The position numbers and the translations under genes are program-made. Under the pieces are notes generated by a model. It made no database searches. It was not told where the DNA came from and saw nothing but the letters and a program-made list of their open reading frames with translations. Shown here piece by piece: positions 1-50,152 of a stretch of 50,152 nucleotides of DNA (its first letter is position 1; every line of letters begins with the position of its first letter). The stretch comes from Bacteroidales bacterium (GTDB lineage Bacteria > Bacteroidota > Bacteroidia > Bacteroidales > TTA-H9), in contig JAUSOY010000017.1 in NCBI GenBank assembly GCA_030656615.1, positions 1 through 50,152 of the forward strand, given 5' to 3'.

Positions 1-130
1 TTCTGTTATGTCCTTCAATGAATTTCATGTACTAATATACATAATCTACTGATTATAAAGTATGTAATACTGAATTATTTGTTAACCAAATATTGTTAAT
101 AAAGGGGGTTTTTAGACAGTCTGACGGTCG

Positions 131-251
131 GCGGTATGAAACGTTGGGGATTGCGGGCTACTTTCCTGTCGAGTTACACTGAACTTGATGCGGGGTAGAA
201 CGCTCACATAACCACTTAAACCCCAATGTTTTATAACGCTTGTTAGCGTGC
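131..251 (-). repeat. attC-like imperfect inverted repeat with core-like end
   Basis: Two 19-base arms (131-149 and 221-239) are complementary at 16 of 19 positions, one difference being a G-T wobble, and enclose about 71 bases. Just outside the right arm, 242-251 reads GTTAGCGTGC. Read on the minus strand this gives GCACGCTAAC, then AAGCGTTATA, then the long hairpin. That is the order expected of the R'' end of an integron attC site placed directly after a cassette gene. The opposite (R') end is not a clean GTTRRRY core. The resemblance is seen in the sequence; the recombination role is inferred. Confidence 0.45.
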
Positions 252-1058
252 GTATTTCTTTTTCAGTCGTTTGTCAAAATATATTGTCATTAATTGAGGT
301 GTAATTTTATCTCTCTGTATCACGACATTCCAATCGGGAACTAATTGGGCAATTCGTATAGCTTCTTTTATAAATGGATTTTCTTTGTCTGAAATCATCT
401 CGTTGTCAATAATAGCAAATGAGCTATCTATGTAATTCAATTTGCCGTTATCCCTTGGTTGAATTCCGATATACACCTGCACAGTCTGTTCATTAATATC
501 TGGAATACTATCCCAATTTATGTGTTTATATATAAACTCATTGTCAGTCAAAAAATCTGATTCTTTCAAAACTTGATTGGTGTAATTAGTTCTGCTAATT
601 AACACTCCATTTTGTAAAATTAATTTTATTTCATACTCCCGTATTGGAGTTACTCCTACTGCTAAAATTTCCCCTTTTGAAATATAAATCGTGTCAGTCA
701 ACCAATCTGCAAAGACTTTTCCGTTCGGTTTCTTTTCTTTAAATAGTTCATTCAAGTCAACATCATGAACTCCGTCAGTCATCTTTATAAGAAACACTTT
801 ATTCTCAATAATTTCCCAAATTCCATAAACCTGTATTACTTCATATTCATCTGCTCCAGGATTTAATGTCTTTTCTAAATCTTCAACTTGCTTGTATATA
901 TTTTCAAAAACACTGTCTTTTCTTACATGGGTTTTAAGCAAATCTGAATAAACGAAGAACGTGTCATTTTCGATAATAATACGGTCTCGATTCAGAGGAG
1001 TCGCAAAAGTGATTTTCGTCAAAACAGCTATTAGTAATAAAAGTAGTAGTCTCTTCAT
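243..1058 (-). CDS. Secreted hypothetical protein with TonB-C-like tail, possible cassette gene
   Basis: The protein is 271 residues from the ATG at 1058. An upstream in-frame GTG at 1076 lies inside a repeat and would add six residues ahead of the signal peptide, so ATG is preferred. Residues 1-19 form a classic signal peptide (MKRLLLLLLIAVLTKITFA), so the product should be exported. No enzyme motif was recognised. The last ~45 residues, with a stretch reading EAIRIAQLVPDWN and then a basic end, recall the C-terminal fold of Bacteroidota TonB-like proteins; this is a weak motif-level similarity. The gene stands alone. Its stop codon TAA falls inside the repeat GCACGCTAAC (251-242), and the reverse complement of that repeat lies just upstream of the start (1073-1082). 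It may be a gene-cassette passenger. Confidence 0.6.
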   Translation of the reverse strand: MKRLLLLLLIAVLTKITFATPLNRDRIIIENDTFFVYSDLLKTHVRKDSVFENIYKQVEDLEKTLNPGADEYEVIQVYGIWEIIENKVFLIKMTDGVHDVDLNELFKEKKPNGKVFADWLTDTIYISKGEILAVGVTPIREYEIKLILQNGVLISRTNYTNQVLKESDFLTDNEFIYKHINWDSIPDINEQTVQVYIGIQPRDNGKLNYIDSSFAIIDNEMISDKENPFIKEAIRIAQLVPDWNVVIQRDKITPQLMTIYFDKRLKKKYAR

Positions 1059-1072
1059 TTTTTCGTTAATAT

Positions 1073-1082
1073 GCACGCTAAC
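1073..1082. repeat. 10-bp repeat GCACGCTAAC at cassette start
   Basis: This decamer is the exact reverse complement of 242-251, so the two copies bracket the secreted gene precisely. On the gene's own strand the upstream copy reads GTTAGCGTGC, a fit to the integron core GTTRRRY that marks the start of a cassette. The downstream copy reads GCACGCTAAC, a fit to RYYYAAC. Confidence 0.5.
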
Positions 1083-1484
1083 GATTGAATAAACACAATT
1101 GCGTTTATTTCTGCCTTATTCACCCCTCCAAAAATACCGGCTGTATCTTGCTTATTCCGAATGCTATGAAAGAGAACCATCATACGGCAGATCTTTGGGC
1201 AAATGTTTTTGTTCGGGTTTTTTTAACAAAGATATGAGAGAAAACTAATTATCCAAACTATCTTTAAGCCTTAAGTATAGAATAATTTTTCATTCGGGTT
1301 TTTATATACCATTTTCCATAGGCTACTCCCTTAAGCACCGAAATTCAGTGTTTTATACAGACCCTGAAAATGCCGGGAAATATCAATAAAACTAAACGCC
1401 TGTAACTGCTTCGAAACATGCCCCGTGTAAAAATGAAAATGCCTGAAAACGTTATGTAATCAGGCATTTAGCACATCTATGAAG
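1083..1484. other. Noncoding stretch between cassette-like gene and tRNA-Lys
   Basis: About 400 bases without a credible gene. The sequence TTCGGGTTTTT occurs twice (near 1212 and 1293). The right part holds the terminator of the tRNA gene. Nothing else was recognised. Confidence 0.5.
1437..1469 (-). terminator. Rho-independent terminator after tRNA-Lys
   Basis: A perfect 10-bp stem (AAATGCCTGA at 1437-1446, TCAGGCATTT at 1460-1469) with a 13-base loop. On the minus strand it lies 15 bases past the tRNA 3' end and is followed by a T-rich stretch. Confidence 0.7.
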
Positions 1485-1557
1485 TCTCCCCGACAGGAAT
1501 CGAACCTGTGGCCCATTGATTAAGAGTCAATTGCTCTACCAGCTGAGCTACGGAGAG
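1485..1557 (-). tRNA. tRNA-Lys (anticodon CTT)
   Basis: The 73-base cloverleaf is complete. The acceptor arm is CTCTCCG with CGGGGAG plus discriminator A, the D arm contains GCTCAGCTGGTAGAGC, the anticodon stem is ATTGA/TCAAT around the loop CTCTTAA, and the T arm is ACAGG-TTCGATT-CCTGT. The anticodon CTT reads AAG lysine codons. CCA is not encoded. The gene has its own promoter and terminator. Confidence 0.95.
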
Positions 1558-1616
1558 AAACCGATATTACAATTCAGCGTTTGAGCGCTTTCACCCTCAT
1601 CTTCTGATTGCGGGTG

Positions 1617-1647
1617 CAAAGATACATTTTTTATAAAACGGCTCAAA
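1617..1647 (-). promoter_or_regulatory. Bacteroidota-type promoter of tRNA-Lys
   Basis: On the minus strand TTTG (1647-1644) is followed after 19 bases by TATCTTTG (1624-1617). This matches the -33 TTTG / -7 TAnnTTTG layout of the Bacteroidota housekeeping sigma factor. The predicted start of transcription is roughly 50 bases before the mature tRNA 5' end. Confidence 0.75.
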
Positions 1648-1707
1648 ACAGAAATTGATAATCTCAGCCCGGCTCTAAAAATGATGCGTCTGAAGGTGGT
1701 TTTCGAT

Positions 1708-1715
1708 TACCTTTG
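1708..1715 (+). promoter_or_regulatory. -7 element of meaB (TACCTTTG)
   Basis: TACCTTTG fits TAnnTTTG. It lies 28 bases before the ATG at 1743 and contains the TTG that would otherwise begin the longest open frame, which decides the start in favour of the ATG. Confidence 0.65.
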
Positions 1716-1742
1716 CAGGCATATCACAGCTTTTTCATACCC

Positions 1743-2837
1743 ATGGAGCATAAGAAGGAGCATAAATCAGCATTACACGTTCAGCAAGGCGTTGAACAAC
1801 CCTCATCGGTGAACGAAGATTTTCTGAAACAGATGAAGAAGGTTCCGAAGGTACAGCCCGCCGAATATTATGTAAATGGCATCCTTCGTGGCGACAGGAT
1901 ATTACTGAGCCAGGCCATAACGCTTGTAGAAAGTTCGTTGCCACAGCATCATCAGGTGGCTCAATCCATCATTGCTTTATGCCTGCCGCATTCAAAAAAC
2001 TCCATACGAATTGGTATCACGGGAGTTCCCGGCGTAGGTAAAAGCACATTTATCGAAGCCTTGGGAATGCACCTTACGGCCCGTGGACATAAGCTGGCCG
2101 TACTGGCCATAGACCCCAGCAGTCAACGTTCGAAAGGAAGTATTTTGGGTGATAAAACCCGAATGGAAGAGCTTTCGGTAAATCCTGCGGCCTATATCCG
2201 TCCTTCGCCTTCGGCGGGTTCCTTGGGTGGCGTAGCACGCAAAACCCGCGAGAGTGCATTACTCTGCGAAGCGGCTGGTTTTGATGTAATTATTATTGAA
2301 ACCGTTGGCGTGGGACAATCAGAAACTGCAGTTCATTCGATGGTGGATTTCTTTTTATTGCTGATGCTTTCGGGTGCCGGCGATGAACTTCAGGGCATAA
2401 AACGGGGCATTATGGAAATGGCCGATGGAATAGCCATTAATAAGGCGGATGGCGACAACGTCAGAAGAGCAGAAATAGCCCGGATGGGATATCAGAATGC
2501 ATTACACCTCTTTCCGCCTGCTCCTTCCGGATATTCACCCAAAGTCCTGGTTTGCAGTGCCCGCACCCTATCAAATATTGATACGGTTTGGGAAATGATA
2601 GAGGAATACATTTTTCAAACCCGCGAAAACGGATATTTCGAAATCCGGAGAAAAAATCAGGCATCGGATATTATGCGCGAATTTATTGATGATACGCTGA
2701 AAAGTGGGTTTTATTCGCATCCAACGATTCAAGACAAAATACGTGAGATAAATATACGCACGGCCAATGGAGAAATAAGTCCATATCAGGCAGCGCAGAT
2801 ATTGCTAAAACTCTATTCCGATTTAACGGGAAAATGA
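1743..2837 (+). CDS. meaB: MeaB/ArgK-type methylmalonyl-CoA mutase-associated GTPase
   Basis: A 364-residue cytosolic G3E-family GTPase that protects and reloads adenosylcobalamin-dependent methylmalonyl-CoA mutase. Walker A GVPGVGKS is at residues ~94-101, followed by the DPSS switch region, an ETVGVGQSE segment, and NKAD as the guanine-specificity motif. Length and order match the family. The ATG at 1743 follows the -7 element at 1708; the longer TTG frame is rejected. No mutase or epimerase gene is in the window, so its partner must be encoded elsewhere. The 3' end overlaps the convergent membrane-protein gene by 25 bases. Confidence 0.95.
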   Translation: MEHKKEHKSALHVQQGVEQPSSVNEDFLKQMKKVPKVQPAEYYVNGILRGDRILLSQAITLVESSLPQHHQVAQSIIALCLPHSKNSIRIGITGVPGVGKSTFIEALGMHLTARGHKLAVLAIDPSSQRSKGSILGDKTRMEELSVNPAAYIRPSPSAGSLGGVARKTRESALLCEAAGFDVIIIETVGVGQSETAVHSMVDFFLLLMLSGAGDELQGIKRGIMEMADGIAINKADGDNVRRAEIARMGYQNALHLFPPAPSGYSPKVLVCSARTLSNIDTVWEMIEEYIFQTRENGYFEIRRKNQASDIMREFIDDTLKSGFYSHPTIQDKIREINIRTANGEISPYQAAQILLKLYSDLTGK

Positions 2838-3883
2838 TAATTTGAATACACCCGCTTAAGCCATGCCGGTAGTATCACAGCTCCGAGTAATAAATATGGA
2901 TAAAAGGTAATCAGACGCCATAAAAACGCCATCGGATGCCCCAGTCCTTTGGGAATAAAATCGCCCAGAAAGACCGAAAAAATCAATTCGGCCACACCAC
3001 TGCTGCCGGGCGTTGGACTCACGAGCAGGATAACCCACATAACCAGCTGTCGCGCAAAAACCAAAAAATGATCGCTAAGGGGGACAACAATCAGAATTAA
3101 ACAATTGACAACCATAAAGCGGGCCACCCACGAAACCACCGTTGCAGAAAAGGCTTTTATCCAAAAGAAAAAGGACTGATTCCGCATTTCGGCAGAGGTA
3201 GTAATAATGTCATCTCCTGCTTTTTCGGCCGAAGCTTGCCAACGATGCAACCATCGGATTTTAAATATTTGGATAAGTATTGCTTTAAACTTTTGTGGGC
3301 TGATAAAAACACCAAAAACGATGATCGACAGTAAAACAAAAATCAGCAAATAACCAATAACAAAAACCCCGGTAATTCCCATTTTTGATCCGAAAAACGA
3401 ATACGATTCCTGTTGAATAAAAATCTGTCCGGCGCCAGCAATTAAAAAAACGATGGGTACAAAAAGCACATAAAATAATTCGTCGAGAAAGGTGGTAACT
3501 AAAACAATGGCTGCCGAGCGTCCGGGGCTAACCCCTTCTTTATTAACAATGTATACGGCCACTGCTGAGCCTCCCACCACAGAAGGCGTAACCGATGATG
3601 CAAATTCCCACAAAGAAATCACATCAAAACTCCTCCGCCAGCTTAGTAAGTTTCCGGTAAGCAAGCGGATTCGATACATGTATGCAAGGTGGCGGATTAC
3701 CACCAATAAAATGGTAACACCCATCCAAAACCATGCATGCCACGTCCATTGTATGGCTCTGATTGCTTCAGAATCGAAATTACGCATTATCAGATAAAAA
3801 GTAACACCGAAACCCAGGAATATAGGTATCAGCACCTTGCGTCGTCTGAATACTTTTAATGAAGGATGTATATGTGCTTCCAA
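2813..3883 (-). CDS. Flippase-like LPG synthase transmembrane-domain protein (UPF0104)
   Basis: An integral membrane protein of about 356 residues with seven or eight hydrophobic segments. It has the landmarks of the lysylphosphatidylglycerol-synthase N-terminal membrane domain (PF03706): a TPSVVGGSAVAVYI stretch and, near the end, SPTPGSSGVAEL. Such free-standing domains are thought to move lipids or lipid-linked precursors, but no substrate can be deduced here. The start is uncertain. The open frame reaches a GTG at 3946, but TAATTTTG at 3908-3901 looks like a -7 element inside it, so TTG at 3883 (MEAHIHPSLKV) is chosen. The gene is divergent from the NlpC/P60 gene. Confidence 0.8.
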   Translation of the reverse strand: MEAHIHPSLKVFRRRKVLIPIFLGFGVTFYLIMRNFDSEAIRAIQWTWHAWFWMGVTILLVVIRHLAYMYRIRLLTGNLLSWRRSFDVISLWEFASSVTPSVVGGSAVAVYIVNKEGVSPGRSAAIVLVTTFLDELFYVLFVPIVFLIAGAGQIFIQQESYSFFGSKMGITGVFVIGYLLIFVLLSIIVFGVFISPQKFKAILIQIFKIRWLHRWQASAEKAGDDIITTSAEMRNQSFFFWIKAFSATVVSWVARFMVVNCLILIVVPLSDHFLVFARQLVMWVILLVSPTPGSSGVAELIFSVFLGDFIPKGLGHPMAFLWRLITFYPYLLLGAVILPAWLKRVYSNYHFPVKSE

Positions 3884-3953
3884 TGAATAACTGATTGCAA
3901 CAAAATTAATGAATTTCAGGTATATACTAATAACAGAAAACTTCACATTTTGT

Positions 3954-3961
3954 TACTTTTG
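3954..3961 (+). promoter_or_regulatory. -7 element of NlpC/P60 gene (TACTTTTG)
   Basis: TACTTTTG fits TAnnTTTG and lies 15 bases ahead of the chosen ATG at 3977. It overlaps the upstream TTG extension, which argues against that start. Confidence 0.6.
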
Positions 3962-3976
3962 TCGCAAATTCAAATC

Positions 3977-4531
3977 ATGCCAGGAACAAGGCCTACGCTT
4001 TTCGTTTGCTTTCTGCTTATTATCACGATTTTAGTAAGTGGTTGTTCACTGAAAGGTGGTATTACCGACAAAAAAAAGACAAGCGCTCCACCCAGGGCGG
4101 TCACGGCCCGGGTATCAGTACCAGGCAAAACCTTGTATGAAGAAGTATTATCGGCTATCGAATCGAAGAAACTGGCCAATTCATTAAACTCATGGATGTA
4201 TACTCCTTATAAATTCGGTGGAGAAAGTCGGGAAGGCGTCGATTGTTCTGCTTTTGTTAAAGCGGTGTATTCCGAGGCTTTTAATATTAATTTAAGCCGT
4301 TCGGCCGTAGAAATGCTCAATTTACTGGAATTTGTTCCGAAAGAAGAACTAAAAGAAGCTGATTTGGTGTTTTTTAACATACCGGGGCCTACCGGATACC
4401 ATGTTGGGATTTATCTCAACAACTCCTATTTTGTTCATGTATCATCCCAAAAAGGCGTCATGATAAGTGGCCTGAATGAAGCGTATTTCAGTAAGTATTA
4501 TTTAAACGCTGGCAGAGTGAAAAAACAGTAA
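3977..4531 (+). CDS. NlpC/P60-family lipoprotein peptidase
   Basis: 184 residues. A lipoprotein signal ends in the lipobox LVSGC (Cys23), so the enzyme should be membrane-anchored in the cell envelope. The NlpC/P60 catalytic cysteine is Cys90 in GVDCSAFV and the histidine is likely His142 in YHVGIYL, followed by FVHVS. This family cleaves peptide stems of peptidoglycan, typically gamma-D-Glu-diamino acid bonds. The start is placed at the ATG after the -7 element; the longer TTG frame is rejected because it would bury the promoter and lengthen the signal. The DMT transporter follows after one base, so the two are probably cotranscribed. Confidence 0.9.
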   Translation: MPGTRPTLFVCFLLIITILVSGCSLKGGITDKKKTSAPPRAVTARVSVPGKTLYEEVLSAIESKKLANSLNSWMYTPYKFGGESREGVDCSAFVKAVYSEAFNINLSRSAVEMLNLLEFVPKEELKEADLVFFNIPGPTGYHVGIYLNNSYFVHVSSQKGVMISGLNEAYFSKYYLNAGRVKKQ

Positions 4532-4532
4532 A

Positions 4533-5501
4533 ATGGGAAACAGGACACAGGCACATTTGGCTTTACTTATCAGCAGTTTAATTTTTGGATTAAACTACAG
4601 CATCTCCAAAAGTCTGCTCCCGGTATACATCAACCCGCTTCAGCTGGTTTTTCTCCGCCTGGCCGGTTCCATTGCTGCTCTGGTACTTATTTCACTGTTT
4701 TATAAAGGGGGGAAAATAGAAAAGAAAGATTATCCAAGAGTTGCCCTGGCCGGATTTCTGGGAATAACCATCAATCAATTGTTTTTCTTCGAAGGATTGA
4801 GTCGTACGTCAGCCGTAGAAACCTCCATTATTCATACTTCCAGTCCGATTATCGTTTTACTGTTTGCTTTTTTTATCATCGGCGAAAAAATCAATCTCCG
4901 AAAAATGATTGGAATTCTATTGGGGCTTGGTGGAGCATTATTATTGATATTACAGGGCAAAGAAATAAGCTGGCAATCCGACCATTTTACAGGCGATTTA
5001 ATGATACTTATAAATGTTTCTGCGTACTCGATGTATCTGGTCATCGTAAAGCCCCTAATGACGAAATACAGTCCGTTGAGTGTGATGAAATGGGTTTTTA
5101 TATGCGGCTTTGGATTTGTAATGCCATTTTCGATTCCTCAATTAAAGGATATTCCATTTAGTTCGTACGATATTAGTTCCTGGTCAGCGCTCTTATATGT
5201 GGTATTTATAACGACCACCCTCGGATTTACACTCACTGTTTTCGCACTGCGCCATGTAAGTGCTGGTGTTACAGCCTATTATATGTACCTTCAACCATTG
5301 ATAGCCGGTAGTGTAGCCATAATTTGGGGTACAGAAAAACTGGGGGCACAAATGCTCATCGCCACTGCCTTAATTTTCAGCGGCGTATATGTAATTACCC
5401 GAAAAAAAGAGGACAAACTTAAAGCAAGTGACGGAAAGGAACGATCAACCATTCGAAGAATTTTTCGATGGCCGGGCGGGTTTTCCAGCGAGCATAATTA
5501 A
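4533..5501 (+). CDS. DMT-superfamily EamA transporter
   Basis: 322 residues with ten hydrophobic segments in two EamA repeats, the first starting near residue 7 and the second near residue 150 (TGDLMILINVSAYSMYLVIV). Members export amino acids or other small metabolites across the inner membrane; the substrate is unknown here. A basic tail of about 30 residues follows the last membrane segment. That tail lies over the convergent phospholipase D gene, so the two reading frames share 83 bases (5419-5501). The gene follows the NlpC/P60 lipoprotein by one base. Confidence 0.9.
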   Translation: MGNRTQAHLALLISSLIFGLNYSISKSLLPVYINPLQLVFLRLAGSIAALVLISLFYKGGKIEKKDYPRVALAGFLGITINQLFFFEGLSRTSAVETSIIHTSSPIIVLLFAFFIIGEKINLRKMIGILLGLGGALLLILQGKEISWQSDHFTGDLMILINVSAYSMYLVIVKPLMTKYSPLSVMKWVFICGFGFVMPFSIPQLKDIPFSSYDISSWSALLYVVFITTTLGFTLTVFALRHVSAGVTAYYMYLQPLIAGSVAIIWGTEKLGAQMLIATALIFSGVYVITRKKEDKLKASDGKERSTIRRIFRWPGGFSSEHN

Positions 5502-6498
5502 ATGGCTCACATTCGACTAATGTTCCCCGTATATGTTCACGAAGTTTATTCAGGATGCGCCTATCGCGGCCACAAAGAATGATTTCGTGCTGAAAGCGAA
5601 AACTCCTGAAATCAAAATTGGGAGAACCCACACAAAATGTGTCATCATCAACCACCAAAAGCTTGGCATGCAGATTTTGGGGAGCAAAAAAATGAAACTG
5701 AACACCCTTTTCGTGCAAGGGTCCAAGATATTTATTCCGTAAGATATCCACCAAACGCACGTCGCTTTGCCGTGGCAGTAAAACCATTACTTTAACACCT
5801 CTTTTTACGGCATCTATCATGGCTTTACGAACCAAAAAGCCCGGTAAAAAATATGGGGTTTCAATCACGATTTTCTTTTTGGCTGATTTTATAAGTCTGC
5901 TGTACTTCTTTTTGACCGTTTGCTTCCGGATGGAAGGGACATCTCTGATTATTTCAAATCCTTCGGCGTAGACAGGTTCTACGTGTATTGATTTAAAAAT
6001 CATATATGTATTATAGATGTCGAACATTTGAAGGAAAATCCCTTTAAATGTAAGGCTTATTTTTCCTTCGAGGCGTAAAATCAGCTCGCGCCACACCATA
6101 TTATAATCGGTGATATTCGAAGATCCTAAATACGATATTTTATCGTCTATTACGACAATTTTACGATGATTACGTCTATGGCTGCGGGTAAAGAAATCGA
6201 GGTTAAAACGAATTTTTTCGAAAAACCGCACTTCACCACCATATTTAATCAAGTCGGAAAAAAAACTTTCAGGAAGAGAAGTTCCCCACGAATCGAGTAA
6301 GAGTCGAATCTTAATACCCTGACGAGCCTTGCGGGTAAGTGTATCACGAAAACGCCGGCCAATGGCATCATTTCCAAACTTATAGAACTCCATATACACA
6401 TAATCGCTGGCATTATCAATATCTCGTAACAGGATATTATAAAACTTCAGCGTATCATCGAAAAGCATGGATTTGACATCAGGCTGAATTATTTCCAT
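5419..6498 (-). CDS. Phospholipase D-like / cardiolipin synthase-type protein
   Basis: 359 residues with two complete HKD catalytic motifs: H111-K113-D118 in HRKIVVIDD and H277-K279-D284 in HAKLLVVDD, each followed by the usual GSxN segment. The two-domain layout is that of bacterial cardiolipin synthases, but the N-terminal membrane helices of ClsA are missing, as in ClsB-type enzymes. It probably transfers phosphatidyl groups at the inner face of the membrane; a different phosphodiesterase activity cannot be excluded. It is the last gene of a minus-strand run, 12 bases after the LytTR regulator, so it may be cotranscribed with and controlled by that system. Its 3' end overlaps the DMT gene. 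Confidence 0.88.
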   Translation of the reverse strand: MEIIQPDVKSMLFDDTLKFYNILLRDIDNASDYVYMEFYKFGNDAIGRRFRDTLTRKARQGIKIRLLLDSWGTSLPESFFSDLIKYGGEVRFFEKIRFNLDFFTRSHRRNHRKIVVIDDKISYLGSSNITDYNMVWRELILRLEGKISLTFKGIFLQMFDIYNTYMIFKSIHVEPVYAEGFEIIRDVPSIRKQTVKKKYSRLIKSAKKKIVIETPYFLPGFLVRKAMIDAVKRGVKVMVLLPRQSDVRLVDILRNKYLGPLHEKGVQFHFFAPQNLHAKLLVVDDDTFCVGSPNFDFRSFRFQHEIILCGRDRRILNKLREHIRGTLVECEPFNYARWKTRPAIEKFFEWLIVPFRHLL

Positions 6499-6510
6499 GG
6501 GCTATCCTCT

Positions 6511-7260
6511 CTAAATAAGCTTGGATAAAGCACTTTTTTTACGAATAGAAACAGGTATAATGGAATCATTGTTGAGTAACAGATGAGAATCGGGGGAAGC
6601 ATGATACGAAACAACATACATCCGGTTCACGATGTGTGATTTATGAACCCGCACAAAACCATATTCCATAAAACTCTTTTCAAATTCTTTTAATGAACGT
6701 GTAACGATGATGGGTTCACGATTCTGCAAATAAAAAATTGTATAGTTTTTATCCGATTCGAGGCGGATAACATCATCAATGTTTAATAGGTACAACTGAT
6801 TACCGGCTTTAAGCTTAAATTTTCTGTTTTTTAGTGGCTCCGATTCCTCTTGCTTAAAATCGTTCAGAAGCTTCCGGATTTTATTATTTAATTGTTCTGA
6901 ATCAATCGTTTGACGAGCCTTCTCGATAGCAGAAATGAAAAGCGCCTCTTCAATGGGCTTTAATAAATAATCAACGGCATTAACTCTGAATGCTCTTAGC
7001 GCGTGTTCTGAGAAGGCCGTAATAAAAATTATCCGAAAATGAATCTCAGAAATGGCAGCTAATAAATCGAAACCGGTTCCATCAGGAAGCTTTATATCGA
7101 GTAAAACAATTTCGGGAGCAAGTGTCCGAATTGCTTTTATACCCGATCGAACAGAATTTGCCTGACCTACAATGCTAATATCTTCAAAATTATTCCGGAT
7201 AAGTGCCGATATAAAATCTCTTGAGTGGGCTTCATCATCAATTATGAGAACTCGTAACAT
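6511..7260 (-). CDS. LytTR-family response regulator
   Basis: 249 residues. The N-terminal receiver has the acidic DDE at 8-10, phospho-acceptor Asp55 in LLDIKLPDG, the switch threonine in FITAFS, and the lysine in YLLKPIEE. A linker leads to a LytTR DNA-binding domain from about residue 145 (KLKAGNQLYLLNIDDVIRLE ... VRVHKSHIVN). It binds DNA as a transcription regulator when phosphorylated. It lies 44 bases downstream of the degenerate sensor kinase and 12 bases upstream of the phospholipase D gene, all on one strand. The canonical kinase two genes upstream is the likely phosphodonor. Confidence 0.95.
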   Translation of the reverse strand: MLRVLIIDDEAHSRDFISALIRNNFEDISIVGQANSVRSGIKAIRTLAPEIVLLDIKLPDGTGFDLLAAISEIHFRIIFITAFSEHALRAFRVNAVDYLLKPIEEALFISAIEKARQTIDSEQLNNKIRKLLNDFKQEESEPLKNRKFKLKAGNQLYLLNIDDVIRLESDKNYTIFYLQNREPIIVTRSLKEFEKSFMEYGFVRVHKSHIVNRMYVVSYHASPDSHLLLNNDSIIPVSIRKKSALSKLI

Positions 7261-7304
7261 AGTATTTCATATAGCTAATGTGTAAAGATAATCGTTTTTA
7301 TAAA

Positions 7305-9368
7305 TTATGAATGCAGATCCTTTAAAAATACTATTGGAAATTTAAATTCAATACAGCATCCATTTTCCTGTGTGTCGTTCAAATTACAATCGTCTATCGT
7401 CAGGGTTATATCAAAAATTCCGGCACGTGCTAAGCTTTTAATTCTTTGTTGTGTAAGCTGTATCGCTTTTTGCTGTTGTTCACGATGTTTATTTTCTGCT
7501 GTGTCTGGTAAATTAATAAAAGGGACATTAAGAAAATAAGTCTGCACGAAATAATCATCCTCATATTTAAACCGACAATCAAGCATACGGTTTGATGTTA
7601 AAATATCCTGCGATATAACAATCATGGATTCAATAATGGCATGACCCAAAAATGGGGGTACTGCAACAGAGACCGGATCGTGCAGATCATCTACTTCGAG
7701 GTAATGGGTTAATTCGCCACCAAATCTCGACTGAAGTAAGGAAATATAATTGCTCAATACGTCTACCTCGCTTGCCAGAGAAACATAATTTTGTTTTACT
7801 CCCAAAAAAATTGCCCGAACAAAACGTGCGAATTCGGATAACACCTTAACGGCCGAATCGGTTTCTCCTTTATCAATTTTGCCCTGAACCGACATCAATG
7901 AGGTGAAAATGAATTGTGGATTCAGTTGAGAGATAAGAAGAGACTGCCTGACATCCAATAATCGATTTTGCACCACTCTTCTATTATGCCCTAAAACAAT
8001 CAAAACAAGTACGATACCAGCTAAAACAAGAACTGCAATAACAATAATAATTACAAGGAAAAGATAACTCTGCCTCTTAACACTGAAATAATTTTCCACA
8101 CTATTGATCGTATGGTACTGAATTTCGAGCAATACATTCTCCCGGTCTTTATTCAGATTCAGTGTTGCCAATTGAGTATCATGATATTGCTTTTGATAAA
8201 ACAATGCTTTTGAAAAATTCCCGGATTTTTGATATAACTCACTTAAAAGCATTGATGTTCGGGCTAGCTCGATTTTATAATTAAGCTGCTGGGCCAGTTC
8301 GGAGCCCAAATGAAGATAATAGGCTGCGGAATCAAACTGTCCATCAAACAAAAAGGCATTTCCCAAATTAACGTAACCCGAGAGCAATGATATTTTGAAT
8401 TTTGCTTTTTTCCGGCAATTCAATGATTTTCTTTGGAGCTCTATCATTATTTTAGCCTGATTTTGTGTATGATAGATATGACCCATGAGGCTATATGCGA
8501 AGGCTTCGCCTAAAGTAAAGCCTTTAAGATGTGATATTCGTGCCGACTTCTCCAGCTCAAGCAATGGGCTCAAATTTCCATTAATACTACTCATCACCTG
8601 TCCATAGGTATTTTTTGCTCTTAATAGTCCTCTAATATCATTTATGGATTCATAGATCAAAATACTTTTATTAACAGCACCCAATGCTTCTTCAATTCTT
8701 TTCATCGACTGCAAAGATTGGGCATAATATAAAAAAGCTTCGCCTTTGTCATAATTATCTTCCATTCTTAACGATAATTTTGTTGAGATACTGTATAAGT
8801 ATTGCGCCATTGAATAATCTTCCTTAACAAAATAGTGCTTTCCGATATTATTCAGCGTTTTAACCAATACCCGGGTGTTTCCTGATTTTTGAGCCAATTT
8901 TATCACCTCATAAAAATAATCCATTGCTAGTGGGAAATTGCCTTGTGTTAAATGGCTCTGGGCGATGATAATAAGGAGTTCGCACTCCATGTTGGCATCT
9001 TTAAAATCTTTAATAAGACTGAGGCCATTTTGCACACTTTCAATACAATTACCCCAATCACCATCTGTGTGTTCAGCTATAGAACGCCATAAATATATTC
9101 TTGCTTCCATTTTTTTATCCTTGGTAATATGCACAAGGCGGAAGGCTTCCTTAATACATGCTTTACATAAATCCACATCCATGCCGATAGCATAATCCGT
9201 TACAAGCAATAAGGTCTTGATTTTCTCTTTTGGTTTTTGGGTTTTTGAAACGCTTAATAAACTATCAACAAATCTTCCATATGTATCCTGAGGAAAAGCA
9301 TTTGGCACGACTAACGACATAATTGCCACCAGACATAAGCAGGTAATATGTTTCGTGTGTCTAGTCAT
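7305..9368 (-). CDS. TPR sensor with degenerate LytS-type histidine kinase domain
   Basis: 687 residues: signal peptide (1-~26), TPR repeats to about residue 410, one membrane helix (~428-450), then a region collinear with PF06580 His_kinase/HATPase. The phospho-acceptor position is Gln485 (SQLNPQFIF) where the neighbouring paralogue has His485. The N-box asparagine is Ser581 (AIIES for PLLEN), and the DNGIG ATP-binding motif is replaced by LNVPF at 613-617. It should therefore bind neither ATP nor phosphate in the usual way. The paralogue upstream has the same length and the motifs fall at the same residue numbers, which points to duplication. The start overlaps the upstream gene's stop by 8 bases. 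It is probably a regulatory pseudokinase or heterodimer partner. Confidence 0.88.
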   Translation of the reverse strand: MTRHTKHITCLCLVAIMSLVVPNAFPQDTYGRFVDSLLSVSKTQKPKEKIKTLLLVTDYAIGMDVDLCKACIKEAFRLVHITKDKKMEARIYLWRSIAEHTDGDWGNCIESVQNGLSLIKDFKDANMECELLIIIAQSHLTQGNFPLAMDYFYEVIKLAQKSGNTRVLVKTLNNIGKHYFVKEDYSMAQYLYSISTKLSLRMEDNYDKGEAFLYYAQSLQSMKRIEEALGAVNKSILIYESINDIRGLLRAKNTYGQVMSSINGNLSPLLELEKSARISHLKGFTLGEAFAYSLMGHIYHTQNQAKIMIELQRKSLNCRKKAKFKISLLSGYVNLGNAFLFDGQFDSAAYYLHLGSELAQQLNYKIELARTSMLLSELYQKSGNFSKALFYQKQYHDTQLATLNLNKDRENVLLEIQYHTINSVENYFSVKRQSYLFLVIIIVIAVLVLAGIVLVLIVLGHNRRVVQNRLLDVRQSLLISQLNPQFIFTSLMSVQGKIDKGETDSAVKVLSEFARFVRAIFLGVKQNYVSLASEVDVLSNYISLLQSRFGGELTHYLEVDDLHDPVSVAVPPFLGHAIIESMIVISQDILTSNRMLDCRFKYEDDYFVQTYFLNVPFINLPDTAENKHREQQQKAIQLTQQRIKSLARAGIFDITLTIDDCNLNDTQENGCCIEFKFPIVFLKDLHS

Positions 9369-11424
9369 TATTCTTAAGACGAAAAGGTATCAAAAAGCGA
9401 ATTTCTGTTCCTTTGTTAACGGATTGAGTTTGGTCAACAAGAGTAATTTTAAAAGAAATCTTGTGGCTTGAAGACCTGCGATTGAGGATTGCAATCCTCT
9501 CCTTTATAATTCCAAGAGCAGCCGAAAAATGCTTGGCTGATGGTTCCTCCTCTGACCCAGCTTTGATGTTTATACCAATTCCATTGTCGCGTACAATCAC
9601 CATAATAAATTGTTCTACAAGGATATACTCTAAATTAATCTGTCCCTGGTTTTGTATCCCGTGAAAAGCATGTTCAATAGAATTTTCCAGTAATGGTTGT
9701 GCTAACATAACCGGAATCATTGTTCTTTGAACATCAATTAAAGGATCAATGGTAACTTTATAAGTAAATAAGCCCTCAAACCGGATCGACTGGATTTCGA
9801 GGTAATAATTCATTATTTCAACTTCCTTGCCTATACTGGCAAGGTTTTGCATTGAATAATCGAGTATCAAACGAATGAGACTGGCAAAACGATCAAGAAA
9901 ATAAGAGGCGGCTACACTGTTTTTACGATATATATAACTCTGAATTGCCAACAAAGCATTAAACAAAAAATGCGGGTTCAATTGTAATCGTAATAATCGC
10001 TCCCTCATATTTTCCTCCTGCATTTTCATCCGGATTTTTTGATGTCTTACCAGTAAAAAAGCAATCAAAACAAATATAATGAATGTACCGGTTAAAAGAT
10101 AAACCAGCAATAATCGTCTTTCCCGTTCTTTCCAGATATTATTCAGCTCATTATCATGACGATTACTTTCATACTGCATTTCCCATACATCGTTTTCGAG
10201 ATTTGCTGCGTTGCTTTTTTGCTGATAATACAATTCAGAATATTGAATATAATTCGCCAATGCCGAATCTGTTTGATTCATCGAAATAAACACCTTATAC
10301 ATCTGAAAATGAAGTTCCTTATGTAATGAATTTATTCCGGACTTATTGCTTTGGTTCAAAAGCGTTCTATTAAGCGTATTTGCTCTCGTTAATTGTCCCA
10401 TACTGTGGTAGTATTCAGCCATCTGCATTCCGGCCTTTAAAGCATGGGTAGTAAAACCGCTATTCCTGGCCAAATTTTCAGCACTTTTACTCAATTCCAA
10501 TGCTTCTTCCGTTTTACCCGACAGATAATATTCGTGCGACAATAAATAATCCATATCCAAAACTTTTGGTGTTAATTTCCAAAGGCGATAGATTGATTTA
10601 GCAAAAACCAATGATTCAATGGTTTTTTTGCGGTTATTCAATTGCTTATACATTCTGGCCTTTAATCGATACAATTCACCATAAAAGAAGGCCGAGGCAT
10701 TTTTTTTTGCACTTTCTTGCAATAAGTCAAAGTAAATTGATGTGGTATTGAACGTTTTAACATCCAGAAAATTCTCGATTATTTCCACGTAAAAAACCAT
10801 GCGAAGCATATCATTTCCCTCTTGTTCACACTGCCTCAACAATTCTAAGAGTTCCTTAATGGCCAGATGAGGCATTCCTGATAAACGATATAAAACAGCG
10901 TAATTATATTGACAAAACAATATTCCTTCCAAATCGCCTTCCGCTTTATACAACTCTTTGGCCTCCGTTATAAGCCTCAGTGCCTTTTTAAAATCGTACT
11001 CTTCAGCAAAAATGATGGCCTGCAGTACCCAAATATCGACTTTCGCATTCAGTATACTCCCGGTTTTGTAAACGTTCTTCGCTTCAGAAAAGGCAAAATC
11101 TGCACTATCACTATTCCCACCCATTTTGTGCATTAATCCTAAAAGATACCACGATTCGGCGAGGGTGGAATAATCGCTATTGATAAAGGCTTTATCACGC
11201 AAGGCAATTGAATACTTGCGGGTTTTAATTAAAGAATGATGCAAATTACCATATCCATTCTTCAATAAAAAAGGTAAAGGAGCTTTTTTTAAATCAGAAT
11301 ATAATAACGAACTGGATTTGTCGGGGCTGGTACAAGGAATTTGAAAACGAACATTGCCGGCCTGCGCTAATAGTGCAGCCGTCAGGTATAAAAGTACTAT
11401 AAAACCTTGCAACCAAAATTTCAC
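9361..11424 (-). CDS. TPR-containing LytS-type sensor histidine kinase
   Basis: 687 residues starting at a GTG. It has a signal peptide (MKFWLQGFIVLLYLTAALLA), periplasmic TPR-like helices, and one membrane segment near 443-465 (LLLVYLLTGTFIIFVLIAFL). The kinase domain keeps its motifs: H-box LNPHFLFN (His485), N-box PLLEN (Asn581), G1 DNGIGI (613-618) and a final LGIIKERI. It should sense an envelope signal through the TPR part and phosphorylate the LytTR regulator. It is the first gene of a minus-strand operon with the degenerate paralogue, the LytTR regulator and the phospholipase D gene. No ATG exists in frame near the signal peptide, so GTG is accepted. Confidence 0.93.
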   Translation of the reverse strand: MKFWLQGFIVLLYLTAALLAQAGNVRFQIPCTSPDKSSSLLYSDLKKAPLPFLLKNGYGNLHHSLIKTRKYSIALRDKAFINSDYSTLAESWYLLGLMHKMGGNSDSADFAFSEAKNVYKTGSILNAKVDIWVLQAIIFAEEYDFKKALRLITEAKELYKAEGDLEGILFCQYNYAVLYRLSGMPHLAIKELLELLRQCEQEGNDMLRMVFYVEIIENFLDVKTFNTTSIYFDLLQESAKKNASAFFYGELYRLKARMYKQLNNRKKTIESLVFAKSIYRLWKLTPKVLDMDYLLSHEYYLSGKTEEALELSKSAENLARNSGFTTHALKAGMQMAEYYHSMGQLTRANTLNRTLLNQSNKSGINSLHKELHFQMYKVFISMNQTDSALANYIQYSELYYQQKSNAANLENDVWEMQYESNRHDNELNNIWKERERRLLLVYLLTGTFIIFVLIAFLLVRHQKIRMKMQEENMRERLLRLQLNPHFLFNALLAIQSYIYRKNSVAASYFLDRFASLIRLILDYSMQNLASIGKEVEIMNYYLEIQSIRFEGLFTYKVTIDPLIDVQRTMIPVMLAQPLLENSIEHAFHGIQNQGQINLEYILVEQFIMVIVRDNGIGINIKAGSEEEPSAKHFSAALGIIKERIAILNRRSSSHKISFKITLVDQTQSVNKGTEIRFLIPFRLKNND

Positions 11425-11570
11425 TTTCTTTCATTTGAATTACAATAATACAAAAGAATATCCATTTTTTACCCGCAACGGCAACTGCAACAAAATCAAT
11501 TACTATACTTAACTTATAAAGTCGTTTGCGTAAATTCACATCCAATAAATCACTTTAATATTGAATTGCA

Positions 11571-11578
11571 TACCTTTG
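11571..11578 (+). promoter_or_regulatory. -7 element of yicC-gmk (TACCTTTG)
   Basis: TACCTTTG matches TAnnTTTG and lies 19 bases before the yicC ATG. No convincing -33 TTTG is seen at the usual spacing. Confidence 0.6.
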
Positions 11579-11597
11579 CCTGACAAATTTTCTTTGT

Positions 11598-12470
11598 ATG
11601 ATAAAATCGATGACCGGATACGGAAAATGCACAGTAGAAATGCCGGGCAGAAAGGTAACTGTTGAAGTTAAAACCCTCAACAGCAAGCAATTGGATTTAA
11701 ATGTTCGGCTACCGTACTTTTACCGCGAAAAAGAATTAGAAATCAGGGCCAAGGCCTCAAAATATCTTGAAAGAGGAAAGTCAGATGTATTAATCAACTA
11801 TGAAATTACCGGCGAAACAAGCGGGTCGGTAATCAATCAGGTTTTAGCCCGTCAATATTATTCGGAATTAAAAGAAATGGCCAGCAGTTTAGGACAAGAA
11901 CCACAAGACTATCTGTCGCTAATCGTTCGAATGCCTGATATATTAAAGACAACGACCGCTGAAGTGAGCGAAGAAGAATTTAATCGCTTGTTCAGTACGC
12001 TGGATAGTGCATTTCAGCTTGCGGATGATTTTCGGATTAATGAAGGAAATACGCTTCAAAAAGACATAGAATCACGGATCGAAATAATTTTAGATTATCT
12101 CCTGGCGATTGAGCCTATGGAAAATCAGCGGATTCAATCAATACAAGATAAAATTCGTAAGAGTTTTGCCGATCTTCCCGATCACATTCAATATGAGCCC
12201 AACCGCTTTGAGCAGGAAATGATTTTTTGGCTCGAAAAACTTGATATTACAGAAGAAAAGGTTCGGCTCCGTAAGCACTGCAATTATTTTACTGAGGTAA
12301 TGCAAAACGAACAATCGCAGGGCAAAAAACTGGGTTTTATTGCTCAGGAGATTGGCCGCGAAATCAATACCATTGGGTCGAAGGCCAACGATTCTCAAAT
12401 TCAAAAAATCGTGGTCAGCGTGAAAGATGAACTTGAAAAAATCAAAGAACAACTCTTAAATATTCTCTGA
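11598..12470 (+). CDS. yicC: YicC-family endoribonuclease
   Basis: 290 residues, the usual family length. It opens with the hallmark MIKSMTGYGK and ends with the conserved region QEIGREINTIGSKANDSQIQ. YicC proteins of Escherichia coli and relatives have endoribonuclease activity and affect stress survival and small-RNA turnover; the role in Bacteroidota is inferred from the family. The stop TGA overlaps the start of gmk in TGATG, so the two are translationally coupled, a pairing seen in many bacteria. Confidence 0.95.
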   Translation: MIKSMTGYGKCTVEMPGRKVTVEVKTLNSKQLDLNVRLPYFYREKELEIRAKASKYLERGKSDVLINYEITGETSGSVINQVLARQYYSELKEMASSLGQEPQDYLSLIVRMPDILKTTTAEVSEEEFNRLFSTLDSAFQLADDFRINEGNTLQKDIESRIEIILDYLLAIEPMENQRIQSIQDKIRKSFADLPDHIQYEPNRFEQEMIFWLEKLDITEEKVRLRKHCNYFTEVMQNEQSQGKKLGFIAQEIGREINTIGSKANDSQIQKIVVSVKDELEKIKEQLLNIL

Positions 12471-13045
12471 TGACTGACCGCAAGGGCAAACTTATCGTAT
12501 TCTCTGCCCCTTCGGGTGCCGGTAAAACAACAATCGTAAAAGCACTTTTAACCCGAATTCCCGAACTCGAGTTTTCCGTATCTGCCTGCAGTCGTCCTAT
12601 GCGGGAAGGCGAAGTGCATAGTAAGGATTATTACTTTTTATCGGCTGAAGAATTTCGCCAGAAAATTCAGCGTGAAGAATTTCTCGAATGGGAAGAAGTA
12701 TATGATGATCGCTTTTATGGAACATTAAAAACTGAATTACAACGGATTTGGGATAAAAACCATCATGTTTTGTTTGATGTGGATGTTAAAGGCGGTATAA
12801 ACATTAAACAGCAATACCCGGCTAATACGCTTTCGGTATTTGTAATGCCACCATCCCTTGAAGTTCTTTCGGAACGATTGATAAACAGAGGTACAGAGGT
12901 GGAAACGGAGCTTAAAAAACGTCTTGGAAAAGCCGAATTTGAAATGACCTTTGCGCCTCAATTTGATTTACAAATTATTAATGATGATTTAGAATCAGCC
13001 ATCAATCAGGCAGAAAAAGAAGTCAGACGTTTTATTTCCCGCTAA
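12470..13045 (+). CDS. gmk: Guanylate kinase
   Basis: 191 residues. The P-loop APSGAGKTT is at residues 13-21, followed by the GMP-binding SRPMREGEVHSKDYYF segment and the DVDVKGG region. It phosphorylates GMP to GDP in the cytosol and is essential for GTP supply. Its ATG overlaps the yicC stop by one base. The last 14 bases overlap the convergent gene at 13032. Confidence 0.97.
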   Translation: MTDRKGKLIVFSAPSGAGKTTIVKALLTRIPELEFSVSACSRPMREGEVHSKDYYFLSAEEFRQKIQREEFLEWEEVYDDRFYGTLKTELQRIWDKNHHVLFDVDVKGGINIKQQYPANTLSVFVMPPSLEVLSERLINRGTEVETELKKRLGKAEFEMTFAPQFDLQIINDDLESAINQAEKEVRRFISR

Positions 13046-13766
13046 CACGACGGGTAAAAAAGAAAATTCCTCCTACGTCTATCATCGAACCCTTCGTTAA
13101 TTCAATCAGTTCAAAACCCCTGTCCTTAATAAAAGCGCGTGCTAAATAGCCATCTTTTATACCGTTGAAAGAGCCCGTTGTAAAAATCCTGTTTCCCAAA
13201 ATCCCCATGCATCCTCCAATAAATCCATGTGGATAATCAGGCAAAACAACATCATCCGACGGAAGATATAATACTTCGCATTGCAGGGCCTTCAATACCT
13301 TTTCAATTCTTCTGTCGGAGGTGATAAAATTCCGTTCATTTAGTGCTAATAAACTACAACGTGTATAAGCCTGATTAACAGAAACAAACTGCAGACTTTG
13401 GCAATCTTCCAGAATAGACTTATCGGTACAACCTTCTTTATGGATTAGAAAATCATTGGTTATTACACAATTATAAGCTGCTGTGGAGGGATATTGATTA
13501 CCAAGCGATCGTTTTCCTATTTTGAGTGGAAATCCGTAATCAGAAATGGCATTCAATACATATGCTGGTGTACCCGGTGCATATACCACATAGCGGCCGG
13601 TATTACACAAAAAAACATCCGGATGTGAACCAATAGGCGGATATGCCATAGGCGATGCATTAAAACGAATCAGCTCACCATACGACTGAAGTATCTGATC
13701 AGCCTCTGCTGGTAAATCATTTCCCGCAATAATCAATACGGAATTCTCTTCCTGAGAGATTTTCAT
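13032..13766 (-). CDS. Conserved hypothetical protein, possibly DUF6873 GME-fold
   Basis: 244 residues, no signal peptide or membrane helix. Motifs include ITSDRRIEKVLK, YPHGFIGGCMGILG and a late TKGSMIDVGGI. The GG-C-G pattern and repeated alpha/beta units suggest the guanidine-modifying-enzyme-like fold of DUF6873; that assignment is from memory of the family and moderately sure. No activity is known to me. The start lies 50 bases inside the upstream radical SAM gene, with no alternative start nearby, so strong translational coupling and a functional link are likely. The 3' end overlaps gmk by 14 bases on the opposite strand. Confidence 0.65.
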   Translation of the reverse strand: MKISQEENSVLIIAGNDLPAEADQILQSYGELIRFNASPMAYPPIGSHPDVFLCNTGRYVVYAPGTPAYVLNAISDYGFPLKIGKRSLGNQYPSTAAYNCVITNDFLIHKEGCTDKSILEDCQSLQFVSVNQAYTRCSLLALNERNFITSDRRIEKVLKALQCEVLYLPSDDVVLPDYPHGFIGGCMGILGNRIFTTGSFNGIKDGYLARAFIKDRGFELIELTKGSMIDVGGIFFFTRRVSGK

Positions 13767-14748
13767 CGGTATAAAATTTGATTTCTTTCACGCACTCACC
13801 AAGATTTTTTCGGTTAACACCTTTATACCCTGAAGCAAAATTAATTGAACCACGAGGAACATAAATGCGGATACATTCTGATAACAAAGCATGCGTTTTT
13901 ATTTCACTTAATAGCAATTCTCCCCAAATTCGTGTTTCGACAAGTTCTCTGAAGGAAGCATGATAAGGACCGGCGATAAGAGCAGATTCGTCATTTAATT
14001 CTTTGGAGGGATGCAAACCGGCCTTTAAAATCCGTACACCAGCGGATTCAAAAATACCAAAAAGCACTGCGGCAGTATTAACGGCTTCATCAAGGTTCAT
14101 CGCTTGATACAATCCTTCCTGATACCAGGAAGCAAGAACCGTATTCTCAATGACCAGACAAGGATAAATTCGGGTTTCAGAAGCCATACAATCCACAATT
14201 TCATGCGCTGTTTGAATTGATTTTTCAAGCGTATCGCCCGGCAAACCGATCATCATTTGCAAACCCAGTACGAAACCCATTGAACGAATCAGGCGGGATG
14301 CATCACGGGTACATTCTGCGGTATGCCCTCTCCCCGATTGTTTAAGAACTTCATCATCCATCGATTGGGCGCCCAACTCAATATTTTTAACATGATGATC
14401 CTTCAAAAAAATCAATTCTTCCATGGTGATTGTATCCGGTCGGGTAGAAATTCTAACCGAATCAATTATGCCGCTATTTATATAGTAATCGGAAATCTGG
14501 AGATATTTGATTTTTTCTTCCTTCTCTAAACCACAAAAATTTCCGCCGAAAAAGGCAATTTGTACTTCCGTATTCACGGAAAGTGTCTGAAGGTGAGAAC
14601 GAATAAGCTCGTGAATTTCAAAAACTTCCGGCAATTGTTTTTTTGTAGTAATGGAATGCTGATTGCAAAAACTACAACGGAATTTACATCCTTGTTCAGG
14701 AATAAAAACAGGTATATTAACGTGTTTGTTCAGCAATTCACCTTTCAA
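13717..14748 (-). CDS. Elp3-like radical SAM protein
   Basis: 343 residues. The [4Fe-4S] cluster motif is C21-xxx-C25-xx-C28 in GCKFRCSFCNQ, followed by FFGGNFCG, STRPDTI, ELGAQSMDDEVL and the QMMIGLPGDT segment typical of Elp3/HemN-like radical SAM barrels. It should cleave S-adenosylmethionine to start radical chemistry; the substrate is unknown. The start is TTG at 14748, overlapping the purN stop in TTGA; no in-frame ATG is nearby. It overlaps the next gene by 50 bases. YhcC-like and Elp3-like groups are both possible. Confidence 0.85.
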   Translation of the reverse strand: MKGELLNKHVNIPVFIPEQGCKFRCSFCNQHSITTKKQLPEVFEIHELIRSHLQTLSVNTEVQIAFFGGNFCGLEKEEKIKYLQISDYYINSGIIDSVRISTRPDTITMEELIFLKDHHVKNIELGAQSMDDEVLKQSGRGHTAECTRDASRLIRSMGFVLGLQMMIGLPGDTLEKSIQTAHEIVDCMASETRIYPCLVIENTVLASWYQEGLYQAMNLDEAVNTAAVLFGIFESAGVRILKAGLHPSKELNDESALIAGPYHASFRELVETRIWGELLLSEIKTHALLSECIRIYVPRGSINFASGYKGVNRKNLGECVKEIKFYTDENLSGREFRIDYCGK

Positions 14749-15323
14749 TTTGTTTCACGGATAATCATCTCGATTATGTGTGGAAAGTATTCGTATTCGA
14801 GCTGATGAATTTTTTGAGCCAGACTTTCAGGAGTTTCATTTTCGTATACCTCACACTCCGCCTGAAATAGGATTTCGCCCCGGTCATATTCTTCATTAAC
14901 CCGATGAATGCTAATTCCTGATTTGCGATCCTTCGCATCAATTACGGCCTGATGTACTTTCATTCCATACATTCCTTTACCTCCGTATTTTGGAAGCAGG
15001 GCCGGATGAATATTTATAATACGTGATGGAAAAGCCTTAATAAAATGTTCAGGAATCAACCAGAGGAAACCGGCTAAAATAATCCAGTCGGGAGCCCACC
15101 CGGCAAGTGATTGGTAAAAATCAGGATGATAAAACTCTTCACGGGTAATAAGGCGCGAAGGGATATTCAGATTTCGGGCCCTTTCTAAAACAAAGGCTCC
15201 GGGTTTATTACATATAATTCCGCTGACATCCACATTTTCGACCTCCGAAAAATGCCGCACCAATCGCTCCACATTACTTCCATTTCCGGAAGCAAATAAT
15301 ACCATGTTTGCTTTTTTATTCAT
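14745..15323 (-). CDS. purN: Phosphoribosylglycinamide formyltransferase
   Basis: 192 residues. PurN transfers the formyl group of 10-formyltetrahydrofolate to GAR, the third step of purine synthesis. It opens with the GAR-binding ASGNGSN segment (11-17). The catalytic set is Asn104 and His106 in IINIHPALLP, and Asp147 in NEEYDRGEI. It lies between tsaB (8-base overlap) and the radical SAM gene (4-base overlap), in a tightly packed minus-strand operon. Confidence 0.96.
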   Translation of the reverse strand: MNKKANMVLFASGNGSNVERLVRHFSEVENVDVSGIICNKPGAFVLERARNLNIPSRLITREEFYHPDFYQSLAGWAPDWIILAGFLWLIPEHFIKAFPSRIINIHPALLPKYGGKGMYGMKVHQAVIDAKDRKSGISIHRVNEEYDRGEILFQAECEVYENETPESLAQKIHQLEYEYFPHIIEMIIRETN

Positions 15324-16026
15324 AAAGACCTTTCACTTTTGGACTTGCTGCTGTAAATTCTTTCAAATAAAATGGCTCTGAATACGCCAAATCAGCAAAT
15401 TCATTCCGCTGATATTTTCCCCAGGCGAGCTTACCAATGCCATCGGCAGAGCATCGTACGTTGTTGACAAACCGGACGTTTTCCAGATGACCCAATAATG
15501 ACCTGCATTTTTGGGCTCCATCGCCAGCCAGATACAATACAAATCCACTGTTTAACCATGACTGATATGAATTCTCCTGAATAATTTCAGCCTTAACTTC
15601 TTCCAATAATTCCAGATTCTGGTTATAAACGGCCGAATAAACTTCCATCCTTCGGGCATCAATCATTGGGAGGATAAGACTATGTTCAGTAAAAAGATTT
15701 TTACTCTCCGATAAGGCATTCATTGCTATACCATGCAAAGTACGTACTAAAATAAGTGGTATTTCAAGCGCATAACAAAAACCTTTAGCAACAGATAATC
15801 CTATCCGTAAACCGGTGTATGAACCAGGGCCTTCACTAACAGCAACTGCACTGAAATCGGATGGACTCAGATGTAACTGCTTCATTAGCCGTTCCACTAG
15901 CACAGTTAATTCGGATGAATGCGAGTTTTCGTGCTCGCTTTCGAGCATTCCAAGGAGCTCACCTTCTTTATGAATGGCAACCGAACAAACCCTTGTAGCC
16001 GTTTCAATACTAAGAATCATTGGCAT
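15316..16026 (-). CDS. tsaB: tRNA threonylcarbamoyladenosine synthesis protein TsaB
   Basis: About 236 residues. It is an ASKHA-fold partner of TsaD and TsaE in making t6A at position 37 of ANN-decoding tRNAs. It opens MPMILSIETATRVCSVAI and carries the EGPGSYTGLRIGLSVAKG segment that defines TsaB. The longest frame begins at TTG 16044, but that codon lies in the -7 element TAACTTTG (16049-16042), so the ATG at 16026 is preferred; ATG 16020 is also possible. It is the first gene of an operon continuing into purN. Confidence 0.95.
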   Translation of the reverse strand: MPMILSIETATRVCSVAIHKEGELLGMLESEHENSHSSELTVLVERLMKQLHLSPSDFSAVAVSEGPGSYTGLRIGLSVAKGFCYALEIPLILVRTLHGIAMNALSESKNLFTEHSLILPMIDARRMEVYSAVYNQNLELLEEVKAEIIQENSYQSWLNSGFVLYLAGDGAQKCRSLLGHLENVRFVNNVRCSADGIGKLAWGKYQRNEFADLAYSEPFYLKEFTAASPKVKGLYE

Positions 16027-16041
16027 AACAGATTTAAATGG

Positions 16042-16049
16042 CAAAGTTA
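16042..16049 (-). promoter_or_regulatory. -7 element of tsaB-purN operon (TAACTTTG)
   Basis: On the minus strand TAACTTTG matches TAnnTTTG and ends 15 bases before the chosen ATG of tsaB. It also rules out the overlapping TTG start. Confidence 0.6.
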
Positions 16050-16079
16050 ATGAATGCCCTTAAGATGCGCCAGAAAAGA

Positions 16080-16120
16080 AATTCCCTGCATCTGTCATTA
16101 TCAACAAAGTGCAGGGAATT
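16080..16120 (-). terminator. Terminator after the HlyD/TolC pair
   Basis: A perfect 11-bp stem (AATTCCCTGCA at 16080-16090, TGCAGGGAATT at 16110-16120) with a 19-base loop. On the minus strand it is followed by the T-rich TTTCTTTTCT and lies 23 bases after the adaptor stop codon. Confidence 0.7.
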
Positions 16121-16143
16121 CCGAAATAACCTATAAATATATA

Positions 16144-17505
16144 CTATTCCTTTTCTTTAGAGAAAAGTTTTTCTTTATCAACTTTTTCGACCTTATCGCC
16201 ATTTTTCAAGCCTTTTGATACTGCTGAAAATGGAGCAACAACCACTTCTTCGTCCTTTTCGAGGCCGCTAAGTATCTGTATATATGTATTATCCTGGATG
16301 CCTGATTTTACTTCTTTCAACTTAACACTGCCATCTTTATATACAAAAACATATTCTATAAAGTCCAGGATATTGCTTTCCGTTTTTTTCGATTCATCCT
16401 CTGATTCGTCCTTTTTCTTACGCTTTATAGTTTTACGACCGGTGGTATCGGTACGCGTTGTAACAGCCTGAAGCGGAATACTCAATACATCCTTTTCTAT
16501 TTTCGTCCGGATATCAACCGTGGTTGACATACCCGGGCGGAATGGTGAATAATCTGGTGAAGCTACGGGGATTAAATCGACATACGATTCTTTGAGGATG
16601 TGAATTTTAACTTCAAAATTGGTAACCTGATCAAGACTAACACCCTGGGTTGTAGCTGAGGTAGCTATCTCGGTTACCAAACCTTTGAATTTGCGATTGA
16701 GATACGCATCCACTTCAATCAATGCGGTATCTCCAACTTTTACACGAATGATATCGTTTTCATTTACCTCCACCACGGCCATCATGCTGTTAAGGTTCGC
16801 GATACGCATCAGTTCTGTTCCACTCGAAAACTGGGAAGCTCCAGTTACACGTTCACCCTTTTCTACACTAAGTTTTGATACTTTTCCATCTGCCGGTGCA
16901 AAAACAGCCGTTTTCGTTAAATCTTCCCTGGCTTTTTTTAGTCCGGCTTCAGAGCTGCTAATACTAAATTCTGACGATTTAACACTTTGTTTGGCCGCTT
17001 CGAGATCGGCTTTGGCGACCTCGAAATTCGTACGAGCCGTTTCAAAATCGGCCTCTGAAATAACCTTTTGTTCCCAAAGTGATTTATTTCTCTTGTATAC
17101 GGTCTCAGAATTTCTGAAGCGGGCATCTACCTGAGCCAACTGAGCGCGACTATTCGCCAGATTGGCTTTTTGGGAATTAACCTGCGCAGCACTTTGGTCG
17201 TATGCCGACTGGTATATTTCGGGATCTATCTTGGCCAGCAGATCGCCATTTTTTACCATTCCACCTTCTTTAACCAACAATTCGATGACTTCACCCGATA
17301 TATACGGACTAATCTTGATGTCCGTTTCGGGTTGAATTTTTCCATTAGCTGATACCGTTTCCACTAAAGTGCGGAAAGCAGCCGATTCGGTACTTATCTT
17401 TTGCTGATCCTTATTATTCCTCTTATTTACAGCTAATACAATTATTATTACTAGCAGAACTCCGCCTGCAATAAAATACCATTTCTTTTTTTTTATGCTT
17501 TTCAT
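16144..17505 (-). CDS. HlyD/MacA-type membrane fusion protein of an efflux system
   Basis: 453 residues. One N-terminal membrane helix (~10-27) is followed by a biotinyl-lipoyl-like half (ISPYISGEVIELLVKEGG), a long alpha-hairpin (~100-210) rich in Ala, Gln and Lys, the second lipoyl half (FAPADGKVSKLSVEKGERV), and beta-barrel and membrane-proximal domains. A charged insert (GRKTIKRKKKDESEDESKK) interrupts the C-terminal part. It should bridge an inner-membrane pump to the outer-membrane channel encoded just upstream. No ABC permease, ATPase or RND pump gene adjoins, which is unusual for MacA-like adaptors. Confidence 0.9.
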   Translation of the reverse strand: MKSIKKKKWYFIAGGVLLVIIIVLAVNKRNNKDQQKISTESAAFRTLVETVSANGKIQPETDIKISPYISGEVIELLVKEGGMVKNGDLLAKIDPEIYQSAYDQSAAQVNSQKANLANSRAQLAQVDARFRNSETVYKRNKSLWEQKVISEADFETARTNFEVAKADLEAAKQSVKSSEFSISSSEAGLKKAREDLTKTAVFAPADGKVSKLSVEKGERVTGASQFSSGTELMRIANLNSMMAVVEVNENDIIRVKVGDTALIEVDAYLNRKFKGLVTEIATSATTQGVSLDQVTNFEVKIHILKESYVDLIPVASPDYSPFRPGMSTTVDIRTKIEKDVLSIPLQAVTTRTDTTGRKTIKRKKKDESEDESKKTESNILDFIEYVFVYKDGSVKLKEVKSGIQDNTYIQILSGLEKDEEVVVAPFSAVSKGLKNGDKVEKVDKEKLFSKEKE

Positions 17506-17585
17506 CCGAAAATTATTTAAATCATTTCAGAAGCACTAAGTGCGTGAACAGCCGCACGATCTTAGTACTTTCAGTATTTGTTTGT

Positions 17586-19037
17586 TTATTTTAATGTCAG
17601 GGGCTTCCCTTGATAAAAATCAAGAATTTTGGTTTTAAACAGGAAATCATATTTTGCCTGCAACAGGTCAGAAGCAGCTTTCGCTAAATCTTTTTTATTC
17701 TGGTTATATTCCACCGAGGTCATCAATCCAACATTATACTTTTGCTCAGCATAATGGAAACTTTCCTGTTGGGCGCTTACTTTTTTCTGAGCAGCCTGAT
17801 ATCTTTTCAATGATGCCAATGCATCAAAATGTGATTGTTGAATAACTTTGTTTAAATTATTTTTTGCAATCTGAAGATCCAATCGTGCATTTTCTAATGA
17901 GATTTTTGAACGGCTGATATTTGTGCGGGTCCGCATTCCGTTAAAAATCGGAATAGAAAGATAAAATCCAAGCGATTTATTTTCATTATCGGTAATTTGA
18001 TCCCAGAATGGCTTGGTTCTATATTCATTCTTGAGGCCATACCCTAAAACCGTATCCTGTGAAATTTGAGTAATGCCTGTTGGATACATGTAAACACTCG
18101 ATGGAATATCAGGGTTTATCTGACGCGAAGCACCCGAATATCCCGTGCCAATGCTTCCATTTAAACTCAATGTCGGGCTAAAGGCACCCTTGGCAATATC
18201 CAATGATTTCTCTGAAGACCGGACTCTGAGTTCCGAACTTAAAATTTCCGGCTGATTTTTTACTGCAAAGGCATAAATATCGGACGGTCCTGAGGCGTTT
18301 ATTTTATCAGCCAGAATACCCAGTTCAGGAGTTTCAATTACAAATCCCGGTTCATTATTTAGATCCAGCAGTTGCGAAAGGGTTAGCAATGAAATATCAT
18401 AATTATTTCTCGATTCAATCAATGTCAATTCATCAGATGCTACCTGAGCTTCCATATTCAGTAATTCGCCCTGTGCTAGCGTACCGGCATTCACAAGTTT
18501 GGCTGTGCGTTCAGCCTGTTGGCGCGAAATATCGAGTTGATTTTCACCAACCTTCACCAATTCCTTGTAAAAGAGTACCTGAAGGTAGAACGTTGTTACA
18601 TTCAATGAAATATCGTTGATGGTTCTTTCAACATCCAACTGCGACATCTGCAAATCAATCTGGCTTTGGCGAATTCCGTTCAACTTTTGAAAACCATTAA
18701 AAAGCACCACGGAAGTAGACAGATAAAAATTATTTGACTGAACCCGTTCGGTAGCAAATTGATTGGTATACATGTCAATGGTTTGACCCCAGTTGTATAC
18801 ATGGCTTGCTGAAGCATTCAGTGATGGCAAAAGGCCATATTTATTCTGCTGATTGTCTGTTTTCGCCAATTGAACATTCAAAAACTGCTTTTTTACCGTG
18901 AGGTTATTTTCACGGGCATGAAGAATGCACCGTTCTAACGACCAGGCTTGATTCTGCGCCGGAAGTAAAACCGGAATCAAAAACAACATTGGAAAAACCA
19001 ACATCTTATTTAAAAAATACCTTTTTCTTGCTTTCAT
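17586..19037 (-). CDS. TolC-family outer membrane efflux protein
   Basis: 483 residues from the ATG at 19037. The longer frame starts at TTG 19094 ahead of the signal peptide and is rejected. The signal peptide ends near LPVLLPAQ-type residues after a basic MKARKRYFLNK. Two outer-membrane-efflux repeats follow, with helical heptads (~200-260 and ~400-480) and the Asn-rich turns common in TolC proteins. It forms the trimeric outer-membrane channel for the adaptor encoded 80 bases downstream. The pair probably forms one transcript ending at the 16080-16120 terminator. Confidence 0.92.
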   Translation of the reverse strand: MKARKRYFLNKMLVFPMLFLIPVLLPAQNQAWSLERCILHARENNLTVKKQFLNVQLAKTDNQQNKYGLLPSLNASASHVYNWGQTIDMYTNQFATERVQSNNFYLSTSVVLFNGFQKLNGIRQSQIDLQMSQLDVERTINDISLNVTTFYLQVLFYKELVKVGENQLDISRQQAERTAKLVNAGTLAQGELLNMEAQVASDELTLIESRNNYDISLLTLSQLLDLNNEPGFVIETPELGILADKINASGPSDIYAFAVKNQPEILSSELRVRSSEKSLDIAKGAFSPTLSLNGSIGTGYSGASRQINPDIPSSVYMYPTGITQISQDTVLGYGLKNEYRTKPFWDQITDNENKSLGFYLSIPIFNGMRTRTNISRSKISLENARLDLQIAKNNLNKVIQQSHFDALASLKRYQAAQKKVSAQQESFHYAEQKYNVGLMTSVEYNQNKKDLAKAASDLLQAKYDFLFKTKILDFYQGKPLTLK

Positions 19038-19478
19038 GGATGGAGTTTTAAAAAATTCAGAACCGCTTTTATGGCCAGTAACACTATCCTTCAAATTTTC
19101 TTCATTAAAGGTGATTTCAACAAAAATACTTTATTTATTTATTACCACCTTCTATAATAATGCAGACAGCACAAAACGCCATCCTGATTCAGCATAAAAT
19201 ATGCCAGAGTGTAATAAACAAAATCATAACGTAAAAATATTATAGCTATTTCAAACTGTTTGATGTTTTTATTGCGTTTTTGCGCCTGTTTTGCAGTAAA
19301 TCCTGACCATCTCCATATTGACGAACGAATCAAGTTTTGGTTACAATACATACATCAAAAACATAAAGTGTTCATTCAATTACAGTCGGTGTCCAAATAC
19401 GGACAGCGATATCGTTTCAATGATGCATGGCAGCCAATATTTTTCTATATTTTTGCAATACACCAAAATCATTGAATA
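19038..19478. other. Intergenic region between divergent TolC and M1 peptidase genes
   Basis: About 440 AT-rich bases. The right end holds the -7 element of the peptidase gene. Short open frames exist on both strands but have no recognisable product or ribosome-binding context, so none is called. Confidence 0.5.
19448..19455 (+). promoter_or_regulatory. -7 element of M1 peptidase gene (TATTTTTG)
   Basis: TATTTTTG fits TAnnTTTG and lies 23 bases ahead of the ATG at 19479. Confidence 0.55.
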
Positions 19479-21818
19479 ATGCGCACGCAACCTGAATTTC
19501 TTTGGATAAGTCTGTTATTCGCACTTGTCGTATTTCAACCGTCGGCTTATGCTCAAGGATTAAAGAGTGACACAATTCATGTTAGTCATTATCAACTAAA
19601 TATGGATATCCGAAATTTTTCGGCTCAAATTCTAAAAGGTGAGGCTCGATTGACGATTACGCCAAAAATGAATGGTATAACCTTTATTCCTCTTGATTTT
19701 CTAGGTTTGAACGTGGATTCTGTACTATTCAACAATCAACGCATTTTTGGCATTAGCCGGTCCGGTCCAAACCTTAGGATTCAGCTTCCTTCGCCCGTGG
19801 GAACATCAAACACGGTAAATCTCCGCATTTTTTATCACGGAACACCCATTGTTGAACCCGCCGGTTGGGGTGGGTTTCACTTTAAATCATACATCGCATA
19901 CAATTTAGGCATTGCATTTCAGGCCGATCCTCATAATTATGGCCGGGTTTGGTTTCCGGGTGTTGATGACTTTATCGACCGGGCAACATACGAATATCAG
20001 ATAAAAACAGAAACAGACAAAATGGCGGTTTGTGGTGGACAGTTTATCAGTGTAACCACAAATCCAGACAATACAAAAACATGGATATGGCGCATGAATC
20101 AAACAATTCCGGCCTATCTGGCTTCGGTAGCCGTATCCAATTATCAGCAACTGAACGATGTATTTAATGGAATGAATGGAGCTATTCCCATCATGCTTCA
20201 CTTCCGTCCGGGAGATACACTGGCTGCCAATACCCTTTTCACAAATCTGAAACAAATACTGAGTATTTTTGAAAACCGATGGGGACCATACTCTTTTGAC
20301 CGGGTAGGCTATTGCGGAACTATTCAGGGAGCCATGGAACATGCATCCAACATTGCTTATCCTACCACAACCTTAAGTTCATCCTATGAATGGCTGTACG
20401 CCCATGAACTGGCACATATGTGGTTTGGTGATAAAATTACCTGTTCATCAGCGGAAGATATGTGGATTAATGAAGGCTGGGCCGTATTCAATGAGAGCAT
20501 TTTCAAGGAAGGTTTATATGGCACAGAAGCATACCGCAGCAATATGAATTCGAAATTAAAAAGTGTACTTCAATACTGTCATATTGAGGATGGGTCGTAT
20601 TTGGCTTTATATGGCATACCCAATGAATATACATACGGCGAAACCGTTTATCAAAAAGGAGGCATCATTTGTCATACATTGAGAAATTATCTGGGCGACA
20701 GCCTGTTTTTTCCGGCCATAACAGATTTTTTAACCGACTTTGCTTTTAGTCCGGTAAGTTCAATCCAATTAAGAGATTATCTCACTCAAAAAACCGGCAT
20801 CAATATGACCTCATTTTTTGATGGATGGGTGTTTTCGCCCGGTTTTCCAGGCTATGTTGTTGATTCCTTTTCTTACATTCAAAACGGAAGCAATTACACA
20901 ACAAACGTTTCTATGCATCAGAAACTAAAGGGGGCTACTTCTTTTTGGAATGCCAATAAAGTTTGGCTGACATTTATGGCCGCTGATTTTAGTACGGAAA
21001 AAAGACTAATGCAATTCGATGGAGAATATGGGACACAATCCTTTACACTTCCGTTTATTCCTGTTTCCGTATTTGCCGATTTCGATGATTTAATCTCGGA
21101 TGCTACAACAGATTACTCCTTCAACATCAATACAAGCGGTAATTATGATTTTAGCAATACATACTTTTACATGAGTGCCTCTCAGGTGCCCTCGCCGACA
21201 TTTGTCCGTACCACACATTATTGGGTGGCTCCCGATCCATTAAAAGTTGCAAAGCCTGGTCTCAAACTTTCCAATTACCGATATTGGAAAATTGACGGGA
21301 TAATGCCAGAGGGATTTGTAGCTCAGGGAAGATTTTTTTATTCGAAATCATCACGCCTCGACGATTCCTTATTTGCTAAACCTGGCGATTCTTTGGTTAT
21401 GCTGTATCGTGCCAACGCAGCACAAGAATGGCAATCAATACCCTTCACGCGTATTGGATTACAAACCGGATACATTTATGTTGAAAACCTTAAAAAGGGT
21501 GAATATACGCTTGCTTCATGGGACGAATTGTACGTGAGTATTACAACACCCAAACCCGAAATAAAAAGCATGCATATTTATCCCAATCCGTCGGATGGAC
21601 CCGTAATAATAAACTTGTCAAATACCGATAAAGGATTTTTAAAAATATACAGCATTGGTGGCATTCTATTAAAAAACCATGAGCTATCAAAGGGGAAGCA
21701 AAGCATTACACTCAGAAAATCAAATCTGCCTCCCGGTACGTATATTTTAATTCAGGAAGATTCGTATGGTAGCCCTTTGGCACGCGAGCGCCTAATTATA
21801 ACAGCCTCGTCTCATTAA
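19479..21818 (+). CDS. Secreted M1-family aminopeptidase with type IX sorting domain
   Basis: 779 residues. A signal peptide (1-~26) precedes an M1 beta-saddle domain and a gluzincin catalytic domain. The exopeptidase motif is GAMEH (284-288), and the zinc site is H309-E310-xx-H313 with E332 (HELAHMWFGD ... NEGWAVFNE). The final ~75 residues (IYPNPSDGPVIINL to the end) form a type A Por secretion sorting domain, so the enzyme should cross the outer membrane by the type IX system. It should remove N-terminal residues from peptides outside the cell. The 3' end overlaps the convergent lipid-kinase gene by four bases. Confidence 0.94.
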   Translation: MRTQPEFLWISLLFALVVFQPSAYAQGLKSDTIHVSHYQLNMDIRNFSAQILKGEARLTITPKMNGITFIPLDFLGLNVDSVLFNNQRIFGISRSGPNLRIQLPSPVGTSNTVNLRIFYHGTPIVEPAGWGGFHFKSYIAYNLGIAFQADPHNYGRVWFPGVDDFIDRATYEYQIKTETDKMAVCGGQFISVTTNPDNTKTWIWRMNQTIPAYLASVAVSNYQQLNDVFNGMNGAIPIMLHFRPGDTLAANTLFTNLKQILSIFENRWGPYSFDRVGYCGTIQGAMEHASNIAYPTTTLSSSYEWLYAHELAHMWFGDKITCSSAEDMWINEGWAVFNESIFKEGLYGTEAYRSNMNSKLKSVLQYCHIEDGSYLALYGIPNEYTYGETVYQKGGIICHTLRNYLGDSLFFPAITDFLTDFAFSPVSSIQLRDYLTQKTGINMTSFFDGWVFSPGFPGYVVDSFSYIQNGSNYTTNVSMHQKLKGATSFWNANKVWLTFMAADFSTEKRLMQFDGEYGTQSFTLPFIPVSVFADFDDLISDATTDYSFNINTSGNYDFSNTYFYMSASQVPSPTFVRTTHYWVAPDPLKVAKPGLKLSNYRYWKIDGIMPEGFVAQGRFFYSKSSRLDDSLFAKPGDSLVMLYRANAAQEWQSIPFTRIGLQTGYIYVENLKKGEYTLASWDELYVSITTPKPEIKSMHIYPNPSDGPVIINLSNTDKGFLKIYSIGGILLKNHELSKGKQSITLRKSNLPPGTYILIQEDSYGSPLARERLIITASSH

Positions 21819-22780
21819 TCTTCTGTCGTAGGCATCTTTTCAGCAATGACATTCAGGGCTTTTGGAAGAATATCAAAACTAAATGGTGAATGACCCAAAG
21901 ACTCGCCATCTATTTCAATGAGAACTTCCGGAGATGATTCCACGGTTATCTTTTGACCACGGAATGTCTGAATTTTTGGGTGATTAACGAATGAACCATC
22001 GAAGAGCTTATTGATCTGAGTAATCACCGTCAGTTTTCCAATTTTTTTAATCAGCGTAATATCCAGTAACCCATCATCGGGGATTGCATGTGGCAGCTGC
22101 ATCATCCCACCACCATTATATCTGCACACGCCAACACTCAGCGAAAATGCCTGGCAACGAGTTTCCTGACCATCAATACCGATGATCATATCAGAATGCT
22201 TATAATAAAAAAGACTGGCCAATAAATTCCAGATATAAACCATTGGTCCGCCTTTGCCTTTGTTTTTATCATTGTTGGTCCTCTTTGCTACCTCAGCATC
22301 GTATCCCATTCCGGCGATATTAATAAAAAAACGACGCTTCCGCTTCGATTGATTATAATAATATACCCTTCCGATATCCTGCACAAATATTTTTCCAGCA
22401 ATAATCGTTTTTACCGCATCATGATAATTAAATGGAACGCCAAAAGTCCTGCACCAGTCATTACCAGTACCTACAGGAATCATTGCGATATATAGCTCGG
22501 AGGTGGCAACAAGTTTCTGCATAAATATTCCATTTACGACCTCATTTAAAGTTCCATCTCCACCGACGACTATAAATTTCCGGAAACCTTTTTTAATTGC
22601 TGAAGTCGTGAGTCCGATAGCATGTTCTTTATGCGTGGTTGTTATGAATTCAAAGCTTAAATTCTCATCATAAAGAATTTTTTGGATTTTTGGCCAATCC
22701 CTTTCGCCTTTGCGGGTTCCGGCATTAGGATTAACAATCACATACCATTCCTTAGCAGATGCTCTTAAAGTTTTTCCCAT
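21815..22780 (-). CDS. YegS/DagK-type lipid kinase
   Basis: 321 residues of the diacylglycerol-kinase catalytic family. NPNAG is at residues 17-21, and the ATP-binding GGDGTLNEV is at 73-81, followed by IPVGTGNDWCRTFG and a late DGE segment (EIDGESLGHSPF). It phosphorylates diacylglycerol or a related lipid at the inner membrane and probably feeds phosphatidate back to phospholipid synthesis. It has its own -7 element (22812-22819) and stands alone. Confidence 0.93.
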   Translation of the reverse strand: MGKTLRASAKEWYVIVNPNAGTRKGERDWPKIQKILYDENLSFEFITTTHKEHAIGLTTSAIKKGFRKFIVVGGDGTLNEVVNGIFMQKLVATSELYIAMIPVGTGNDWCRTFGVPFNYHDAVKTIIAGKIFVQDIGRVYYYNQSKRKRRFFINIAGMGYDAEVAKRTNNDKNKGKGGPMVYIWNLLASLFYYKHSDMIIGIDGQETRCQAFSLSVGVCRYNGGGMMQLPHAIPDDGLLDITLIKKIGKLTVITQINKLFDGSFVNHPKIQTFRGQKITVESSPEVLIEIDGESLGHSPFSFDILPKALNVIAEKMPTTED

Positions 22781-22811
22781 GAATATCAGTGCGTTAAATG
22801 TGATATAAATT

Positions 22812-22819
22812 CAAAAATA
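22812..22819 (-). promoter_or_regulatory. -7 element of lipid kinase gene (TATTTTTG)
   Basis: Minus-strand TATTTTTG fits TAnnTTTG and lies 31 bases ahead of the kinase ATG. Confidence 0.5.
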
Positions 22820-22858
22820 CACAATTATTCCAAATCCGATTAAACAATTAATTGAAAA

Positions 22859-23614
22859 CTATTTTACCGATTTACTTAAATCATAGAGTTTCATGTACTT
22901 CAGGCGGGTAGTCCATGAGGTGACTGTGGCAATTCGATATCCGGCATAAGCATCCATGAATCCCAAACGGATAATGTAATCACGAATAAAACGTATCACA
23001 GGTTTACATATAATTGCTAAAATGCCCGCATTTTTTCCCAACTTAAACATTGCCTCAGCCTGAATCGTACTGTACTTTTCTGCCTTCTGGAGATGATCAG
23101 AAAACGTTGGGAAGGAGTAATGTAAAATATCACCCTTCAATTTGGATGATCCTTGAATGCCCGAAATTTTTAACTCATCATGCGGATTTATTCCCTGCCA
23201 TAATGCTTCATGACGATTGACCAGGCGAAGTTTACAATCGGGATACCAGGCACCGTGTTTTATCCATTTTCCGCAATAATTCGTCATGCGGTTCATTCGG
23301 TAATTCCCTGTTAAATTCTTCTGTTTAATTTGTTGAATTTCATTCTGAAGGGGTAAAGAAATCTCCTCATCTGCATCCAGTGATAAAACGTAATCAAACT
23401 GACATTGACTTAATGCAAAGTTTTTTTGTTCTATATGACCATCGAAAGGATTAAGAATAAACCGTAGGGGGTATTTTTCGCAAATTTCACGGGTTCTGTC
23501 GGTCGAATATGAGTCGATAATGACAATTTCATCGGCAATATCCAAAACGGAATCCAAACAGCGTCCGATATTTATTTCTTCATTAAATGTTATAATAGCT
23601 ACAGAAAGCTTCAT
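22859..23614 (-). CDS. Family 2 glycosyltransferase (WaaE/KdtX-like)
   Basis: 251 residues with a GT-A fold. It opens MKLSVAIITFNEEINIGRCL, has the nucleotide-sugar segment DEIVIIDSYSTDRT and the metal-binding DAD in LSLDADEEIS. A C-terminal amphipathic basic region (KPVIRFIRDYIIRLGFMD) suggests membrane association. Relatives add sugars to the lipopolysaccharide core. Its -7 element is at 23633-23640. No other polysaccharide genes adjoin. Confidence 0.92.
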   Translation of the reverse strand: MKLSVAIITFNEEINIGRCLDSVLDIADEIVIIDSYSTDRTREICEKYPLRFILNPFDGHIEQKNFALSQCQFDYVLSLDADEEISLPLQNEIQQIKQKNLTGNYRMNRMTNYCGKWIKHGAWYPDCKLRLVNRHEALWQGINPHDELKISGIQGSSKLKGDILHYSFPTFSDHLQKAEKYSTIQAEAMFKLGKNAGILAIICKPVIRFIRDYIIRLGFMDAYAGYRIATVTSWTTRLKYMKLYDLSKSVK

Positions 23615-23632
23615 CTGGTCAGAAGATTTTCA

Positions 23633-23640
23633 CAAAGATA
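23633..23640 (-). promoter_or_regulatory. -7 element of glycosyltransferase gene (TATCTTTG)
   Basis: Minus-strand TATCTTTG is a full fit to TAnnTTTG, 18 bases ahead of the ATG at 23614; the leader would be very short. Confidence 0.6.
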
Positions 23641-23677
23641 CGGAATAGAATCCCTTCACAGAAATTGCGAAAAAACT

Positions 23678-24070
23678 TCAATCGACTATGGTTAAAATTT
23701 CGTCCAATAACTGATCGAATGAAAATGGTTTTGCCAGCGCCCGATTGGCTCCAAAAAGGATAGAAACTCGTAAATAATCCTCTGCTGGAATGTAGCCACC
23801 GGCGGTAATAGCAAGAATCTTAACCGAAGACCTTCGATTTTTCATATCCGTAATAAATCCAAGTCCGTTTTTCCCGGGAAGTTTAATGTCTGTTATTACA
23901 AGATCGTAATCATTCACCACAAAAAAACTCCAGCCCTTTTCTGCATCCGGGGCAATATCCGTCTCTATTCCTCTTTTTTCAAGTAGGATTTTAAGTCCGG
24001 CTGAATATTCAATATCATCATCTACCAGCAAGACACGGATCGGTCTAAGGCTCTCAGATTTCAAAACCAA
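23678..24070 (-). CDS. Stand-alone response-regulator receiver
   Basis: 130 residues, a single CheY-like receiver without an output domain. The acid pocket is DDD (17-19), the phospho-acceptor is Asp61 in VITDIKLPGKNG, and the conserved Lys is in ALAKPFSF. No ATG lies near the domain start: the first codons are TTG-GTT-TTG, and an in-frame stop lies 13 codons further up. A TTG start, probably at 24070, is therefore needed. No kinase gene adjoins; the partner is unknown. Confidence 0.85.
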   Translation of the reverse strand: MVLKSESLRPIRVLLVDDDIEYSAGLKILLEKRGIETDIAPDAEKGWSFFVVNDYDLVITDIKLPGKNGLGFITDMKNRRSSVKILAITAGGYIPAEDYLRVSILFGANRALAKPFSFDQLLDEILTIVD

Positions 24071-24130
24071 ATTTAATTGCGTTGCTTTTGTTTTTACATC
24101 GCTAAATTACGACCAAATAGTCAGAATGTC

Positions 24131-24173
24131 AAAAAAAAACTGAGTATACCCGGAGTAAAATTCCGGATATACT
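24131..24173 (-). terminator. Terminator after pgk
   Basis: AGTATACCCGGA (24143-24154) pairs with TCCGGATATACT (24162-24173), with one mismatch and a 7-base loop. On the minus strand it is followed by nine T residues (24139-24131), 30 bases past the pgk stop. Confidence 0.8.
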
Positions 24174-24202
24174 TATACCACTTATATGTCTTAGATTTTA
24201 TA

Positions 24203-25393
24203 CTAATCCATGATGTATTTAACTCCGGGCAGCTCTTTACCTTCGATATATTCAAGCATAGCTCCTCCTCCGGTAGAAACATATGATACGTTCTCTGCCA
24301 GATGAAACTTATTAATGGCCGCAACCGAATCGCCTCCGCCAATCAATGAATAGGCTCCGGCTGAGGAAGCTTCAGCGATAGAAAAGGCCAGATTTTTTGT
24401 TCCCGTTTCAAAAGTTTCCATCTCAAAAACACCCATGGGGCCATTCCAAAGAATGGTTTTTGAAGAAGCAATAACCCTGGCAAATAACTTGGAAGTTTCG
24501 GGACCAATATCGAGGCCCATCCACCCATCGGGAATTTCATTGGAAGGGCATTGTTGTGTTTGCGCATCATTTGCAAATTTATCAGCAGCAATTACATCCA
24601 CGGGTAAATGAATCTTTACATTTAATTTTTCAGCCTGAGCCAATGCCTCTTTTGCTGTTTGAATTAAATCTTCCTCTACAAGCGACGAACCCACTTTTCC
24701 ACCCATGGCTTTAATAAAGGTAAACATCATACCGCCTCCGATGATAAGATTGTTAACGCGAGGCAATAAATTTTTTATTATTTCGATTTTCCCGGAAACT
24801 TTTGCACCACCCAAAATGGCAGTAAATGGTTTCTCCGATTGGGATAAGACTTTTTCAAGGGCAATAAGTTCGTTACTCATTAAGTAGCCAAACATTTTAG
24901 AATCCGGGAAAAACTTGGCAATTACTGCAGTAGATGCGTGAGCTCTGTGCGCTGTACCAAAGGCATCATTCACATAAACATCACCCAAAGAGGCCAGCTT
25001 TTTAGCGAAGGCCTCATCGCCTTTTTCTTCCTCTTTATAAAAGCGAAGATTTTCAAGTAAAAGTATTTCACCGGATTGAAGTGTCGCTGAAAGATTCATT
25101 GCAGAAGCGCCGATGCAATCATCTGCAAATTTTATAGTTTTACCTGTAATCATAGTTAGATAAGGGATTAAATGCTTTAGGCTGTATTTGTCTTCCGGAC
25201 CAGTTTTTGGTCTGCCCAAATGAGACATTAATATAACCGAGCCTCCCGAGTCAATAATTTTTTTGATGGTTGGGAGTGTTGAATCTATACGGGTAGTATC
25301 TGTAATATCGAAAATATCATTCAGGGGAACATTAAAATCGACGCGTACAAGTGCGCGCTTTCCTTTCAAGTCATAATTATCTATTGTTTTCAT
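24203..25393 (-). CDS. pgk: Phosphoglycerate kinase
   Basis: 396 residues, the usual length. The enzyme catalyses the reversible transfer of phosphate between 1,3-bisphosphoglycerate and ADP in glycolysis. Landmarks include RVDFNVPL near the start, [28 protein letters not shown] and the GGGDSVAAI phosphate-binding loop near the end. It is monocistronic, with a -7 element at 25481-25488 and a strong terminator. Confidence 0.98.
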
Positions 25394-25480
25394 GCTATAA
25401 GGGTTTATTTCAAAATATATGTGATTAGAAATGAATGGGCCATATGCTTTTTTCCATCAAAGCAAGGTAAAATGCTAAGA

Positions 25481-25488
25481 CAAAGATA
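25481..25488 (-). promoter_or_regulatory. -7 element of pgk (TATCTTTG)
   Basis: Minus-strand TATCTTTG matches TAnnTTTG and predicts a leader of about 80 bases. The divergent nitrilase gene has its own element 46 bases away. Confidence 0.6.
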
Positions 25489-25533
25489 CAATTTTGAAGA
25501 GTGAATTGCAGAACCCCACTCATTCCATATTTG

Positions 25534-25541
25534 TATCTTTG
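25534..25541 (+). promoter_or_regulatory. -7 element of nitrilase-family gene (TATCTTTG)
   Basis: TATCTTTG matches TAnnTTTG, 19 bases ahead of the ATG at 25561. Confidence 0.6.
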
Positions 25542-25560
25542 GTGACAAAATTACCCTTAC

Positions 25561-26352
25561 ATGAAAAGCGTGAATGCCGCATTGATTCAAGCTGATTTGG
25601 CCTGGGAAGACAAAAAAACCAACCTGAATCGACTTGAAAAAATGATAAAAAGTCAGGAAAAGGCTGAAATTATTTTACTCCCCGAATTATTTAATACAGC
25701 TTTTTCTCTAAAAAATGCGGCACTTTATGAAGACATGAATGGACCGGCCGTCGAATGGCTTTGTAATCAATCCATAAAACAAGGAGCTGATATTGCAGGC
25801 AGTGTACTCATTAAAGAAGACAACAAAGTCTATAATCGGCTGATTTGGGTGTCGGCCGGTGAAATTTCTGGTTATTATGACAAGCGTCATCTGTTTCGGA
25901 TGGGAAACGAACATCAATGGATTTCATCAGGTCAAAAAAATAGGGTTATTCAATCCCATGGTTTATTGTTTATGCCTCAGATATGCTATGATTTGCGTTT
26001 CCCTGTATGGCATAGAAACCAGGTAGAAAACGGCCGCTTTAAATATGATGTGCTTACATTTCATGCGAATTGGCCCGAAGTCCGTATCCAGGCATGGAGA
26101 ATGCTCCTCATTGCAAGGGCCATCGAAAATCAAGCTTATGTGGTTGGAATAAACCGATGCGGGGTAGATGGAAATGGGATTTTTCACAGTGGTGAATCAA
26201 TGGTCGTTGGCCCACAGGGCAACATACTGGCCGAGGCATCCAGAGGGAAAGAAAGCATTTTACATTTTACAATGTACCATGATGATCTAATATCCTGGCG
26301 AAATAATTTTCAGGTTTCCAACGACTGGGACGATTTTAAAATTACTGACTGA
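25561..26352 (+). CDS. Nitrilase-family omega-amidase (YafV/NIT2-like)
   Basis: 263 residues. The catalytic triad of the carbon-nitrogen hydrolase family is visible: Glu42 in LLPELFNTAF, Lys108 in YYDKRHLF and Cys142 in QICYDLRFPVW. The QICYDLRFP form is typical of omega-amidases, which hydrolyse 2-oxoglutaramate and 2-oxosuccinamate, the side products of glutamine and asparagine transamination. It is cytosolic and divergent from pgk, 59 bases before the M28 peptidase gene on the same strand. Confidence 0.92.
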   Translation: MKSVNAALIQADLAWEDKKTNLNRLEKMIKSQEKAEIILLPELFNTAFSLKNAALYEDMNGPAVEWLCNQSIKQGADIAGSVLIKEDNKVYNRLIWVSAGEISGYYDKRHLFRMGNEHQWISSGQKNRVIQSHGLLFMPQICYDLRFPVWHRNQVENGRFKYDVLTFHANWPEVRIQAWRMLLIARAIENQAYVVGINRCGVDGNGIFHSGESMVVGPQGNILAEASRGKESILHFTMYHDDLISWRNNFQVSNDWDDFKITD

Positions 26353-26411
26353 AAAAAATTATTGACCTTTACAACCTCTAATAAATTATATTGTTTTCTT
26401 AAAATACGCTC

Positions 26412-27668
26412 ATGAAAACTCGAATTATATTCAGCATACTATTTCTTTGCACGATTTCAGGAATAAAAGCACAGGACATTGATTATGCCCGCTTTCTCGT
26501 TAAAAACCTTAGTTCAGCAGAAATGAAAGGCAGAGGCTATGTTGACGACGGTGATAAAAATGCAGCTCGTTTTCTGGCTTCCCAAATGAGTAAATACGAA
26601 CTAATTCCCCTCAGTCGTAAATATTTACAGGAATATGAATTCAGCATCAATTCCTTTCCCGGGAAGATGAATGTATGGGCAGGCTTAAAAAAAATAAAAC
26701 CGGGTGCTGATTATCTAATGGCCCTTTCATCGAAAGGAATTTCATCAACCTTCGCTATCAAACGCTTATTGAACGATAGCCTCTCAGACAGCGAAGACTT
26801 CAATCAATTAAAAACTCAGAATTTATCAAACACAATAATCATCACAGATAAGTATCATAAAAACTTTGCAGATACAAATCTGCTCAATGCAGCGGGCTAC
26901 GTTTATGTAAAAGACAGCTCATCGCACCTTATCTGGAAAGCATCAAACGGAAAAAAACTAAAAGATTACTATCTTCTCGATATCCGTAAACACTTCGTTG
27001 ATAGTATTAAGTCTATTACGCTCGATTTTGAAAATAAATTTCTGAAAGACTATAAAGCCTATAATGTTGCAGGCATGGTCAAGGGAAGCATGTATCCTGA
27101 TTCGTTTTTTGTTTTTACTGCTCATTTCGACCATTTAGGAATGATGGGTGAAGAAACCATGTTTCCAGGAGCAAGTGATAATGCAAGTGGAACAGCCATG
27201 ATGCTCGACCTGGCCAGGCATTTTAGTAGTCCTGCGAATCAACCCGAAATATCAATCGTATTTATTGCTACTTCGGGCGAGGAAGCCGGCCTCATGGGTG
27301 CAGAGTATTTTGCTGAACATCCGCTAATTCCTTTGAAAAAAATTAAATTCTTGATTAATCTTGATATGGTTGGTTCCGGTTCCGAAGGAATTACATTGGT
27401 TAATGGCGACCAATTCCCCAAAGCCTTTCAACTGATGACAAAGATTAATGCCGATAACGAGTTTATCCGTCAGGTTCAATCGAGAGGAGAGTCATGTAAC
27501 AGCGACCATTGTCCGTTTTATAAAAAAGGTGTTCCGGCTATTTTTATATATTCACGGGGAAGTGAATCAAAACACTATCATAATATAGACGATACCACCG
27601 AAAACCTCCCCCTGACAGAGTATAATGATATATTCAGACTCCTCGTTCAGTTTGTAAAAAAGTATTAA
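26412..27668 (+). CDS. Secreted M28-family zinc aminopeptidase
   Basis: 418 residues. A signal peptide of about 20 residues ends in IKAQ. The two-zinc site of family M28 is present: His238 in TAHFDHLG, Asp256 in GASDNASGT, the Glu290-Glu291 pair in TSGEEAGLMG, Asp318 in INLDMVG, and a late His in HYHNIDDTTENL. It should cleave amino acids or dipeptides in the periplasm or outside the cell. No type IX sorting tail is seen, so it is probably periplasmic. Confidence 0.93.
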   Translation: MKTRIIFSILFLCTISGIKAQDIDYARFLVKNLSSAEMKGRGYVDDGDKNAARFLASQMSKYELIPLSRKYLQEYEFSINSFPGKMNVWAGLKKIKPGADYLMALSSKGISSTFAIKRLLNDSLSDSEDFNQLKTQNLSNTIIITDKYHKNFADTNLLNAAGYVYVKDSSSHLIWKASNGKKLKDYYLLDIRKHFVDSIKSITLDFENKFLKDYKAYNVAGMVKGSMYPDSFFVFTAHFDHLGMMGEETMFPGASDNASGTAMMLDLARHFSSPANQPEISIVFIATSGEEAGLMGAEYFAEHPLIPLKKIKFLINLDMVGSGSEGITLVNGDQFPKAFQLMTKINADNEFIRQVQSRGESCNSDHCPFYKKGVPAIFIYSRGSESKHYHNIDDTTENLPLTEYNDIFRLLVQFVKKY

Positions 27669-27759
27669 TAAATACTCCCTCTGGTTATCGCGATATAAAT
27701 CGTCAATTTTCCGACGTGCTTTGCATAATATACCCATGTCTCTCTGAGTGGTTTAAATA

Positions 27760-27767
27760 TAACTTTG
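27760..27767 (+). promoter_or_regulatory. -7 element upstream of secreted thioredoxin-like gene (TAACTTTG)
   Basis: TAACTTTG fits TAnnTTTG, giving a leader of about 110 bases before the ATG at 27884. The leader shows no clear fold. Confidence 0.45.
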
Positions 27768-27883
27768 CCAAAGCGTAAGCATTATTATGCTTTCGTCTAT
27801 AATTTCTTTGCATATAAATGAATTATCTCATTAACCAACGCAAAGTTTATATCGGTAAACATTTGTAAAACAATATTTTAAAA

Positions 27884-28663
27884 ATGAAGAAACTGATTCT
27901 TACTCTTTTAGCTTTTTCCCTGATTTCACTGACGTATAGTCAGCAAACGGCTACTAATTTCACCTGCAATGATTGCAATGGAACTTCCCATGACTTATTC
28001 ACAGAACTTGATTCAGGCAAAGTCATCGTACTTTGCTGGGTAATGCCTTGTGGATCATGTGTAAACCCTTCCAATATCGCTTACAATTTGGTTACGTCTT
28101 ATCAAAGTACGAATCCCGGACAAGTATTGTTTTATATGGTAGATGATTACGCCAACACAAGCTGTAACGCATTGAATAACTGGGGCAATTTGTATGGTAT
28201 CCCGGCCTCATCTTTCAGCCTGCGTTTTTCGAATTCTACCATAAACATGCTTGATTATGGTTCGGAAGGCATGCCCAAAACGGTCATTGTTGCCGGACCA
28301 TCACATGGTGTTTTTTACAATATGAATAATACTAATAATCCGGCCTTGATGGAAAGAGCCATTGATTCTGCTTTGCAAACGATTAACCAGACCGGCATCG
28401 GATCAAATTTATCGTTTCCTTATCGTATTTACCCAAATCCGGCTCATGATAGATTCATGATTTCCTTCCATTCCAATCATTCAGACTATACCAGCATAAA
28501 ATTGATTAATATGATGGGTATAACGGTAAAAGATGTAGATGTTCGGTATATTAACGGTGACAACAATCTTTCTATCTCATGCGATAATATTCCGCGCGGA
28601 ACGTACTTTATAAATATGATTACCAAAGATGGCCACATTTCTTCAAAAGTAACTATCCAATAG
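27884..28663 (+). CDS. Secreted thioredoxin-like protein with type IX sorting domain
   Basis: 259 residues. A signal peptide (1-~20) is followed by a thioredoxin-like domain with VIVLCWVMPCGSC, the redox pair being Cys56 and Cys59. Two further cysteines (Cys28, Cys31) lie in FTCNDCNGT. The C-terminal ~75 residues, beginning FPYRIYPNPAHDRFMISF and ending near KVTIQ, are a type A Por sorting domain. The protein should act on thiols or disulfides at or beyond the outer membrane. Close families include Omp28-like and secreted TlpA-like proteins. The gene ends at a bidirectional terminator. Confidence 0.85.
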   Translation: MKKLILTLLAFSLISLTYSQQTATNFTCNDCNGTSHDLFTELDSGKVIVLCWVMPCGSCVNPSNIAYNLVTSYQSTNPGQVLFYMVDDYANTSCNALNNWGNLYGIPASSFSLRFSNSTINMLDYGSEGMPKTVIVAGPSHGVFYNMNNTNNPALMERAIDSALQTINQTGIGSNLSFPYRIYPNPAHDRFMISFHSNHSDYTSIKLINMMGITVKDVDVRYINGDNNLSISCDNIPRGTYFINMITKDGHISSKVTIQ

Positions 28664-28692
28664 AAATTCTGTTTTTTCAAAACAAACCTATT

Positions 28693-28730
28693 CACAAAAA
28701 AACCGCTCTGAAAAAGCGGTTTTTTTTGTG
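28693..28730. terminator. Bidirectional terminator
   Basis: CACAAAAAAACCGCT (28693-28707) pairs with AGCGGTTTTTTTTGTG (28715-28730). The A-tract on one side and the T-tract on the other make it usable on both strands. It lies between the thioredoxin-like gene and the convergent S46 peptidase gene. Confidence 0.85.
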
Positions 28731-28744
28731 AAATCAATTTAGAC

Positions 28745-30910
28745 TCAAAGGCCGTTAATTTGTAATTCCTTCATTATATGCGTACAACCAGCAAATTTAT
28801 CGATGATAAAAAGTACGTAGCGGATATCAACGTTAATTGTGCGTTGTAAGGCTGGTTCATAAGCAATATCACCGCTCATAGCTTCCCAGTTTCCGTCAAA
28901 TGCCAATCCGATAAGTTCTCCTTTACCATTAATCACAGGACTTCCTGAATTTCCACCTGTAATATCATGTGTTGTCAGAAAACATACTCTGAGGTTGCCA
29001 TCCTTGGCATAGGGGCCGAAATCTTTTTTCAGAAAAAGTTCTTTGAGTTTGGCAGGAACAACAAATTCCCAATTGGATGGATCTTCCTTTTCGAGAATCC
29101 CTTTATAGGTAGTGAAATGATTATAATACACTGCATCTGCTCCCTGATAATCCTGAACACTTCCGTATGTTAAACGCATGCTTTGATTGGCATCGGGATA
29201 AAACTTGTGGTTAGGTTGCATTTGCATTAAACCAGCAAGATACAATCGCTTCGCCCGTTGAAGATTATCATTAGCTGCATCATTTTCTTTGCTTAATTGT
29301 TTCATCATGGCCCGAAAACCCTGTGAAAGTTTGAATGCAGGATCCTTCTCAATTTTTGATGCTTTTGGATTTTCAAGAAATTTATTAAAAGCCTCGCGGC
29401 TGGCAAAAATACTTGATTCGAAAACCTCCTCAGCAACTTCATTAAAATCCTCATTTTCACTTTTGGCCATTTTGACGAGTACAGCTGGATGCAGAGAAAC
29501 GGGCACGTCATTATAATACTTCATGAGCATTGCCGCCAGCATTTTCTGATCGGTTGCAGGATTGTAGTTTTTATAAAAATCGTCGGACATCGCTTTTGTT
29601 TTAGCCAATAAAACTGCAATATCCTTCGATTCTTTATCCGATAGTTTATTTTTCAAATCCTCGGCTCTTGCGGCAAATCCAATAATCTCAGCACCAAATG
29701 CGGCTTCCCGAAGGTAGGTTTGAGTCAGTGCATTTTCTCCGGTAAGTTTATAAGCCGCATCAAAATCAGACATCACATTGCCGTATAAGGTTTTTGTTTC
29801 GGGTGTAGAAGCCACCCATGCCTCAAATGCTGCTTCCTGAGCACGCTTTTTATCGGCCACTTTCAAACGCTTTAAGCCTTTTGTCTGACCAATATAATAT
29901 TTCCAATAGTTAGCAATTCCAGCATATTTTGACGAATATTTAATTCTGATTTCTTTGCTGGAGGCCATATCTTCGCCCATAATATCCAATTTCTTACGTC
30001 GGATGTCAACGATGGCCGGATTTACTTTATCGATGCCCAACTGAACGCCATGTGAGGTTAAGTAACGATCGGTACGACCCGGAAAGCCCATAATCATGGC
30101 AAAATCGCCCTTTTCGACACCACCGGCATTAATTGGCAGATAATGTTTGGGTTTGAGAGGAACATTGGCTTTATTGTAGGTTGCTGGCTGATTTTCTGCA
30201 TCAGCATACACCCTGAAAATACTGAAATCGCCGGTATGCCTGGGCCACATCCAGTTATCCGTATCGGCACCAAATTTCCCGATTGATGAAGGTGGGGCAC
30301 CAACAAAACGAATATCAGTATAGGTTTGATAAATGAAAGTATAATATTCATTTCCATTGAAAAAATCTTTAACCACGGCATTGTATAAGTTTCCTTCTGT
30401 AGCGGCCGCGATAATTTTTTTACGGTTTATATCAAGGATTTCGTCCATTTGAGTTTCCGTCATCTCAGGACTTATCCCTTCGAGCATAGCGGCAGTAGAC
30501 GCCTCTACACCAATCAGAAACTGAACGCTTAATCCTTTAATCGGAATTTCTTCGGCATACGATGACGCCCAAAATCCATCAAAGAGATAATCGTGTTCCA
30601 CAGTACTTACCGATTGTATAGAACCATATCCGCAATGATGGTTCGTAAGAATCAGACCTTCGGGTGAAATTACTTCTCCGGTACATCCTCTACCGAATAA
30701 TACAATTGCATCTTTCAGGCTTGAATTATTCAGGCTGAATAACTCTTCCGGAGTAAGCTTCAAACCCATTTTCTGCATATCGGTATGATTGAGTCTTTCT
30801 ACCAGAAATGGCAGCCACATTCCCTCGTCGGCTTTAACTCTTACAGGAAAAGCTATTAATGATATGAATATCAGTGAAATAAAAAATTGAAGTATGGTTT
30901 TTTTTATCAT
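28745..30910 (-). CDS. S46-family dipeptidyl-peptidase, DPP7-type
   Basis: 721 residues with a signal peptide (1-~27). It is a chymotrypsin-fold serine exopeptidase of family S46. The catalytic histidine is in ILTNHHCGYGSIQS (91-92), and the serine is Ser655 in TGGNSGSPV. The residue that sets P1 preference in the family is Gly673 here (LAFDGNWEAMSGD). In characterised Porphyromonas enzymes glycine goes with DPP7 (hydrophobic P1), and arginine at that place goes with DPP11 (acidic P1). It should release dipeptides in the periplasm for uptake. Confidence 0.95.
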   Translation of the reverse strand: MIKKTILQFFISLIFISLIAFPVRVKADEGMWLPFLVERLNHTDMQKMGLKLTPEELFSLNNSSLKDAIVLFGRGCTGEVISPEGLILTNHHCGYGSIQSVSTVEHDYLFDGFWASSYAEEIPIKGLSVQFLIGVEASTAAMLEGISPEMTETQMDEILDINRKKIIAAATEGNLYNAVVKDFFNGNEYYTFIYQTYTDIRFVGAPPSSIGKFGADTDNWMWPRHTGDFSIFRVYADAENQPATYNKANVPLKPKHYLPINAGGVEKGDFAMIMGFPGRTDRYLTSHGVQLGIDKVNPAIVDIRRKKLDIMGEDMASSKEIRIKYSSKYAGIANYWKYYIGQTKGLKRLKVADKKRAQEAAFEAWVASTPETKTLYGNVMSDFDAAYKLTGENALTQTYLREAAFGAEIIGFAARAEDLKNKLSDKESKDIAVLLAKTKAMSDDFYKNYNPATDQKMLAAMLMKYYNDVPVSLHPAVLVKMAKSENEDFNEVAEEVFESSIFASREAFNKFLENPKASKIEKDPAFKLSQGFRAMMKQLSKENDAANDNLQRAKRLYLAGLMQMQPNHKFYPDANQSMRLTYGSVQDYQGADAVYYNHFTTYKGILEKEDPSNWEFVVPAKLKELFLKKDFGPYAKDGNLRVCFLTTHDITGGNSGSPVINGKGELIGLAFDGNWEAMSGDIAYEPALQRTINVDIRYVLFIIDKFAGCTHIMKELQINGL

Positions 30911-31026
30911 AACACAATAGTTTTGTTAATGTATAAATTGAGATATGGTTCTAAGTTTTTTTGTAATATTTTTTTCGGACACATAATCACAGCTCCCATT
31001 TTCAGGTTCGCTAGTAGAATTTGATA

Positions 31027-32118
31027 TTAAATATATTTTTCTCCTTTGGTTGTTTCGATATTCTTCACGACGGCACGAAGTTCTTGTTCCCGTTCTTTAT
31101 CGCAAATGAGAAGCACACCAGCTTTTTCTACCACGATGCAATTATCGAGTCCATTAATCACAACCAGTTTATCATCTGGCATATTAACAATACAATTCAT
31201 TGTATTATATGTCATTACATTTTGTCCCATGATGGCATTCCCTTGGCCATCTTTAGACCGAATGGCATACAAAGAGCCCCAGGTTCCCAAATCAGACCAA
31301 CCGAAATCAGACGAAAGTGTATAAACATTGGACGCTTTTTCCATTACTCCATAATCAATGGAAATACTCTTACAAATGGCATAAGCATTTTCGATAAAAG
31401 ATTTTTCCAAATCGGTGTTATATTTATCCATTCCTTCTTTAAAAACCTGACTAACATCCGGAAGATATTTTTCGAGTGCTGCTGTAATAGATTTCAAACT
31501 CCAGATAAAAATGCCAGCATTCCACAAAAAATCACCACTTTCCACAAAAGTACGTGCCAACTCCAGATTGGGTTTTTCAGTAAACGTTTTAACTTTTTTA
31601 ATTCGTTTATCGTCCGGATACACTTCTTTATCTACAAATTGAATATAACCATAACCCGTATCTGGTCTACTGGGCTGAATACCCAGAGTAAGCAGCCAAT
31701 CGTTTCGACGTGTGGCCTCCAGCGCATTAAAAATAACATCAACAAAAATGTTTTCCTTCAAAATTATATGATCCGAGGGAGCCACAATAATATTCGCTTC
31801 CGGATCGATTCCAGCAATTTTATATACCGCGTAGGCGATGCAAGGTGCAGTATTGCGTCCGGCAGGCTCTAGTAATATTTGGTTTTCCGCCATATCTGGC
31901 AGTTGTTCTTTTACCAAATCAGCATAACGGGCGTTGGTAACAACATAAATATTTTCTGGCGGGCAAATTCTAAGAAAACGCTGATATGTCTGTTGAATCA
32001 GGGTTTCACCTGTTCCAAGAATGTCAATAAATTGCTTAGGATGTGTGGTGCGGCTCATGGGCCAAAATCTGGCACCAATTCCACCGGCCATTATTACACA
32101 ATAATTCGATGCATTCAT
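31027..32118 (-). CDS. manC: Mannose-1-phosphate guanylyltransferase
   Basis: 363 residues from the ATG at 32118; the longer frame begins at TTG and is rejected. The nucleotidyltransferase signature AGGIGARFWPMSR is at 11-23, followed by HPKQF, VAPSDHII, EKPNLELA and a late FGWSDLGTWGSLY. It makes GDP-mannose from mannose-1-phosphate and GTP, a precursor of surface polysaccharides. It lacks the C-terminal isomerase domain of bifunctional forms. The -7 element is at 32151-32158. A 283-codon open frame on the opposite strand is only a shadow. Confidence 0.95.
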   Translation of the reverse strand: MNASNYCVIMAGGIGARFWPMSRTTHPKQFIDILGTGETLIQQTYQRFLRICPPENIYVVTNARYADLVKEQLPDMAENQILLEPAGRNTAPCIAYAVYKIAGIDPEANIIVAPSDHIILKENIFVDVIFNALEATRRNDWLLTLGIQPSRPDTGYGYIQFVDKEVYPDDKRIKKVKTFTEKPNLELARTFVESGDFLWNAGIFIWSLKSITAALEKYLPDVSQVFKEGMDKYNTDLEKSFIENAYAICKSISIDYGVMEKASNVYTLSSDFGWSDLGTWGSLYAIRSKDGQGNAIMGQNVMTYNTMNCIVNMPDDKLVVINGLDNCIVVEKAGVLLICDKEREQELRAVVKNIETTKGEKYI

Positions 32119-32150
32119 TACTTTCAATATTTATCAATGAAGGGATAGAA

Positions 32151-32158
32151 CAAAGGTA
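32151..32158 (-). promoter_or_regulatory. -7 element of manC (TACCTTTG)
   Basis: Minus-strand TACCTTTG matches TAnnTTTG, 32 bases ahead of the manC ATG and immediately after the sprT-like stop codon. Confidence 0.6.
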
Positions 32159-32159
32159 A

Positions 32160-32777
32160 TTAATTCCCAATGTTCTCGATAAATGGAATTACATTGGCCC
32201 GGGCGCTGACAAGATAAGGTCTGCCATTCGATAGGCAGGTACACAGGTATCGCGTACGGCGTTTCTCACCCTTCTTAAACAGACGCTGTTTTAATTGAAA
32301 AACGCAATCCTTTTCGAGAGATTCCAAAAGTGGAAGAGGATTTTCAGGCGAATAAGCAGCCAGAACTTTTATAAGATTGGCATCAGTAAATGTGGAGGCA
32401 TATCCTTTAAAAAGATGAAATTGAAAAGCCTGCTTAATATCGTCAGGGAAGCAATTACTATTGATAAACTTTTCGCCAAGCGAACGAAAACATTGCTGCC
32501 ATTCTTTCCCATGAGGTAAAACACGCTTTTTATATTTTTCAACGACCATCATATGGGTAACTTCATGAATGAACGTTATCAAAAACTGATAGGGCGGCAA
32601 ATTTGAATTTATGCGGATATGATGAACAGGCCGGCTGTTTTGCCTTCGGTAATCACCCGTTTTCGTACTGCGCGGACGTACAATTCGAAGATGGAGGTCA
32701 AAGGATGAAAGAATCTCCTGAACATCGTCTAAAGAAGCCTCTGGAAAGAAAGGTATCAAATTTTCACGTCTAATCAT
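32160..32777 (-). CDS. SprT-like zinc metalloprotease-domain protein
   Basis: 205 residues. The zinc site is H71-E72-xx-H75 in FIHEVTHMM, with a likely third ligand His89 in VLPHGKEW; this is the SprT/SprT-like arrangement. Eukaryotic relatives cut DNA-protein crosslinks, and the bacterial role is poorly known. The C-terminal half has only scattered cysteines (YLCTCLSNG), not a full zinc ribbon. Its start overlaps the small lipoprotein stop by four bases. Confidence 0.88.
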   Translation of the reverse strand: MIRRENLIPFFPEASLDDVQEILSSFDLHLRIVRPRSTKTGDYRRQNSRPVHHIRINSNLPPYQFLITFIHEVTHMMVVEKYKKRVLPHGKEWQQCFRSLGEKFINSNCFPDDIKQAFQFHLFKGYASTFTDANLIKVLAAYSPENPLPLLESLEKDCVFQLKQRLFKKGEKRRTRYLCTCLSNGRPYLVSARANVIPFIENIGN

Positions 32778-32968
32778 ACATTCGTAAAATTAGCAACGGT
32801 ATCTGAATTATAAGAACTAAATGACGGACAATCTGCACACTTCTCCCGTTTTTTTGCTTTCGGCTTTTTGGGATATGTGGTTCTTCGACTGCTTGAGCAG
32901 GAAACCAGACACAAACTTAATATCAATATCAGTATAAACGAGAATATCCTTCTCAAAAATTTGGACAT
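32774..32968 (-). CDS. Small lipoprotein
   Basis: 64 residues from ATG 32968; the open frame runs further up, but a clear lipoprotein signal starts here. MSKFLRRIFSFILILILSL leads into the lipobox LVSC and a run of serines, then a Lys/Arg-rich stretch and a C-AD-C pair. No family was recognised. It overlaps the sprT-like gene by four bases, so the two are translationally coupled. Confidence 0.65.
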   Translation of the reverse strand: MSKFLRRIFSFILILILSLCLVSCSSSRRTTYPKKPKAKKREKCADCPSFSSYNSDTVANFTNV

Positions 32969-33122
32969 GGTATCGGTTTTTTTGCAAAAATAAAATACTG
33001 TGGTAAATATCTCATTAATAAAACAGAAAGCAACCATAATTTATTGCCTGCCCGGCAAATTTTCAAGATACGCCATTGAAAGTGTCAGAATTTGGATATA
33101 ACTTAGCGCTAAATATTGTTGT

Positions 33123-33863
33123 ATGCTACTACTTGAACAAGCCGGGGAATATGTCCTTTTAATGCAGAGGGCACTAAGCAAACCTGACAAATGGGCCGTT
33201 TTTAGAAACCAGCTTATGAATGAGTTTACAAACCTTGGCATCGACTCCATCGGCATTGTTGCTATTATCTCGGTATTTATGGGTGCCGTTGTTTCAATAC
33301 AAACCGCCTATAATATTGACAGTCCGCTCATTCCACTTACAATGGTTGGTTTTACAGCCCGTCAGTCAGTGATTCTGGAATTTTCGCCTACCATTATAAG
33401 CCTGATTCTTGCAGGCAAAGTGGGTTCCCGAATTGCCTCCGAGATTGGAAGCATGAAAATAAGTCAGCAAATAGACGCATTACAAGTTTTAGGCGTTAAT
33501 CCGGCCAATTTTCTCATTTTCCCGAAAATTATTGCCAGTGTACTTATAAATCCTGTACTCATTATTTTTTCCATTTTTATGAGCCTTGCCGGTGGTTATC
33601 TGATTGCTCAGCTCACCGACTTATATACACCACAAGATTACGTTACAGGCCTGCGCTATTCATTCAGCGCTTTTACTGTGTTTTATGCCATCATTAAAAC
33701 CGTTGTCTTTGCATTCATTATCAGCTCTGTTTCAGGATATCATGGTTATAAGGTGAAAGGGGGCGCTCTTCAGGTGGGCCAAGCCAGTACGAACGCTGTA
33801 GTGCATTCCAGTATTGGAATTATTTTATTTAACCTTATTCTTACCCAACTTTTGCTCACATGA
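33123..33863 (+). CDS. mlaE: MlaE-type ABC transporter permease
   Basis: 246 residues with five or six membrane segments. It carries the MlaE motifs SIGIVAIISVFMGAVVSIQ, LAGKVGSRIASEIGSMK and QIDALQVLGVNP. MlaE permeases work with MlaF ATPases and MCE-domain MlaD proteins to move phospholipids between the inner and outer membranes. It overlaps the MlaF gene in ATGA. A possible promoter, TTTG at 33091-33094 then 19 bases to TATTGTTG, lies so close to the ATG that the leader would be nearly absent. Confidence 0.93.
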   Translation: MLLLEQAGEYVLLMQRALSKPDKWAVFRNQLMNEFTNLGIDSIGIVAIISVFMGAVVSIQTAYNIDSPLIPLTMVGFTARQSVILEFSPTIISLILAGKVGSRIASEIGSMKISQQIDALQVLGVNPANFLIFPKIIASVLINPVLIIFSIFMSLAGGYLIAQLTDLYTPQDYVTGLRYSFSAFTVFYAIIKTVVFAFIISSVSGYHGYKVKGGALQVGQASTNAVVHSSIGIILFNLILTQLLLT

Positions 33864-34606
33864 TTACGGTCACTAATATTGAAAAATCTTTTGGGCAAAA
33901 AAAAGTGCTTCGGAAGATAAGCCTGAATTTTGAGCCTGGAAAAACCAATTTAATAATCGGTAAAAGTGGTTCAGGAAAAACCGTTATGATGAAATGCCTA
34001 GTTGGCCTGCTTGAGGTAGATAAAGGAAGTATTTTTTATCATGACAGAGATTTTTCGGCCATGAATGATAAGGAAAGAAAAAGTATCCGTAAAGAAATGG
34101 GAATGCTTTTTCAGGGAGGGGCGTTGTTTGATTCGATGAATGTGGAAGAAAACATTGGATTTCCAATGAAAATGTACACCACGAAAAGCCCTTTGGAAAT
34201 CAGGAAAAGGGTTGACTTTTGTCTGGAACGGGTTAATCTGAAAGGCGTCAATAAATTATCGCCTTCCGAATTAAGCGGAGGTATGATAAAAAGAGTAGCC
34301 ATTGCCCGGGCCATTGTTTTACAACCTTCGTATCTGTTTTGCGATGAGCCCAACTCAGGCCTCGATCCCCAAACCGGAAATTTGATTGATGATTTAATTC
34401 TTGAAATCACCCATGAATACAATATTACAACCATTGTAAATACTCATGATATGAATTCAGTTGTTGAAATCGGTGATAAGGTTCACTATATATACAACGG
34501 CGAACTCTGGTGGAGTGGCGATAAAAACAATATCCTTACGGCTACTAACACTGAGCTTCAGGATTTCGTATTTTCAACAGAGCTTACACGCCGACTAAAA
34601 ACATGA
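33860..34606 (+). CDS. mlaF: MlaF-type ABC transporter ATPase
   Basis: 248 residues. Walker A GKSGSGKT is at 34-41, the signature is LSGGMIKRVAIARA, Walker B is YLFCDEPNSGLDP, and the H-loop is in VNTHDM. It powers the MlaE permease. Both ends overlap neighbours by four bases (ATGA), so mlaE, mlaF and cvpA form one translationally coupled unit. No MCE protein is encoded next to it. Confidence 0.94.
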   Translation: MITVTNIEKSFGQKKVLRKISLNFEPGKTNLIIGKSGSGKTVMMKCLVGLLEVDKGSIFYHDRDFSAMNDKERKSIRKEMGMLFQGGALFDSMNVEENIGFPMKMYTTKSPLEIRKRVDFCLERVNLKGVNKLSPSELSGGMIKRVAIARAIVLQPSYLFCDEPNSGLDPQTGNLIDDLILEITHEYNITTIVNTHDMNSVVEIGDKVHYIYNGELWWSGDKNNILTATNTELQDFVFSTELTRRLKT

Positions 34607-35160
34607 ACACAAAAACGCTTCCTAAAATGGACTATATCGATATTATTATTCTGATCCCTTTGATTTACTTCGCATGGAAAGGATTCAGCAGGGGACTAAT
34701 TATTGAATTAGCCTCACTTATAGGGCTGGCAGCAGGAATTTGGGCCGCCTGGCATTTTTCAGGAATTGTGGAAGTGTGGTTAATTCAATCGGCTGGTTTA
34801 CAAAGTAAATATTTGAATATTATCGCTTTCATATTAACAATGATTGCCGTAATTATTTTAGTGCACATCACCGGAAAATTACTCGAAAAATTTATTGACC
34901 TGATTGCTCTTGGTTTCCTGAATAAAATGGCCGGAATGTTCTTTGGTATTATGAAAGGTGTTTTGATACTGAGTCTATTTATTTACCTTATTAACACCTT
35001 TGCCGGTGGTCAAATAATGAGCGAAGAGCAAGAAAACCAATCAATGCTGTACAAACCTATAGCAGGTATTGCTCCCCTTATTATTGGGAAAATAAACATG
35101 GACGACTTTAAATTTCCCCAGGAAGAGGAAACCTTCAACGAAAAATCAGAAAACAACTAA
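34603..35160 (+). CDS. CvpA-family membrane protein
   Basis: 185 residues with four membrane helices. The CvpA pattern is present: DIIILIPLIYFAWKGFSRG, then a glycine-rich helix and a FLNKMAGMFFGIMKG segment. CvpA proteins are linked to envelope integrity and, in enterobacteria, to colicin V production and bile-salt tolerance; their mechanism is not established. It is coupled to mlaF by a four-base overlap, which fits a role in envelope lipid homeostasis. The stop overlaps the convergent gene at 35157. Confidence 0.87.
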   Translation: MNTKTLPKMDYIDIIILIPLIYFAWKGFSRGLIIELASLIGLAAGIWAAWHFSGIVEVWLIQSAGLQSKYLNIIAFILTMIAVIILVHITGKLLEKFIDLIALGFLNKMAGMFFGIMKGVLILSLFIYLINTFAGGQIMSEEQENQSMLYKPIAGIAPLIIGKINMDDFKFPQEEETFNEKSENN

Positions 35161-35960
35161 AGATAACGGCGTTCAACCAATTCACTTAATTTCATAGTCG
35201 CCGGGCTGGTTAAATCCCAATCAAACTGCATTTGATAATCGCTTAGGATATTTTTCGCATTTTCTGCAGAACCGGCATTATTTAATTGTTGAATGGCGTT
35301 ATTATAAAGTTGTAAATCTCCTTTAAACAACTCATTCAAAAACAAAAACTTTTCGTTAATCCCTATTGCAGCCCGAATATCTGCCAGCGGTTTTTGAACC
35401 ATACGACTCAATACACTTTTATCTTCGATGGACCCTCCAATTTTATCAAATAGGCTGGGTTTTTCTGCTATCGGACGTATCATCGAAGCACTAAACAAAT
35501 CAGGCTCAGATGAAGGTTTCTTTACCGGAATTTCATCCTGTACCTGAACAGGAGAAGATTTAGTTTCTTTTGGAGAAATTACATCCTCAATTTGCTCTGT
35601 CTTAACATCCATTTCGCTGCCCGTTTTCGATTTAATTTCTTCAGGAAGAACTTCATTACGAATTATTTCTTTTTCCTTTATTTCGTTATGCACGGCAACA
35701 AACGCAGGAACAATAACAGGCTCTTCAATTCGCTCTTCCTGAATTGATGTCGCGGAAGGAGCTGCAGATGAAGTTTGCCGTTCTGCATTAATCCGACTCA
35801 GTTTTGATAACCGATCATACGCACGACGAAGATTCTCAAGAATAATATCAATCTCAATCTGCGGAATACGATTATTATAGCCGGTGATAACCTCTGTTTG
35901 CTCATGAATAATATCGATGAGCGAGGAAATTTCGTCGAGAAGTTGCTTTCTGTTATCCAT
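35157..35960 (-). CDS. Conserved Bacteroidota hypothetical with acidic linker
   Basis: 267 residues from ATG 35960; the longer frame starts at non-conserved residues and is rejected. An N-terminal helical part (~1-65, LLDEISSLIDIIHEQTEVI) is followed by a low-complexity linker rich in Glu, Lys and Ser (~70-180). The compact C-terminal part starts near IRAAIGINEKFLFLNELFKG and ends LSELVERRYL. That C-terminal pattern recurs in Bacteroidota proteins that I recall only as hypothetical. No signal peptide and no known function. It is convergent with cvpA. Confidence 0.7.
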   Translation of the reverse strand: MDNRKQLLDEISSLIDIIHEQTEVITGYNNRIPQIEIDIILENLRRAYDRLSKLSRINAERQTSSAAPSATSIQEERIEEPVIVPAFVAVHNEIKEKEIIRNEVLPEEIKSKTGSEMDVKTEQIEDVISPKETKSSPVQVQDEIPVKKPSSEPDLFSASMIRPIAEKPSLFDKIGGSIEDKSVLSRMVQKPLADIRAAIGINEKFLFLNELFKGDLQLYNNAIQQLNNAGSAENAKNILSDYQMQFDWDLTSPATMKLSELVERRYL

Positions 35961-36106
35961 GTGTCTGAATATCAAAACAAAATAATAGATGTGTGTATTT
36001 AAACCTATGAATGACAATCATTATCGTTCAAATTTTGTAAATTGAACAAAATGCTAGTAGGTTTGCAGGTGTAAAATTACGATAAAAAAAATTAAGCCAA
36101 AATCTG

Positions 36107-36682
36107 ATGTTTCCAGAAAACAGATATGTTAATTCCGATATATACGGTTGGATAGAAGTGGTTGCCGGTTCTATGTTTTCGGGGAAAACAGAAGAATTAA
36201 TCCGCAGGCTTAACCGGGCAAAAATCGCTAAACTCAGGGTCGAAATTTTCAAACCCATGATCGACACCCGTTATCATGATGTAAACGTTGTATCGCATAA
36301 TTCAAATGCCATTGTGAGTACGCCCATCGAAACATCGTCTGAAATCCTTATGTATGCACACGATATTGATGTAGTCGGTATTGATGAAGCTCAGTTTTTT
36401 GATGATAACCTGCCACAGATTTGTCAAGAGCTGGCCAATAACGGGGTTAGAGTGATAGTGGCGGGCCTTGATATGGATTTTCTGGGAAAACCTTTTGGAC
36501 CAATGCCAGCATTGATGGCTATGGCCGAATACGTAACGAAAGTTCACGCCATTTGTATGGGTTGTGGTAATCTGGCTCATTATTCACACCGGACCGTTGA
36601 AAACGATAAACTTGTATTATTGGGTGAAACAGATAATTATCAGCCTTTATGCCGCTCGTGTTACCAAAAAGCGACCAAATAA
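36107..36682 (+). CDS. tdk: Thymidine kinase
   Basis: 191 residues, type II (cellular) thymidine kinase. The P-loop GSMFSGKT is at 21-28, the catalytic Glu94 is in GIDEAQFF, and the structural zinc site is C150-C153-C182-C185. It salvages thymidine to dTMP. The gene is monocistronic and divergent from the hypothetical gene. Confidence 0.97.
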
Positions 36683-36848
36683 TTGTATTCCAGCGACTTG
36701 CTTTAGATTAAATTGTCGGGGAATCAATTGAATTCTTAATTTATTGTATTTATAGATAGGAAAACTCTAGCCGACAGAAAAATCATTGCTCACAATCTGG
36801 CTTTTATATTACTACGCCATAAACCAATCCATACTCGCAGATATTTTA

Positions 36849-36856
36849 TAATTTTG
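36849..36856 (+). promoter_or_regulatory. -7 element of cyclophilin gene (TAATTTTG)
   Basis: TAATTTTG fits TAnnTTTG and predicts a leader of about 115 bases before the ATG at 36976. The rest of the 293-base gap after tdk shows nothing else. Confidence 0.5.
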
Positions 36857-36975
36857 CCTTTCTGCTTAAGGGTATAATTTTAATCCCTCCTCTGGATTCA
36901 TAACATGTCCATAAACACAATTTAAACAATTAAGCTCAATACGATTTTATCAACAACCAATAATTAGTTACGACG

Positions 36976-37596
36976 ATGAAAAAAATGATTCTATTTCTGG
37001 CGCTTGCTGTAAGTCTCAGCTTTGCCAATGCACAGAAAGTTGTCCGTTTTGCAATACATACCGATTATGGTACCATGAAGGGCTATTTATACAACGAAAC
37101 GCCTCTTCATCGCGATAATTTTGTAAAACTTGTAAAGCAAGGATGGTATAATAACAGTCCTTTTCACCGGGTTATCAGCAATTTTATGATTCAGGGCGGG
37201 CAAAATGCTGATGGCCGATTGGATCCAGGCAATAAAATTTCCGCCGAATTCAATCCTAAATTCTTCCATAAAAAAGGTGCATTGGCCGCAGCCCGAATGG
37301 GCGATCAAGTAAACCCCAAAAAAGAATCTTCGGGTAGTCAGTTTTACATTGTACAGGGAAATATTCTTAGCGATCAGGATGTTAGTGCTTTTGAAGCCAG
37401 AGGCACCAAATTCACACCCGAGCAGTTAAAAGCATATAAAACGATTGGTGGCACGCCACATCTCGATGGTGGATACACTGTTTATGGAGAAATTACCGAA
37501 GGTCTGGATGTGATTGATAAAATAGCCGCTGTAAAAACACTTCCCGGCGACCGCCCTGAAAAGGATTTAAAAATGCGTATCGAAATCATCAAATAA
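36976..37596 (+). CDS. Exported cyclophilin-type peptidyl-prolyl isomerase
   Basis: 206 residues. A signal peptide of about 20 residues (MKKMILFLALAVSLSFANAQ) precedes a cyclophilin domain: FHRVISNFMIQGG, a QFYIVQGN strand and a GGYTVYGEITEGLDVID end. It speeds proline isomerisation during folding in the periplasm. An insert (SDQDVSAFEARGTKFTPEQL) of the kind common in Bacteroidota members is present. pheS follows after 14 bases. Confidence 0.94.
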   Translation: MKKMILFLALAVSLSFANAQKVVRFAIHTDYGTMKGYLYNETPLHRDNFVKLVKQGWYNNSPFHRVISNFMIQGGQNADGRLDPGNKISAEFNPKFFHKKGALAAARMGDQVNPKKESSGSQFYIVQGNILSDQDVSAFEARGTKFTPEQLKAYKTIGGTPHLDGGYTVYGEITEGLDVIDKIAAVKTLPGDRPEKDLKMRIEIIK

Positions 37597-37610
37597 ATAG
37601 CATTCTTTGA

Positions 37611-38645
37611 ATGAAAGAACAAATCGAAAAATATCTGGTAGAAGTTGCCGCGTTTAATTCAAACGTTCTCCAGGAAATTGAACAGCTAAGAATTCGGTTT
37701 CTTGGTAAGAAAGGAATATTAGGAGAACTGTTCGAAGCCTTTAAAACGGTACCCGGACCCGACAAGAAAGAAGCAGGTATTTTGCTGAATACTCTAAAGA
37801 ATGCTGTGCAGGAAAAGATCAATGAACTCCGCACATCTTCCGAAGAATCTGTGGCTGAACAAAACACAACGGAGATTGATCTTACACGACCAGTTGGTTT
37901 TTACGAAACAGGATCAAGGCATCCGGTAGCTATTGTACGAAACCGCATGGTTGCAATTTTTCAGAATATGGGTTTCAGTGTTGCCGAAGGACCGGAAATC
38001 GAGGACGATTGGCATAATTTTTCTGCTTTAAATTTCCCTCCTGATCATCCGGCACGTGATATGCAGGACACTTTTTTCATCGAAAAAAGAAGTAGTGGCA
38101 ATGATATTTCTCTCAGAACCCACACATCTTCTGTTCAAGTGAGAACCATGGAACAAACACGGCCACCCATCCGGATGGTTTTTCCGGGAAGAGTCTTCCG
38201 TAACGAAGCCATTTCAGCACGTTCGCATTGCATCTTTCATCAGGTAGAAGGTTTATATATTGATAAGAATGTTTCCTTTGCTGATTTAAAACAGACATTA
38301 CTTCATTTCGCCCGTGAAATGTTTGGCGAACAGACACAAATCCGGCTACGGCCTTCTTATTTCCCTTTTACCGAACCTTCGGCCGAAATGGATATTTCGT
38401 GTAACTTATGTGGGGGAAAAGGATGTAATATCTGTAAATATACCGGATGGATTGAGATTCTTGGCTGTGGTATGATAGACCCTGCCGTTCTGGAATCCTG
38501 CGGAATTGATACGGAAATGTATACCGGTTACGCATTTGGAATCGGAATCGAACGAATGACAATGGGCCTTTTTCAGGTAAAAGACATACGGATGTTTTTC
38601 GAAAACGATATACGATTTTTAAAACAGTTCGGATCGGTCGTTTAA
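37611..38645 (+). CDS. pheS: Phenylalanyl-tRNA synthetase alpha subunit
   Basis: 344 residues. An N-terminal coiled-coil arm (~1-85) binds tRNA-Phe. The class II catalytic core follows with HPVAIVRNRM, EGPEIEDDWHNF, FPGRVFRNEAISARSH (motif 2) and GIGIERMTMGLF (motif 3). A four-cysteine segment, CNLCGGKGCNICK, lies before motif 3. PheS works as an alpha2-beta2 enzyme with PheT, whose gene is not in the window; separate pheS and pheT are common in Bacteroidota. Confidence 0.98.
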   Translation: MKEQIEKYLVEVAAFNSNVLQEIEQLRIRFLGKKGILGELFEAFKTVPGPDKKEAGILLNTLKNAVQEKINELRTSSEESVAEQNTTEIDLTRPVGFYETGSRHPVAIVRNRMVAIFQNMGFSVAEGPEIEDDWHNFSALNFPPDHPARDMQDTFFIEKRSSGNDISLRTHTSSVQVRTMEQTRPPIRMVFPGRVFRNEAISARSHCIFHQVEGLYIDKNVSFADLKQTLLHFAREMFGEQTQIRLRPSYFPFTEPSAEMDISCNLCGGKGCNICKYTGWIEILGCGMIDPAVLESCGIDTEMYTGYAFGIGIERMTMGLFQVKDIRMFFENDIRFLKQFGSVV

Positions 38646-38670
38646 CCATCATTCTTAAAAATTACTTTCA

Positions 38671-38696
38671 CGCCGGATTAAATCCGGCGTTTTTTT
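38671..38696 (+). terminator. Terminator after pheS
   Basis: A GC-rich stem, CGCCGGATT (38671-38679) with AATCCGGCG (38681-38689), followed by a run of seven T (38690-38696). It lies 25 bases after the pheS stop. Confidence 0.88.
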
Positions 38697-39024
38697 GTGC
38701 CTTCTGTTAATAAATTCACAGTATCCTTCAATTTGTTTCTGGACTCATTCCACATTAGTAATGTAAACGCCTTATTTAGTGTTTATTAAATTGTATTCTA
38801 TAAGGGGCTAAACATTATTAAAACAATCGTCATTTGCCTTGAAAATCCCCATGAAAGCGATACCTTTGCCCCGTTTTTTCATCCTTTTAAACAATGTCAA
38901 ACAGGATCGAGGGGCTTCATAAATTAAATCACACCCGTTGTTGGGACGACGGCTGGTAAATATGTGATTTTAATAACTCCCGCTCTTTTCTTCATCCCCA
39001 TTAATCACTTTTCAAAATATTCTT
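38697..39024 (+). other. Noncoding region and structured leader of the symporter operon
   Basis: 328 bases with no gene between the pheS terminator and the symporter ATG. From the -7 element at 38861 the predicted transcript has a ~150-base leader. Within it AAATCACA (38926-38933) pairs with TGTGATTT (38963-38970), enclosing the hairpin CCGTTGT-TGGG-ACGACGG (38935-38952) and the unpaired CTGGTAAATA. Upstream, ATCCT (38881-38885) can pair with AGGAT (38913-38917). It may be a regulatory RNA element; I do not recognise a named family. Confidence 0.45.
38861..38868 (+). promoter_or_regulatory. -7 element of symporter/CoA-transferase/oxidoreductase operon (TACCTTTG)
   Basis: TACCTTTG matches TAnnTTTG. 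A TTTG lies at 38833-38836, 24 bases upstream, slightly wide for the -33 element. It is the only good promoter candidate for the four-gene operon. Confidence 0.65.
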
Positions 39025-40455
39025 ATGAACACATACATTCTTGTTGTTTGTATCTATTTTTTATTGGTAGTCATTGTGTCGCTATACACAAAAAAAATGG
39101 CCAGTCGTTCATCAGCTGATTATCTGATTGCCGGCAGAAACCTTGGCGTAATCGTTTGTGCAGTAGTAGTTGCCGCCGAATGGCTTGGTGGTATGAGCAC
39201 CATTGGAGTTAGCGAACAGGCATTTAAAACTGGCTCATTTCAACCAATACTTTATAATCTAAGTACGGCTGTTGGAATGATTATTATTGGATTTACGGTC
39301 GCTAAACAATACCGCGAAAGAAATCTTCACACGGTAAGTGAAATGATTCAACATTTGTTTGGTACAAAAGCCAGAAATATTTCTGCTATTTCCTTTCTGC
39401 TTGCATATGTGGTATTAGCTTTTGTTCAACTTCAAACATGTGCCAGCGTTATTGCTCCCCTATTTAATATCGACTGGACACTTTCGGTGATTATCTCCTC
39501 AGTAATTATTACTGCTTATATGTATGTTGGCGGTATGCATGCATTGGCAATTACAGGCATGATGCATTTAGTTGTGATGTTTGTTGGATTGAGTATTGCC
39601 ACATTAACGGGTCTTATCGATGTTGGTGGTTTCTCAGCCCTCACAGCAAAACTTCATGCGGTTGGTGTGCAAAATAATCCTTACAATCCGTTTAATGTAA
39701 GTTTATGGTATCCCATTAATCTCCTGATCGGCGGTGTATTGGGCGGAATGGCAGGCCAGGCAAGTATTCAGCCCATTTTTGCAGCCAAAAATCCACTCAC
39801 AGCCAAGAGAGCAGCCATTCTCTCCGGATTCATTGTTGCCCCATTTGGCGTCATGGTTGCCATTCTCGGGCTAATCGGACGTACCGGCGATTACATTAAC
39901 ATTACGGATACTTTCAATGCCAAAACTGTTTTATCAACACTGCTCACCAATCCTGAATTTATATCACCCATTTTTGGTGGCCTGGCATTAGCCGGTATTT
40001 TAGCGGCCATTTTATCTACCGTTGGTCCTGTTAACTTCGCTATTGTTACAATAGCTACGAAAGACATTTATCATGGATTGATTAATCCAAATGCCGATGA
40101 TGACCGTATTGTAGTTATTGCCCGCCGTCTGGTAATTCTGGTAAATTTTGTGACGATACCACTGGCCATAGCCACCAAGGGAGGAATTCTGGATCTTGCA
40201 TACATTTCATACGCCATCCGGGCCATTGGCGCAATAGTAATATTTCTTGGGATTTATGCTACAAAAGTCATAACCCCTCGCGGTACGGTAATGGCATTTA
40301 TTGGAGCTACCGTAGCCGTAATCTTTGGAATGATTGCAAAATCTGCAGGTTGGTTTAATATCGAAGCTACTTTCCTGAGTGTCGGGGTTACGTTAGTGTT
40401 GATTATCCTCGGAAAACAAATTGACAATTTCATTAAGCGCAGGAATAACAAATAA
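39025..40455 (+). CDS. Sodium:solute symporter (SSS family)
   Basis: 476 residues with about 13 membrane helices. The N-terminal part has ASRSSADYLIAGRNLG and the AEWLGGMSTIGVSEQAF segment of the SSS family (PF00474). A GGVLGGMAGQASIQPIFAAK stretch and the sodium-site region APFGVMVAILGLIG follow. It should take up an organic solute with sodium across the inner membrane. The downstream CoA-transferase and 2-oxoacid oxidoreductase suggest a carboxylate or 2-oxoacid as substrate; that is inference. The next gene begins one base after its stop. Confidence 0.93.
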   Translation: MNTYILVVCIYFLLVVIVSLYTKKMASRSSADYLIAGRNLGVIVCAVVVAAEWLGGMSTIGVSEQAFKTGSFQPILYNLSTAVGMIIIGFTVAKQYRERNLHTVSEMIQHLFGTKARNISAISFLLAYVVLAFVQLQTCASVIAPLFNIDWTLSVIISSVIITAYMYVGGMHALAITGMMHLVVMFVGLSIATLTGLIDVGGFSALTAKLHAVGVQNNPYNPFNVSLWYPINLLIGGVLGGMAGQASIQPIFAAKNPLTAKRAAILSGFIVAPFGVMVAILGLIGRTGDYINITDTFNAKTVLSTLLTNPEFISPIFGGLALAGILAAILSTVGPVNFAIVTIATKDIYHGLINPNADDDRIVVIARRLVILVNFVTIPLAIATKGGILDLAYISYAIRAIGAIVIFLGIYATKVITPRGTVMAFIGATVAVIFGMIAKSAGWFNIEATFLSVGVTLVLIILGKQIDNFIKRRNNK

Positions 40456-40456
40456 T

Positions 40457-41668
40457 ATGAGCTCAAATAATCTCCCTTTAAAAAACATTAAAATTCTTGA
40501 ACTGGCCAGTGTTTTAGCCGGCCCAAGTGTGGGAATGTTTTTTGCTGAATTGGGCGCCACGGTTATCAAAGTTGAAAATCTGGTTACCAATGGCGATGTT
40601 ACCAGAAACTGGAAACTTCCTACTGAAGCAGATGATGATATTTCAGGATACTTTTCGAGTGTAAACTGGGGCAAACTTTCTCTGGCGATAGACATCACAA
40701 GGCCGGAAGGTCTTGAAATCATTCATAAACTGACTACTCAATGCGATATCGTATTAGCAAGTTATAAACCCGGTGACGATAAGAAGCTAAAAGTCGATTA
40801 CGAAACGCTTAGCGCGTTAAATCCGGAACTGATTTATGCTCATTTAACCGGTTATGGACTTAATAACCCTCGCCCGGGTTTTGATGCCATTATTCAGGCC
40901 GAAGCTGGATTCACGTATATGAACGGTGAAGCGGATTCCATGCCTGTTAAAATGCCCGTGGCGCTTATGGACGTTTTGGCTGCCCATCACCTGAAAGAAG
41001 CCATTCTTATCTCATTATTGAAAAGAATTAATACAGGAAGAGGAGAATACATTGATGTATCGCTCATAAGATCCGGCATTGCTTCACTTGTAAATCAAGC
41101 GACTAATTGGCTGGTAGGCAATAGCATACCCGAACGATTGGGTTCCGATCATCCCAACATTGTACCCTATGGCACCCTGTTTAAAACTGCTGATAATAAA
41201 GAAATTGTTCTGGCTGTTGGAACAGAAAAGCATTTTCATGACCTTTGTGCCGTATTGGATGCACCTGAACTGTTTAACGACCTGCGTTTTAAAACCAATA
41301 AAGACAGGGTAAATCATAAGGAAGCCCTCAAGGAATTACTCAGAAAGAAATTCCTGCTTCACGAACGGGATGCCATGCTTGAGAAATTAAACGCAAAACG
41401 TATTCCGGCAGGGAGTGTAAACAATATGAAAGAAGTTTTCGAAACCGATGAAGCAAAAGAAATGCTTCTGCAAGACACTATAAACAGAGGAATTACCGGT
41501 GTTCGTTCGGTAGCTTTCCGTTTTAATCGTAATGGACTTGTTAATAACATATTACCACCGCCACATTACGGAGATAGTACCACAGAAGTCCTTTCCTCCT
41601 GGCTCGGTTTCAAAGAACAATACATTAATGATTTGATTGAAAAACAGGTTATTTATGCAAAAAAATAA
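40457..41668 (+). CDS. Class III CoA-transferase (CaiB/BaiF family)
   Basis: 403 residues from ATG 40457, directly after the symporter stop; the longer frame runs back into that gene and is rejected. It opens with LKNIKILELASVLAGPSVGM and has GATVIKVENL, typical of family III. The likely catalytic aspartate is Asp172 in VALMDVLAAHHLK, the position that forms an acyl-anhydride in formyl-CoA transferase. It should move CoA between two carboxylates; neither can be read from the sequence. It overlaps the next gene by 14 bases. Confidence 0.92.
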   Translation: MSSNNLPLKNIKILELASVLAGPSVGMFFAELGATVIKVENLVTNGDVTRNWKLPTEADDDISGYFSSVNWGKLSLAIDITRPEGLEIIHKLTTQCDIVLASYKPGDDKKLKVDYETLSALNPELIYAHLTGYGLNNPRPGFDAIIQAEAGFTYMNGEADSMPVKMPVALMDVLAAHHLKEAILISLLKRINTGRGEYIDVSLIRSGIASLVNQATNWLVGNSIPERLGSDHPNIVPYGTLFKTADNKEIVLAVGTEKHFHDLCAVLDAPELFNDLRFKTNKDRVNHKEALKELLRKKFLLHERDAMLEKLNAKRIPAGSVNNMKEVFETDEAKEMLLQDTINRGITGVRSVAFRFNRNGLVNNILPPPHYGDSTTEVLSSWLGFKEQYINDLIEKQVIYAKK

Positions 41669-42776
41669 TTCACAAGAATCCGTTTTAATCGACGGTTCAC
41701 GCCTTATGATCGAAGCAATGGCAAGAGCCGGTGCCGATACATTTATCGGTTACCCGATAACTCCTGCCAATCTGCTTTACTTGTATGCAACTCAGCGTTT
41801 TGAACTAATGCTTCCAGCCCCTGATGAAATCACAACAATTCAGTGGATGACTGGCTTGGCTGCTACAGGAAGAATCCCAGTTACAGCTACCTCTTTTCCC
41901 GGATTTGCTCTGATGATCGAATCCATTAATATGGCATACATGATGGAACTTCCTATGGTTATCGTTCTGGCTCAACGCCTGGGACCTGCCACCGGAACAG
42001 CCACTTGTGGAGCCCAGGGCGATATTGCTTTACTGCGTGGTATGTACTCAGGAGGCTTCAGTATTCCTGTCTTCTCACCATCAGCATACAGCGATTCATG
42101 GACTATGGCAGGCGAAGCCGTCAGAGTAGCTATCAAACTTCGTACTCCGGTAGTTCTTCTCACTTCGAAAGAAGAAGTTATGACGCATAAAAACTTTGAT
42201 ATTTCGCACCTTCCAGAAATCACGGCCACTCAGATGAAAGGCTTTGATTTAGCAGATGAATATCGCACCTATGCCAACACAGAGGATAAGATTCCTCCTT
42301 TCCTTGCCGTTCCCAACAACAAGCATCAGATTCGTATTACCGCCAGTACCCATGATACCAAAGGAATTCTTCAGCATTCGACCGAAGAAGCGATTGACAA
42401 TACACTTCGCCTACAGGAAAAAACCATGAAGTATCTGGACGATTTTACTCATTATGATCTCGACGAACAGGCTGGTGCGACAAAACTGCTGATTTCATTT
42501 GGTATAACAGCATTAGCCGCTTTGGACGCTGTAAACAGAATGAGGACTTCCGGTGAAAAAATTTCTTTACTTACCATAAAAACACTTCTGCCAGTTCCTC
42601 CGGTATATTATGAGATAATGGATAAGTACAGCAACATAATAATTGCCGAGGAAAACAGCACCGCCCAATATTCCAAAATACTTTTCGGCGACAGGCTACC
42701 AAAAAATGTTACTCATATAGGAACATTCGGGCGAATGATTACACCATCCGATATAATCAATGGAGGAGCAGAATAA
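41655..42776 (+). CDS. 2-oxoacid:acceptor oxidoreductase alpha subunit (KorA/VorA-like)
   Basis: 373 residues from ATG 41655; the TTG start at 41637 is rejected. It has the pyrimidine-binding domain with GYPITPAN at 32-39, the ATSFPGFALMIE segment, and domain II with LLISFGITALAALDAV. The alpha subunit binds thiamine diphosphate together with the beta subunit encoded next. It lacks the gamma domain, which is fused to beta instead. 2-oxoglutarate, branched-chain, indolepyruvate and phenylpyruvate enzymes all share this fold, so the substrate is open. The stop overlaps the beta-gamma start in TAATG. Confidence 0.9.
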   Translation: MQKNNSQESVLIDGSRLMIEAMARAGADTFIGYPITPANLLYLYATQRFELMLPAPDEITTIQWMTGLAATGRIPVTATSFPGFALMIESINMAYMMELPMVIVLAQRLGPATGTATCGAQGDIALLRGMYSGGFSIPVFSPSAYSDSWTMAGEAVRVAIKLRTPVVLLTSKEEVMTHKNFDISHLPEITATQMKGFDLADEYRTYANTEDKIPPFLAVPNNKHQIRITASTHDTKGILQHSTEEAIDNTLRLQEKTMKYLDDFTHYDLDEQAGATKLLISFGITALAALDAVNRMRTSGEKISLLTIKTLLPVPPVYYEIMDKYSNIIIAEENSTAQYSKILFGDRLPKNVTHIGTFGRMITPSDIINGGAE

Positions 42777-44071
42777 TGAGCACAAACTTTCTCAACACAA
42801 GCAATTTGCCTTTTTGTAAAGGCTGCGGTCATGATCTTGTTTCGAAAAACACTGCCAAAGCACTTGATATGCTTGGTCTTGATCCCAAAGATGTTATCGT
42901 GGTAACTGACATTGGTTGTCATGGTATTATCGATAAAGCGCTGAATGCCCATACTGTTCATGGACTTCATGGCCGTTCTGTTGCACTGGCAACCGGTGTA
43001 TCTTTGGGGGTTCAGGAACCTGGAAAGAAAATACTGGTTTTTCTTGGTGATGGAGGTGCTACCATCGGTTTACAACACATTATCGAAGCAGCACGCCTCA
43101 ACCTGAATATGAGCATCGTTATCCACAATAACTATTTGTATGGAATGACCGGCGGGCAAACTTCCGGCCTAACTCCTGAAGGATTTCGCACAACCACTGC
43201 CCTCAGCGGAAATACTTTTGCGGCTCACGACTTATGTGCTCTAACCCATGCTGCAGGTGCGTCTTATGTTACACGTATCATGGGCATTGGCGATTTCTCT
43301 GATCAATTGGCAGAAGCTTATAAAACAAAAGGATGCTCGGTAATAGAAGTGATAGAGCTTTGCCCCAGTTATGGCGTAAAATTCAATCCGAACCGTAAAT
43401 TACGTGATATTGCCTTTGAAGCAGGAAAGCCTGAGGGCGTATGGACAAATGACAGACCTCCATTCAACGGATCTGATTCAAACTTCAAGGAAAAATATCT
43501 GAAGCCCAACGTTAAATCACTTTTTGATAAGCTTGATAAAATTAATATTAAATACCCAAGCAGCCTTAATAAGGGCTACTCAATTGTTCTCAGTGGATCG
43601 GCGGGTGAAGGCGTTCAGCTGGCAGCCAGCATCATCACTAAAGCAGCATTAAGTTGTGGGTTAAATGCCACCCAAAAGGGCAGCTATCCAGTTACTGTAG
43701 GTGTAGGCTTCTCTTCCTCAGAAATCAATCTTTCACCCGAAACCATCAACTACCATGGGATGGATATTCCGGATTTGGTAGTGGCCACATCGGAAGAAGG
43801 GCTGGCATACAGCCTTAAGAAAATCAAACAGATGCAAGGTGGAATTCTCATCATTGATCAAAGCCTTGATGTACCAATAACAGGAGCGAAAGTTATTCCA
43901 TTTGATTTCAGAAGCTTTGGGGCAAAAAATGCATCCATTATGGCTTCTATATTTTTCGCCGATAAAACGGGTATTATCCCTCGCGAATCCATCCTCGACA
44001 TGATGGAAAGTAGTGGACTTGCCGCAAAATTACCACTCGAAAAAATACTGGCTGCCCTCGATCGGGACTAA
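42776..44071 (+). CDS. Fused beta-gamma subunit of 2-oxoacid:acceptor oxidoreductase
   Basis: 431 residues. The beta part (1-~240) has the four cluster cysteines of the family, C14-C17 (FCKGCGH), C48 (DIGCHG) and C196 (ELCPSYGVKFNP), and the thiamine diphosphate motif from GDGG (91-94) to IHNNYLYGMTGGQTSG. From about residue 267 a gamma domain starts (YSIVLSGSAGEGVQLAASII). No ferredoxin-like delta domain is encoded nearby. The enzyme should interconvert a 2-oxoacid plus CoA with an acyl-CoA, carbon dioxide and reduced ferredoxin. It is the last gene of the operon, before a strong terminator. Confidence 0.92.
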   Translation: MSTNFLNTSNLPFCKGCGHDLVSKNTAKALDMLGLDPKDVIVVTDIGCHGIIDKALNAHTVHGLHGRSVALATGVSLGVQEPGKKILVFLGDGGATIGLQHIIEAARLNLNMSIVIHNNYLYGMTGGQTSGLTPEGFRTTTALSGNTFAAHDLCALTHAAGASYVTRIMGIGDFSDQLAEAYKTKGCSVIEVIELCPSYGVKFNPNRKLRDIAFEAGKPEGVWTNDRPPFNGSDSNFKEKYLKPNVKSLFDKLDKINIKYPSSLNKGYSIVLSGSAGEGVQLAASIITKAALSCGLNATQKGSYPVTVGVGFSSSEINLSPETINYHGMDIPDLVVATSEEGLAYSLKKIKQMQGGILIIDQSLDVPITGAKVIPFDFRSFGAKNASIMASIFFADKTGIIPRESILDMMESSGLAAKLPLEKILAALDRD

Positions 44072-44095
44072 GTTTTTTCGTAAAAACAAACAACA

Positions 44096-44130
44096 GGCCA
44101 AAGAATTCTTACTAATTCTTTGGCCGTTTT
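44096..44130 (+). terminator. Terminator of the symporter/oxidoreductase operon
   Basis: A perfect 12-bp stem, GGCCAAAGAATT (44096-44107) with AATTCTTTGGCC (44114-44125), a 6-base loop, then GTTTTT. It lies 25 bases after the beta-gamma stop and separates this operon from the LpxR-like gene. Confidence 0.9.
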
Positions 44131-44156
44131 TATTATGTATTTCCTTAAATTGCAAG

Positions 44157-45134
44157 ATGTTTAAGCCATTTTTACATCCTATCCTTGCCGTTTTTCTATT
44201 CGCTGCGATACCAATAATCTCATCTGCTCAGAAAAATGACACACTCAAAACATATCCTGAAATATGTGTACTTGTGGATAATGACGCGTTTACATTAAAC
44301 AAAGATTTGGACCACTACTACACCACCGGTATTTATCTTGGATATAAAAAACCTGCCAGAGACCGTAGTATAGGTCATTATAGCACAAAGACCCAAAAGC
44401 AGATCACTCTGCAAATGAGAATGTTTACACCCATATACATTGGAATGACCGATCCGGCTTACATGGACAGACCTTTCGCCGCGGTTCTCAGTTTAGCATA
44501 CAAGCACTCCTTTTACTTTTCAATTCCATTATATTTCGGAATAGGTGCTGAGGCCGGCTGGATTGGCCCTTCCAACAGAATTTCGGGGATGCAGGAACTA
44601 TTGCATGATGTCTTCAGAATGCAAAAAGCACTGGGATGGAAATTTCAAATAAATGATGCTCCTATATTTAATATCTACCTGGATGCAGCAAGAGGCATTT
44701 CGACAGGCAGGCAATCAGATATAATTTTCGAATCACACCTGGCTGCAGGAAATTTATTTACTTTTTTTCGTCAGGAGGTTCTGTTCAGGATTGGGAAATT
44801 ACAAGCCATCAATAATTCCATGCACTATGGAGCCAGTATAAAAAGCAATGAACTATCAGACAAAACAAATGAAATCTACTTTTTTGCGGGACCTGGCATC
44901 GAAGGAGTTGTACATAATGGAAGTATCGAAGGCAATTTAATTGGCAAAAAATCAATTTATACCGAAAAAGCCTTCCCCTTCGTTTACAAATTCAGAATGG
45001 GTTTCATGATGCAACGCAGGACTTACAGTTTTGGAGTAGTCTATCACTGGCTCACCAAAGAAACTATTTGGGCCAGAAATCACCAATATGTTGGAATACT
45101 GTTTACTCAGAAACTGAATACAAAACATGATTAG
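44157..45134 (+). CDS. LpxR-like lipid A deacylase family outer membrane protein
   Basis: 325 residues from ATG 44157. The open frame extends back into the oxidoreductase gene, but the signal peptide MFKPFLHPILAVFLFAAIPI starts here, after the terminator. The mature part opens with VDNDAFTLNKDLDHYYTTGIYLGY, quoted here as VDNDAFT and DHYYTTGIYLGY, matching the NDxF ... YTxG pattern of LpxR proteins. Aromatic-rich alternating strands and a C-terminal FTQKLN fit an outer-membrane barrel. LpxR removes 3'-linked acyl chains from lipid A; activity here is inferred. Confidence 0.75.
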   Translation: MFKPFLHPILAVFLFAAIPIISSAQKNDTLKTYPEICVLVDNDAFTLNKDLDHYYTTGIYLGYKKPARDRSIGHYSTKTQKQITLQMRMFTPIYIGMTDPAYMDRPFAAVLSLAYKHSFYFSIPLYFGIGAEAGWIGPSNRISGMQELLHDVFRMQKALGWKFQINDAPIFNIYLDAARGISTGRQSDIIFESHLAAGNLFTFFRQEVLFRIGKLQAINNSMHYGASIKSNELSDKTNEIYFFAGPGIEGVVHNGSIEGNLIGKKSIYTEKAFPFVYKFRMGFMMQRRTYSFGVVYHWLTKETIWARNHQYVGILFTQKLNTKHD

Positions 45135-45565
45135 GTTTGTGTAGAATTGTACCTTTAATCCGCTGATGAAAACATTAAGGCCGTATAATGAAAAATATTG
45201 CACTGATAGGCTTAAACAAAAAGGACTACTCCCCGAAACTGCACTTAACGCAGGAATCGGTCTCGGGAAACTCGCAAGTAAAATAGCTCAAACCACACAT
45301 CAATTATTTGCTTTCATCCTGGCTATGTCAAATGTCATTGCATCGAAAACGGTCGTGGGTTACAATCTTGGACTCGTTTAAAGCGGTTTAAGTTCTTATA
45401 AAAACCCTAAAATTTAGTTTCTCCCAGATAATAATCCTTTATCCGAGACATCTAACATTAAGAAAGAGGCAGATAAGTAAAAAAAAGAATAAGAAGTCTT
45501 GTTTCTTACAAAAAAATAACGAACTTTGCACTCCGTTTTTAAGAAACTATTTAACACGAAGAATC
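45135..45565. other. Region without a confident gene upstream of rpmB
   Basis: 430 bases. Plus-strand open frames of 71 codons (45166-45381) and 32 codons (from 45188, MKNIALIGLNKK) occur but match nothing I know. The right end holds a near-consensus -7 element, GAACTTTG (45521-45528), ahead of rpmB. Confidence 0.45.
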
Positions 45566-45802
45566 ATGTCAAGGATATGCCAGATCACCGGTAAAGCAGT
45601 CATCACTGGTAACAGAGTTTCGCACTCAAACAAAAAAACCAGAAGAAGATTCTACCCCAATCTCCAGCTGAAGAAATTCTTCATCCCTGAAGAAAACCAG
45701 TGGATTACATTAAGGGTATCAACTTCCGCTATTCGTACCATCAACAAAAATGGTATTAGTGCCGTATTAAAAGAAGCCAGAGAAAAGGGTTATATCGCAT
45801 AA
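45566..45802 (+). CDS. rpmB: Ribosomal protein L28
   Basis: 78 residues. [21 protein letters not shown] followed by [12 protein letters not shown], with RTINKNGI and the end EAREKGYIA, are hallmarks of L28, a 50S subunit protein. The N-terminus has one cysteine, so this is the zinc-free form. It is followed by its own terminator; rpmG (L33), which often follows rpmB in Bacteroidota, is not there. Confidence 0.97.
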
Positions 45803-45834
45803 AATACCCTTATTAAAATATTAGAGAGCTAGAG

Positions 45835-45870
45835 AGCTGCTGTCAAAAGAAATTTTGGCGCAGCTTTTTT
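45835..45870 (+). terminator. Terminator after rpmB
   Basis: AGCTGC (45835-45840) pairs with GCAGCT (45860-45865), with CAAAA and TTTTG extending the stem inside, followed by TTTTTT. Just before it the octamer AGAGAGCT is repeated in tandem (45823-45838). Confidence 0.7.
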
Positions 45871-45938
45871 AGTATAAAAATAAAGGGCGCATTACTTCGT
45901 TAACTCCCATACAGATCCTTTACTGTCTGTATTATTAA

Positions 45939-45946
45939 TATCTTTG
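45939..45946 (+). promoter_or_regulatory. -7 element of TonB-dependent receptor gene (TATCTTTG)
   Basis: TATCTTTG matches TAnnTTTG and lies 47 bases ahead of the ATG at 45994. Confidence 0.6.
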
Positions 45947-45993
45947 AACCTCCTGCGGATTTCAGCAGGAATTCTGATTTTTACTTGCTCCGG

Positions 45994-48534
45994 ATGAATG
46001 CTCGATTTACTCTTTTAATAGCCATATCATTATTCATTAGCTCCGTGCTGAATGCACAGGAACGCACTCATGCAACGGTTAGCGGACGAATAACCGACAC
46101 GAAAGGCATTGGCATAGAATTGGTTAATATTGCCATAAGCGGACAGCCTGGTGGCACAGCCAGTGAAAAAAGCGGATTGTATTCTTTGGAAATTGCCTCC
46201 GGCAAAAAAACGGAATTACTGTTTTCTTTTATTGGATTTGAACTAAAATCGGAAACAGTTTTTGCTAAGAAGGGTGAAAAAATCATACTTAACGTAATTC
46301 TCAAAGAGTCATCAACGGATTTGCCATCTGTTTCTATTGAAGATAAACAACTGCGATCGACCAGTCTGAATCGCATTGATCCTAAAGCTGCGGCGGTTAT
46401 TCCGACCCTGGGGGGGGGTATAGAAGCCCTTGTCAAAACCATGCCCGGTGTAAGCTCCAATAATGAATTATCTTCCCAATATTCGGTACGCGGTGGCAAT
46501 TTCGATGAAAACCTTGTTTACGTAAACGATTTCGAAGTTTACCGCCCATTTTTAATCAGGGCAGGGCAACAGGAAGGTCTCAGCTTTCTCAACCCCGATA
46601 TGGTTTCATCTATTTTATTTTCTGCCGGTGGTTTTGATGCCGTGTATGGAGATAAAATGTCATCAGTACTTGACATTCAATACAAACGCCCTATTAAATT
46701 TGGTGGATCGGTTAATTTAAGCCTTCTTGGGGGCTCTTTTCATCTCGAAGGAATTTCAAAAAATGAGAAATTAACCTATCTGCTGGGTGTACGTCAAAAA
46801 TCAAATCAATATGTCCTTTCGGCTCTGGAAACCAAAGGCGACTATAAACCTTCGTTTACTGATATTCAAACGAATCTGAATTACCAAATTAGTAAGACGC
46901 TGGAAGTTTCTTTTCTTGGTAATCTCTCTTTAAACTCCTACGTACTTCAGCCAACCGATCGCGAAACAGATTTTGGGACGATCAATGAAGCCTATCGTTT
47001 AAAAATTTATTTTGAGGGCCAAGAAAGGGATCATTTTACGAATTATATGGGTGCCTTTTCTACTACATGGAAACCTTCGGAGGATGTAAAACTGAAACTG
47101 ATGGCCTCTGGTTTTCAAAGTATTGAAAGCGAAAATTATGACATTTTAGGACAATATTGGATTGGACAAATAGATACCGATCTTGGAAGCGATGAATTTG
47201 GTGGAGTACTTGAAGCCAAGGGTATTGGTTCTTATTTAAACCATGCACGCAACCAGCTGGAAGCCACCGTATTTAATGTAGAACATCGGGGGTCGCTTCT
47301 CCTTGCCGGAGATAATTACTTGCAATGGGGTCTTAAATTCCAGCACGAAAAAATAGATGACTACATCAACGAATGGGAAATGATAGATTCGTCGGGTTAT
47401 TCGGTACCCAGGCCACCCGACTCTATTGGATACACCAATCCAGCCTCACAACTCCCGTATCCCTTGATGATGAATTATCGGCTTCAAACCAACATTTCGA
47501 TGCAATCAAACCGAATTTCCGGTTTTATTCAGAAAACATGGAATTTTCTAACGCCACAAACTGATTATATTTTTTCAGCTGGTATTCGAACTCAGTATTG
47601 GGATTTCAATAAACAATGGATAGTAAGTCCGCGTGCAACGCTCTCAATAAAACCTGATTGGGAAAATGATTTCTTATTCCGGTTTTCAGCCGGAGCCTAT
47701 CATCAACCTCCATTTTATCGCGAATTAAGAGGTTTGGATGGCAAACTAAACGAAAACATTAAGGCTCAATCATCCTTTCAGTTTCTTGCTGGTTCCGATT
47801 TTAACTTCACAGCCTGGAAACGACCTTTTAAATTTATTACCGAAGTATATTTCAAAAAACTTGACAATCTGATTCCTTACGATATCGACAATGTCAGGAT
47901 ACGCTATTATGCTGAAAATTCGGCCAGTGGATATGCCGCAGGGATTGATTTTAAAGTAAATGGTGAATTTGTAAAGGGCGCCGATTCATGGGTGAGTTTA
48001 TCGCTTTTAAAAACCATGGAAGACATTCAGGACGATTTTTATTGGGAGTACTATAATAAAGAAGGTGCCACAATTATTCCCGGGTATACAACAGATGTTG
48101 TTGCCATTGACAGTGCACGAATAGAGCCTGGGATGTATCCGCGGCCGACCGATCAGCGTATCATGTTTAATCTGTTTTTTCAGGATTATCTTCCCAATAA
48201 CCCAACGTATAAAATGCATCTTAATCTGGTTTTTGGATCAGGATTGCCCTTTGGACCTCCTAAATCACAAAAATATCTTCAGACTTACCGGATTCCACCC
48301 TATCGTAGAGTTGATATCGGTTTTTCGAAACAAATAAAGGGAGAAAATCAGTCAATGTCCGGATTTTTAAAACATTTCAAATCCGTATGGATAACTGCTG
48401 AGGTTTTCAACCTATTACAATTCAGTAATACGGTATCCTATATCTGGGTAACCGATGTTTCGGGCCGGAAATACGCAATACCTAACTATCTCACCCCCCG
48501 CCAAATTAACATTAAACTGGCCATTAATTTTTGA
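45994..48534 (+). CDS. TonB-dependent receptor with carboxypeptidase-regulatory-like domain
   Basis: 846 residues from ATG 45994; TTG 45985 is rejected. Signal peptide (1-~22), a CarboxypepD-reg-like domain (~26-105, ATVSGRITDTKGIGIELVNI), a plug domain (~130-240, with IEALVKTMPGVSS and YSVRGGNFDENLVYVND) and a 22-strand barrel to the end (IKLAINF). It imports a ligand across the outer membrane using TonB energy; no SusD partner is present, so a siderophore, metal or peptide ligand is as likely as a glycan. Codons 139-142 contain a run of nine G (46410-46418), where loss or gain of one G would truncate the protein. The exonuclease gene starts three bases after the stop. Confidence 0.93.
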   Translation: MNARFTLLIAISLFISSVLNAQERTHATVSGRITDTKGIGIELVNIAISGQPGGTASEKSGLYSLEIASGKKTELLFSFIGFELKSETVFAKKGEKIILNVILKESSTDLPSVSIEDKQLRSTSLNRIDPKAAAVIPTLGGGIEALVKTMPGVSSNNELSSQYSVRGGNFDENLVYVNDFEVYRPFLIRAGQQEGLSFLNPDMVSSILFSAGGFDAVYGDKMSSVLDIQYKRPIKFGGSVNLSLLGGSFHLEGISKNEKLTYLLGVRQKSNQYVLSALETKGDYKPSFTDIQTNLNYQISKTLEVSFLGNLSLNSYVLQPTDRETDFGTINEAYRLKIYFEGQERDHFTNYMGAFSTTWKPSEDVKLKLMASGFQSIESENYDILGQYWIGQIDTDLGSDEFGGVLEAKGIGSYLNHARNQLEATVFNVEHRGSLLLAGDNYLQWGLKFQHEKIDDYINEWEMIDSSGYSVPRPPDSIGYTNPASQLPYPLMMNYRLQTNISMQSNRISGFIQKTWNFLTPQTDYIFSAGIRTQYWDFNKQWIVSPRATLSIKPDWENDFLFRFSAGAYHQPPFYRELRGLDGKLNENIKAQSSFQFLAGSDFNFTAWKRPFKFITEVYFKKLDNLIPYDIDNVRIRYYAENSASGYAAGIDFKVNGEFVKGADSWVSLSLLKTMEDIQDDFYWEYYNKEGATIIPGYTTDVVAIDSARIEPGMYPRPTDQRIMFNLFFQDYLPNNPTYKMHLNLVFGSGLPFGPPKSQKYLQTYRIPPYRRVDIGFSKQIKGENQSMSGFLKHFKSVWITAEVFNLLQFSNTVSYIWVTDVSGRKYAIPNYLTPRQINIKLAINF
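46410..46418 (+). repeat. G9 homopolymer in TonB-dependent receptor
   Basis: Nine consecutive G within codons 139-142 (Leu-Gly-Gly-Gly). With eight G the frame reads GTA TAG and stops at once; with ten it reaches TAA after about 14 codons. It is the longest G run noticed in this AT-rich window. Confidence 0.9.
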
Positions 48535-48537
48535 GGT

Positions 48538-49245
48538 ATGCGATTTAGCAAACGGAATAGCAATTCTGACATTACCAACGGAGAACCACTGAAACTCAAG
48601 CAGACACAAGCTGGGGATATTGCTGAATTATCTGAGGATCGGATTGATTTTTTTGCATCTAACATTACTGAAATACCCCGCGAAATAAGCAAACTGGATT
48701 TAGCTGAATTGCCTTTGGCTGGTTTTTCCGGGCAGATCATTGTAGTGGATGATGAAAACAGTTGCTGGGAAGCCTGTGAAATATTACAAAGAATCGATAT
48801 CCTTGGTTTTGATACGGAAACACGTCCGAGTTTTAAAAAAGGAGAATTCCATCAAATAGCCCTTCTTCAATTATCAAGTGCTTCTACAGTATACCTGTTT
48901 CGTCTGAATAAAATAGGACTACCCGATTGTTTACGACGGATTCTTGAACAAGAAACAATTCTGAAAGTAGGCATTGCGCTCGAAAACGATATCCCTGAAC
49001 TACGATATTACGGATCCATCTCACCAGCTTCCATGGTAGATTTAAACCGAATATGCGGACGTTTGGAATTTGTCAGCATCGGTGCAAGAAAGTTAGCAGC
49101 CCTGTTCCTGGGCTTCAGACTCAGTAAGGCTCAGCAAACCAGCAATTGGGAAAACGAAACCCTTAGCCCCTCGCAACAAATTTATGCCGCTACCGATGCG
49201 TGGGTCTGTCGTGAAATTTATCTCCGTTTGAATGGATTATCATAA
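48538..49245 (+). CDS. DEDD-family 3'-5' exonuclease (RNase D-like)
   Basis: 235 residues. The exonuclease motifs are visible: Exo I Asp92-x-Glu94 in GFDTETRPSF, Exo II Asp152 in LENDIPEL, and Exo III Tyr217-xxx-Asp221 in YAATDAWVCREIY. This is the DEDDy arrangement of RNase D and DNA polymerase I proofreading domains. No HRDC domain follows, so it is a short stand-alone exonuclease acting on RNA or DNA in the cytosol. It begins three bases after the TonB-dependent receptor stop and ends two bases from the convergent corA. Confidence 0.92.
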   Translation: MRFSKRNSNSDITNGEPLKLKQTQAGDIAELSEDRIDFFASNITEIPREISKLDLAELPLAGFSGQIIVVDDENSCWEACEILQRIDILGFDTETRPSFKKGEFHQIALLQLSSASTVYLFRLNKIGLPDCLRRILEQETILKVGIALENDIPELRYYGSISPASMVDLNRICGRLEFVSIGARKLAALFLGFRLSKAQQTSNWENETLSPSQQIYAATDAWVCREIYLRLNGLS

Positions 49246-49247
49246 GT

Positions 49248-50152
49248 TTACATTTTCCGCCTCAAATACCAGGCTAAGCCTCCGGCAGTTGTAATAAGAA
49301 GAGTCCATAATGCCAGATAGCCATATTGCCATTCTAATTCAGGCATATGGCGAAAATTCATACCATAAACACCTACAAGAAATGTTAGTGGTAAGAAAAT
49401 GGTTGACACAACACTCAGGCGTTTCATTACAATATTCATTCGGAGATCATTATTGGCAATATATAAATCCATTATTCCCAAAAATTGTTCCCTAAACATA
49501 TCTAATGTCTGCGTAATCTGTTGAAGATGATCATATACATCATTAAAATAAATCATCGATTCCTTTGAAAGCAAAGGCGACCCTCCGGCAATGAGCTTAC
49601 GGAATTCATCGCGTAATGGCAAAAAATGGCGGCGTACCAAAATAAAGTCTCTTTTCAAACGCAGAATTTGTCCGGCCCGGATTTTGGCCTTTTCGTACAA
49701 TAAATCCGACTCTATTTTCCCTACAGAATCGTCCAGTTCTTCAATCAATACAAAAAATTGATCCACCAAAGAATCTACTAATACATACAAAAGATAATCC
49801 GCACTCAACGACCGAATACGTCCTGAGTTCTTTTCAAGACGCGAAGTAATCATATCGGCCAATCCACCTTGCTTTTCTCTGAAAGACAATAAATAATCCT
49901 TGCCGAGTATAAAACTAATATGCTCTGCCTGCAGTCCCAGCTTACCCGAATAACTCAATAATTTAAGCGTGATAAAGAGTTGTCCGTCAACCTCCTCCAC
50001 CTTTGGTTGATGATTGGCATTTAAAATATCTTCGAGTAATAATGGGTGAATCGAGAAATGCTTCCCCATTTTTTCAATGAGCTCTACATCGGCAATTCCT
50101 GTAACATGATACCAATTGCAATTTCCGGGGGAATACTGCTTAACAGCTTTTT
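49248..50152 (-). CDS. corA: CorA-family magnesium/cobalt transporter (cut by window edge)
   Basis: The visible part is about 301 residues, and the reading frame stays open to the right edge, so the true start is outside. An internal ATG at 50069 is not the start: conserved CorA residues (WYHVTGIADVELIEK) lie upstream of it. The selectivity signature GMNF is in VGVYGMNFRHMPE between the two C-terminal membrane helices. It forms a pentameric divalent-cation channel in the inner membrane. The stop is two bases from the convergent exonuclease stop. Confidence 0.95.
   Translation of the reverse strand, partial: KAVKQYSPGNCNWYHVTGIADVELIEKMGKHFSIHPLLLEDILNANHQPKVEEVDGQLFITLKLLSYSGKLGLQAEHISFILGKDYLLSFREKQGGLADMITSRLEKNSGRIRSLSADYLLYVLVDSLVDQFFVLIEELDDSVGKIESDLLYEKAKIRAGQILRLKRDFILVRRHFLPLRDEFRKLIAGGSPLLSKESMIYFNDVYDHLQQITQTLDMFREQFLGIMDLYIANNDLRMNIVMKRLSVVSTIFLPLTFLVGVYGMNFRHMPELEWQYGYLALWTLLITTAGGLAWYLRRKM

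Follow-up and report, generated by a model that had tools for sequence, protein, structure and literature searches.

The four-gene operon and its boundaries

The window, a 50,152-nucleotide stretch of Bacteroidales DNA, carries four genes in the order sodium:solute symporter (SSF), class III CoA-transferase, 2-oxoacid:ferredoxin oxidoreductase (OFOR) alpha subunit and fused OFOR beta-gamma subunit, as read from the open reading frame (ORF) list and the sequence:

38670..38690, plus strand: terminator-like hairpin 3' of the upstream gene, separating it from the operon
38838..38868, plus strand: candidate Bacteroidota-type promoter, CTTG (38838-38841), 19 bases, TAccTTTG (38861-38868)
39025..40455, plus strand: sodium:solute symporter family protein, 476 aa, ATG start (ORF list, Pfam, NCBIfam)
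40457..41668, plus strand: class III CoA-transferase, 403 aa, ATG start
41655..42776, plus strand: OFOR alpha subunit, 373 aa, ATG start, POR_N, motifs YPITP and QRLGP
42776..44071, plus strand: fused OFOR beta-gamma subunit, 431 aa, ATG start (Pfam)
42776..43375, plus strand: beta part of the fused subunit, residues 1-200, TPP binding and cluster cysteines
43601..43891, plus strand: gamma part of the fused subunit, POR (PF01558) stretch, residues 276-372
44096..44125, plus strand: terminator-like hairpin 3' of the operon, 12-bp stem and then a T run, GTTTTTATTA

A 1-base gap separates the symporter and CoA-transferase genes, CoA-transferase and alpha overlap by 14 bases, and alpha and beta-gamma by 1 base; the ORF coordinates thus confirm the tight packing described in a first-pass annotation of this DNA. 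Candidates for the promoter and terminator it placed at the ends are also found, its start at 38861 being exactly the first base of the TAccTTTG box, with the hairpin at 44096-44125. The arrangement CTTG-N19-TAccTTTG is presumably of Bacteroidota type; the looser pattern TTG-N18-21-TAnnTTTG has five occurrences in the window, both strands counted. A sigma-70 scan found no plus-strand site from 38000 to the start of the symporter gene, and no riboswitch score 5' of the operon came close to the gathering threshold. The ORF list also holds a longer, TTG-start form of alpha from 41637. Genes for a transporter, a CoA-transferring enzyme and a 2-oxoacid oxidoreductase thus stand in one transcriptional unit, as the first-pass annotation had it.

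Family assignment of the encoded proteins

The alpha subunit matches POR_N at 114.6 bits (Pfam cut-off 27) and PFOR_II at 24.8 bits, slightly under the cut-off of 27. TPP_enzyme_C (96.2 bits, cut-off 21.9) and POR (40.9 bits, cut-off 27.4) are found on a single chain, and the beta-gamma fusion is therefore real. With POR_N, TPP_enzyme_C and POR all over their Pfam cut-offs, the pair is an OFOR by domain content. It falls short of the curated KorAB models TIGR03710 (235.5 bits, cut-off 482.75), PRK09627 (143.4, cut-off 579) and PRK09628 (144.6, cut-off 364); none of the NCBIfam models listed is matched above its curated cut-off by transferase, OFOR or symporter.

The CoA-transferase, the sole PF02515 protein found in the genome, matches CoA_transf_3 at 304.3 bits (Pfam cut-off 23.3). 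Its top NCBIfam model is succinate--glutarate CoA-transferase NF052585 at 268.2 bits, the next model scoring 194; since the cut-off of 750 bits is not reached, we describe the protein as working like that enzyme rather than as a member. Human SUGCT is among its top PDB matches, and the Asp of its PVALMD motif, presumably catalytic, aligns with the Asp of SUGCT GVAMTD at a position conserved across at least 97% of the 31 rows. The symporter matches SSF (PF00474) at 123.7 bits (Pfam cut-off 22.8) and TIGR00813 at 134 bits, under the cut-off of 184; its LSTVG stretch, which we take to be the Na2 site, is kept in the symporter rows (n=28).

A separate clade of alpha/beta-gamma pairs

In a tree of alpha subunits, pairs from the operon, pairs linked to glutaryl-CoA dehydrogenase (GCDH) and pairs linked to homoaconitase form one clade of 53 rows (SH-aLRT 100, stem 1.99). 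This clade stands apart from 17 outgroup OFOR rows, which include the classical KorAB of the window's genome (TIGR03710 633 bits, cut-off 483) and of which L067 alone was scored as KorAB-type. The pair does not group with KorAB, nor does it share a clade with the 2-oxoglutarate-type enzyme encoded by the same genome, a placement that leaves the first-pass proposal of a dedicated operon standing. Long branches meet on this tree, so only the separateness of the clade is used. Left out were L060 (ORF in another frame), L273 (no alpha within the contig) and the apparent duplicate assemblies L121 and L125; L065 and L066, other paralogs, are not in the tree, and L018 and L019, with cut beta-gamma genes, are absent from the tree and the 53-row motif count and included in the 55-row count.

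YPITP and QRLGP are present in all 55 clade rows, and the cysteine motifs CxxC, GC and CPSYG, whose four cysteines we take to be cluster ligands, are conserved in at least 95% of the 53 rows. The beta part carries YGMTGGQ. Roles for the YPITP Thr and a carboxylate-binding Arg in OFOR are given in PMC5020499, which also describes a K49I mutant of StOFOR1 beta that lacks 2-oxoglutarate activity and keeps pyruvate activity. At this Lys49-beta site all 55 clade rows have Ile or Leu, and all 17 outgroup rows have Arg, as has the PDB 2-oxoglutarate enzyme 8ys5_C. Ile, Leu or Met here, with Ser at the Asp468 site, is however common to 11 more distant beta-gamma fused pairs, so these residues are no marker of 2-oxoadipate; H. 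thermophilus KorAB, too, lacks the Lys49 residue although it is 2-oxoglutarate-specific (PMC5020499).

Conserved gene order and neighbouring genes in relatives

The same gene order recurs in many Bacteroidales at about 60% protein identity, which makes the operon more than a chance arrangement. All four genes, in the same order, are present in 17 of 20 named loci, and Perlabentimonas gracilis M08_MB has the operon. Symporter and transferase occur together; the only locus with the transferase alone, L132, begins at a contig edge. The first-pass annotation had looked to synteny, and to whether these two genes vary independently, as checks on its operon, and both came out in its favour.

GCDH adjoins alpha/beta-gamma in 10 of the 14 loci of the order that are without the transferase (28 wide loci examined). 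Locus L134 carries on a single strand a thiolase-like gene, an acyl-CoA dehydrogenase, GCDH, symporter, CoA-transferase, alpha and beta-gamma. The ten best PDB matches of GCDH score 371-450 bits and the next 266; nine of the ten are named GCDH (one putative) and one acyl-CoA dehydrogenase. TYEGTH, presumably catalytic, is present in 7 of 7 GCDHs checked. NCBIfam does not settle the identity of these putative GCDHs: its model (Desulfococcus type) gives 233-271 bits under a cut-off of 470, an acryloyl-CoA reductase model equals or slightly exceeds it in L129 and L141, and the second acyl-CoA dehydrogenase encoded in L134 reaches 295 bits on this GCDH model, higher than the GCDHs.

Another Bacteroidota family, that of G035, has four genomes in which a homoisocitrate dehydrogenase-like gene and then a homoaconitase lie downstream of the pair. 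The homoaconitase of L052 scores 883 bits with TIGR00139 (cut-off 530), and the remaining copies were identified from their 69-89% identity with those of L052. One locus, in G720, has all three neighbours: alpha/beta-gamma is divergent from GCDH, the homoisocitrate dehydrogenase gene, another gene and homoaconitase, an arrangement that would put 2-oxoadipate on one side of the pair and glutaryl-CoA on the other. Linkage of the pair to genes for making 2-oxoadipate and for using glutaryl-CoA is present in relatives and absent from the window itself. No homoaconitase ortholog was found in the window's genome, G320, G326 or the 20 named hosts, and we therefore do not claim a homocitrate route for the window's genome.

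Co-occurrence with GCDH and lysine genes

GCDH is found in 16 of the 29 genomes of the order with the pair and in 53 of the 364 without it (393 genomes; Fisher p 1.8e-6), although Fisher values overstate the association because the change between having and lacking the CoA-transferase needs as few as two steps on the tree. A CoA-transferase ortholog, GCDH or both occur in 28 of the 29 pair genomes (3 both, 12 transferase only, 13 GCDH only), leaving one with neither. Among genomes without the pair, the transferase search covered five relatives. In five genomes of the same family the lysine genes are present and orthologs of pair, transferase and GCDH are absent. G369, which looks to be one assembly with G355, lacks both GCDH and lysine-ketoglutarate reductase (LKR), and its only transferase homologs are distant (27-36% identity).

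Elsewhere in the window's genome lie an unlinked GCDH (72% identity) and adjacent genes for LKR and saccharopine dehydrogenase, which match no NCBIfam model at 1e-20. LKR is strong (at least 51%) in 35 of 55 genomes, weak (33-38%) in 16, P. gracilis among them, and absent in 4. PF16653 was rejected as a lysine marker: it is too broad (53 of 55), and the G350 member is nearest to carboxynorspermidine synthase. Of the two aldehyde dehydrogenases in the window's genome the better one is unspecific, and neither could be assigned as an aminoadipate semialdehyde dehydrogenase.

Proposed function and alternatives

The GCDH, homoisocitrate dehydrogenase-like and homoaconitase neighbours, with the likeness of the transferase to succinate--glutarate enzymes, point to 2-oxoadipate and glutaryl-CoA. 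From these sequence comparisons we consider it likely that alpha/beta-gamma is a 2-oxoadipate:ferredoxin oxidoreductase, partnered by a glutaryl-CoA:dicarboxylate CoA-transferase and by a symporter that takes one of the pathway's acids. The pair would interconvert 2-oxoadipate, CoA and oxidised ferredoxin with glutaryl-CoA, CO2 and reduced ferredoxin. The transferase would pass CoA from glutaryl-CoA to a second dicarboxylate, most likely succinate, which yields glutarate and succinyl-CoA, or would run the other way; the symporter would carry glutarate or a different acid from the pathway. In the window's genome, lysine could reach 2-oxoadipate through saccharopine and aminoadipate, presumably with aminoadipate semialdehyde dehydrogenase and aminotransferase steps, and glutaryl-CoA could also enter the unlinked GCDH. 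Run oxidatively, the direction we favour, the path would turn lysine into glutarate with ATP gained via succinyl-CoA; uptake of glutarate and its reductive carboxylation by the same enzymes is the less favoured course, the first-pass annotation having allowed either direction.

That reductive course, which overlaps our preferred reading, would take up glutarate, activate it by CoA transfer and carboxylate it to 2-oxoadipate and on to aminoadipate or lysine. We hold it to be rather unlikely, even though SSF proteins are normally importers, LKR family genes occur in 51 of the 55 genomes searched, and 12 of the 15 genomes of the order with a transferase ortholog are without GCDH, so that, among the enzymes found, 2-oxoadipate would be the sole outlet there for glutaryl-CoA made from imported glutarate. 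Against this, the 13 GCDH-only hosts have no transferase ortholog to supply glutaryl-CoA, so the pair is more likely oxidative in them; reductive carboxylation requires a strong reductant; and a diaminopimelate pathway, if present, would make the lysine route unnecessary. An additional 2-oxoglutarate:ferredoxin oxidoreductase, interconverting 2-oxoglutarate and succinyl-CoA while the transferase passes CoA to an imported acid, would fit the closest PDB relatives of the pair, which are 2-oxoglutarate or broad 2-oxoacid enzymes, the use of succinyl-CoA by the top transferase models, and the L052 neighbours, one a member of the aconitase superfamily and one of the isocitrate/isopropylmalate dehydrogenase superfamily. 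It appears improbable to us, however, given that the genome already has a classical KorAB outside the operon clade, that the Lys49-beta site holds Ile or Leu, and that the GCDH neighbours would go unexplained. A complete tricarboxylic acid cycle reading of L052 (aconitase, isocitrate dehydrogenase) was likewise rejected: its aconitase scores above the cut-off for homoaconitase, and a separate aconitase-size homolog is present in G035.

The first-pass annotation had the operon importing a carboxylate, forming its CoA thioester and interconverting that with a 2-oxoacid. This general scheme is supported in part, while its phenylacetate or branched short-chain substrates give way, on the neighbours and the transferase likeness, to 2-oxoadipate and glutaryl-CoA. 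Uptake and carboxylation of such acids has in its favour the anaerobic Bacteroidota physiology cited there and the YGMTGGQ motif of the beta part, which occurs in enzymes of that kind. It is nevertheless hardly credible here: the NCBIfam VorB (120 bits) and phenylglyoxylate (37 bits) models score low, the transferase is closest to dicarboxylate types, and no aromatic or branched-chain gene is among those neighbours that were named. Supply of glutaryl-CoA for synthesis, for example of pimeloyl-ACP for biotin via BioZ, would have a precedent in alpha-proteobacteria, whose class III CaiB makes glutaryl-CoA from glutarate and succinyl-CoA and is needed for biotin (PMC7645780); the GCDH pairing suggests catabolism, and we regard a biosynthetic role as very improbable.

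Beyond the 2-oxoadipate assignment itself, a broader proposal, to which we lend slightly less than even credence, is that the clade is a new 2-oxoadipate-specific, ferredoxin-reversible OFOR subfamily anchoring two unrecognised routes. One, in Bacteroidales, would be lysine breakdown of the saccharopine type or else the assimilation of glutarate; the other, in the second Bacteroidota family, would lead from 2-oxoglutarate and acetyl-CoA by a homocitrate route via 2-oxoadipate and glutaryl-CoA to crotonyl-CoA.

Relation to known systems

The known 2-oxoadipate dehydrogenase (DHTKD1) is an E1/E2/E3 complex that works with NAD and is unrelated to OFOR. The operon enzyme would catalyse the same conversion of 2-oxoadipate to glutaryl-CoA, placed in lysine catabolism by PMC9198357, with two subunits and ferredoxin, and ferredoxin use would make it reversible. 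A search of open-licence PMC literature found no ferredoxin enzyme for 2-oxoadipate. With KorAB and the two-subunit OFORs (TIGR03710; StOFOR, PMC5020499) the pair shares TPP, the YPITP Thr, the substrate Arg, a single four-Cys cluster and the lack of a Pfam ferredoxin domain; it differs in having gamma fused to beta, not alpha, in its separate clade and scores under NCBIfam cut-offs, and in Ile/Leu at the Lys49-beta and Ser at the Asp468-alpha site.

The transferase shares class III membership, the catalytic Asp position and the proposed reaction with SUGCT and Agrobacterium tumefaciens CaiB (NF052585; PMC7645780) and aligns with human SUGCT across nearly its full length, but scores 268 bits against the cut-off of 750 and has an OFOR and a symporter as its linked partners. 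Glutarate catabolism in P. putida likewise combines class III activation (CaiB homolog GcdG, PMC7645780) with subsequent glutaryl-CoA dehydrogenation (PMC5974017); it is not known to include an OFOR, and here transferase and GCDH mostly substitute for each other.

If the proposal is true, Bacteroidales would possess a ferredoxin counterpart of 2-oxoadipate dehydrogenase, and a substrate would be named for an OFOR clade whose scanned members fall below curated models. The order would also gain a source or sink for glutarate under anaerobic conditions, and conversion of lysine to glutarate, or the reverse, would be testable in Perlabentimonas gracilis M08_MB.

Operon structure and conservation

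The first-pass annotation described four closely packed genes, and the open reading frames called in the window agree exactly with its coordinates, gap and overlaps. Pfam upholds all four family assignments, as well as the beta-gamma fusion in the 2-oxoacid:ferredoxin oxidoreductase (OFOR).

38838-38868, + strand: TAccTTTG box, with CTTG 19 bases upstream of it (sequence pattern)
39025-40455, + strand: sodium:solute symporter (SSF) gene (ORF call, Pfam)
40457-41668, + strand: class III CoA-transferase (CoAT) gene, after a gap of 1 base (ORF call, Pfam)
41655-42776, + strand: OFOR alpha gene, overlapping the CoAT gene by 14 bases (ORF call, Pfam)
42776-44071, + strand: OFOR beta-gamma gene, overlapping alpha by 1 base (ORF call, Pfam)
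44096-44125, + strand: terminator-like hairpin, 12-bp stem (hairpin scan)

Rfam gave no credible match to a leader RNA upstream of the operon. Directly after the hairpin lies an LpxR family outer membrane protein gene (44160-45134, 146.5 bits). No curated model scanned claims the operon's OFOR or CoAT at its cut-off.

The four-gene operon is real and conserved. A search of named genomes of bacteria and archaea, with beta-gamma as the query, found 20 loci, every one Bacteroidota by title, and the four genes stand in identical order at 17, a count that includes L006 (SSF cut) and L018 and L019 (beta-gamma cut). L009 begins 150 bases before alpha, while L007 and L021 have the alpha and beta-gamma pair alone. 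The pair occurs in 29 of 393 Bacteroidales genomes (E 1e-50) and in 0 of 8 other members of the window's family searched (E 1e-30). In the 28 Bacteroidales genomes other than the window's, CoAT adjoins the pair in 14, with SSF too in 13 (L132, with CoAT and no SSF, starts at a contig edge); glutaryl-CoA dehydrogenase (GCDH) adjoins it in 11, among them that of L134, which has CoAT as well; and neither does in 4.

Alternative neighbors of the OFOR pair

The GCDH neighbor (393 residues) forms a cluster of 12 members from 11 Bacteroidales loci, one being the second acyl-CoA dehydrogenase of L134. In the PDB its matches to GCDH entries reach 450 bits, and beyond this group the score drops to 266. 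NCBIfam is equivocal: its GCDH model (Desulfococcus type) gives the five GCDH-like proteins scanned 233-271 bits against a cut-off of 470, much the same as they score on a model for acryloyl-CoA reductase. TYEGTH is kept in seven of seven GCDH-like proteins checked, and an RSxxSVQxSL stretch in six, the protein of genome G035 lacking a match to the pattern used; both stretches have known roles in GCDH.

In the family of G035 the pair was found in 9 of 79 genomes, the ninth locus, L273, ending before alpha. At L052, L267, L268 and L269 the pair is followed, in one operon, by a homoisocitrate dehydrogenase-like gene and homoaconitase; for L052 the former's best model is AksF (271.5 bits, cut-off 500), and the latter exceeds the TIGR00139 cut-off of 530 with 883 bits. 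L270 has GCDH, the homoisocitrate dehydrogenase-like gene and homoaconitase together, divergent from the pair, and at L271, L272 and L274 GCDH is divergent from it. Because G035 has no match to lysine-ketoglutarate reductase (LKR) or PF16653, a homocitrate route to glutaryl-CoA bypassing saccharopine is possible in this family.

Two other settings were seen. At L176:5987-10412 and L180:2969-7387, GCDH is followed by iron-sulfur electron-transfer-like, CCG-domain-like and butyrate kinase-like genes (assigned by eye), a set that suggests butyrate as end product. At L128, L129 and L133 a gene for 559-560 residues lies downstream of beta-gamma in the same orientation; for the L129 protein the nearest family is that of the C69 dipeptidases (145.7 bits against a cut-off of 250), a possible peptide link.

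Phylogeny and substrate-site residues

The alpha tree has 81 rows. CoAT, GCDH and homoaconitase contexts unite in one 53-row clade (SH-aLRT 100, stem 1.99), outside which fall 17 outgroup OFOR rows and, in two groups, 11 distant beta-gamma fused pairs from other Bacteroidota genomes (L053-L059 and L061-L064, 32-40% identity). Long branches meet in this tree, so we use only the separateness of the clade. The operon's OFOR stands apart from the outgroup, which includes the window genome's own classical two-subunit 2-oxoglutarate enzyme, KorAB (L067). This was the only outgroup row scored against KorAB models: its KorA is above the TIGR03710 cut-off, and its KorB scores 248 bits versus 262 for TIGR02177. 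Over 47 labeled rows, the neighborhood label changes at least four times and CoAT presence at least twice.

A plain 2-oxoglutarate enzyme is a less likely alternative. PMC5020499 reports that K49I in beta and D468A in alpha each abolish 2-oxoglutarate activity in the two-subunit StOFOR1, and also that KorAB of H. thermophilus lacks the Lys49 residue. The operon's clade retains the OFOR catalytic motifs and has Ile (51 of 55) or Leu (4 of 55) at the Lys49 site, where all 17 outgroup rows have Arg; at the Asp468 site at least 95% of the 53 rows have Ser. The 11 distant fused pairs have Leu, Met or Ile at the first site and likewise Ser at the second. These residues argue against a plain 2-oxoglutarate enzyme without proving 2-oxoadipate as the substrate.

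Gene content across genomes

The window's genome encodes one PF02515 protein, the operon's CoAT; KorAB besides the operon's pair; and, on a separate contig, GCDH (72% identity). Its LKR and saccharopine dehydrogenase genes are adjacent, with best PDB matches to human AASS (273 bits) and a yeast-type saccharopine dehydrogenase (302 bits); neither matched an NCBIfam model at 1e-20. Of the 55 genomes searched, 51 have LKR family proteins: in 35 identity is at least 51%, in the other 16 it is 33-38%. Among the 51 are five relatives in the window's family without the operon; having the upper lysine path therefore does not mark out the operon's hosts. CoAT orthologs (at least 58% identity) occur in 33 of the 55, namely the hosts with CoAT beside the pair plus G343, where the pair locus is cut and CoAT sits at the edge of another contig; none was found among the 55 in GCDH-only hosts or the five relatives.

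GCDH is present in 69 of the 393 Bacteroidales genomes. Of the 29 that carry the pair 16 have it, versus 53 of the 364 that lack the pair (odds ratio 7.2, p 1.8e-6). The 29 divide into CoAT plus GCDH (3), CoAT only (12), GCDH only (13) and neither (1), with p 1.2e-4; both p values are too small, owing to kinship.

Proposed role

The top-scoring model for CoAT is that of the succinate-glutarate enzyme. In the PDB, human SUGCT ranks with the best matches to CoAT, behind an entry titled formyl-CoA transferase. Reversibility has been demonstrated for a bacterial enzyme of this type (PMC7645780). The earlier frame of transport, CoA transfer and 2-oxoacid interconversion stands, with other substrates: phenylacetate and branched acids are not supported, and the contexts indicate 2-oxoadipate and glutaryl-CoA. 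What all contexts share, judged by gene families, is 2-oxoadipate on one side and glutaryl-CoA on the other. Given these neighborhoods, the likeness of CoAT to succinate-glutarate enzymes and that reversibility, the OFOR pair would interconvert 2-oxoadipate and glutaryl-CoA, and CoAT glutaryl-CoA and glutarate, the sequence allowing either direction, and SSF may be the symporter for one of these acids.
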